Part shown: positions 1 through 35,728 of the stretch, piece after piece
Position numbering within the stretch: the first letter of the stretch is position 1
Layout: each line of letters begins with the position of its first letter
From: Polyangiaceae bacterium
GTDB lineage: Bacteria; Myxococcota_A; Polyangia; Polyangiales; Polyangiaceae
Assembly: GCA_020848455.1 (NCBI GenBank)
Contig: JADLAB010000564.1
Coordinates: forward strand, 1-35,728
Reading direction: 5' to 3'
DNA length: 35,728 nt
Notes under the pieces: model-generated
What the model was told of the DNA's origin: nothing
The model's input: the letters and a program-made list of their open reading frames with translations, nothing else
Databases searched by the model: none
Made by a program: the position numbers and the translations under genes

Positions 1-137
1 CGCTACCCGGCGCGGCCGCTCGCGTGCCGGCTCGACGGCGGCGGGGCCGCGCTCGGAGCGGCGCCGTTCGGCACGGACAAGCTCGTCCGAGGCGTGGTCG
101 TGAGCGACACGGCGCACGTCGCGCGGGTAAGCTGGCG

Positions 138-167
138 CTCGTGCCCACGGCACTCGTGCCCACGGCA
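138..167. repeat. 15-nt perfect tandem duplication
   Basis: The unit ctcgtgcccacggca occurs twice head to tail just upstream of the acetyltransferase start. It looks like a simple replication-slippage duplication. If the acetyltransferase started at 94 it would be coding; with the start at 190 it is in the 5' region. Confidence 0.85.
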
Positions 168-189
168 CCCTGAGCTCTGGATCCAGTCG

Positions 190-1071
190 ATGAGGGCCGA
201 CGAAGAGCAGGTCGCGTTCACGCAGCGAGCGGCCGTCTCCTCGCTCGCGGAGCCGGACGTACGCTTCGTCCTCGAGCGGCTCACGCGCGGGCCGGAGGGC
301 GTGCTCGACGTGGTCGAGGGCGGGGCCCGCCTCGTCGCCGCGCTGGTGGAGCGAAGCGAGAGCGAGGCGAGCGCTGCGACGCTCCTCGTCCTCGGCCTCG
401 AGGGCGGAGCGGCGGACCGGGCGCAGCTCTTCGCGCGCGCGCTCGACGACGCGCTCGCGCTCGCCAGCTCCGGCCCGCGGCGACACCTTCGGGTTCCGCT
501 TCCGCCCGGCCTCACCGCCCTCGCGCCCACGCTCGTCGCCCGCGGGCTCACGGCGCTCTTCGTGAGCTACACGATGCGCACGCGCGACGCGCACGTGCCG
601 GCGCCACCGGCTTCTGCGGGCACGTTCGTCGACTGGTCGCCGTCGATGAGCGCCGCACCGGTGCGGGACCTCGTGATGCGCGCCTTCGCGGGTGCGCCGG
701 ATCTGATCCCGGTGTCGGTCGAGGATCTGCACGCGCGCCTCGACGCTGCCCGCCCGAGGCCGCGCCTGCTGGTCGACGGCGGCGAGCTCCTGGGCGTGTG
801 CCGCACGAGCGGGCCCGACGCCGCTGGGGTCGGTCGCGTCCCGATGATCGCGCGCGAGCCGGCGCGGCGCGGCCTTCGCCTCGGCGACGTGCTGCTCGTC
901 GAGGCCAAGCGCGTCCTCGCTGCCGCGGGCGCGAGGTGCTTCGAGCTCGAGGTCGCCGCCGAGAACCGGAGCGCGCTCGGCCTCTACCAGCGACACGGCT
1001 TCGAGGTCGTCTCCGAGGAGACCACCTTCGGCCGCGAGCTCGAGCGCGCGAGCGGCGCCAGAGGGCGCTAG
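190..1071 (+). CDS. GNAT-family N-acetyltransferase
   Basis: Predicted cytoplasmic GNAT acetyltransferase of 293 residues, transferring an acetyl group from acetyl-CoA to an unknown amine. The C-terminal third carries the family signature. A basic ARRGLRLGD stretch near residues 221-230 sits where the acetyl-CoA pyrophosphate loop lies, and it is followed by an FELEVAAENRSALGLY segment and GLYQRHGFEVV, the usual beta5/beta6 end of a GNAT fold. The N-terminal 150 residues are less typical and may be a degenerate second GNAT half. The ATG at 190 was chosen because the in-frame GTG at 94 adds a stretch built on a 15-nt tandem duplication. The frame is open to the left edge, so a longer protein or fusion is possible. 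No operon partner is visible. Confidence 0.75.
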   Translation: MRADEEQVAFTQRAAVSSLAEPDVRFVLERLTRGPEGVLDVVEGGARLVAALVERSESEASAATLLVLGLEGGAADRAQLFARALDDALALASSGPRRHLRVPLPPGLTALAPTLVARGLTALFVSYTMRTRDAHVPAPPASAGTFVDWSPSMSAAPVRDLVMRAFAGAPDLIPVSVEDLHARLDAARPRPRLLVDGGELLGVCRTSGPDAAGVGRVPMIAREPARRGLRLGDVLLVEAKRVLAAAGARCFELEVAAENRSALGLYQRHGFEVVSEETTFGRELERASGARGR

Positions 1072-1167
1072 GATGCGGCTGCCGCAGCCGGTTGCGAAAG
1101 CTGAGCCGTCCCCCAGGCCCGCGCCCACCGCTGCGGCACGGGTCGGTCCCGACCCCGGAAGGGCTCC

Positions 1168-2466
1168 ATGATGAAAGCTAGGCAACTCGAGTTCCTGCTC
1201 GCCACCCTCGGCTCGTTCGCGCTCGCCTGTGGCGGTGGCGGGAGCGACAAGGCAGGCCCGGCCGCCCAGGGCGCGGTCATGGCGCTGCCGGACGCGCTCA
1301 TCGAGCGCTCCCCCGAGGCGACGCTCGCGTGGGACGTGAGCCCCGACGGCAAGATCAGGCTCGGCGTCCACACCGCGAGCTGCGCGCCGCTCGACGACGC
1401 CGCGGGCACCGTCAAGCTCACACGCACCTCGGACGGCAAGAGCGAGGATGTGAAGCTCGCGCGCGACGCGCCGACCGGGCTGCTCGTCGGCGACGGGCCC
1501 GACCTCGATCCGGAGCTCACCGAGGTGCGCTACGACGTCACGGCCGGCGGGCAGCCCCTGCGCGGCACCTTCTTCGTGCCCGGCAAGGGGACCTCGGCGC
1601 TGGTCGGGGCCGCGAAGGACGCTCCGAAGCCCGCCGTCGACGCGCCGGCCGAGCCACCGGGGCCGCACGGGGGCGTCGTGCAGCCGCTCGGAGCCGACAA
1701 GGTCGAGGTCGTCGCCGACACCGACACCGGCGTCGTGCGCGTGTACCCGCTGACCCCGAGCTTGCAGAAGCCCGGCGTCATCCGCCTGGCCATCGGCGGC
1801 GCGGCACCGCGCATCGTGGCGCTCGAGCCCATCGGCACCGGCGCGGAGCTGCACTTCGCCGCCGCGCTCGACCCCGAGCTCGCGAGCGCACCGCTCACCC
1901 TCGTCGTGAAGGACTCGGGCGGGGCGACGCGCGTCGTGCTCGTGGGGGTGCGCCGCGGCGCGGTCCTCGAGATCGGGCCCGACGCGGCGCCGCACCGCTA
2001 CTGGTCGCGCCGCGCGTGGGGCGAGGAGCTGCGCGAGCTCGGCGAGCGCGCGCGCGAGCGCGGCGACGACAAGGACAAAGACAAGGCCGTCATCTGCCAC
2101 GTGCCGCCGGGCAACCCGGGCAACGAGCACACGCTCAGCGTCGGGGCGTCGGCCGTCGCGGCCCACCTCGCGCACGGCGACCGCAAAGGTCCCTGCAGCG
2201 CGAGCGATGCGACGAGCGGCGACCCGGACGACAAGGGCGCTGCGAGCGGCGACAAGGGCAAGAGCGGCGGCCCGGACGACAAGGGCGCGAGCGGCGACAA
2301 GGGCGCGAGCGGCGACAAGGGCGCGAGCGGCGACAAGGGCGCGAGCGGCGACAAGGGCGGCGGCCCGGACGACAGGGGCGCGAGCGGCGACAAGGGCGCG
2401 AGCGGCAAGAGCGGCGGCAACGGGCCGGACAAGGGCAAGAGCGGCGACAAGGGCAAGGGCCACTGA
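1168..2466 (+). CDS. Secreted lipoprotein with CH-PPGNP motif and collagen-like tail
   Basis: A 432-residue predicted lipoprotein. The N-terminus has a hydrophobic signal ending FALAC (Cys21) followed by a GGGGS linker. Residues 40-290 are a predicted beta-rich region of unknown function. Residues about 308-344 carry a motif that I recognise from many bacterial secreted proteins: ICHVPPGNPGN, then HTLSV, then AHLAHGD and a Cys. Its conserved Cys and His residues suggest metal or cofactor binding, but its role is not established. The last 80 residues are low complexity, with Gly-X-Y triplets GAS and GDK alternating like a short bacterial collagen, plus GPDDKG units. A purine-rich ggaagg lies about 6 nt before the double ATG. 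An intergenic repeat found elsewhere in the window follows the stop. Confidence 0.8.
   Translation: MMKARQLEFLLATLGSFALACGGGGSDKAGPAAQGAVMALPDALIERSPEATLAWDVSPDGKIRLGVHTASCAPLDDAAGTVKLTRTSDGKSEDVKLARDAPTGLLVGDGPDLDPELTEVRYDVTAGGQPLRGTFFVPGKGTSALVGAAKDAPKPAVDAPAEPPGPHGGVVQPLGADKVEVVADTDTGVVRVYPLTPSLQKPGVIRLAIGGAAPRIVALEPIGTGAELHFAAALDPELASAPLTLVVKDSGGATRVVLVGVRRGAVLEIGPDAAPHRYWSRRAWGEELRELGERARERGDDKDKDKAVICHVPPGNPGNEHTLSVGASAVAAHLAHGDRKGPCSASDATSGDPDDKGAASGDKGKSGGPDDKGASGDKGASGDKGASGDKGASGDKGGGPDDRGASGDKGASGKSGGNGPDKGKSGDKGKGH
2278..2460 (+). repeat. In-frame 18-nt tandem repeats (GASGDK units)
   Basis: Tandem copies of gcgagcggcgacaagggc inside the lipoprotein gene encode alternating GAS and GDK triplets, interrupted by GGGPDDR. 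The 18-nt period is nearly perfect, so copy number could vary by slippage without changing the frame. Confidence 0.85.
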
Positions 2467-2695
2467 CTCGAGGGGCGCCCATCCAGAAGGAAACTCGGCT
2501 CCAGCGTGACGTGGCTTCAGGCTACGGGCTTCGGGCTTCAGGCGCAGAGGCCGCGGCGTGGATGCCTATGGCCTCCCGCTCTCCCTCCCGAAGCCTGGAG
2601 TCTGGAGTCTGGAGCTTGAGCCCGTGTCGGCCTACCGTTTCGTGCGACGCGGGTCGGGCGCAGCCCGGTGCTGGAACTGACCCGAGCGCCGGGCT
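2467..2695. other. 229-nt intergenic region between convergent genes
   Basis: Holds repeat copy A, a heptamer triplication CTGGAGT/CTGGAGT/CTGGAGC at 2595-2615, and another gggcttcagg unit at the far end. No ORF with protein-like composition was seen. Confidence 0.6.
2489..2550 (+). repeat. Dispersed intergenic repeat, copy A
   Basis: Starts 22 nt after the stop of the lipoprotein gene. Its first 32 nt (through ccagcgtgacgtggcttcag) match positions 35459-35490 at 30 of 32 bases. Beyond that both copies continue as shuffled ggcttcagg/gggcttcgg units. It has the look of a mobile or terminator-associated intergenic repeat family. Confidence 0.75.
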
Positions 2696-4120
2696 TCAGG
2701 GTCGCTCGTCGGCGCCGAGGTCCCGGGTGCCGGCGCGCGCCTCGCCGTCGATGTCCTCGTCACAGATGCCGGGGACCACGGCCACGCCCTGATCGATCGC
2801 GGCGCTCGCGCTCGGCGCGAGGTGCAGATCGCCGCTGGCCGGCCCGACGAAGAGCGCGAGCGGCGCGGGCGAGAGGTTGCCTGCCTGCGTGGCGCTTGCG
2901 CCGTCGCGCTCGCGCAGGTCGTGCGTGCCGAGGTTGTTCGTCACGTCGACCCCGACGCTCCCCGCGAAGCGCCACTCGATGGAGGAGAAGTTGGCGCCCG
3001 TCGAGGTGACGGAGTTGTGCACCACCTCGGCGCCGCAGGCGGACCAGAGGCAGATCCCACAGTCGAAGCCGCTGGGCGAGGCGAGCAGACCCGCGCTCCC
3101 CGCGGCCACGAAGTTGTTGCGCACCACGCCGCCGTAGTGGTCGACGTACGCGCCCTGTGCTGCCGGGCACGGAGCGTCGGCGTAGGTGCGGGCGGTGCCG
3201 CTCGTCTCGAGGCCGAAGCCCACGCCGCGCGCGTCGTCGACGAGCACGTTGCGCTCGACGAGGGTGTCGCGCGAGCCGCGCCAGAAGTGGATGGCGTGCT
3301 CGGACAGGCCCGTGTCGCACCAGAAGCCCGTGATGCGGTTGTCGCGCACCACCCAGCCGCGCGCCGCGTGGGCATCGATGCCGCCCGTGTAGCAGCCGCC
3401 GGGGTTGGGCTGCACCTCGGGTCGCCCGGCGTCGGTGAGCTCGAGGAGCGAGCAGGCGAGGATGCCGTGGTCCGCGTAGAAGCCGTCGCCGCTCGGGTTC
3501 ACCTTGATGCCCTGCTCGCGCGGGTCGACGACGTGCACGTCGTGGATCCGGGTGCCGGTCGTGTCGGCGCCGCTCGTGACGACGTGGATCGCGTGCGTGC
3601 CCGCGCGCGCCAGCGTGAGCTCGGCCACGGTCACGTTCGACGCGGCGATGGTGACGATCTCGGTCGTCTGGTAGTCGGCGTCGAGCACGACCGCGTCGCG
3701 GTGGCCGCTCGCCGAGCGCAGGGTGACCCCGGGGCTGCCGATCCACAGGTACTGGCCGCCGAGCGGGTAGCTTCCGTCCGCGAGCGCGATCGTGTCGCCC
3801 GGCTGTGCGCCCGCGACGATCGCCTGGAGGCTCCCCACGTCGGCCGGCGTGACGGACAGGATCGTGCCCGAGGCCGCGGCGAGCGGTGCACACGCCGGGC
3901 CGACCCCACCCCCCGCGCCGCCCGCGCCCTCGCCGCCGGTGCCACCGCCGGCGGATCCGCCGGTCGCGCCGGTGGTCCCCGGGCCGGCGTCGCTCCCGGC
4001 GCCGCTGCACGCGACCGCGAAAACGGCGCCGAGCACGCCCACGACGAGCGCGCACGCGGGCGTCGTCGCCTTCGCGCCGCGCGCGCGCCCTGCCTCCAGC
4101 CCTGGCTTCGATCCGGTCAT
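2696..4120 (-). CDS. Right-handed parallel beta-helix lipoprotein, polysaccharide lyase-like
   Basis: A 474-residue predicted lipoprotein. A long N-region precedes a hydrophobic stretch ending FAVAC (Cys38), then a Thr/Gly-rich linker to about residue 75. The remainder resembles right-handed parallel beta-helix proteins of the chondroitinase B/alginate lyase (PL6) type. It has a SLQAIVAGAQPGDTIALADG opening, repeated V-x-N/D-x-x-I/V rungs, VRDNRITGF and VERNVLVDD turns, and a closing segment with AAIDQG and GTRDLGADE, common at the end of secreted beta-helix proteins. Cysteines in CYTGG and CGICLWSACG may form disulfides. It probably acts on, or binds, polysaccharide at the cell surface; the substrate cannot be told. 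A TAGTCT hexamer lies 7 nt before the ATG. Transcribed divergently from the gene at 4201. Confidence 0.8.
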   Translation of the reverse strand: MTGSKPGLEAGRARGAKATTPACALVVGVLGAVFAVACSGAGSDAGPGTTGATGGSAGGGTGGEGAGGAGGGVGPACAPLAAASGTILSVTPADVGSLQAIVAGAQPGDTIALADGSYPLGGQYLWIGSPGVTLRSASGHRDAVVLDADYQTTEIVTIAASNVTVAELTLARAGTHAIHVVTSGADTTGTRIHDVHVVDPREQGIKVNPSGDGFYADHGILACSLLELTDAGRPEVQPNPGGCYTGGIDAHAARGWVVRDNRITGFWCDTGLSEHAIHFWRGSRDTLVERNVLVDDARGVGFGLETSGTARTYADAPCPAAQGAYVDHYGGVVRNNFVAAGSAGLLASPSGFDCGICLWSACGAEVVHNSVTSTGANFSSIEWRFAGSVGVDVTNNLGTHDLRERDGASATQAGNLSPAPLALFVGPASGDLHLAPSASAAIDQGVAVVPGICDEDIDGEARAGTRDLGADERP

Positions 4121-4200
4121 GACGCCCAGACTACCTCGCGGCCGACCTTGCCGGGGCCGCGCGAGTTCGGCAGACTGCGCGCTCCTCGCGGAGTGTACCC

Positions 4201-5394
4201 ATGGCGCTCAGCTCCCTCACGTGTCCGCCGCCCGTTCGCAAGGCTGCTCGCTCGCCGCAGCTCGACTTCGCGCTGCTCGAGGCGGCGGTCGAGGCGTTCG
4301 ACGGCGGGCGGCATCTCGAGGCGCTCCACAAGGTGTTCCGGCACCTGCTGCCCGAGCTGACCGTGCCCGAGGGGCCGAGCGGCTCCTTGTCCTTCGCGCA
4401 GGGCTCCTCGCGCGTCGTCGTGAAGTGGGACGAGCGCGAGCTCACGGTCGCGGTGCCGATGGTGCGCCTGCCCGCGGGCGGCGGGGCCACCGCCGCGCTC
4501 CGCTTCCTGCTCACCAAGCTCAGCGGTTCGGGGCAGCTGCACCAGCCGCGTCTTCACGGCGACGACGTCGTCCTCGAGTTCCGCGACCGGATCACGCGCC
4601 TGCACCCGATCAAGGTCATCGAGGTGCTGCGCCGCATGCCGGTCGAGGCCGACAACAACGACGACTTCATGATCGATCAGTTCGGCGCGGCGCCGCTCGA
4701 CCGCGAGCCGCCGGTGCCGCTCGACGCCGACGAGAGAGCGCGCGCGGAGGTCATCTGGCGCACGCACTGGAGCGAGGTCGAGGAGCTCGTCAAGGAGGCG
4801 CAGCGCAAGCGCTCGCTCTTCTTTCTCAACGAGGTGACTGCGTACGCCTTCTACCACGTGCGCCACGCGGTGCCGCTCGGCGGCTCGCTCGCGGCGCGGC
4901 TGTCGGAGGCGGCCGATGCCTTCAACGACACCGACGAGGACCCGAACAAGCGCGAGGCCGCGCTGACGAAGTGCGCCAAGACCATGCGCTCGGTCTCCGC
5001 GGACGAGCTCGGCAAGAACCTCGGGCACGCGCGCTACGCCATCAGCCCCCTCGCCGACGGCACGCCGCGCGTGCTCGGCCAGCACCTCGGAGCCGGCGAC
5101 TACGTCGAGAACGTCGAGCGCGCTCGCGCGACCGGCAAGATCATGGAGGCGGCCGTCGCGCTCTTCTCCACGTACAACTTCCTCCTCGCCCGCTTCTCGT
5201 GGCCCGAGCACGTCGAGGCCGGTCTGCTCGAGGGGCTCGCCCATGCGTCGCAGAAGCCGTGGCGCGAGGCGGCCGCCGCGCTGACGAGTCAGGGCAAGGC
5301 GCTGGTCGAGGCCTTCCAGGACGACGAGGACGGCGACGACGAGGCGCCCGACTCGGGGGGCGAAGGCGAGCAGGGCGCGGAGGCGAGCGCATGA
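4201..5394 (+). CDS. Uncharacterised protein with a domain shared with the downstream protease
   Basis: A 397-residue cytoplasmic protein with no signal or membrane segment, and no family I can name. Residues about 60-165 form an alternating beta-beta-alpha-beta-beta-alpha pattern: RVVVKWDERELTVAVPMVRL, then a glycine turn and helix ALRFLLTKL, then DDVVLEFRDRITRLHPIK, ending DNNDDFMIDQFGAAPL. The same order of elements is found at residues 250-352 of the following protease, so I infer a common domain, perhaps related to the YbjN or type III chaperone fold. Residues 180-370 are helical and the C-terminus is an acidic Asp/Glu tail. The TGA overlaps the ATG of the next gene (ATGA), so the two are translationally coupled and probably act together. 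Confidence 0.8.
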   Translation: MALSSLTCPPPVRKAARSPQLDFALLEAAVEAFDGGRHLEALHKVFRHLLPELTVPEGPSGSLSFAQGSSRVVVKWDERELTVAVPMVRLPAGGGATAALRFLLTKLSGSGQLHQPRLHGDDVVLEFRDRITRLHPIKVIEVLRRMPVEADNNDDFMIDQFGAAPLDREPPVPLDADERARAEVIWRTHWSEVEELVKEAQRKRSLFFLNEVTAYAFYHVRHAVPLGGSLAARLSEAADAFNDTDEDPNKREAALTKCAKTMRSVSADELGKNLGHARYAISPLADGTPRVLGQHLGAGDYVENVERARATGKIMEAAVALFSTYNFLLARFSWPEHVEAGLLEGLAHASQKPWREAAAALTSQGKALVEAFQDDEDGDDEAPDSGGEGEQGAEASA

Positions 5395-6503
5395 GCGAGT
5401 CGTTCGACATCGAGGCGGTCGGCGTCTTCCAGGTGTTCACCGGCGTGGGCACCGGCTCCGGGTTCCTGGTCGACGAGCGCCACCTCGTGACCAACTGCCA
5501 CGTCGTCGCGCCGTACCGCACGGTCGCGGTCGAGCTGCGCGACAAGCGGCGCGTCGCCGCCCAGGTGCGGCGCATCCACCCGAAGCGCGATCTCGCGGTG
5601 ATCGAGCTCGCCGCGCCGCTGCCGCACCAGGTGCTGTCCCTCGAGTCCGAGGTCGACCTCGAGCCGAAGCAGCTGGTCCACATCCTCGGCTTCCCCGTCG
5701 GCCTGCCGCTCTCGCTCACCGCGGGCGTCGTGTCGAACCCGAGTCAGCTCGTCGACGGACAGCGCTACCTGCAGACCGACGCGGCGATCAACCCCGGCAA
5801 CTCCGGCGGTCCGATGCTCGACGAGCAGCGGCGTGTCGTCGCCGTGACGACCTGCAAGCTCTCCTCGGCCGAGAACGTGGGCTTCGGGATCCCGGTCGCC
5901 GACGTGAGGCGCTTTCTCGAGGCGTTCCGCGCGCAGGCGACCGAGTTCGGGGTCGAGTGCCCCTCGTGCGAGGCCCTGATCGAGAAGGCGGGCCGCTACT
6001 GCGACGGCTGCGGCTCGGACCTCGAGGAGCTCGGGCTCGGGGCGTACTTCGAGCCGCCCGAGGATCACCCCGTCGTCGCCTTCGTCGAGAGCGCGCTCGC
6101 GCGCGCCCACGTCGACCCGGTGCTGGCGCGCCACGGCGCGCAGAACTGGTCGTTCTGGAGCGGCTCGGCGCCCATCAAGATCTGGTGCTGCTGCTCCGAG
6201 CACCTGTGCTTCTCGTCGCCGCTCGTCGCGCCCGGCAAGAAGGGCCTGGCCGAGCTGTTCCGCTACCTCCTGTCGCCCGAGCACGAGCCCTTCGCCTTCG
6301 ACCTCAGCGACAACGTCATCCGTCTGAACCTCACGATCCACATGTCGGACGTCTTCGCGCCCGGCGAGCACGAGGAGCTGTCGGGCTGGATCGCGAAGTT
6401 CCTGGCGAGCGCGGACCAGTACGACAACGCGCTCATCGACAAGCTCGGCTGCGAGCCGGCGCCCGAGACGCAGCTCACCTTCCTGAAGGAGGGGACGAAG
6501 TAG
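5391..6503 (+). CDS. Trypsin-like serine protease with zinc ribbon and C-terminal shared domain
   Basis: A 370-residue protein. Residues 10-175 are an S1C/DegP-type trypsin fold with the catalytic triad visible: His37 in TNCHVV, Asp67 in KRDLAV and Ser138 in NPGNSGGP. Unlike secreted HtrA proteins it lacks a signal peptide and a PDZ domain, so it probably acts in the cytoplasm. Residues 190-207 form a zinc ribbon (CPSC...CDGC). Residues 250-352 match in layout the central domain of the protein encoded just upstream: IKIWCCCSEHLCFSSPLV, helix AELFRYLL, DLSDNVIRLNLTIHMSD, ending QYDNALIDKLGCEPAP. The start was chosen at the ATGA overlap with the upstream stop. The gene's end overlaps the convergent gene's end by 29 nt. 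Confidence 0.88.
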   Translation: MSESFDIEAVGVFQVFTGVGTGSGFLVDERHLVTNCHVVAPYRTVAVELRDKRRVAAQVRRIHPKRDLAVIELAAPLPHQVLSLESEVDLEPKQLVHILGFPVGLPLSLTAGVVSNPSQLVDGQRYLQTDAAINPGNSGGPMLDEQRRVVAVTTCKLSSAENVGFGIPVADVRRFLEAFRAQATEFGVECPSCEALIEKAGRYCDGCGSDLEELGLGAYFEPPEDHPVVAFVESALARAHVDPVLARHGAQNWSFWSGSAPIKIWCCCSEHLCFSSPLVAPGKKGLAELFRYLLSPEHEPFAFDLSDNVIRLNLTIHMSDVFAPGEHEELSGWIAKFLASADQYDNALIDKLGCEPAPETQLTFLKEGTK

Positions 6504-7212
6504 CCGCCGCGCGGCGCGCGAGCTCCGCCCCGACGAGCGCCTCCGCGGCGGCGCGACTCGCGACCGGCACGGCCGAAAGGACGATCGCCTGCGTGCGCGG
6601 CATCTCGTGGAGACACCAGCCGGCGAGACCCGAGTCGGGGTTCCGGTCGTGGTCCTCGTCCACGCGTGCCGTGGGCACGAGTCCGAGCACGAACCAGCGT
6701 CCGGGTGCGATCTGCCGCCGGCCGGCGAACGCCAGGTCCTCGGTGGTGCCGGCGAGCCGGCGGACGCCGTGCCCGCCGCCGTGCGCGAGGCGCACGGGGT
6801 GACCGCTGCTCTGGCTCGAGACGCGGTAGATGGCGTGGAGGCCGCCGAGCCCGGAGCACTCGCTCAGCAACGACTCGAGCTCCCCGATCGCGACGACCGG
6901 GCTCTCGGCGAGCGCCGCCGGCTCCGCCGATGGACCGCGGAAGAAGCCGTGGTCGGGGTCCGGAGCTGCGACCGTGGGTGGCTCGTCCGTCGCCACGGCG
7001 GTCGGCGGGGGCGGCGCCGCCGCGCTCGGCACGGTGCGCGACGGCGCATGGCTCGGGGGTGCGTCGTGAACGGGCGCGGGGGCCGTCGGCGTCCCAGCGG
7101 CCGCGCCCCCGGAGCCCGACGCGACGGTCGGCGGCGCGGCGCCTCCGCACGCGGCGAGCAGGGTTGCGAGCGACACGGCGAGCGCGAGGTGGCGTGCGGA
7201 GGTGTTCGGCAC
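6475..7212 (-). CDS. Putative lipoprotein with Pro/Ala-rich linker
   Basis: With a GTG start at 7212 this is a 245-residue lipoprotein: signal HLALAVSLATLLAAC (Cys22), then about 90 residues of Ala/Pro/Thr-rich linker. A globular region of some 120 residues follows, containing GELESLLSECSGLGGLHAIY and GRWFVLGLVPTARVDED. I do not recognise the domain. An upstream in-frame ATG at 7368 would overlap the neighbouring small gene and put an Arg-rich stretch before the signal, so it is unlikely. It lies 113 nt downstream of the small Cys-Leu protein gene on the same strand and may share its transcript. Its 3' end overlaps the protease gene tail to tail. Confidence 0.65.
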   Translation of the reverse strand: MPNTSARHLALAVSLATLLAACGGAAPPTVASGSGGAAAGTPTAPAPVHDAPPSHAPSRTVPSAAAPPPPTAVATDEPPTVAAPDPDHGFFRGPSAEPAALAESPVVAIGELESLLSECSGLGGLHAIYRVSSQSSGHPVRLAHGGGHGVRRLAGTTEDLAFAGRRQIAPGRWFVLGLVPTARVDEDHDRNPDSGLAGWCLHEMPRTQAIVLSAVPVASRAAAEALVGAELARRAAATSSPPSGR

Positions 7213-7325
7213 AGGGGCGCTTCGACGCGCCTCCGCCCCGAAGGATCTGGCGCGACCTCGCGCCGCGCTCGCGCGGCACGAACGCGACGTGCGAGCCGCG
7301 GCGCACGAGCCCGATGCGCGGGCGG

Positions 7326-7649
7326 TCAGCCCCCGGTGCCGCCGCCGCCCTGCGCGGGCGCGAGGCACGGCTGCGCGCCCCCGGCGCCGCCGAGCGCGCC
7401 GCCTTGGCCCGCCGCGCCTCCGAGGCCACCCTGGCCGGCGCCGCCGCCGCCCTGGCCACCACCCCCCTCCGGGAGCGACAGACAGGCCTGGGCGCCGCCC
7501 TGGCCGCCCTGGCCGCCGACCGCGATGCTGAGGCAGGCCTGCGCCTCGCTCTCGCAGTTCACGAGCGCGAGACCCGCGCCGGTCACGGCCGCGGCGAGGA
7601 ACGCCGCGCGCCGCGCGAGGATCGCTCGTCGCGTCGCTTCGTCGTGCAT
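7326..7649 (-). CDS. Small Gly-rich protein with three Cys-Leu motifs
   Basis: A 107-residue protein. A basic N-region with RRAILARR precedes a hydrophobic stretch (residues 17-30) ending LVNC, so it is probably exported or membrane-tethered. Three short motifs follow, AQACLS at 37-42, AQACLS at 53-58 and AQPCLA at 92-97, separated by Gly/Gln-rich linkers, and the protein ends in Gly. The linkers have the composition of an unfolded spacer, so the functional unit is probably the repeated A-Q-x-C-L. I do not recognise a family with certainty. A single repeated Cys per motif could bind a metal, form disulfides or be a modification site. A TATCAT hexamer lies 6 nt before the ATG. Confidence 0.65.
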   Translation of the reverse strand: MHDEATRRAILARRAAFLAAAVTGAGLALVNCESEAQACLSIAVGGQGGQGGAQACLSLPEGGGGQGGGGAGQGGLGGAAGQGGALGGAGGAQPCLAPAQGGGGTGG

Positions 7650-7655
7650 GACCCG

Positions 7656-7661
7656 ATGATA
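7656..7661 (-). promoter_or_regulatory. Candidate -10 element (TATCAT)
   Basis: Matches the sigma70 consensus TATAAT at 5 of 6 positions in a region otherwise almost free of A/T. It is only 6 nt before the ATG at 7649, which would give a leaderless transcript. No good -35 was seen. Confidence 0.4.
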
Positions 7662-7695
7662 CGCCTCCCGGGCGCGCGCGTCGCGGCTCGGCGGC

Positions 7696-8265
7696 TCAGG
7701 CGCTCAGGTGCTCGACCAGGATCTTCACGCCGAGCGCCACGAGCACGAGGCCGCCGAAGGCGTCGAGGCGCCGGCCGAGGAGCGCCCCGAAGCGCCGCCC
7801 GGCCACGAGACCGAGCGCGCTCAGGACCGCCGTCGTGACGCCGATCGTCGTGAGCGACACGGCGAGCGGCGCGTCGAGCATGGGCAGCGTGATCCCGACC
7901 GCGAAGGCGTCGATGCTCGTGGCGACCGCGAGCACCAGCATGACGCGCAGCCCGAACAGCTCGCGCTCGCTCCGGCCCTCCGGCGGGCCTCCGGCCTGGC
8001 GTGCCTCGTGGAGCATCTTGAGGCCGATGCCGGCGAGCAGGGCGAACGCGATCCAGTGGTCCCAGGCCGCCACGTAGGGACCGACGCCGCTGCCGAGCGC
8101 CCAGCCCGCGAGCGGCATGCCGGCCTGGAAGCCACCGAAGAAGAGCGCCACCTTGACGGCGTGCCGCACCCGCAGCTGCGGCACGGCCAGGCCGCGCGCC
8201 GCCGAGACGGCGGTCGCGTCCATCGCGAGCCCCACCGACAGGGCGAGCAGCGAGGGGAAGTCCAT
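7696..8265 (-). CDS. mntP: Manganese efflux pump MntP
   Basis: A 189-residue inner-membrane protein with six hydrophobic segments arranged as two related halves, typical of MntP. The first half opens LLALSVGLAMDATAVSAARG and the second contains VLAVATSIDAFAVGITLP. The two membrane-buried Asp residues in AMDATAVS and SIDAFAVG are the family's characteristic acidic sites. Length matches the family. MntP exports Mn2+ to prevent manganese toxicity. No yybP-ykoY-type manganese riboswitch can sit directly before it, because only 22 nt separate it from the V4R gene on the same strand. It is therefore probably expressed from that upstream transcript. Confidence 0.93.
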   Translation of the reverse strand: MDFPSLLALSVGLAMDATAVSAARGLAVPQLRVRHAVKVALFFGGFQAGMPLAGWALGSGVGPYVAAWDHWIAFALLAGIGLKMLHEARQAGGPPEGRSERELFGLRVMLVLAVATSIDAFAVGITLPMLDAPLAVSLTTIGVTTAVLSALGLVAGRRFGALLGRRLDAFGGLVLVALGVKILVEHLSA

Positions 8266-8287
8266 GCGGGCTCGCTCGGGCCGCAGC

Positions 8288-9091
8288 TCAGGCCGAGAAG
8301 CGGATCTCGAAGCGGCAGCGCGCGTCGCCCGCCGCGCGGCAGCGCGTCTCGACGGCCCGCGCGGGCGTGCCGAACACGGTCGCGAAGTAGGCGGCGTAGA
8401 TGCCCGTCACGAGGTAGCACGAGGGCCGCCCCGTCTGGCCGAGGCGCCGCGGCTCGGGCGTGTTCGCGACCTCGACGACGGCGTCGGGGCCGTCGGCCGC
8501 CGGGGCGTCGTCCGCCGCGAAGCCCGCGCGGCCGGTGAGATCGATGAGCTCGACCCGGCCCCAGCCGCCCTCGGTCATGATCATGCGAAACACGATGTGC
8601 AGCGACTCGCGCACGAGCGCGTGGAAGAAGCGCGAGCTCCGGGCGCGCGCCAGCATCTCGGGCCGCCCCACCAGGGGCTTGAGCAGGGCCGGGACCCAGA
8701 TGCCGTGGTCGATGGCCTGGCGGATCTCCCAGGTCGCGCCCTGGAAGCCCACCTCGTAGAGCACGGAAGGCAGGCGCGGCCCGAGCTCGCGCCCGAGGAT
8801 CTCGTGCCACGCGGAGAGGAAGCCCTCGCTGTAGAGCTGCTCGCTCACGCCGCCGATGCCGATGTCGCCCTGCGGCGTCACGTCGTGCATGCCGAGCTGG
8901 TTGCGCCCGAGCGCGGCCTGCACCCAGAACAGGCGCCGCTCGGCCAGCGAGCCACCGACGAGCGCCCCGCGCACGGCGACCTTGAGCGCGCCCTGCGCGG
9001 CGCGCTCGAGGGCCGCGCTCGCCGCCCGTGCGAGGCTCCGCGTGTCCTGCGACAGAGAGGTCGAGCCTTCGCTGCGGGTGAGGGCCTTCAT
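8288..9091 (-). CDS. V4R-domain-like protein
   Basis: A 267-residue cytoplasmic protein. The C-terminal half resembles the V4R (4-vinyl reductase) small-molecule-binding domain: a YLVTGIYAAYFATVFG helix followed by ETRCRAAGDARCRFEIRF, where the two closely spaced cysteines before the final strand are the usual V4R ending. The N-terminal half is helical and contains LYSEGFLSAWHEILG. V4R domains act as ligand sensors or chaperones; the ligand here is unknown. It starts 11 nt after the stop of the giant TPR protein gene, so the two form an operon and plausibly work together. The ATG at 9091 is the only start that avoids long overlap. Confidence 0.72.
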   Translation of the reverse strand: MKALTRSEGSTSLSQDTRSLARAASAALERAAQGALKVAVRGALVGGSLAERRLFWVQAALGRNQLGMHDVTPQGDIGIGGVSEQLYSEGFLSAWHEILGRELGPRLPSVLYEVGFQGATWEIRQAIDHGIWVPALLKPLVGRPEMLARARSSRFFHALVRESLHIVFRMIMTEGGWGRVELIDLTGRAGFAADDAPAADGPDAVVEVANTPEPRRLGQTGRPSCYLVTGIYAAYFATVFGTPARAVETRCRAAGDARCRFEIRFSA

Positions 9092-9102
9092 GGGCGGGGA
9101 GC

Positions 9103-12100
9103 CTACAGCATCCCCGCCCGGCGCCGGAACTCGAGTGCGGCGTCGCTCGCCCAGAAGCGCAAGAGGTCCGCCGCCACCGGCAGGCTCTTCACGAGGCGCA
9201 CCCCGTCGATGCCGACGGGCGAGGGGCCGAGCTGGCGCAGGAGCTCGACCGCGGCGAACAGATCTCCGGCCGCGAGCGCGGCGGCGCGGGTGTTCGTGAG
9301 CTCCGAGGCGGCGAGCGCGGCCTCGAGGTCCACCGCGGGCTTCTCGTACGCGAGGGACACCTCCTCGAGCGCCTTCTTCGCGCGGCGCGAGAGCGGCTTC
9401 AGCACCCGCCGCTGCAGCGTGCGCGAGTGCTCGTCGTCGTACTGACCGGCGAGAAAATCGGGCAGCGTGAGCCGCACCGCCGCGGTGACGACGCACGCGA
9501 TCTCGCCGCGCGACAGGCGCAGGGCCGGGTGCATGTTGCGCGCGATGGCCGCGAACACGCGCCCGAGCGCGAAGGCCTGCTGCGCCTCGGAGCGGTCGAG
9601 CAGGTAGCTCGGCACGAACAGGGCGGGCGGCTGCCCGAGCTCCACCCGCACGTCGCCGCCGGGCGACTTGTAGAGGTAGAGCTCGTAGCGCTCGACCGCG
9701 AAGGCGGCGGCCAGCCGGTCGCACAGGGTGCGCACGGGGTGGTCCGAGCGCTCGCCGATCCGGTCGCGGCTCGACACGCCGTAGCTGTCCGGCTCGAACG
9801 CGTACGCCTTGGCGAAGCCCTCGGCGAGCGCCGCGAACACGAGGCCGATGCGGTTCTCGTCGGTCGGGTTGGCCGCGGTGAGAAAGCCGAGCTGCGCCGC
9901 CGAGAAGGAGCCCGGCCGCACCATCGCGGGGCGTACGCGCTGGGGCAGCTGCTGCGCGAGCGCCCGCTCGGGCTCGCTCGCGGTGCCGAGCACGCAGAGC
10001 GGTGCCGCTGCCAGGCTCGCCTCCGAGGGGCGGCCTTGCTCCTGGTAGGTGCGCGCGAGCGCGCGCCAGCCGCTCGCGACCGTCGGGTCGAGCGCCAGCA
10101 GCCGCTGCAGCTCCGCGATGCCCTCGGCGCTGCGCCCGACGCGCACGAGCCGGTCCGCGAGCTCGAGCCGCAGGACCGGCGCCTCGTGGCACGCCGCGAG
10201 CCCCGCGCGCAGCGTGGCGAAGGCCTCCTCCGCGCGCCCGAGCGCGCCGTGCTGGGTGCGCGCCATCTCGAGATAGGTCGCCGCGATGTCGGCGTCCGCC
10301 ACCTCGCGCGCCTCGTAGCGCCGCAGGTGCTCGCGCAGCACCTCGAGGTAGCTCTGCCAGCCCTCGCCGTCGGCGCAGAGCTTGCGGTACTCCTCGCCCG
10401 ACGGGCCGACCGGCCCCTCGATGACCACCGCCGCGCGCAGCGCCTCGGCGGCGCGCTTCTTGTCGCCGGCCCGCAGCGCGAGGTGCCCGACCTGCAACAG
10501 GGCCCAGGCGCGCTCGACCGCGTCCTGGGAGGTCTGCGCCAGCCGCTCCGCGACCGCGAGCGCCTCCCCGACCCGGCCCGCCTGATGCTCGAGATCCATC
10601 ACCATGACGAGCGCCGGGCGATGCGTGGGCGCGAGCTTGAGCAGGGCCTGCAGGCTCGCGAGCGCCCGCGCGGGCTCGCCGGTGTGCTGCGCCGCGATGC
10701 GCGCGAGCTCGAAGTGCACGTCGACGAGCTCGTTCGCGGGCGGCGCGAGCGCCACCACGCGGTCGAGCACCTCGGCCGCCTGCTGCCACTGCGCGCCGCG
10801 CCCGTAGAGCGCGGCCAGGGCGCGCGCGGCGACGGCGTCCTCGGGGCGCAGCTTGCGCACGCGCTCGAGCGCCACGATCGCGGCCGGCACGTTGCCGAGC
10901 ATCTCGGCCTGAAGGCGCGCCACCTCGCGCCACAGCGCCGTCTGACGCAGCGGGTCGCGCGCCGCGCTGGCGGCCGTCGAGAGGCGCTCGACCAGGCGCT
11001 CGCTCGCGGCCCGGCCGGTCGACAGCTCGCACAGGCGCGCGGCCGCCTCGGCCGAGTCCGGGAAGCGCTCGAGCGCACCCTCGGCGTCGGCCACCGCGCC
11101 CTCGCGGTCCGAGAGCTTCTCGAGGCGGAGCACGGCCGAGCGGCACAGGAGCTCCGCGGCGACCCGTCCATCGCGCGTCCAGGCGGCCTCGCGGCGCAGC
11201 GCCTCGCACACGCCGGCCGCGTCGCCGGCGCGCTCCGAGGCGCGCCCGAGCCCGCGCATGGCCCCGAGGCTCTCCGGATCGCGCGCGAGCGCGGAGCGGT
11301 AGGACGCCTGCGCCGCCGCCGCGCTCCGCTCCTCGAGCGCGGCGCCGAGCCGCAGGAAGTGCGCGGCGGCGAGCACCGGGTCGCGGGAGCTGCGGGCGAA
11401 GGCGGCGTCCACCTGGGCCAGCAGGGCGGCGTCGCCGCCCGAGAGCGCCAGCTCCTCGAGCGCCGCGAGCGCGTGGGGGCTCTGGGCGTCGTAGGACAGG
11501 ACCGCGTCGTAGATGGCACGCTGCTCGGCGTCGCTGCCGAGCCCGTGGGCGCGCATCAGCCGCCCGAGCTCGCACAAGGCCGCGATGCGCGCCGGCAGCT
11601 CGACGAGCACGCGCGCCTCGGTGGCGTAGACGTGGCACAGCTGCTCCCACGCCCCGGCCTGCCGGTAGAGCGTCTCGAGCGCCACGAGCGCGGCGACGTT
11701 CTCGGGGTCGCGCTCGAGCACGGCCGCGTAGCTCTGGATGGCGTGCTTCGGGTCCTTCAACCGGTCCTGCCACAGCTCGCCGGCGCGCAGCAGCGCCTCG
11801 ACGGCCAGGCGCGGATCGCGGGCGCGCGCCGCCTCGTTCGCGAGCTCCTCGGCCAGCTTGCTCCAGGCGCCGAGCGTCGCGAGCACGCGCGCCAAGGCGT
11901 CCGCCGCGGGGCGGTAGTGCGGCACGGCGTCGAGGGCGCGCTGGTAGGCGGCCGCCGCCTTGTCGAGCTCCGACAGCCGCACCTCGAGCACCTCGCCCCA
12001 GCGATACGCCGCGCGGGCCTTCGCCTCCGGCTCGTCGACGAGGGGCAGCTCGGCCTCGCAGAGCTCGCACACGCCGCGCCAGTCGGCGCGTGCCCGCAGC

Positions 12101-14712
12101 AGGCGCTCGAGCGCACGCCGGCTCGCGCCGTGGCGCGGCTCCTGCGCCAGCGCGCGCCGGTAGCGCGTCGCAGCCTGGGTCGCGTCGCCGAGGCGGAGCT
12201 CCTGCAGCTCGCCGCTCTGGTGGAGCAGCGCCACGCGCGCGGCCGGGGTCGGCGCGAGCTCGATCTCGCGGTCGAGGACCTCGCAGAGCTCGCGGTGGCG
12301 TCCGAGCTTCTGGTAGACGCGCGCGAGGCAGCCGAGGACGGGCGCGTGCTTCGGGTCGATCTCGACGACGCGCCGGTAGCGCACGAGGGCGGCCTCGGCG
12401 TCGCCGAGCCCCTGCTCGAGCACCTCGCCGGCCCGCAACAGCAGGCTCACGCGCCGCGCCGGCTCCTTGGCGAGCGCGGCCTCGAGCTCGAGCGCCTCGG
12501 CGAGCTCGCTCGGTCGCCCCGCCGCTTCCGCGGCGCGCTCGAGCGCGTGCAGGGCGCCGAGGTGCTGCGGCTCGACGGCGAGGATGCGCCGGTAGGCGGC
12601 GATGGCTTGGCCCGGGTCGTGGAGCGCGTCCTCGTAGACCGCCCCGATCTTGAACCAGTAGGCGACCACGACGTCGCGGTCCTTGGCCGCGTCGATGGCG
12701 CGCCGGTAGAGCTCGACGAGCGCGGCGAAGCGCCCCGCGCTCGCGTGCAGGCGCACGAGCGCCTTGAACGAGGCCTCGTGTCCGGGTGCGAGCGACAGGG
12801 CGCGCGCGTGGACCTCGCTCGCCTCGACCGGGTCGGCGAGCCTCTGCTCGAGCACCTCGGCGGCCGCGGCGAGCGCCTGTGCGCGCCGCAAGGGGTCCGT
12901 CGCGGCGTCGGCCTCGGACAGGTGGCTCTGCACGAGCGGCTGCCAGCGCTCGTGCTTCGTGTAGAGCAGCGCGAGCGCGCGGCGGGCCGGCGCGTAGCTC
13001 GGGTCCTCGACCGTCGCGGCGTCGTACCAGCGGATCGCCGCCTCGTCGTCGCTCTGGGCACGGGCCGCCTCGCCGAGGCGCATGAACAGGCCGAGCCGCT
13101 CGGTGCGGCCGCGCGTGATCTCGACGAGCCGCCCGAGCACCGTGACGAGGCCCTGCTGATCGCCCGCGGCGACGTACGACCTCGCGAGCTCCTCGAGGAC
13201 GAGCGGGTCGGCCGGGGCGACGGTCATCGCGTGCACGAGCGCGGCCCGTGCCTCGTCCTCCGTGCCGAGGCGCTCGGCGTGCACGCGCGCCATGCGGAAG
13301 GACGCCATCGCCTGGACCTCGCGGTCGGGCGACTGCGCGGCCTCGCGCTCGAGCGTCTGGGCGAGCTCGCGCCACCGGCCCTGGGCGTGCAGCAGGCGCT
13401 TCAGCGCCCCGAGCGCGCCGCTCGCCTGGGGGTCGACCTCGAGCGCCAGCTGGTAGAGGTCCGTGGCCGTCTTGTCGTCGCCGAGCCGGACCTCGGTGAG
13501 GTGCGCCCGCTCGACGAGGAGCGCGGCGCGGTGGCGCGGGTCGTTGCCCACGGCGTTGGCCTCGAGGGCGCGGGCGCGCTCGAGGCCGGGCCAGTCCTCG
13601 GCCGCGAGCTCGGCCTGCACCAGGGCCTGGAGCACGGCCGGGTCGTTCGGCGCGAGCTCGGCGGCGCGCAGGTAGCACTTGCGCACGGCGTCCCGGTCGC
13701 GGCCCGTCCCGTCGATGACGCGCCCCTTCTCGAGGCACAGAAGCGCCGCGGCGCGCGGCTCGCCGGTGAGCTTGATCTCTGCGTCGTAGAGGGGCAGCGC
13801 CGCCGGGACGTTCTTCTTGTCGAGCAGGAGCCGGCGCGCGCCGCGGATCGCGGCCACGTGGTCGGGCGCGAGCGCGACGGCCTGCTGGTAGTGCTTGAGT
13901 GCGACCACCGTGTCGGTGCTGGCGCGCGCGATCTCGTAGTGCAGCCGCGCGGCCCGGAGGGGCTCGGGGCTCTGTGCGAGCTCGGCCTCGCACGCGCCGG
14001 CGAGGTCGGCGGACACGAGGCTCTCGGCGCGCGGCGCCTCGGGCCCGGGCCCGAGCCCGAGCGCCGTGCGCTGTGGGGCGCTCGCCGGCGCCCCCGCGAC
14101 GGGCCCCGGCGCGGGCGTGCGCGGCTCGACCCGCGGGCCCGCGGCCTCGGCCCCACCGCGTTGGCCCGGGTCGGAGCCGGGGCCGCTCCCGGCCGCGGTG
14201 GGCGTCGTCGCCGCCGCGCCGGGCGCACCCGCTGCGGCCCGTTGCGGCGGGCGCAAGGGCGGCTTCGGTGGTACGGGTCGCTCGGGCGCTTTCGGGCCGG
14301 TCGAGGCCGGCGCTGCGACTGCGGCAGGTGGAGGCGGCGCCGGGGGCGGCGGTACGGTGGGCGCCTTGCGCGGGGCATGCGGTGGTGGCGGCAGGGTGGG
14401 GCCCTTGCGTGGCGCGCCGGTCGCGCCGCCGTGCGGGGGGGCAGGAGGCGGCACGCTGCGGAGTCGCTTCGGCGGCGCGGGCGGGCCCCCGCCGACGGGC
14501 GCGGAGCCCGGTGCCGTCTTGCTGGCGCCCGCGGGGTCGCCCGCGGGGCTCGCGGCCGGTGGTGGCGGCGGAGGCACGCTCCAGCTGAGCGAGTCGGGAT
14601 CGAGGCTCGCCTCGTCGACCGGCGACCCCTGGGGCTTGTGCGGCTCGGGGCCAGCTTTGGTGCCCGGCTTCGCGGGCGACGTGCGCGTGGGCGGCTTGTG
14701 CGGGTCGGACAT
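9103..14712 (-). CDS. Giant tetratricopeptide-repeat protein (1869 residues)
   Basis: Residues 1-210 are intrinsically disordered, rich in Pro, Ala and Gly with PPPP runs. From about 230 to 1590 the protein consists of many degenerate TPR units of about 34 residues; typical helices read YRRALAQEPRHGASRRALERL and YAAVLERDPENVAALVALETLY. The final 275 residues, from RPAMVRPGSF, are not TPR and form a conserved-looking domain with YELYLYKSPGG, FVPSYLLDRSEAQQAFALGR and LKPLSRRAKKALEE. No signal or membrane segment is evident. Proteins of this layout are common in myxobacteria as scaffolds, but no specific role is known to me. It forms an operon with the V4R protein. The gagcc before the ATG is a modest ribosome site. 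Confidence 0.9.
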   Translation of the reverse strand: MSDPHKPPTRTSPAKPGTKAGPEPHKPQGSPVDEASLDPDSLSWSVPPPPPPAASPAGDPAGASKTAPGSAPVGGGPPAPPKRLRSVPPPAPPHGGATGAPRKGPTLPPPPHAPRKAPTVPPPPAPPPPAAVAAPASTGPKAPERPVPPKPPLRPPQRAAAGAPGAAATTPTAAGSGPGSDPGQRGGAEAAGPRVEPRTPAPGPVAGAPASAPQRTALGLGPGPEAPRAESLVSADLAGACEAELAQSPEPLRAARLHYEIARASTDTVVALKHYQQAVALAPDHVAAIRGARRLLLDKKNVPAALPLYDAEIKLTGEPRAAALLCLEKGRVIDGTGRDRDAVRKCYLRAAELAPNDPAVLQALVQAELAAEDWPGLERARALEANAVGNDPRHRAALLVERAHLTEVRLGDDKTATDLYQLALEVDPQASGALGALKRLLHAQGRWRELAQTLEREAAQSPDREVQAMASFRMARVHAERLGTEDEARAALVHAMTVAPADPLVLEELARSYVAAGDQQGLVTVLGRLVEITRGRTERLGLFMRLGEAARAQSDDEAAIRWYDAATVEDPSYAPARRALALLYTKHERWQPLVQSHLSEADAATDPLRRAQALAAAAEVLEQRLADPVEASEVHARALSLAPGHEASFKALVRLHASAGRFAALVELYRRAIDAAKDRDVVVAYWFKIGAVYEDALHDPGQAIAAYRRILAVEPQHLGALHALERAAEAAGRPSELAEALELEAALAKEPARRVSLLLRAGEVLEQGLGDAEAALVRYRRVVEIDPKHAPVLGCLARVYQKLGRHRELCEVLDREIELAPTPAARVALLHQSGELQELRLGDATQAATRYRRALAQEPRHGASRRALERLLRARADWRGVCELCEAELPLVDEPEAKARAAYRWGEVLEVRLSELDKAAAAYQRALDAVPHYRPAADALARVLATLGAWSKLAEELANEAARARDPRLAVEALLRAGELWQDRLKDPKHAIQSYAAVLERDPENVAALVALETLYRQAGAWEQLCHVYATEARVLVELPARIAALCELGRLMRAHGLGSDAEQRAIYDAVLSYDAQSPHALAALEELALSGGDAALLAQVDAAFARSSRDPVLAAAHFLRLGAALEERSAAAAQASYRSALARDPESLGAMRGLGRASERAGDAAGVCEALRREAAWTRDGRVAAELLCRSAVLRLEKLSDREGAVADAEGALERFPDSAEAAARLCELSTGRAASERLVERLSTAASAARDPLRQTALWREVARLQAEMLGNVPAAIVALERVRKLRPEDAVAARALAALYGRGAQWQQAAEVLDRVVALAPPANELVDVHFELARIAAQHTGEPARALASLQALLKLAPTHRPALVMVMDLEHQAGRVGEALAVAERLAQTSQDAVERAWALLQVGHLALRAGDKKRAAEALRAAVVIEGPVGPSGEEYRKLCADGEGWQSYLEVLREHLRRYEAREVADADIAATYLEMARTQHGALGRAEEAFATLRAGLAACHEAPVLRLELADRLVRVGRSAEGIAELQRLLALDPTVASGWRALARTYQEQGRPSEASLAAAPLCVLGTASEPERALAQQLPQRVRPAMVRPGSFSAAQLGFLTAANPTDENRIGLVFAALAEGFAKAYAFEPDSYGVSSRDRIGERSDHPVRTLCDRLAAAFAVERYELYLYKSPGGDVRVELGQPPALFVPSYLLDRSEAQQAFALGRVFAAIARNMHPALRLSRGEIACVVTAAVRLTLPDFLAGQYDDEHSRTLQRRVLKPLSRRAKKALEEVSLAYEKPAVDLEAALAASELTNTRAAALAAGDLFAAVELLRQLGPSPVGIDGVRLVKSLPVAADLLRFWASDAALEFRRRAGML

Positions 14713-14780
14713 CGGCGTGGCTCCACGTTCCGGGGCGGGGCTCTCGGTCGGGCCCTCGCCCGCGCGCGCGCCGCCCCCAT

Positions 14781-14799
14781 GCCCGCCTCTAAGGCGGGC
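14781..14799 (-). terminator. Hairpin over the stop codon of the thioredoxin-fold gene
   Basis: A perfect 8-bp inverted repeat, gcccgcct-cta-aggcgggc, has the stop codon as its 3-nt loop. There is no T-rich tract after it, so it may only slow polymerase or stabilise the mRNA end. It separates the thioredoxin-fold gene from the TPR gene on the same strand. Confidence 0.35.
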
Positions 14800-15490
14800 C
14801 GAGCAGGGCCTCGAACTTGGTCCAGAAGGTTTCCTGGGGGACGCCCGAGACGCTTTCCACGATCTGCATCGTGCGCGTGTCGATGATGACGTTGGCGGGA
14901 TAGGAGTTGGGGTCGAAGAGCGCGCCGAGCTGCCCTTCGTCGTCCAGCACGGCCGGGTAGACGACGTCGTAGGCCTTGATCCAGTTGTCGAGATCGGTCC
15001 ACGTGGCAGGCGTGCCGAGCGCCGCGCTCTGCGCGAGGTTCATGAGGAACTCGCCGCCGCGTGGCGCGTACTTCGCATGCTCGCCCGGCAGGATCTTCGA
15101 TGCCTCGTACTGGCAGGGGGTGCACCACACCGCGCCCACGTTGACGAGCAGCGCGACCGGCTTCGGGTTGCCGGCCCCGAAGGGCGAGCCGGGCGGGAAC
15201 AGCGCTTCCTCGCCGCTGTAGAAATCGGGCAGCCCGAAGATCACGCGGTGCGCCTCGCCCTTGTCCACCTCGGGGCGCACGTAGCCCCGGAAGACGAAGG
15301 GCGAGATGACGTCGCCGATCCCCACGCCGTAGGGCCCGTCCGGGTAGTCCTCGACCACGCTGAACCCTGGCTCGGCGAGCGGCGTCGGTGGGTCCTCGCC
15401 GCTCACACAGCCGCCCGTGCACGCCGCACCGGCCGCGACGACCGCGAAGGTCGCGGCACGCGCGTGGAGACCCGACCGGGAGGAGCTCAC
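14789..15490 (-). CDS. Thioredoxin-fold (TlpA/AhpC-like) secreted lipoprotein
   Basis: A 233-residue protein with a short signal (AATFAVVAAGAACTGGC) and a lipid-type Cys, so it is probably periplasmic or surface-anchored. The thioredoxin fold is shown by the strand VALLVNVGAVWCTPC, with redox motif CTPC, a following helix YEASKILPGEH, and a cis-Pro region near SYPANVIIDTRTMQIV. This is the TlpA/ResA class, which reduces or isomerises disulfides or acts in cytochrome maturation; the target is unknown. A GTG start is used because a TTGACA/TGCAAT promoter ends 6 nt before it. The gene probably has its own leaderless transcript rather than reading through from upstream. Confidence 0.82.
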   Translation of the reverse strand: MSSSRSGLHARAATFAVVAAGAACTGGCVSGEDPPTPLAEPGFSVVEDYPDGPYGVGIGDVISPFVFRGYVRPEVDKGEAHRVIFGLPDFYSGEEALFPPGSPFGAGNPKPVALLVNVGAVWCTPCQYEASKILPGEHAKYAPRGGEFLMNLAQSAALGTPATWTDLDNWIKAYDVVYPAVLDDEGQLGALFDPNSYPANVIIDTRTMQIVESVSGVPQETFWTKFEALLGPP

Positions 15491-15496
15491 GGGCCC

Positions 15497-15526
15497 ATTG
15501 CAGCCGTGGTGAGCGACCCGTGTCAA
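15497..15526 (-). promoter_or_regulatory. Sigma70-type promoter TTGACA-18-TGCAAT
   Basis: On the minus strand a perfect TTGACA is followed after 18 nt by TGCAAT (4 of 6 consensus). Transcription would begin about at the GTG codon of the thioredoxin-fold gene (15490), predicting a leaderless mRNA. Confidence 0.55.
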
Positions 15527-15597
15527 CCTCGAACGGCGGCGGGGGCCCCCGGCCGGCGAGTCTCGGGCTCGTCGCGGGCCCCCGCGCGGCGGCCGGT

Positions 15598-16713
15598 CTA
15601 CGGTGCCGGGGGAGGCTGCGGGATGCCCGGCGGCGCGAGCTCGGCCGGCACGGAGCGCTCGGCGTGGGTGCCGGTGCCCGGGCCGCTCGGCGTCGTGCCG
15701 AGGAAGACCTGGGTCGCGGTGAAGGAGCCGGACCCGCGCAGGACGGCGTTTGCGTCCGGCACGAACGACGCCGTGAGGTCGATCGCCTTGACGGTCACCG
15801 CGGGCTGCGAGACCACGGCGTCGGCCGGCGCGTTGCCGAAGCTCACCGTGCCGTCGGGCTCGTCGCGCACGCACCCGAGGACGGTGAAGCTGTAGCCGGT
15901 GGGGCTGATGCTGCCGTCGTTCGGCACGTAGTCCGGGAACTCGTCGACGGTTCCCGCGCGCTCGGAGGGCGGCACGCAGGCGGGCGTGGGCAGCAGGCGG
16001 CACACCTCGGAGTCGGCGCAGGGGGTCGGGCAGCTCTGGTCGGTGCGGCGGTCGGCGTTCGTGAACTGGCCGATGAACGAGCCCGTCGCGTGGTCGACCT
16101 CGATGGCGCCCCAGAGCTGGATCTGCGTCTGGATCGGCGAGGCCACGTCGAGGAGGAAGAAGTAGGCGCCGCTCGGGAAGTGCTCGGTCGGCTGCTCCGC
16201 GGCGCACGCGAACTTGAAGCCGAACTGCACGACCTGCCGCACCTTGCTCTCGTGCCCGTCGAGGTCGGTGATGCCCGCCTCGACGAGAATCGCGAGGCGC
16301 GGCCCGATGGGCAGCGTCTTCTGGACCTCGATGGTGTAGGTCGTGCCCGCGGCGTCGAGCTTGCCCTTGCCGCCCACATCGACGTCCACGACCACCGCCG
16401 GGACCGTCGGGTCCACGCTGTGCGCGAAGAGCGGCGCGAGCTCGGTCGCCGGATCTTCGTCCTCGTCGGCGAGCAGACCCTCGGCGCTGAGGTCGTAGCG
16501 CACGACCTCGAGCCGGAGCGTGCGCGGATCGATGGGCTCGCTGAATTGCACCACGATGGGCGCGGTCGGGTCCGCGAGGATGCCGTCGACGGCCTCGGGC
16601 AGGTAGGGGTGCGGAGGCGCGTCGTACACGCCGCAACCCGCGCTGCCGAGCAGGGTGGCGGCCGCGACGAGCACGAGAGGCGAGGGGTGACGCTTGGCGG
16701 AGGGGCTGCTCAT
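15598..16713 (-). CDS. Lipoprotein with Ig-like (Big/SbsA-type) N-terminal region
   Basis: A 371-residue lipoprotein with signal LVLVAAATLLGSAGC (Cys27). Residues 40-150 read like a bacterial Ig-like domain of the SbsA type, in which a protein states an extremal value: APIVVQFSEPIDPRTL, then YTIEVQKTLPIG, then VEAGITDLDGHESKV. The second half contains a cysteine cluster (CPTPCADSEVCRLLPTPAC) that is probably disulfide-bonded. A strand-rich C-terminus ends in Pro. No enzymatic motif was seen; a surface or periplasmic structural role is likely. It follows the porin-like gene after 37 nt, suggesting co-transcription and possibly an outer-membrane partnership. Confidence 0.78.
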   Translation of the reverse strand: MSSPSAKRHPSPLVLVAAATLLGSAGCGVYDAPPHPYLPEAVDGILADPTAPIVVQFSEPIDPRTLRLEVVRYDLSAEGLLADEDEDPATELAPLFAHSVDPTVPAVVVDVDVGGKGKLDAAGTTYTIEVQKTLPIGPRLAILVEAGITDLDGHESKVRQVVQFGFKFACAAEQPTEHFPSGAYFFLLDVASPIQTQIQLWGAIEVDHATGSFIGQFTNADRRTDQSCPTPCADSEVCRLLPTPACVPPSERAGTVDEFPDYVPNDGSISPTGYSFTVLGCVRDEPDGTVSFGNAPADAVVSQPAVTVKAIDLTASFVPDANAVLRGSGSFTATQVFLGTTPSGPGTGTHAERSVPAELAPPGIPQPPPAP

Positions 16714-16750
16714 GTCCGGCGACCGGTGGCGAAGTAGGTGGCGCGAGCGC

Positions 16751-18406
16751 TCAGAAGAAGGCGGTGGTGCGACCCTGGAGTAGCACGGCGCGGACGGCGT
16801 CGCCGTTGGCGTCCTCGAGCGCCGGCCCGGGGAAGAGCAGCGCGCCTTCGAGGTCGAGCGCGAAATGGTCGAGGAAGCGCCACTGGAAGCGCGCGTCGAG
16901 CTCGGTGCCGAGGTAGCGCTCCGGCTTGCCGCCGACGAAGTTCACGAGGTCGTCGTCGATGGTGAGCCCGTCGCGCGCCTGCAGCGATTGCACCGGATCG
17001 ATCACCGGCTCCGGTGCCCAGGCCACGAGCACGCCGGCGCGCAGGAGCACGCTCTCGTGCGGGTGTACGTCGAGCTGCGGGAAGACCGCCAGGGCGTCGG
17101 TGAAGGCGCCGCGCGTGCGGATGCGCTCGCTCGGGAAGGCGGTGGCGCCGAGCCGCCGCACGATCTCGGTGCCGGCGGCGGCGGCGCGCGCGCTCTGGAA
17201 GTCGAGCAGGTGCTCGAACAGGAGCAGGCCGACGTTCGTGTCCTCCGCGAAGCGGAACTGCGACAGCGGCGTGCGCGACTCGGGGTTGGGGTCGCCCGAG
17301 GCGTAGTCCACCTCGAGGTACGGCGTGACGAGGGGGTGGTCGTAGCGCACGACCGCCCGGCCGCCGAACTGCAGCACGCGCTGATCGACGATGGGGTCGC
17401 TCGTGATGAGGCTGTAGGCGCTCGCCACCTCGCGCGTCGAGCCCACGTTGCCGACGGCGTCGATGCCGGCCCAGAAGTCGCCGAAGCGCGAGGCCAGCCG
17501 GCCGCCGATGGTGTGGATGTGGGTCGCGTACTGCTGATCCCAGCGGTAGACGTAGAAGAGCTGCGCCTCGAGATCGTGCGCGCCGTCGGCCCAGTCGTCG
17601 GGCTCGAGGAAGCGGACGGCGCCGCCGACCTGGTGCACGTCGTCGCCGAAGAGCCGCACGCTATCCGACACCCAGCGGTCGTAGAGCAGGGCGAGGATGA
17701 GCCCGCGCGTCTCCGAGAGGTCGCGCTCTTTCTCGGGCTTGAGGGCCTCGAGCGGCTTCGTGGCGAACATGAGCCGGTCCACGCTGTCGCCGCCGTGCGC
17801 GATGCCGAAGCGGTTCCTGCGGCCGTCGCCATCGGCGCCGAGCACCCCCATGCCGACGCTCACGGGCTGGCGGCCGAAGCGCAGCGCCCCGATGGGCGTC
17901 GTCACCTGCGCGAACAGCCGCCGGATCTTCACCGGCGTCGCGTCGCACAGCGAGTAGCCGTAGCTCGAGGCCTGGAGCGGATCGCCCTCGAGCAGGGCGA
18001 TGCACGGCTCGGCCATGTTCGGGCTGCGCGCCGCGGCGTTGATGCCCGAGTTCGGCTCGGGGCTCTGCCCGAGCGTGCCGTTGTCGCCCCAGAGCACCAT
18101 GTCGAGCGCGTCGAGCGACACGGTGAGCTTCACCTTGTCCTCGTAGTCGACCACGGCGCCCGCGCGCAGGCGGTGGTCGATCCAGTTGATGCGCCGGTTG
18201 TCCTCGCTGTTGAGCGAGATCGGGTTCACGTACAGGAGGTCGACCCGGTACTCGGCCTCGGCCCGCACGCCGACGTCGCCGATCTCGTAGCGCTCGGGGG
18301 GCGCCGGCGGATCCGGGTCGCTCCACGGCTCGCTCGCGAGCGCCGGGGTCGTGAGGGCCAACACGCTACCTGCGATCACGCCGACGCCGAGCCGCACGGG
18401 GGCCAC
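16751..18406 (-). CDS. Outer-membrane beta-barrel, alginate-export/porin-like
   Basis: A 551-residue protein with a signal peptide (VGVIAGSVLALTTPALAS) and a mature region of amphipathic beta-strands with aromatic girdles. FGRQPVSVGMGVLG matches the conserved GRQ strand of alginate-export/OprP-like porins, and the C-terminus ends in Phe, as outer-membrane barrels require for assembly. Two cysteines in a loop (EPCIALL, YSLCDATP) may form a disulfide. It is probably a channel for an unknown solute. The GTG at 18406 or the one at 18397 could be the start; both precede the signal. It lies in the minus-strand cluster between a beta-propeller lipoprotein and an Ig-like lipoprotein, which could form an envelope complex with it. 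Confidence 0.8.
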   Translation of the reverse strand: MAPVRLGVGVIAGSVLALTTPALASEPWSDPDPPAPPERYEIGDVGVRAEAEYRVDLLYVNPISLNSEDNRRINWIDHRLRAGAVVDYEDKVKLTVSLDALDMVLWGDNGTLGQSPEPNSGINAAARSPNMAEPCIALLEGDPLQASSYGYSLCDATPVKIRRLFAQVTTPIGALRFGRQPVSVGMGVLGADGDGRRNRFGIAHGGDSVDRLMFATKPLEALKPEKERDLSETRGLILALLYDRWVSDSVRLFGDDVHQVGGAVRFLEPDDWADGAHDLEAQLFYVYRWDQQYATHIHTIGGRLASRFGDFWAGIDAVGNVGSTREVASAYSLITSDPIVDQRVLQFGGRAVVRYDHPLVTPYLEVDYASGDPNPESRTPLSQFRFAEDTNVGLLLFEHLLDFQSARAAAAGTEIVRRLGATAFPSERIRTRGAFTDALAVFPQLDVHPHESVLLRAGVLVAWAPEPVIDPVQSLQARDGLTIDDDLVNFVGGKPERYLGTELDARFQWRFLDHFALDLEGALLFPGPALEDANGDAVRAVLLQGRTTAFF

Positions 18407-18480
18407 GTTACCGGCCCGCGCCGGCAAAGGGAATGCCCAAACGGCAGGGTGCTCGGGTGGGTGTGCGGCTCGAGGCCGCG

Positions 18481-19950
18481 TCACCGCGCCCAGCTGATGC
18501 GCACCTGCGTGTCGTAGGGCAGCGCGTCCAGCTTGTCGGTCAGGGTGAGACGCAGCACGTCCTTGTCGACCGCGTCGACCGTCGCCGCGCCGACGTCCGT
18601 CCACTCGAGCAGGGTGAGCTCGCCCTCGCGGCGCTCGGAGTAGCGCAGCACGTGGGCGTGCGCGCCCGCTGCCGGCAGCGGCTCGCGCGGCAGCGCCTTG
18701 ACCGTCGCGCGGCGCCCACCGAAGGTCATGACGCGCCCGCCCGTCGTCGTCGCGGCGCGGGCCGTGCCGTAGGCAAAGGGCTGCGCGGGGTCGATGCGCA
18801 CGTGCGCGTAGCAGGCGAGCTTGCCGCTCTCCGCGCCGGCGCAGAGCAGCCGGCCCCCTGCGTCGAGCGCGAGGCCGACGTGCTCGGTGCCCTCGGCGTC
18901 GTAGCGCTCGCCGGTGAGCGGGCTCACGCCGCCGCCGATGCTGTGCGCGCTGCCGTCCTCGGCGTCGACCCAGAGCACGCCGTCCGCGCCCGCCGTCACC
19001 AGGCCGGCCGGGGTCGCGAAGCGCGCCGTTGCCACGCCGCCGACCAGGCGCACGGCGCGGGTCGTGCCGCGCTCGAGGTCGAGCAGCGCGGCACGCGGGC
19101 CGCCGGCCGCGAACAGCAGGTGCCCGTCGGCCGTGAGCGCCAGCGCGCCGATCGCCGGGCCGGGCGGCACGTGGACGGCGTGCCGCTCGGGGCTCGCCCC
19201 GTCCTCGCCGCTGCCTGCCGGCAGGTCGACCCAGAAGCCGTCGCGCTCCTCGAGCGCCACCGCGAGCCGCCGCCCGTCCGCGGACAGGGCGAGGGCCGTC
19301 GGGACGGCTCCGACCTCGAGCGAGCGCTCCTCGCGCCAGGTGCCGGTGTCGTAGAGGCGCACCTTGCCGTCGTCCGAGCCGACCGCGAGCCGCCCGGGCG
19401 CGAAGGCCGCGGCGCGTGCGTGGCCCGGGATCTTGCGCTCGGCGCGCCAGCTCGCGGCCGCGAAGGAGTAGAGCTCGACCCCATCCTCGCACACCACCGC
19501 GAGCTCGTCGCCCACGAAGCCGATGGCGTCCGCGAAGGTGAAGCACGCGTCGACCGCCAGGATCTCCGCGCCGGTCGTGCGCGCGTGCACCGACAGGCGG
19601 CGCGAGCCGAGCGCCACCACGTCGCCCCAGGGGGCCAGGCTCACGGCCTTGTTGTGCGCCCCGGTGTCGACCACCCACGCGAGGTCGAGCGCCGTCCCGG
19701 CGCTCGGCGCGGCCGACGCGGAGGTGGCTGGGGCCGGCGTCGCAGGCTCCGCCGTCACCTCGGGCAGGGCCGCATGGTGGGCGGTGGGCAGCGGTCGGGG
19801 TGGCGGCACCTCGGGCCCGCAGGCCGTGGCGCCCGCGAGGACGAGCGCGAGCCCGAGCGCGACGAGCGCCGCCCGGGTCGGGCGCGCGCCGCGGCGCGGG
19901 CCGGCGAGCGCGCGCCGGGCTGCCGCAGGTGCCGCGCCTCGCCTCGACAT
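18481..19950 (-). CDS. Beta-propeller (WD40-like) lipoprotein
   Basis: A 489-residue lipoprotein with signal LVALGLALVLAGATAC (Cys44) and a Pro/Ala/Thr linker to residue 90. The remainder is a run of short four-stranded blades of WD40/YVTN style. Examples are GRLAVGSDDGKVRLYDTGTW, ALALSADGRRLAVALEE and GALALTADGHLLFAAGG, each with the S/T-x-D-G-x-x-L-x-V-A turn. About seven blades can be counted. Such domains are usually protein-interaction platforms. It is divergent from the kinase gene, with 127 nt between them containing a palindrome and a candidate promoter for this gene. The ATG is at 19950. Confidence 0.82.
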   Translation of the reverse strand: MSRRGAAPAAARRALAGPRRGARPTRAALVALGLALVLAGATACGPEVPPPRPLPTAHHAALPEVTAEPATPAPATSASAAPSAGTALDLAWVVDTGAHNKAVSLAPWGDVVALGSRRLSVHARTTGAEILAVDACFTFADAIGFVGDELAVVCEDGVELYSFAAASWRAERKIPGHARAAAFAPGRLAVGSDDGKVRLYDTGTWREERSLEVGAVPTALALSADGRRLAVALEERDGFWVDLPAGSGEDGASPERHAVHVPPGPAIGALALTADGHLLFAAGGPRAALLDLERGTTRAVRLVGGVATARFATPAGLVTAGADGVLWVDAEDGSAHSIGGGVSPLTGERYDAEGTEHVGLALDAGGRLLCAGAESGKLACYAHVRIDPAQPFAYGTARAATTTGGRVMTFGGRRATVKALPREPLPAAGAHAHVLRYSERREGELTLLEWTDVGAATVDAVDKDVLRLTLTDKLDALPYDTQVRISWAR

Positions 19951-19958
19951 GGCCCTAG

Positions 19959-19987
19959 ATATGACGGTGCCCCGCCGCTCCGGTCAA
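19959..19987 (-). promoter_or_regulatory. Candidate promoter TTGACC-17-TCATAT for the beta-propeller gene
   Basis: The minus strand reads TTGACC, 17 nt, TCATAT, followed by ctagggccATG. A TATCTA overlaps the -10. The predicted start site is within a few nt of the ATG at 19950, again leaderless. Confidence 0.45.
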
Positions 19988-19988
19988 G

Positions 19989-20002
19989 CGACACCGGTGT
20001 CG
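19989..20002. promoter_or_regulatory. 14-bp perfect palindrome in the divergent promoter region
   Basis: The sequence cgacaccggtgtcg is a perfect dyad located between the beta-propeller lipoprotein and kinase genes. It abuts the -35 of the minus-strand promoter, as an operator would. Confidence 0.4.
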
Positions 20003-20077
20003 TGCCCGGAAGAGCGGAACGCTGCGACTCGTGGTACCTTGTCCGGCAGCCGCACTTGCGGCGTCACGGCTCGCACG

Positions 20078-22048
20078 ATGTTTCAGCCAGGCACGGGAAC
20101 GGTCGTCTTCGGCAGGTATCGTCTGCGGCGCGAGATCGCGCGCGGGTCCATGGGCTCCGTGTGGATGGCCCAGGACCAGAAGCTGCACCGCGCCGTCGCC
20201 GTCAAGCTCATGGCGCAGCTCCTGCACGACTCGACCGAGGCGCGCCTGCGCTTCGAGCGCGAGGCCATGGCCGTCGCCCAGCTGCAGAGCCCGCATGTCG
20301 TCCAGATCTACGACTACGGTATCGAGAGCGGCTGTCCGTTCATCGTCATGGAGCTGCTCGAGGGCGAAGATCTCCGCGCGCGGCTCAAGCGCCGGAAGCG
20401 GCTCGAGCTCGACGACACGCGGGCCATCCTGGTGCAGGCCTGCAAGGCGCTCGGCGTCGCCCACGCCGCGGGCATCATCCACCGCGACCTCAAGCCCGCG
20501 AATCTGTTCCTCGTCGAGTCGCGCGACGAGGAGATCGTCAAGGTGCTCGATTTCGGCGTCGCCAAGGCCGACCCGCACGGCGACATCGAGCAGGAGACGA
20601 CCAAGCAGGGCGCCCTGCTCGGCACGCCCCAGTACATGAGCCCCGAGCAGGCGCGCGCCGAGAAGATCGACCACCGCAGCGATCTCTGGTCGCTCGGCGT
20701 CATCACCTTCCGCATGCTGACGGGCCAGGTGCCGTTCCAGGGCAAGAGCCTCGGCGACATCATCATCGGCATCTGCACCAAGCCCGTACCGCGCGCCACG
20801 GCGCTCGACCCCGATCTGCCCGTCGACGTCGACGAGTTCTTCGAGCGGGCGCTGGCGCGCGATCCCGAGCAGCGCTTTCCCACGGCGCGCGACCTCGCGG
20901 CCGCCTTCAGCGCGATCGCGCCGGCGAGCTACCCCTCGCTCAGCATGCCGTTCTCCATCGGCCGGCCGAGCGCGCCCGTCGCCGTCGGCTCGCGCCCCGG
21001 CGCGCAGCGCACCGCGACCGACAGCAGCGACCGGATGGACCTGCTGTCGGACGACTACTTCGACGGCGGCGAGACGCGCGTCGCGGTCGCCCGTCCCGCT
21101 GCCGCGGAGGCCGCCCCGAAGCCGGTCTCCACGCGCGTCGGCATGGCGGCGCCGCCTCCGCCGCCGCGACGCAGTCCCGGTGCCCCGCCGTCTCGCAAGC
21201 CGGACTCCGGCTCGCGGCTGCCCGACGTGCCGCTCGCGCCCGGCGTCGCGCAGTCCATCGCGCTGCCGCGCGGGGCGGAAGCGGACGCGGCCGACACGCT
21301 CGATTCCCACGGGCCGGCCGACGGTGGCCGTGCCGTCCTGCCGAGGGCCGCGGCCGCCCTCGCGGCGGCCACCGCCGTGCCGCAGGTGCCTCCCCCCGCG
21401 CCGAGTGGCGCCGGCTTGCGCGTCGTCGGCGTCAAGGTCGCGCCCGACGACGACGACGCCGAGACCCGGTTCATGGGCGACCCGCGCGCGGCCGAGGAGC
21501 TGCTCGCGGCCATGCCGGCGGGTGCGCCGGCCGACGAGGAGTCCCCCGTCGCGGCGGTTCCGACGCCGCTCGATGCGGCGTACGTCGGGCCCGCCGGGGA
21601 CGCGGTCGCCCAGCCCCGCGCGCGCCGCTGGCCGTGGTTCGCGGCGGCTGCGGTGCTGTGCGTCGTCATCGTGGGCGTGGCGATCGGCGTGGGCGGGGCA
21701 GGCGCCACCGACCGCGCCCCGGCGGCGCGCGACAGCGCCCCGGCCCCGCGGCCCCAGCCGGCGCCGACACCACCTCCGGCGAGCACCGTCGAGGCGGTCG
21801 TCGCCACGGGGAGCGCCCCCGCCCCGAGTGCCGAGCCGAGCGCCGAGCCGAGCGCCGAGCCCACGGCGAGCGCGCCGCCGAGCGCGACCCCGAGCCCGCC
21901 GACGACCGTCGCGGCGCCGCCGCCGGTGCGCACCACCACGACTGCCACGGCGCCGCCTCCGACGAAGGTGACGGCGACGGCCACCGCCTCGGTCAAGCCG
22001 CCCGATCCCAAGCCCACGTCGACCAATCCCTTCGACGATCGGCTATGA
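20078..22048 (+). CDS. Hanks-type Ser/Thr protein kinase with transmembrane segment
   Basis: A 656-residue membrane kinase. The catalytic domain spans residues 13-275 and all key elements are present: glycine loop ARGSMGSV, ATP-anchoring Lys43 in VAVKL, catalytic HRDLKPAN (Asp137), DFG at 158-160, APE-equivalent MSPEQA and DLWSLGV. A long Ala/Pro/Ser-rich juxtamembrane region follows, then one transmembrane helix near residues 517-540 (WPWFAAAAVLCVVIVGVAIG). The tail is Pro/Thr/Ala-rich with repeated SAEP units. Kinases of this type are very numerous in myxobacteria and phosphorylate Ser/Thr on regulatory proteins. No sensor domain such as PASTA is seen. The ATG at 20078 was chosen as the start closest to the kinase domain. 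It overlaps the next gene by ATGA. Confidence 0.93.
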   Translation: MFQPGTGTVVFGRYRLRREIARGSMGSVWMAQDQKLHRAVAVKLMAQLLHDSTEARLRFEREAMAVAQLQSPHVVQIYDYGIESGCPFIVMELLEGEDLRARLKRRKRLELDDTRAILVQACKALGVAHAAGIIHRDLKPANLFLVESRDEEIVKVLDFGVAKADPHGDIEQETTKQGALLGTPQYMSPEQARAEKIDHRSDLWSLGVITFRMLTGQVPFQGKSLGDIIIGICTKPVPRATALDPDLPVDVDEFFERALARDPEQRFPTARDLAAAFSAIAPASYPSLSMPFSIGRPSAPVAVGSRPGAQRTATDSSDRMDLLSDDYFDGGETRVAVARPAAAEAAPKPVSTRVGMAAPPPPPRRSPGAPPSRKPDSGSRLPDVPLAPGVAQSIALPRGAEADAADTLDSHGPADGGRAVLPRAAAALAAATAVPQVPPPAPSGAGLRVVGVKVAPDDDDAETRFMGDPRAAEELLAAMPAGAPADEESPVAAVPTPLDAAYVGPAGDAVAQPRARRWPWFAAAAVLCVVIVGVAIGVGGAGATDRAPAARDSAPAPRPQPAPTPPPASTVEAVVATGSAPAPSAEPSAEPSAEPTASAPPSATPSPPTTVAAPPPVRTTTTATAPPPTKVTATATASVKPPDPKPTSTNPFDDRL

Positions 22049-22947
22049 GCCCGCTCCGGCGCCGCGCTCCGGTCGCCCGGGCGCTCGCTCCCTGTCTGTC
22101 CGGTGCCGCGCGGGTCCTCGCGCTCTCCCTGTCCGGTGCCGCGCTCGCGGGCTGCGAGGCGGCGCCGGTGCCGCCGGCCGAACCGGGCGCCCCGGAGCTG
22201 CGCGTGCCCGAGGCGCCCACGGCCTCCGTCCCGTCGGCGCCGTGGAGCGCGGAGCTCCCCGTGGCGAGCGTCGAGCTCGCCCCCGGCACGCGCGTCTGGG
22301 CGGCCGTCCCCACGCTCGGCTCCGAGCTCGTGAGCGTCGGCATCTACACGCTCGAGTCGATCGATGCCGAGCGCGCCAGCCTGATCGACAAGCTCGGCAC
22401 GCGCACGCTCGGCGTCGCGCCCGCGCTCGTGCACCCGATCGGCAGCGCCAGCGGTCTCGAGGCCGGCGACACCGCGCTCTTCTTCACCTGGACCACGCCG
22501 GCCGCGCTCGGCCGTGTGACGCGCAAGGCCGGCGGCAGCCTGCGCGTCCGCTACGACTGGGCGGGCGAGACGAAGGACACGACCGCCGACCACGCCGAGC
22601 CGGCCCGCAAGGGCGTCGTGCCCTTTGCCTACGTGACCTTCCCGAAGTTCGGACGCCAGTCGCTCGGCCTCGTGGTGGCGCTCGACCCGCGCCACGTCTG
22701 GGTGCGCACGAGCTCCGGCCACGTCGAGCGCCACCCGCGCGAGGCCGTGGCCGCGGTCGAGGTCGCGACCGCGGCCCTCAAGGTCGGCGCCAAGGTGCGC
22801 GCCTACGACTGGGTCGACGGCCTGCGCGAGGCGGTCGTGAGCGAGGTCGTCGAGCCCGGCCTGCGCTACGCGGTGCGCGCCGAGGGCAGCCCAGAGGACG
22901 AGCGCTACTTCTTCACGGCCCTCGTGCCGCGCGCGGCGGCGCGCTGA
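22045..22947 (+). CDS. Lipoprotein with SH3/Tudor-like barrels, coupled to the kinase
   Basis: A 300-residue lipoprotein with signal VLALSLSGAALAGC (Cys37). The mature part contains about three similar beta-barrel segments. Each opens with a G-x-x-V-x-A phrase: GTRVWAAVPTLGSELVSVG, then GDTALFFTWTTPAALGRV, then GAKVRAYDWVDGLREAVV. Each is followed by strands typical of SH3-like/Tudor barrels. I do not know a named family. The ATGA overlap with the kinase stop means translation coupling, so it may be the periplasmic partner or sensor of the kinase. It is followed 7 nt later by dciA. Confidence 0.75.
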   Translation: MSPLRRRAPVARALAPCLSGAARVLALSLSGAALAGCEAAPVPPAEPGAPELRVPEAPTASVPSAPWSAELPVASVELAPGTRVWAAVPTLGSELVSVGIYTLESIDAERASLIDKLGTRTLGVAPALVHPIGSASGLEAGDTALFFTWTTPAALGRVTRKAGGSLRVRYDWAGETKDTTADHAEPARKGVVPFAYVTFPKFGRQSLGLVVALDPRHVWVRTSSGHVERHPREAVAAVEVATAALKVGAKVRAYDWVDGLREAVVSEVVEPGLRYAVRAEGSPEDERYFFTALVPRAAAR

Positions 22948-22954
22948 GGCGACC

Positions 22955-23410
22955 ATGCAGCGGCTGCAGTCGATCCTCGGGGGCCTGAAGGAGCTGCGCG
23001 TGCCCGCGCACGTCGACCGCGCCCTGCCGCTCGGCGAGTGGGAGGCCGCCGTGGGGCCGCGCATCGCCGCCCGCGCCCGGCCGGTGCGCATCGAGCGCGG
23101 CGTGCTGCACGTGCGCACGGCGACGAGCGCCTGGGCCGCCGAGCTGTCGATGCTCGCCGAGGACATCGTCGGCAAGCTCGCGGCCCGCGGCATCACCGTG
23201 AGCGGGCTCCGTTTCTCGGTGGGCGCCCTCGGCGACGTCCGCCCCGCCGTGCGCCACCACGCGGCGCGCCCCCCGGTGCGGCTGCCGCCGGGCGTCGCCG
23301 CGGCCGTGGCCGAGGTCGAGGACCCGGAGCTGCGCCAGGCGCTCGCCCACGCCGCGAGCCGCAGCCTGGCGAACCTACCGCGCACGGGGCAGGGGCCGGG
23401 CGAGCGCTAG
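22955..23410 (+). CDS. dciA: DciA (DUF721) family helicase-loading protein
   Basis: A 151-residue protein with the DUF721/DciA core at about residues 25-95. WEAAVGPRIAARARPVRIERG is followed by L-x-V-R-T-A-T-S-A-W-A-A-E-L and a helix up to KLAARGITVSGLRFSVG. DciA interacts with the replicative helicase DnaB in bacteria lacking DnaC/DnaI loaders. The C-terminal extension, rich in Ala/Pro, is less conserved. It begins 7 nt after the lipoprotein stop, so it shares a transcript with the kinase, an unusual context for a replication factor. The last 4 nt overlap the end of the convergent SCP2-like gene. Confidence 0.82.
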   Translation: MQRLQSILGGLKELRVPAHVDRALPLGEWEAAVGPRIAARARPVRIERGVLHVRTATSAWAAELSMLAEDIVGKLAARGITVSGLRFSVGALGDVRPAVRHHAARPPVRLPPGVAAAVAEVEDPELRQALAHAASRSLANLPRTGQGPGER

Positions 23411-23952
23411 CCGGCGCTGCGGTGCAGGAGCCTGAGCAGGCGCGCGAACAGGCGCGGGTGGCCGAGCAGGCCGTAGACCTTGAGCTCGCCCGTCGCGAGC
23501 TCGAGCAGGCTGCGGCGCAGGGCCCGGTTGTCGCCGCGCGCGAGCCGCGGCAGCGGTAGGCGAAGACGCCCGTCGAGGGGCAGATCGGCGAGCCCGAGCA
23601 GCACCTCGCGCTCACCGCACAGCGTGAGGTCCGGGATCCCGACCACGCCGTCGTGGATCGTGAGCTGGCCGTGGTCGAAGCGCAGGGTGACGGCCGTGCG
23701 TCCCTCGAGCTCGGCCAGCGGCGGAGTCGCCTCGCGCGCGCGCCGTGCCGCGGCGGCCCCGCTCGTCGGGCCCTTGCCGAGCGTGCCCTCGAGCTCGAGC
23801 GGCTCGAGCGCCACGATCGCGACGGCGGCGCGCAGGGCGAGGAACTCGCGGCGCAGCGCCGGGTCGACGAGGTTGCGCTCGATGGTGGCCGCGACCCACG
23901 GGGCGAGCGCGTTGCCCTCGGTGCCGGGGGAGAGTCCGATGTTCGCGTCCAC
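23407..23952 (-). CDS. SCP2-like (sterol/lipid-carrier fold) protein
   Basis: A 181-residue protein with a GTG start. The C-terminal 90 residues resemble the SCP2 lipid-carrier fold: AVTLRFDHGQLTIHDGVVG, PDLTLCGEREVLLGLADLP, and ending GELKVYGLLGHPRLFARLLRLL. This last segment is characteristic of the SCP2 hydrophobic-cavity helix. The N-terminal part (residues 1-75) is helical and includes VAATIERNLVDPALRREFLALR. A role in binding lipid-like molecules is inferred from the fold only. It is convergent with dciA and divergent from the response regulator; the start was chosen to exclude the Arg-rich upstream translation. Confidence 0.62.
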   Translation of the reverse strand: MDANIGLSPGTEGNALAPWVAATIERNLVDPALRREFLALRAAVAIVALEPLELEGTLGKGPTSGAAAARRAREATPPLAELEGRTAVTLRFDHGQLTIHDGVVGIPDLTLCGEREVLLGLADLPLDGRLRLPLPRLARGDNRALRRSLLELATGELKVYGLLGHPRLFARLLRLLHRSAG

Positions 23953-24037
23953 GTGGCCTCGGGTGCGCGCGCCCGCGGGGCGCGACGCTTGCCGAGGTGT
24001 ACTCTGCCCGGGGGCCGTCGCACAATCCGCCCCTCTC

Positions 24038-25192
24038 GTGGACGGCGCACAAGCAGAGAACGCAACGGGTCGGATCCTCGTCGTCGACGACGAGCCGGAG
24101 CCGCTGCGCGCCGCCGCGCGCGTGGTGCGACGCCTCGGGCACGTGGTCGACACCTTCGAGGACGGCGCCTCGGCGCTCGCGGCGCTGCGGCTCGGCGCCT
24201 ACGACGTCGTGGTGAGCGACATCTCGATGCCGGGCCTCGACGGCATCGCGCTGCTCCGGGCCGCCCACGAGCGCGATCCGGAGCTGCCGGTCATCCTCTT
24301 CACCGGGGCGCCGGCGGTCGAGACGGCGCTGCAGGCGCTCGAGCTGCGCGCGTTCAAGTACCTGTTGAAGCCGGTCAGCGCGGACAAGCTCGAGCACGCC
24401 GTGACGCAGGCCTTCGCGATGCGCCGCATGGCCCAGATGCGGCGCCAGGCCGCCGCGGTCGCGGCTGCCGGCGTCGGGGCCGAGGAGAGCGCCGCGGCCT
24501 TCGAGCGCGCGCTCGAGGGCCTGTGGGTCGCCTTCCAGCCGGTGGTGCGCAACGACGGTCGGCTCTACGGCTACGAGGCCTTCATGCGCAGCGCGGAGCC
24601 GAGCCTCGCCGAGCCGACCGCCCTGCTCGAGGCCGCGGAGCGCTGCGGTCGGATCGAGGAGCTCGGCCGCCGGGTGCGCGAGCTCGCCGTCGGGCCCATG
24701 CTCGATCACCCCGAGCGCGGCGTCCTGTTCCTCAACGTACACGTGCGCGAGCTGTTCGACCCGGTGCTCACCGCGCCCGACACGCCCACCGGACGGATCG
24801 CGACGCGCGTCGTGCTCGAGCTGACCGAGCGCGCCACGTTCACCGGCCTCGGCGATCTGCGCGCCCAGGCGGCGCGCCTGCGCGCCGTCGGCTACCGCGT
24901 CTCGGTCGACGATCTCGGCGCGGGCTACGCCGGCCTCGCGAGCTTCGCGCAGCTCGAGCCGGAGATCGTCAAGGTCGACATGAGCCTGGTCCGCGACGTC
25001 GACAAGCATCGCACCAAGGAGAAGCTCATCGCCTCGATGGTGTCCCTGTGCCGGGAGATGGGCATGCTGGTCGTGGCCGAGGGCATCGAGACCCGCGCCG
25101 AGCGCGACACGCTGGTGTCGCTCGGCTGCCATCTCTACCAGGGCTACTTCGTCGCCCACCCGGCGCCGCCGTTCCCGCGCCACGTCTGGTGA
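24038..25192 (+). CDS. Response regulator with EAL (c-di-GMP phosphodiesterase) domain
   Basis: A 384-residue two-domain protein. The receiver domain (residues 10-125) has the acidic pair Asp17/Asp18, phospho-acceptor Asp61 in VVSDISMPG, Thr89 and Lys111 in LLKP. The EAL domain (160-375) has its signature as EAF at 180-182. It keeps the residues needed for c-di-GMP hydrolysis: Asn233, Glu264 in ELTE, Asp291/Asp292 in DDLGAG, Lys312, Glu348 and Glu351 in AEGIET, and Gln368 in YQGY. It probably lowers c-di-GMP when phosphorylated by an unlinked histidine kinase. GTG at 24038 is the first start before the receiver; a CACAAT -10-like box is 11 nt upstream of it. No kinase gene is adjacent. Confidence 0.88.
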   Translation: MDGAQAENATGRILVVDDEPEPLRAAARVVRRLGHVVDTFEDGASALAALRLGAYDVVVSDISMPGLDGIALLRAAHERDPELPVILFTGAPAVETALQALELRAFKYLLKPVSADKLEHAVTQAFAMRRMAQMRRQAAAVAAAGVGAEESAAAFERALEGLWVAFQPVVRNDGRLYGYEAFMRSAEPSLAEPTALLEAAERCGRIEELGRRVRELAVGPMLDHPERGVLFLNVHVRELFDPVLTAPDTPTGRIATRVVLELTERATFTGLGDLRAQAARLRAVGYRVSVDDLGAGYAGLASFAQLEPEIVKVDMSLVRDVDKHRTKEKLIASMVSLCREMGMLVVAEGIETRAERDTLVSLGCHLYQGYFVAHPAPPFPRHVW

Positions 25193-25240
25193 GCCGGGCC
25201 CTGCCCGAGGTCGGGGCCGCCGGCGCCCGGGCGCGCGTGC

Positions 25241-25246
25241 TATACG
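25241..25246 (+). promoter_or_regulatory. Extended -10 element (TGCTATACG)
   Basis: TATACG preceded by TG at extended -10 spacing lies 7 nt before the ATG at 25254. This would start transcription at or next to the start codon. Confidence 0.45.
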
Positions 25247-25253
25247 GCGCGCC

Positions 25254-26879
25254 ATGGGAATGGTGCATGGTGGGAGGCTGGTCTCGAAGGCGCTCGCGCG
25301 CCAGGGCGTGAAGCACCTGTTCACGCTGTGCGGCGGGCACATTCAGTCGATCTACGACGGTTGCCTCGACGACGGCATCGCCATCGTGGACACGCGCCAC
25401 GAGCAGACCGCCGGCCACGCGGCCGACGGCTACGCGCGCGTGACCGGGCGTCCCGGCGTGTGCGCCGTGACGGCGGGACCGGGCGTGACCGACGTGGTGA
25501 CGGCCGTCGCCAACGCGCAGCGCGCGAACGTGCCCATGGTGGTCATCGGCGGCGCCGGTCCGCGGGCGCTCGCCGACATGGGCTCGCTGCAGGACATGAA
25601 CCACCTCGAGCTGATGCGCTCCGTCACCAAGTGGAGCGTGTCGGTGCCTGCGACGGACCGGCTCGCCGAGTACGTCGACGCCGCGTTCCGGGTGGCGCAG
25701 GCGAACCTGCCGGGGCCGGTGTTCCTCGAGATGCCGCTCGACGTGCTGATGGGCTTCGCCGACGACGGCGCCGTCGCGACCGAGCCGCCTCCCGAGCCCG
25801 TGCGCCCCGCCGGCGGCGCGCGGGAGATCGAGCGCGCCGCCGCGCTCTGCGCCGCGGCCGAGCGGCCCGTGTTCATCGTCGGCAGCCAGCTGCGCTGGTC
25901 GCCGCAGAAGGAGGCGCTCCTCCGCTTCGCCGACGCCGTCGGGGCGCCCGTGTTCCTGAACGGCATGGCGCGGGGCGGGCTCCCGGTCGCTCACCCGGGC
26001 CTCATGAGCCGCGCGCGCAAGCACGCCCTCAAGCGCACCGACTGCTGCTTCGTGTTCGGCACGCCCTTCGACTTCCGGCTCAGCTACGGCCGGGCGGTCG
26101 CCGCCGGGGCCAAGGTGGTGCGCGTGGACCTCGACGCCACCGAGCTCGGGCGCAACCGCGCCGCCGATGTCGCCATCCACGGCGACACCGGGCTCGTGCT
26201 CGACCAGCTCCTCGCGATCCTCGGCAAGAAGGCCTGGCCCGCTTGGCTGGCGGAGCTGCGCGCGGTCGAGGACGCGTCGCGCGCGCAGATGGCGGCGGAG
26301 CTCGGCAGCGACGCGGACCCGCCCAACCCGCTGCGGGTGTGCGCCGAGCTCGACCGGCGCCTCCGCCCGAACGACATCGTCATCGGCGACGGCGGCGACT
26401 TCGTGGCGACGGCCGCCTACGTGCTCAAGCTCGAGTGGCCCCAGCTGTGGATGGACCCGGGCCCGCTCGGCACGCTGGGCGTCGGGCCCGGCTACGCCAT
26501 GGCGGCGCAGCTCGCGCGCCCGGAAGGCCGCGCGGTCCTCGTCTACGGCGACGGCAGCTTCGGCCTGCACGGGCTCGAGTTCGAGGCCATGGTGCGCCAG
26601 AACATCCCGGTCGTGGCGGTCATCGGCAACGACGCGGCCTGGACCCAGATCCGGCGGGGCCAGCTCGAGATCTACGGGGCGGCGCGCGCCCCGGCGACGT
26701 CGCTCGCCTACACGCGCTACGACCAGGTGGTCGAGGCCGTCGGCGGCTTCGGCGCCTGGGTCGAGCGGACGGCGGAGCTCGGGCCGGCGCTCGACGCCGC
26801 CTTCGCGAGCGGCCGGCCTGCGTGCGTCAACGTGAAGATCGCCGCGAGCGACTTCCGCAAGGGAGCCATGAGCGTCTGA
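25254..26879 (+). CDS. Thiamine-diphosphate enzyme, acetolactate synthase-like
   Basis: A 541-residue enzyme of the acetolactate synthase/2-hydroxyacyl-CoA lyase/oxalyl-CoA decarboxylase superfamily. The N-terminal pyrimidine-binding domain has the activating Glu50 in DTRHEQTAGHAADGYAR and the TAGPGVTD loop. The C-terminal pyrophosphate-binding domain has the motif GDGSFG (from 432), ending with GNDAAWTQI. The central domain has a Rossmann-like VFIVGSQL segment. It condenses or cleaves 2-oxo or 2-hydroxyacyl substrates. No small regulatory subunit gene is nearby, which argues against the biosynthetic IlvB role. MGMVHGGRLVSKALA is the expected N-terminus, supporting this ATG. The TGA at 26877 overlaps a 7-codon ORF leading to the next gene. 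Confidence 0.88.
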   Translation: MGMVHGGRLVSKALARQGVKHLFTLCGGHIQSIYDGCLDDGIAIVDTRHEQTAGHAADGYARVTGRPGVCAVTAGPGVTDVVTAVANAQRANVPMVVIGGAGPRALADMGSLQDMNHLELMRSVTKWSVSVPATDRLAEYVDAAFRVAQANLPGPVFLEMPLDVLMGFADDGAVATEPPPEPVRPAGGAREIERAAALCAAAERPVFIVGSQLRWSPQKEALLRFADAVGAPVFLNGMARGGLPVAHPGLMSRARKHALKRTDCCFVFGTPFDFRLSYGRAVAAGAKVVRVDLDATELGRNRAADVAIHGDTGLVLDQLLAILGKKAWPAWLAELRAVEDASRAQMAAELGSDADPPNPLRVCAELDRRLRPNDIVIGDGGDFVATAAYVLKLEWPQLWMDPGPLGTLGVGPGYAMAAQLARPEGRAVLVYGDGSFGLHGLEFEAMVRQNIPVVAVIGNDAAWTQIRRGQLEIYGAARAPATSLAYTRYDQVVEAVGGFGAWVERTAELGPALDAAFASGRPACVNVKIAASDFRKGAMSV

Positions 26880-26903
26880 TGTCGACCTCGGCCGGGGACT
26901 GAC

Positions 26904-27425
26904 GTGGAGCTGCGTTTCGTGGCACCGGAGCTGCGGCTCCTCGACGCGCTCGAGAGCGAGGTGCTCGCGTGCGCGGTGTGGAGCGACGAGCGGCCCGCCG
27001 AGGGCGTGGCCGGGCTCTGCGACTTCCGCCTCGCGGGCACGATCTCGCACCTGTTCCGGACGGGGTTCCTGTCGGGCGAGCGCGGTGAGGTGCTGCTCCT
27101 GCCCGGTCGGCCCAAGCTCGGCTTCGCGAAGGTGCTCCTGTTCGGCGCCGGCCCGCGGGCCAGCTTCGACGAGGGCGTGTTCCTCGAGGTGCTGCGCCGC
27201 ATGCTGCGCGCCATCGACGACCTCGCGGCGCGCATCGCGGTCGTCGAGCTGCCGGGGCGCACCGCCGATCTCGTCCCGGCCGAGCGCGCCGCCGACGCCC
27301 TGCTCGAGGCGGCGGGCCGCGGCCACGAGCACTCCGTCTGGACGCTGGTCGAGGACGCCGCCGCGCGCGCGCGCATCACGCAGCACACCATCGAGCAGCG
27401 TCGGCGCATCCGCCGCGCCCCGTGA
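26904..27425 (+). CDS. Stand-alone M17 leucyl aminopeptidase N-terminal-like (macro-fold) domain
   Basis: A 173-residue protein with a GTG start. It resembles the N-terminal domain of M17 leucyl aminopeptidases: ALESEVLACAVWSDERP, then AGTISHLFRTGFLSGERGEVLLL, then GFAKVLLFGAGPR, then a helix FLEVLRRMLRAIDDLA. The metal-binding catalytic domain of M17 is absent, so it is unlikely to be a peptidase. In the full-length family this domain helps in hexamer assembly and, in PepA, DNA binding. It follows the TPP enzyme gene after 24 nt and is presumably co-transcribed. Function is unknown. Confidence 0.7.
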   Translation: MELRFVAPELRLLDALESEVLACAVWSDERPAEGVAGLCDFRLAGTISHLFRTGFLSGERGEVLLLPGRPKLGFAKVLLFGAGPRASFDEGVFLEVLRRMLRAIDDLAARIAVVELPGRTADLVPAERAADALLEAAGRGHEHSVWTLVEDAAARARITQHTIEQRRRIRRAP

Positions 27426-27431
27426 GCCGAG

Positions 27432-27449
27432 GGCGCGCGCGGCCGCGCC
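27432..27449. terminator. Weak bidirectional hairpin between convergent genes
   Basis: GGCGCG and CGCGCC, 6 nt apart, lie between the convergent gene ends at 27425 and 27451. The stem is short and has no T tract, so this is only a candidate. Confidence 0.25.
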
Positions 27450-27450
27450 G

Positions 27451-28905
27451 CTACGAGGCGACCGAGCTGTGCACGAAGTGGGCTCGCACCTCGGGCTTGC
27501 TCCAGGCCTCGAGCACGGCGCGCACCGCGGCGTCGCCACGCCCGAGCGCCGCGAACAGCCAGTCCTGCAGCCCCTTGTGGAGCGCGCACGCGAAGCTCTC
27601 GCGCATGCGACCGAAGATGCTGCCCTGCAGCGCGTAGCTCTGCTCCGGCTCGACGCCGCAGTACGGCGCGTAGGGGCACGCCGCGCAGTCGGGCTGCGCC
27701 TCGCGGATGGAGGCGAACAGCAGCGCGCGCACGGTCTCGTGGGTCATGAGCTCGCGATAGCGCGTGACCGCGACGTCGCCGAGCTGGAAGAAATCGTCGC
27801 CGCGATCGCGCAGCCGGCGACCGGTGTCGCTCGTGTAGATGCGGCCGTCGCAGTCGTAGGCGAGCGTGCCGACGGCGCTGGCGGCGGGCGAGCGGATGGC
27901 GACCTCGCTCGGGGCCTCGCCGAGGAGGATCTGGCGCAGGAACAGCGCGGCGTGGCGCTCACGCGGGCCGGACCCCGCGAGGCCGAGCCCGAGGGCGCGC
28001 TCGAGCGCTGCCCGGTGAAAGTCGAGGTAACCGCCGCGCGGGTCGAGCCCCTCGGGCGGCGCGAGCGCGAAGCTCCGACAGCCGAGCGCCGCGAGCGCGT
28101 CGACCAGGGCTGCGCCCGAGGCCGCGCCGGCGACCCACGCGGTCGGCGGCGCCACGAGCTCCACCTCGACGTGGTAGAGCGCCGGATCGAGACCGAGCCC
28201 GCGGTAGCGCTCGTGCACGCGCGCGACGTCGCGGGCGAAGAGGGTGCGCGCCGCCTCGCGCTCGGCACCGCCGCCGGGCGCGAAGAGCGTCGCGTCGAGC
28301 CGCGCCACGATGCGCATGCGCCGCGCCACCACGAAATCGAGGTCGGCGTCCGCGATGCCCGCGAGCCCGGTCAGGAGCACGAGCTCGAGCGCCTTGCCGT
28401 AGGCGCGGTTCTTCTCGAGCGCGTGGTCGACGAGGTGTCGGACGACCGGCATGGCGGCGAGCGGCTCGCCGCCGGCCAGCGCGAGGGTGAGCTCGGGGCT
28501 CGTCGAGCGCAGCGCGAAGTCGACGACCTGCTCCGCGGTGCTCGCGGTCATGTCCGCCGGCGTCTCGCGCGCGGGCTCGCTCGCGGCGGGCGCGCCGCCG
28601 CGGCGCGTGACCACGACGAGGTGGTGGCTCGGCCCGTGCTCGACGAAGCGCCGCCGGCGCCAGAAGCCCGCGACTGCCTCGGCCAGGTCGAGCTCGCTCC
28701 GCACGAGACGGCGCGTGGCGAGCTTGTTCCAGAGCTCGCTGCCGCGCTCGAGCGCCCCCTGCCGCAGCGCGCCGAGCTCGGCCTCGGTCACGAACGCCCA
28801 GTCGCCGAAGGGGCTGGTGAGCAGGATCTCCTCGCCCACGCGCCGCTGGTTCACCGGCACGAGCTCGGCGGGGGCCACCGGTCGCCCGAGCTCACGGAGC
28901 CGCAT
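27451..28905 (-). CDS. hxsB: HxsB-like protein lacking radical SAM cysteines
   Basis: A 484-residue homologue, as I read it, of HxsB, one of the radical SAM maturases of the His-Xaa-Ser system. Family-like features are an N-terminal FGDWAFVTEAELGALRQG region, FVEHGPSHHLVVVT, then STSPELTLALAGGEPL (GGEP 145-148), AYDCDGRIYTSD, FFQLGDV, and the C-terminal cluster CAACPYAPYC (Cys407, 410, 416). The 4Fe-4S motif CX3CX2C expected after VVVT is gone; residues 101-110 read RRGGAPAASE with no Cys at all. The reading frame is intact through the region. It is probably a catalytically dead scaffold or peptide-binding subunit. A strong AGGAGG 5 nt before the ATG fixes the start. It overlaps the previous gene by 14 nt and is last in the operon. 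Confidence 0.8.
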   Translation of the reverse strand: MRLRELGRPVAPAELVPVNQRRVGEEILLTSPFGDWAFVTEAELGALRQGALERGSELWNKLATRRLVRSELDLAEAVAGFWRRRRFVEHGPSHHLVVVTRRGGAPAASEPARETPADMTASTAEQVVDFALRSTSPELTLALAGGEPLAAMPVVRHLVDHALEKNRAYGKALELVLLTGLAGIADADLDFVVARRMRIVARLDATLFAPGGGAEREAARTLFARDVARVHERYRGLGLDPALYHVEVELVAPPTAWVAGAASGAALVDALAALGCRSFALAPPEGLDPRGGYLDFHRAALERALGLGLAGSGPRERHAALFLRQILLGEAPSEVAIRSPAASAVGTLAYDCDGRIYTSDTGRRLRDRGDDFFQLGDVAVTRYRELMTHETVRALLFASIREAQPDCAACPYAPYCGVEPEQSYALQGSIFGRMRESFACALHKGLQDWLFAALGRGDAAVRAVLEAWSKPEVRAHFVHSSVAS

Positions 28906-29206
28906 CGCCGCCTCCTGCCGCGCCGCCCGCGGCGGCGCCGGCCGTGGCCGCCGCGCCCTCCGCGGCCGGGCCCGCGCCCGCGTCGCCGCGCAGCCGCCGC
29001 TCGATGGTCTTGCCGAGCGCGAAGTTGTCGAGCTCGCTCGCCACCGTCGCCTCGTCTACCTCGCCGCCCGCGGCGACCGTGACCCGCACGAGCCAGCGAC
29101 CGGGCAGCTGCTCCTGCGCGATCGTCGCGAAGTCCGCGAAGGTCTTCGCCGCCTCGTCCACGGCGAAGCCGTCATAGAGCTCGGCGTCGAAGCTGAGCTC
29201 GATCAC
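28892..29206 (-). CDS. Second HxsD-like small protein
   Basis: A 104-residue protein with a GTG start that overlaps the previous stop (GTGA). Its first 75 residues follow the same layout as the preceding HxsD-like protein: IELSFDAELYDGFAVDEAAKT, a helix with FADFATIAQE, a strand GRWLVRVTV, and SELDNFALGKTI, matching the EF-E-NELLGQ region of the neighbour. I therefore read it as a diverged paralogue. The last 25 residues are low-complexity Ala/Gly. HxsD-like proteins are small partners of the Hxs maturases; binding of the precursor or of the enzyme is plausible. The next gene begins inside its end. Confidence 0.6.
   Translation of the reverse strand: MIELSFDAELYDGFAVDEAAKTFADFATIAQEQLPGRWLVRVTVAAGGEVDEATVASELDNFALGKTIERRLRGDAGAGPAAEGAAATAGAAAGGAAGGGDAAP
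28911..28916 (-). promoter_or_regulatory. Strong ribosome binding site of the HxsB-like gene
   Basis: AGGAGG on the minus strand, 5 nt from the ATG at 28905. It lies within the coding end of the upstream gene and decides the start. Confidence 0.75.
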
Positions 29207-29718
29207 TTCTCGGCCTCCGGCGCGGGTGTGCTCCCGGGCTCGGCCGGCGCCTCGGCCGGCGCCTCGGCCGGCGCCTCGGCGGCGGCGGCGGCGGCCGGCT
29301 CGGCCGGCGCCTTCTTCTTGTACTTCTCCTCCCAGCTCATCGCGAGGCCGAGCGGATCCTCGAAGGCCGTGTCGGCGCCGATGTCCATGTCGAACAGCTC
29401 GTCGAGCCCCGGCGGACCCGCGGCGCCCGTGACGGCGCGCGAGGCGATCGCCTCGAAGAGCGCCCGGTGGTTCTGCGCGATCTGGACCCGCCAGGCCTGA
29501 CCGAGCAGCTCGTTCTCGAACTCGCCCGCAAAGGCCGCGCCGTCGGCGTCGGGCGCCTTCGGCCGCAGCCGCACGCGCAACCGCCCGGGCGCGGCCCGAT
29601 CGAGGTGCACGTAGCACCGGTCGATGAACACGTACGCCGCGCCGTACACGGCCTCGAGCGGGTACAGCCCCTCTTCGAGCTCGAGCTCCACCGTGCCTCC
29701 CGTCTGCGCCTCATCCAT
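29203..29718 (-). CDS. hxsD: HxsD-like protein with C-terminal extension
   Basis: A 171-residue protein whose first 100 residues match the HxsD pattern as I know it: VELELEEGLYPLEAVYGAAY, a strand IDRCYVHLD, RLRVRLRPKAP, and a FAGEFENELLGQAWRVQIAQ stretch followed by a helix. HxsD is a short protein always found with HxsB and HxsC. Here it carries an extra 70 residues: an acidic DELFDMDIGADTAFEDP, KYKKK, and an AEAP repeat tail. The tail is encoded by a 12-nt triplication (29239-29274). It is followed by a related shorter gene. The ATG at 29718 is 68 nt after the previous gene's stop. Confidence 0.72.
   Translation of the reverse strand: MDEAQTGGTVELELEEGLYPLEAVYGAAYVFIDRCYVHLDRAAPGRLRVRLRPKAPDADGAAFAGEFENELLGQAWRVQIAQNHRALFEAIASRAVTGAAGPPGLDELFDMDIGADTAFEDPLGLAMSWEEKYKKKAPAEPAAAAAAEAPAEAPAEAPAEPGSTPAPEAEK
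29239..29274 (-). repeat. 12-nt tandem repeat x3 in the HxsD-like tail
   Basis: The unit ctcggccggcgc occurs three times, encoding AEAP repeats at the C-terminus of the HxsD-like protein. Copy number could vary by slippage. Confidence 0.85.
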
Positions 29719-29786
29719 GACCACGCATCTTGCCCGAGCGCAGGCGTCGGTCAACCGTGAAGGCGCACGGTGGTGCGCGCGCGCGG

Positions 29787-30767
29787 TCAGCCGGCCGGGT
29801 CGGGCTCGCTCCGGATGCGCCGCACGATGCGCTCCTTCGACACGAAGACGGGCGCGAGCTCCGCGAGGTCGTACCAGGCGCCGAGCTCGAACAGCCCGCC
29901 GCAGATGGAGTCGAGGCTGCACTGGCGGCACACGTCCGCCTTGGCGTGGCGGAAGTCCGTCTGCCGCACCGTGCCCTTGTCGTCGAGGAAGTGCACGATG
30001 CGCTCCTCGGCCTTGACGATCTTGCGCGTCTCGGTGGACGCGTGCGCGTGCTCCGTCATGAAGCACAGCGGCACGCGCTCGGCCCGGAAGGACAGGCCGC
30101 GCTCGGTCAGCAGGCGCATCGCGCGCCCCAGCGACAGCTCGAAGTCGCGCAGCCGATGCGCGGTGTCGCGGTTCGTCTCCGCACGGCCCATCGAGGGGTC
30201 GAGGTTGTTCCACACGAAGTGGCGCACGATCGGGTGCCGCTCGGTGAAGTAGCGCACGTTCGCGTCGAGGTGGTCGGCGTTGAAGGCGTTGATCACGGTG
30301 TTGATGTTGACCGTGACGCCGAGCCCGCCCGCGGCGCGATCCTCGCGGTCCACCGTGGCCAGGTTGTCGAGGGCCTCCTCGGCGCGCGCAAAGCTGCCGC
30401 GCACGCCGGTGAGAAAGTCCTCGAGCTCGGCGCGGTGGCTGTGGATCGAGACGTGGTAGTGGCGCAGGCCCGCCGCGACGAAGGCCCGTGCCGTGTCGAG
30501 CTCCGCCACCTTGGTGCCGTTCGTGATCATGCGCGGGTGCAGATCGCGCGCCAGCGCGGCGCGCGTCACCTCGACGACGATCGGCGACAGCGAGGGCTCG
30601 CCCCCCGTGAGGATGACCCCGAAGTAGCCGCGGGCCCGGAAATCGTCGAGCTGGCGCGTCGCCGTCTCGAGGTCGAGCATGTACGGCGTCTCGGGGTTGG
30701 AGCAGAAGCGGCAGTACTGGTTGCAGTGCCGCACGAGCTGCATGTAGCCGAGGTTCGCCACGCCCAC
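29787..30767 (-). CDS. Radical SAM enzyme with C-terminal CX2CX5C, Hxs locus
   Basis: A 326-residue radical SAM protein. The 4Fe-4S site is intact (CNQYCRFC, Cys15, 19, 22) and the GGEP motif (55-58) binds S-adenosylmethionine. The remainder is a partial TIM barrel with HYHVSIHSHRAELEDF and VNINTVINAFNADH. The C-terminus has CRQCSLDSIC (Cys280, 283, 289), a spacing identical to that in the HxsB-like protein, suggesting an auxiliary cluster or a twitch-like fold. It is a likely maturase of the SHG-repeat precursor; whether it corresponds to HxsC is uncertain. Start: GTG at 30767 directly after an in-frame TAG, or ATG at 30743. Confidence 0.85.
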   Translation of the reverse strand: MGVANLGYMQLVRHCNQYCRFCSNPETPYMLDLETATRQLDDFRARGYFGVILTGGEPSLSPIVVEVTRAALARDLHPRMITNGTKVAELDTARAFVAAGLRHYHVSIHSHRAELEDFLTGVRGSFARAEEALDNLATVDREDRAAGGLGVTVNINTVINAFNADHLDANVRYFTERHPIVRHFVWNNLDPSMGRAETNRDTAHRLRDFELSLGRAMRLLTERGLSFRAERVPLCFMTEHAHASTETRKIVKAEERIVHFLDDKGTVRQTDFRHAKADVCRQCSLDSICGGLFELGAWYDLAELAPVFVSKERIVRRIRSEPDPAG

Positions 30768-30806
30768 CCAGTCTAGCCCGGGCGCGGGCCCGGTCGAGCG
30801 CCGCGC

Positions 30807-31727
30807 TCAGCCCTTCGGGGGCGGCGGCTTCTGCGCCTCCGCCTCGGCGTCGCCGAACAGCCCGGGGAAGATGCGGCGCAGCTCCTCGCCGCTGCGTCGT
30901 GCCGGGCCGCGCTCCTCGGCGCGCGCGGGCAGCGGCTTGGCGAGCGGCAGGCGCCGCGGCGCAGCGCCCGAGGCAGGCGTCTCGTGCGACCCGCCCGCGA
31001 GCTCGGCCGCGGCGGGCTCGACGATGCCGATGCCGGCGTGGGGCGCGCCTTCGCCCGGTGTGTGGGCGGCGTCGTAGAGCGGCAGGTCGAGCAGACGCGC
31101 CTCGTCGCGGGCCGCCTCGAGGTACGGCGCGACGATCTCTTCGTTCGGGATCACCCGGTCGGCCGCGGCGGCCGCGTGCCCGTGGCGCTCGGCGCGCGCC
31201 AGGTAGAGCGAGCGTGCGCCGAGGTGCCGCGCGAGCCGTACGAGCTCGGCGAGGTGGCGGAAGCTCGAGCGCGTCACCACGGTCGTGAGCGCGAAGGGCA
31301 CGCCGAGCGCGCGCGCGTGTCGCAGCCCCTGCACCGTCTGCGCGAAGCTGCCCGGCGTGCTCGTGTGGTAGTCGTGCATCGCGGCGCTCTGCCCCTGCAG
31401 GCTCACCTCGAGCCCGAGCGCCGGGCTCGCCGCGGCGAGGCTGCGCGCGTACGCGAGGTAGGCGAGCCGGCGCCCGTTCGTCTGGACGAGCAGAGGAGCG
31501 GCCCCGCGGCGCGCGGCCTCGGCTAGCCACCGAGGCAGGGCCTCGTGCAGCGTGGGCTCGCCGCCCACGAAGGCGGCGGGCTCGTCCGCGCGGAGCGCCT
31601 CGAGCGCCGCCTCGACGCGAGCGGCGAGAGCGTCGGCCGGATCGTCCCCGGCCCGTGCCCCGAGCGACCCCTGCGCGCAGAACACGCAGCGGTTGTTGCA
31701 GACGAAGCCTAGCTCGATGCGCTGCAC
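30807..31727 (-). CDS. Radical SAM enzyme without auxiliary cluster, Hxs locus
   Basis: A 306-residue radical SAM protein with a GTG start. The catalytic cluster motif CNNRCVFC lies at residues 10-17 (Cys10, 14, 17), with GGEP at 55-58 and then LLVQTNGRRL. These are the only three cysteines, so no auxiliary 4Fe-4S cluster can form, unlike its neighbour. The C-terminal third, beyond residue 200, is Ala/Glu/Pro-rich and has little fold information. It is predicted to use S-adenosylmethionine radical chemistry on the repeat peptide, or to act with the neighbouring radical SAM protein. No clear Shine-Dalgarno precedes the GTG. It is 78 nt downstream of the precursor gene, with a hairpin between. 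Confidence 0.85.
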   Translation of the reverse strand: MQRIELGFVCNNRCVFCAQGSLGARAGDDPADALAARVEAALEALRADEPAAFVGGEPTLHEALPRWLAEAARRGAAPLLVQTNGRRLAYLAYARSLAAASPALGLEVSLQGQSAAMHDYHTSTPGSFAQTVQGLRHARALGVPFALTTVVTRSSFRHLAELVRLARHLGARSLYLARAERHGHAAAAADRVIPNEEIVAPYLEAARDEARLLDLPLYDAAHTPGEGAPHAGIGIVEPAAAELAGGSHETPASGAAPRRLPLAKPLPARAEERGPARRSGEELRRIFPGLFGDAEAEAQKPPPPKG

Positions 31728-31754
31728 GGAGGGGCTCGGCGGAGGCGGGGCGCA

Positions 31755-31777
31755 CGCGCGCGGCGGTCGGGCGCGCG
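31755..31777 (-). terminator. Hairpin between the precursor and maturase genes
   Basis: The inverted repeat cgcgcgc-9 nt-gcgcgcg lies between the precursor stop (31806) and the first radical SAM start (31727). It lacks a T tract. Such hairpins often reduce read-through so the precursor is made in excess over enzymes. Confidence 0.35.
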
Positions 31778-31805
31778 GTCGCCGCGGCCGGCGAGTGCGC
31801 CGCTG

Positions 31806-32078
31806 CTACCAGCTGCCGTGCGAGCCGTGGCTGCCGTGCGAGCCGTGGCTGCCATGCGAGCCGTGGCTGCCGTGCGAGCCGTGGCTGCCGTGCGAGCCGT
31901 GGCTGCCGTGCGAGCCGTGCGAGCAGTGCTGCGCAGGAATGACCCCGCCACCGTCGGGCGAGACGTCGCCGTGCTCGGCGTTGTCGAGGGCCTTCTTGCT
32001 CATCGCGCCTTCGGTGCGCGACAGCATGCCACCGGCGCTGCGCTTGAAAGAGGGAAGCTTCTTGTTCTCCGCCGACAT
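31806..32078 (-). CDS. hxsA: HxsA-like His-Gly-Ser repeat precursor peptide
   Basis: A 90-residue predicted RiPP precursor. Residues 1-51 are a charged leader with no signal peptide (MSAENKKLPSFKRSAGG...), including PDGGGVIP and then Gln-His. Cys52 follows, then twelve perfect Ser-His-Gly triplets and a terminal Ser-Trp. Read in the other register, this gives His-Gly-Ser repeats, the His-Xaa-Ser signature of HxsA. Each His or Ser could be a radical SAM modification site. Translation is favoured by GGAGGAG 6 nt before the ATG, the best ribosome site in the window. The tail DNA alternates AGC and TCG serine codons, giving an 18-bp period. Radical SAM and HxsD-like genes follow on the same strand. 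Confidence 0.88.
   Translation of the reverse strand: MSAENKKLPSFKRSAGGMLSRTEGAMSKKALDNAEHGDVSPDGGGVIPAQHCSHGSHGSHGSHGSHGSHGSHGSHGSHGSHGSHGSHGSW
31815..31922 (-). repeat. Tandem repeat encoding 12 SHG triplets
   Basis: 108 nt of 9-nt units, mostly arranged as 18-bp pairs with alternating serine codons (AGC/TCG). One His codon is CAT instead of CAC. It is a coding repeat, not a CRISPR: there are no spacers. Confidence 0.92.
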
Positions 32079-32084
32079 CGTCTG

Positions 32085-32091
32085 CTCCTCC
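32085..32091 (-). promoter_or_regulatory. Strong ribosome binding site of the precursor gene
   Basis: GGAGGAG on the minus strand, 6 nt from the ATG at 32078, near-ideal spacing and sequence. Confidence 0.75.
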
Positions 32092-32103
32092 GCAATGCGC
32101 CGT

Positions 32104-32730
32104 TCAGGCGAGGCTCGGCCGCCGGCCGTTCGGATCCACGTCGGCGGGCCAGTCGTCGCCGAGCAGTCGCTCGCGGTGCGCGTTCAGGCGCTCCGCCTGG
32201 CTCAGGAAGCCGCGTCGGTCGACGTGCTCCTCGTTGGCCGCGACGACCTCGGCGAGCGCCATCGCGCCGAGCCCCTGGTCCTCGTCCGTGGGCGTCGCGC
32301 CGTCGCCGCGGTTCTTCACGAGCACGACGAAGTGACGCGTCATGCCCGGTGCGCGCTGCGGCAGCGCGCCATCGCGCCGCATCACCTCGAGGGTGAAGGA
32401 GCCCGCGGGTCCGTCGAGCTCGACCTCGAGCGCGCCGCGCTCGAAGGGGCCGACGCGCCGCACGCTCCACGGTCCGAGCGCGCCGCCCGCCGCGAGCGGA
32501 GCCACGGCCCGTGCGGCATCCTGGGCGCGGGCGGCGGTGCCCGGCGCGTCCGCGACCCGCGGATGCGAGGACGCGGACGTGCTCGCCGCCACGATGCTGC
32601 CCGTGGCTGCCACCGTCGCAAGACTCGCCGACACCATGACGCTGCGCCTCGTGAGGCTCGCGCCGAGGCGGGGTGCAGCACCGTCGGCCTCTGGTGCTTC
32701 CGAAGAAAAGCGCCTTCGCGTTCGTGCCAT
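32104..32730 (-). CDS. Tat-signal protein, first gene of the Hxs-like operon
   Basis: A 208-residue protein with a twin-arginine-like signal: SLTRRSVMVSASLATV (Arg28-Arg29, hydrophobic 31-48) and a likely cleavage after ASTSASS. The mature region is compact: GPWSVRRVGPFERGALEVEL, SFTLEVMRRDG and HFVVLVKNRGDG are strands. A C-terminal helical region HVDRRGFLSQAERLNAHRERLL follows. I recognise no family. GGGAGAA lies 8 nt before the ATG. It is separated from the precursor gene by 25 nt, so it is in the same operon and may be the exported partner or carrier of the modified peptide. Tat export suggests it folds, or binds a cofactor, before crossing the membrane. Confidence 0.65.
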   Translation of the reverse strand: MARTRRRFSSEAPEADGAAPRLGASLTRRSVMVSASLATVAATGSIVAASTSASSHPRVADAPGTAARAQDAARAVAPLAAGGALGPWSVRRVGPFERGALEVELDGPAGSFTLEVMRRDGALPQRAPGMTRHFVVLVKNRGDGATPTDEDQGLGAMALAEVVAANEEHVDRRGFLSQAERLNAHRERLLGDDWPADVDPNGRRPSLA

Positions 32731-33011
32731 CGTCAACGTTCTCCCGAGCTCGGTGGGCCGCCGCGGCCACCACCGCCCTTCCGACCATGGTATCACGGTG
32801 TGCGGCGCGCGCGCGCGAAACGCGCATCGCCCTTCGCTGGGATCCTGCGCGCCCGCTCGCGCCCGCATGACGCGGGGAGTCAAAACGGAGGCGCGCGCGC
32901 CCGGCGCACGGTTCCGCCCGCAAAGCGTTTGACCAGAGGCCCCGCACACTGAGATTCTACTGAGGGGCTCGTGTGCGAGCGGCGCCACGGCACGAACGTG
33001 TGAGGAAGTAC
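32731..33011. other. 281-nt divergent intergenic region
   Basis: Holds the 5' regions of the Hxs-like operon (leftward) and the MopE-type gene (rightward). The rightward gene has a good promoter candidate. For the leftward operon only a weak GATACC-type element about 55 nt upstream of the start codon was seen. No protein-like ORF. Confidence 0.5.
32929..32958 (+). promoter_or_regulatory. Candidate promoter TTGACC-18-GATTCT of the MopE-type gene
   Basis: TTGACC at 32929-32934 and GATTCT at 32953-32958, spaced 18 nt. The start codon at 33012 is 53 nt further, leaving a normal leader with GAGGAAG just before the ATG. Confidence 0.45.
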
Positions 33012-35456
33012 ATGCGGCAGCGCGACGACACCGGTAAGCGGGCAACGGGCGCGGCGGTTGCGTCGAGCCGGCGCTCGGTCGTTGCCTGGTGGGGCGTGGG
33101 CGGCGCGTTCGCGCTCGCCGCCGCGCTCGGCGGCGCGGCGTGCGCCTCGTCGACCGACACCGACGGCGGAGGGACCGGTGCGACGGGCAACACCACCGGC
33201 ACCGGGCTCACGGGCGGTGCCGGCGGCGCCGGTGGCAGCGTGGGCGGCGGCGGTCAGGGTGGTGGCCCGTGCGTGCCCCTGTCCGAAGAGCTCTGCGACG
33301 GCGAGGACAACACCTGCGACGACGTCGTCGATGAGGGCTGCGCGTGCATCCAGGGCCAGACCCAGCCCTGCTACAGCGGCGACCCTGCGCTTCCCGGCGT
33401 GGGCGAGTGCGCCACGGGCCTGCAGGCCTGCGACATCCACGGCGAGTACACCGGCCCGTGCGTGGGCGAAGTCCTGCCCGAGGCCGAGACCTGCGACGGC
33501 GCCGACAACGACTGCAACCACGCCGTCGACGAGGGGCTGGGCACCGTGAGCTGCGGCCTCGGCGCCTGTCAGGTGACGGTGGAGGCCTGCACCAACGGGC
33601 AGCCGGTGCCGTGCGTGCCCGGCAATCCGGGCCCGGTCGAGACGTGCGACGGGAGCGACGACAACTGCAACGGCGTCGTGGACGAGGGCTGCAACTGCGT
33701 GAACGGCACGACGCAGCCCTGTTACACGGGCGCGCCGGCGACGCGCGGCGTCGGCGAATGCAAGGACGGCCTGCAGACCTGCGTGCTCGGGGCGTGGTCC
33801 GCGTGTGCCAACGACGTGCTGCCGACCGGCGAGATCTGCGACGGCAAGGACAACGACTGCGACAACGCCAACGACAACGGCGACCCGGGCGGCAACCAGA
33901 GCTGCAGCACCGGTGGCGTCGGCCAGTGCGCGCTCGGCCTCACCCACTGCCAGAGCGGCCAGATCGCCTGCGTGCAGCAGTACCAGCCCGAGGCCGAGGT
34001 CTTCGACTGCAAGGACAACGACTGCAACGGCGACACCGACGAAGGGCAGCTCACGGGGTGCAACACCGGGCTGCTCGGGGTGTGCGCCATCGGCACCAAG
34101 GTCTGTATCCAGGGCCAGGTCGTGTGCGTGCAGAACGTGCAGCCCTCCGCGGACGTCTGCGACGGGCAGGACAACAACTGCGACGGCGCCACCGACGAGG
34201 GCGACCCCGGCGGCGGCGCGGTCTGCGCGACCGGTCAGCCCGGCGTGTGCAGCCCCGGCGTGCGGCACTGCGTGAGCGGCGTGCTGACGTGCGTGGCGAA
34301 CGCGCAGCCCTCGGCCGAGGTGTGCGACGGGCTCGACAACAACTGCGCGGGCGGCGTCGACGAGGGCAACCCCGGCGGCGGCGCCGGCTGCAGCACGGGC
34401 CAGCAAGGCGTGTGCGCCGCGGGCACCGTCACCTGTCAGAGCGGCGCGCTCACCTGCGTGCGCAACGTCGCGCCCTCGTCGGAGACCTGCGACGGGCTCG
34501 ACAACAACTGCGCGGGCGGCGTCGACGAGGGCAATCCCGGCGGCGGGGTCGCCTGCACGACCGGCCTGCTCGGCGTCTGCAACCAGGGCACGACCGCCTG
34601 CCAGAACGGCGCGCTCACCTGCCCGCAGAACGTGCAGCCCTCGAGCGAGGTGTGTGATGGCGCCGACAACAACTGCAACGGCGCGACGGACGAGAACGAC
34701 CCCGGCGGCAACGTGGCGTGCTCGACGGGCCTGCCGGGCGTGTGCAGCGCGGGCATTCGGCACTGCGTGAGCGGCGCGCTCGTGTGTCAGCAGAGCGTGC
34801 AGCCCTCGGGCGAGGTGTGCGACGGGCTCGACAACAACTGCGCCGGTGGGGTCGACGAGGGCAACCCCGGCGGCGGGGCAGCCTGCGCCACCGGTCAGTC
34901 GGGCGTGTGCAGCCCCGGCACCCAGACCTGCGTCGCGGGAAGCGTGAGCTGCGTCCGCAACGTCAACCCGTCGACGGAGACCTGCAACTCCCTCGACGAC
35001 GACTGCAACGGCCTCGTCGACGACGCGCTCGTGGCCGACGGCAAGCCCAACACCTGCGCGAACGCCGCGAGCCTCACGTACACGATCGCCCCCGCGGGCC
35101 AGACGCTCGTGACGGGCGTCGTGGACGCGAGCGGCGAGGACTGGTTCAGGGTGACGTTCACCTCGGTGGGCTCGCCGGGGCAGAGCTACCACCCGGTCAT
35201 CGACCTCATCGCGGGCAATGCGGAGTACCGGATCCGCGTCTACCGCTCGTGTCCGCCCGCGGCCTCCGAGTGCAGCCAGGACATCGAGACGTTCTCGATG
35301 GACTACCCAGCCAACCAGCAGGGCTGCCTGTCGCCGACCAATCACTGCACGGATCAGACGACGCCGCGCAACGCGACGTGGCTCGTGCGGGTGTTCCGCC
35401 GGGTCCCGTCGCCCACGAACTGCACTTCGTACACGGTGCGGTTGAGCAACATCTAG
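33012..35456 (+). CDS. MopE-type lipoprotein with 11 metal-binding-like repeats
   Basis: An 814-residue secreted protein. Signal FALAAALGGAAC (Cys44) is followed by a Thr/Gly linker. Then come eleven copies of a motif of the form C-D-G-x-D-N-N-C-x-G-x-x-D-E-G, known from MopE and many myxobacterial proteins as a putative metal-binding motif. They are interleaved with Cys-rich segments containing GVC-x-x-G. In the fifth copy the first Cys is displaced (EVFDCKDNDC). The last copy is diverged (CNSLDDDC). Residues about 680-814 form a separate beta-rich domain (EDWFRVTF, RIRVYRSCPP, NATWLVRVFRR). It probably binds divalent metal at the cell surface. GAGGAAG 4 nt before the ATG supports this start over the upstream GTG. 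Confidence 0.85.
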   Translation: MRQRDDTGKRATGAAVASSRRSVVAWWGVGGAFALAAALGGAACASSTDTDGGGTGATGNTTGTGLTGGAGGAGGSVGGGGQGGGPCVPLSEELCDGEDNTCDDVVDEGCACIQGQTQPCYSGDPALPGVGECATGLQACDIHGEYTGPCVGEVLPEAETCDGADNDCNHAVDEGLGTVSCGLGACQVTVEACTNGQPVPCVPGNPGPVETCDGSDDNCNGVVDEGCNCVNGTTQPCYTGAPATRGVGECKDGLQTCVLGAWSACANDVLPTGEICDGKDNDCDNANDNGDPGGNQSCSTGGVGQCALGLTHCQSGQIACVQQYQPEAEVFDCKDNDCNGDTDEGQLTGCNTGLLGVCAIGTKVCIQGQVVCVQNVQPSADVCDGQDNNCDGATDEGDPGGGAVCATGQPGVCSPGVRHCVSGVLTCVANAQPSAEVCDGLDNNCAGGVDEGNPGGGAGCSTGQQGVCAAGTVTCQSGALTCVRNVAPSSETCDGLDNNCAGGVDEGNPGGGVACTTGLLGVCNQGTTACQNGALTCPQNVQPSSEVCDGADNNCNGATDENDPGGNVACSTGLPGVCSAGIRHCVSGALVCQQSVQPSGEVCDGLDNNCAGGVDEGNPGGGAACATGQSGVCSPGTQTCVAGSVSCVRNVNPSTETCNSLDDDCNGLVDDALVADGKPNTCANAASLTYTIAPAGQTLVTGVVDASGEDWFRVTFTSVGSPGQSYHPVIDLIAGNAEYRIRVYRSCPPAASECSQDIETFSMDYPANQQGCLSPTNHCTDQTTPRNATWLVRVFRRVPSPTNCTSYTVRLSNI

Positions 35457-35458
35457 GA

Positions 35459-35520
35459 GGAAGCTCGGCGCCAGCGTGACGTGGCTTCAGGCTTCGCGCT
35501 CCAGGCTTCGGGCCCAGAAG
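35459..35520 (+). repeat. Dispersed intergenic repeat, copy B
   Basis: Begins 2 nt after the stop of the MopE-type gene and matches copy A at 30 of the first 32 bases. It continues as ggcttcgcgctccaggcttcggg. Confidence 0.75.
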
Positions 35521-35611
35521 TCGGAGCGCGGATCCCGCTCGTCACGAGGGCACGCCGCCGGCATCTCGAGGCGCGCGGCGAGCGCCATCGAGTAGCGCGC
35601 CTCCGACGGCG

Positions 35612-35728
35612 TCACTGGCAGCGCACGAGCGGCGTGAGCGGCGCGAAGTCCCACTGCGTCAGGTTCTGGGCGTCGTAGGCGGTGAGCTCGGTGGTGAGCA
35701 CGTTCGTGATGTCCGCGAGGGTCTGGCC
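35612..35728 (-). CDS. 3' end of a truncated gene
   Basis: The last 38 codons of a minus-strand gene that runs off the right edge. The translation ends NLTQWDFAPLTPLVRCQ and, going upstream, TLADITNVLTTELTAYDAQ, with balanced protein-like composition, unlike the Arg-rich shadow frames. A Cys close to the end suggests an exported protein, but the function cannot be inferred. Confidence 0.55.
   Translation of the reverse strand, partial: GQTLADITNVLTTELTAYDAQNLTQWDFAPLTPLVRCQ

Follow-up and report, generated by a model that had tools for sequence, protein, structure and literature searches.

The window, a stretch of 35,728 nucleotides from a Polyangiaceae bacterium, carries seven intact, tightly packed open reading frames on the minus strand between positions 27451 and 32730. 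They encode a Tat-signal protein, an HxsA4-type precursor, two radical SAM proteins (rSAM1 and rSAM2), HxsD, an HxsD-like protein and a homologue of HxsB. The hxsD and hxsD-like genes overlap by 4 bp, the hxsD-like and hxsB genes by 14 bp, and the remaining intergenic gaps are 25-78 bp. Profile matches to HxsA4 (E=4e-28), HxsB (1e-68), HxsD (5e-13) and HxsD-like (2e-15) are well beyond chance; against the HxsC4/HxsC profiles, rSAM1 gives 3e-32 and rSAM2 5e-21. Purifying selection is clear on the operon genes other than hxsB (dN/dS 0.09-0.31). Judged by its sequence, the operon is a conserved, unstudied member of the “His-Xaa-Ser” family, an HxsA4-type RiPP-like system, and appears to be a compact set for making and chemically modifying a histidine-rich repeat peptide. 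The first-pass annotation had proposed a His-Xaa-Ser system with seven minus-strand genes, 12 SHG repeats and an intact CX3CX2C in both radical SAM proteins. Each of these features was seen and the NCBIfam profile scores bear the assignment out. The arrangement is also conserved, as another MAG of the source genus (L084/L104) shows synteny across the operon and its neighbouring genes and the set recurs across Myxococcota.

The precursor (31806..32078, minus strand; 90 aa) consists of a leader, a conserved AQHC boundary, exactly 12 SHG triplets and a C-terminal SW. It matches NF038313 over the complete model (1-93/93) with 98.3 bits, above the curated cut-off of 55, and has no signal of its own. 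Among 24 distinct precursors compared, mixed synonymous Ser and His codons still spell SHG almost without exception, so the repeat is kept at the amino-acid level. The repeat region of these peptides opens with H-C/A-S-H and closes with Trp. Contig C567 holds another HxsA4-like repeat (L086), which scores 57.8 bits over the repeat part only, has no leader and is probably not a precursor.

Both radical SAM proteins exceed the PF04055 cut-off of 29.5 bits, rSAM1 with 58 and rSAM2 with 68. The rSAM1 protein (30807..31727, minus strand) is HxsC/HxsC4-related and contains a CX3CX2C motif (CNNRCVFC) with no C-terminal auxiliary-cluster cysteines. It falls below the cut-offs of NF038332 (HxsC4; 112 bits vs 500) and TIGR03977 (HxsC; 79 vs 267.9) and forms a clade of its own, separate from HxsC4. 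The rSAM2 gene (29787..30761, minus strand; alternative start 30767) has homologues that begin at the equivalent of 30761, and its product carries both a CX3CX2C (CNQYCRFC) and a C-terminal CX2CX5C. Its best NCBIfam match is TIGR03977 (75 bits vs 267.9), followed by NF038332 (61 vs 500), both below cut-off; no NCBIfam equivalog was found for this family, which is a separate clade (SH-aLRT 98).

The two small proteins were correctly annotated at first pass as HxsD-type. HxsD (29203..29718, minus strand; 171 aa) has a core domain and a conserved tail, DPLGLAMSWEEKY, seen in the alignment. It scores 49.3 bits against TIGR03976, just under the cut-off of 50, and its G031 orthologue scores 53.7. 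The HxsD-like protein (28892..29206, minus strand; 104 aa) passes NF038315 with 56.7 bits against a cut-off of 41. The predicted fold of HxsD is Rpb11/Pcc1-like, resembling dimerising subunits, on a weak Foldseek match (E=0.0065). A PqqD-like RRE, the winged-helix leader-binding domain, is possible but is not suggested by this fold, and there was no PqqD among the listed fold matches.

The Tat-signal protein (32104..32730, minus strand; 208 aa) has a twin-arginine signal (..LTRRSVMV..) and, after it, a single folded alpha/beta domain. The RR pair is invariant in 24/24 homologues and the TIGR01409 profile matches five members of the family, which mark it as a predicted Tat substrate. Much of the domain is modelled with pLDDT above 90. 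Searches of Pfam, NCBIfam and the PDB returned no relative of the mature domain, and a fold search with the model gave no clear match (best Z 4.8 / E 0.33). A MelC1-like copper chaperone was rejected, as that weak PDB match spanned the signal region and was gone when the mature domain alone was used.

The distribution of these components was followed in 145 relatives, 61 of which have HxsA4, and in a wider sample of 351 genomes of the phylum. Within the 61 HxsA4 genomes, rSAM2 was found in 58/61, and HxsD-like, HxsB and the Tat-signal protein each in 57/61, counts that are inflated by shared ancestry. All 57 relatives with an HxsD-like protein are HxsA4 genomes. The wider sample has Tat in 95 genomes, HxsA4 in 110 and both in 84. 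Cultured relatives that carry the system include, for example, Minicystis rosea and Nannocystis. The precursor, HxsD, HxsD-like, HxsB homologue, rSAM2 and Tat-signal protein are a conserved set in Myxococcota, and rSAM2 is an undescribed family that follows HxsA4 almost genome by genome. Two earlier suggestions have to be revised accordingly. The operon was taken for an “expanded variant” of the classical system, whereas HxsA4 with HxsD and HxsD-like is the normal, NCBIfam-named set of Myxococcota and is not peculiar to the source genome; the Tat protein, regarded as an addition, is a near-constant partner of HxsA4.

The last gene (27451..28905, minus strand) encodes a full-length HxsB homologue of 484 aa, here termed pseudo-HxsB. 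It matches TIGR03978 with 232 bits over model positions 2-465/466, below the curated cut-off of 370, and the G031 orthologue scores 442. Where CNETCVYC is expected the protein has GGAP..AAS, and there is no cysteine before residue 276. The GGEP motif is retained, and so are the SPASM cysteines C407, C410, C416 and C440, which the active sister clade shares; C341, C359 and C419 of other HxsBs are missing from that clade itself. An inactive HxsB had been proposed at first pass, and the CX3CX2C is indeed missing here. Its loss is specific to the source genus (window and G001) and to one further lineage (G031), where much of the remaining sequence is conserved; the motif is intact in the 50 other HxsB sequences examined. 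The cysteine-less proteins form one clade (supports 92/91 and 91/93), which disfavours two independent losses, and the motif was probably lost once, in the source genus plus G031. Two losses are less likely but possible, as the branch of the window HxsB is very long, at about 2 substitutions per site, and with such fast evolution relaxed constraint is possible as well. The hxsB frame is open over its full length in the three genomes, with a dN/dS of 0.32. By sequence, therefore, the operon HxsB of the source genus is without its catalytic cluster ligands yet under purifying selection.

A divergently transcribed gene (32973..35456, plus strand) encodes an 827-aa cysteine-rich MopE-type protein with a lipoprotein-like N-terminus and seven PF11617 stretches (143 bits). 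Such genes lie within the operon or next to it in G031, G033, G085, G056, G015, G024 and others, and occur at 12 of 26 Tat loci compared with 4 of 85 other loci (p=2.5e-6). The lipoprotein is a probable associated partner, its gene tending to occur together with that of the Tat protein. These genomes hold many MopE-type genes (55 motif matches, corresponding very roughly to 30 genes in 9.2 Mb), and this abundance counts against a specific partnership.

The preferred reading, to which a probability of about 0.5 is given, is one of radical SAM modification in the cytosol, substrate holding by HxsD, HxsD-like and pseudo-HxsB, and export in a folded state by Tat. The HxsA4 leader would be held by a complex of these three proteins, with pseudo-HxsB as a substrate-binding scaffold and no longer a catalyst, as rSAM1 and rSAM2 modify the SHG repeats, possibly assisted by an intact HxsB/HxsC-like pair on contig C498 of the source genome. 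The compact modified peptide would then cross the Tat translocase as a hitch-hiker with the adjacent Tat-signal protein and come to lie next to the MopE-type lipoprotein, either in the periplasm or at the cell surface. Metal binding by the peptide's many imidazoles would be the most plausible role there, and is the least certain part of the scheme. There are precedents for a radical SAM enzyme cross-linking a subunit in the cytoplasm ahead of export (PMC7876137) and for hitch-hiking through Tat (PMC4273604). More doubtful is the larger picture of a scaffold without catalytic activity, derived from an ancestral radical SAM maturase, and of a radical-modified His-rich product that rides a dedicated Tat carrier to form a surface metal-binding polymer with the lipoprotein.

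The strongest competitor, a possible though less favoured one, is a division of labour in which HxsB catalysis is still needed and is supplied in trans by the C498 pair, with pseudo-HxsB regulating or stabilising that enzyme. All three genomes with a cysteine-less HxsB hold a second, intact HxsB of a single clade (99/97). In G000 and G001 this copy is paired with an intact HxsC-like radical SAM protein, with no precursor or HxsD alongside, and unlinked maturases are frequent in this kind of system. Against this, two HxsB copies with no cysteine loss in either also occur in other genomes, and the second copy may therefore act on a different substrate. No clear HxsC4 was found in the source genome or G001, and for this reason any choice of enzymes acting in trans is a guess.

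It is rather unlikely that the Tat-signal protein is instead a final client or separate periplasmic factor; HxsA4 would then be completed within the cell or leave it by a different route, and the Tat protein would meet or process it outside. Such a role would suit a domain with no fold or family match in the searches, a variant of which bears a lipoprotein signal (L082). The 26/110 HxsA4 genomes of the phylum sample in which no Tat homologue was detected, about a quarter, also fit this role; they indicate that Tat export is not universal or that the profile misses divergent homologues. However, in G016, G017, G024, G062, G107 and G112 the Tat gene adjoins hxsA4 on the same strand with the maturases elsewhere, and this adjacency in units lacking any maturase suggests that the Tat protein physically associates with the peptide.

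Still less probable is an unmodified SHG region acting as a plain His-rich metal-binding tail, with radical chemistry confined to the starting Cys or C-terminal Trp. The QHC at the repeat start and the terminal Trp hardly vary among precursors with 7 to 52 repeats, but two precursors (L066 and L178) have no such Cys. To our knowledge, the family definitions of the named Hxs precursors all describe repeat peptides linked to radical SAM pairs, which also counts against this possibility. A dying hxsB in an operon on its way out of the source genus is very improbable: the lost motif, the long branch and the strong divergence of the Cys loop (0.39 of the identity among active HxsBs) and of the rear barrel (0.55) are set against an N-terminal domain and SPASM part at about 0.85, the full-length frames and dN/dS values of hxsB and its neighbours, and a G031 protein changed mainly in the Cys loop.

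The classical HxsABCD system (TIGR03976-TIGR03979) was reportedly described by Haft and Basu in 2011. The present operon resembles it in its homologous HxsB, HxsC-related radical SAM proteins, HxsD and histidine/serine repeat peptide, and differs in having SHG in place of HxS repeats, two versions of HxsD, modules that are often unlinked and a Tat partner. The work of Haft and Basu on Hxs is cited in PMC9062424. In the open-access papers searched, Hxs systems receive no more than brief mention, the A4 type does not appear, and no report of the product was found. Closest is the HxsA4/HxsC4/HxsD-like set of NCBIfam (NF038313, NF038332 and NF038315), with the precursor and HxsD-like protein passing their cut-offs and the same genes co-occurring. 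Unlike that set, no operon protein passes the HxsC4 cut-off, the HxsB is catalytically dead by sequence, and the Tat-signal and rSAM2 families lie outside the named families. As a comparison of working principle only, quinohemoprotein amine dehydrogenase maturation (QhpC/QhpD; PMC7876137) also has a radical SAM/SPASM enzyme that acts in the cytoplasm to modify a small polypeptide with a leader, the product being exported to join other proteins, but it uses an ABC transporter and a single radical SAM enzyme, with no repeat and no Tat partner. The neighbouring lipoprotein has the PF11617 motifs of Methylococcus MopE (PMC3423442); this short motif is all that the two have in common, and copper binding here would be by analogy only.

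NCBIfam already has names for HxsA4, HxsC4 and HxsD-like, and many Myxococcota carry the set. What is new is that the Tat-signal and rSAM2 families, nameless in family libraries, share the genome distribution of HxsA4, that HxsB has lost its CX3CX2C in the source genus and G031, and that a MopE-type lipoprotein tends to go with the Tat gene. Two handles are gained, a dedicated exported partner encoded beside the precursor and a second radical SAM family that tracks it, so that the pathway can be tested by reconstituting the whole set. With the rest of the operon conserved, its HxsB without the motif cysteines offers a natural experiment on whether this protein is required as a catalyst or to hold the substrate.

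The operon at 27451-32730 on the minus strand is a single tight run of seven genes, with the Tat-signal gene transcribed first and hxsB last. Four of the seven proteins were identified against NCBIfam. The 90-aa precursor is an HxsA4 (98 bits, cut-off 55) and the 104-aa protein is HxsD-like (57 bits, cut-off 41). The 171-aa HxsD falls just short of its cut-off of 50 bits at 49.3; the orthologue from a related genus reaches 53.7. HxsB has a full-length homologue in the 484-aa protein, which scored 232 bits against a cut-off of 370. These HMM matches uphold the HxsD-type and HxsB assignments of the first-pass annotation. rSAM1 and rSAM2, the two radical SAM proteins, are only distant matches to HxsC/HxsC4: they scored 61-112 bits, where the cut-offs are 268 and 500. 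CX3CX2C is kept in both, and rSAM2 also retains a C-terminal CX2CX5C. No family was matched by the Tat-signal protein in profile searches.

The window precursor contains exactly the 12 SHG repeats counted previously. In a comparison of 24 distinct precursors, the majority have an LPSFxRxxxGMLSxxE-type leader and, after it, AQHCS, 7 to 52 SHG repeats and S/Q-W at the extreme C-terminus. The repeat codons are mixed synonymous, indicating that the peptide sequence is kept rather than a DNA repeat. The longest precursor seen, with 52 repeats, belongs to a Myxococcaceae MAG (L156:15169-15900). On another contig of the window's genome, C567, lies a further 90-aa reading frame rich in SHG, HASHGSDASHGSD... 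(L086:2441-2710). It matches the HxsA4 profile (57.8 bits) through the repeat part only, without a leader, and may be a different repeat gene read out of frame. A complete HxsA4 system was also found in a contig labelled Klebsiella pneumoniae (L183, CAMAWH010000012.1). Its leader type is that of the uncultured MAGs L175, L177, L184 and L185, and the label is almost certainly wrong.

The gene set is conserved, and the Tat family and rSAM2 are near-constant components of the HxsA4 system, even when unlinked. Among 145 relatives, mostly of family f1, HxsA4 occurs in 61, rSAM2 in 59 (58 of them with HxsA4) and the Tat domain family (alignment A5) in 58 (57 with HxsA4). HxsD-like (57 genomes) and HxsC4 (49 genomes, at least 380 bits) were found exclusively with HxsA4, and HxsB accompanies HxsA4 in 57 genomes. 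Among the exceptions, G045 and G084 do match HxsA4, but with scores under the family cut-off. In an evenly drawn phylum sample of 351 genomes, 110 carry HxsA4, 95 the Tat family and 84 both. Shared ancestry inflates the co-occurrence p-values (1e-34 and smaller), though presence of the system is patchy inside one family of 48 genera. Pairs of rSAM1 and rSAM2 also occur in Elusimicrobia and related MAGs (L106, L109, L110, L112, L116) with no HxsB, HxsD or SHG precursor in range, which suggests that the pair might act on a different or remote substrate.

The gene-neighbourhood comparison upholds the earlier reading in part: the arrangement recurs in relatives, but rather than an expansion of classical HxsABCD, HxsA4 with HxsD and HxsD-like is the usual set in Myxococcota, and the Tat protein is no add-on. 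G031, of a related lineage, and G033 carry a single operon in the order Tat, rSAM1, rSAM2, MopE-type gene, HxsD, HxsB, HxsA4. The window order is Tat, HxsA4, rSAM1, rSAM2, HxsD, HxsD-like, HxsB, with the MopE-type gene (32973-35456, plus strand) divergent. In six genomes Tat adjoins hxsA4 on the same strand with no maturases nearby, Tat being first in G016, G017, G024 and G062 and hxsA4 in G107 and G112; in G024 a MopE-type gene follows the pair. MopE-type genes were recorded at 12/26 Tat loci versus 4/85 other loci (p=2.5e-6), and the C-terminal domain of the window protein is common to several other Hxs-linked MopE-type proteins. With 55 motif matches to the MopE-type Pfam family in the window's genome, very roughly 30 genes, a chance neighbour is unlikely, yet the family is not specific. 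Also beside the operon, on the plus strand, are a TPP-dependent acetolactate-synthase-like enzyme (25254-26879), which G001, a second MAG of the same genus, also has, and a 173-aa protein (26904-27425) that is syntenic in G001 and is made up solely of the N-terminal domain of Peptidase_M17, the catalytic domain being absent.

The HxsB of the operon would be inactive judging by its sequence, as first proposed. CX3CX2C is replaced in 3 of 53 HxsB sequences examined and intact in the other 50. The TLRCNETCVYC of HxsB becomes TRRGGAP..AAS in the window, TRRGPGPSA..AAPE in G001 and TPRSNETNVHG in G031. These three form one clade (support 92/91; 91/93), in which the window branch is very long. Outside the Cys loop and tail, G031 HxsB has 0.94-0.99 of the normal identity of active HxsBs; the corresponding fractions for the window protein are ~0.85 in the N-terminal domain and SPASM part and 0.55-0.76 in the barrel. 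GGEP and four SPASM cysteines remain, and the active sister clade already lacks three other SPASM cysteines, so that the cysteine loss looks stepwise. Between the window and G001, hxsB has a dN/dS of 0.32, marking the cysteine-less protein as one kept under selection rather than a pseudogene. The corresponding values are 0.09 for rSAM2, 0.29 for rSAM1, 0.22 for HxsD, 0.31 for HxsD-like, 0.28 for Tat and 0.14 for the precursor. A second, intact HxsB is present in all three genomes as one clade (99/97). In the window's genome and G001 it is on another contig, paired with an intact HxsC-like radical SAM protein, and a clear HxsC4 is absent from both (best 128 bits). The closest solved structure to HxsB by sequence is 5wgg, named as the sactionine-forming enzyme CteB (PMC7876137).

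The HxsD model is of high confidence over about residues 10-95, and the protein has a conserved tail, DPLGIAxSWEEKY. Among solved structures, the predicted fold comes closest to Rpb11/RpoL and Pcc1 subunits (Foldseek E 0.0065, probability 1.00; Z about 7). These are small and act as dimers, in line with an HxsD/HxsD-like pair, although the evidence is weak. A second HxsD homologue within one G018 locus (L099:6101-6565) suggests a further HxsD duplication. The Tat domain model is a confident alpha/beta fold with no clear match among solved folds. A version of this domain with a lipoprotein signal lies beside the intact HxsB of G031 (L082:10262-10744), so export of the partner domain is not confined to the Tat route.

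The HxsA4 system type is already named in NCBIfam, and no published description was found in the open-access literature searched. What is new is the pseudo-HxsB, the MopE association and the two near-constant components, Tat family and rSAM2, neither of which is covered by an NCBIfam equivalog. We propose that the HxsA4 leader would be bound by HxsD, HxsD-like and pseudo-HxsB, and the SHG repeats modified by rSAM1 and rSAM2. Radical chemistry would come first in the cytosol and export afterwards, for which QhpC/QhpD is a precedent (PMC7876137). The product, without a signal of its own, would exit the cell with its Tat-signal partner; PaoABC is a precedent for Tat export of partners lacking a signal (PMC4273604). 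In another RiPP class, a modified His peptide is known to bind copper (PMC10206099). Our guess, given how densely the product is set with imidazoles and the MopE-type gene next to the operon (PMC3423442), is that it may bind metal.
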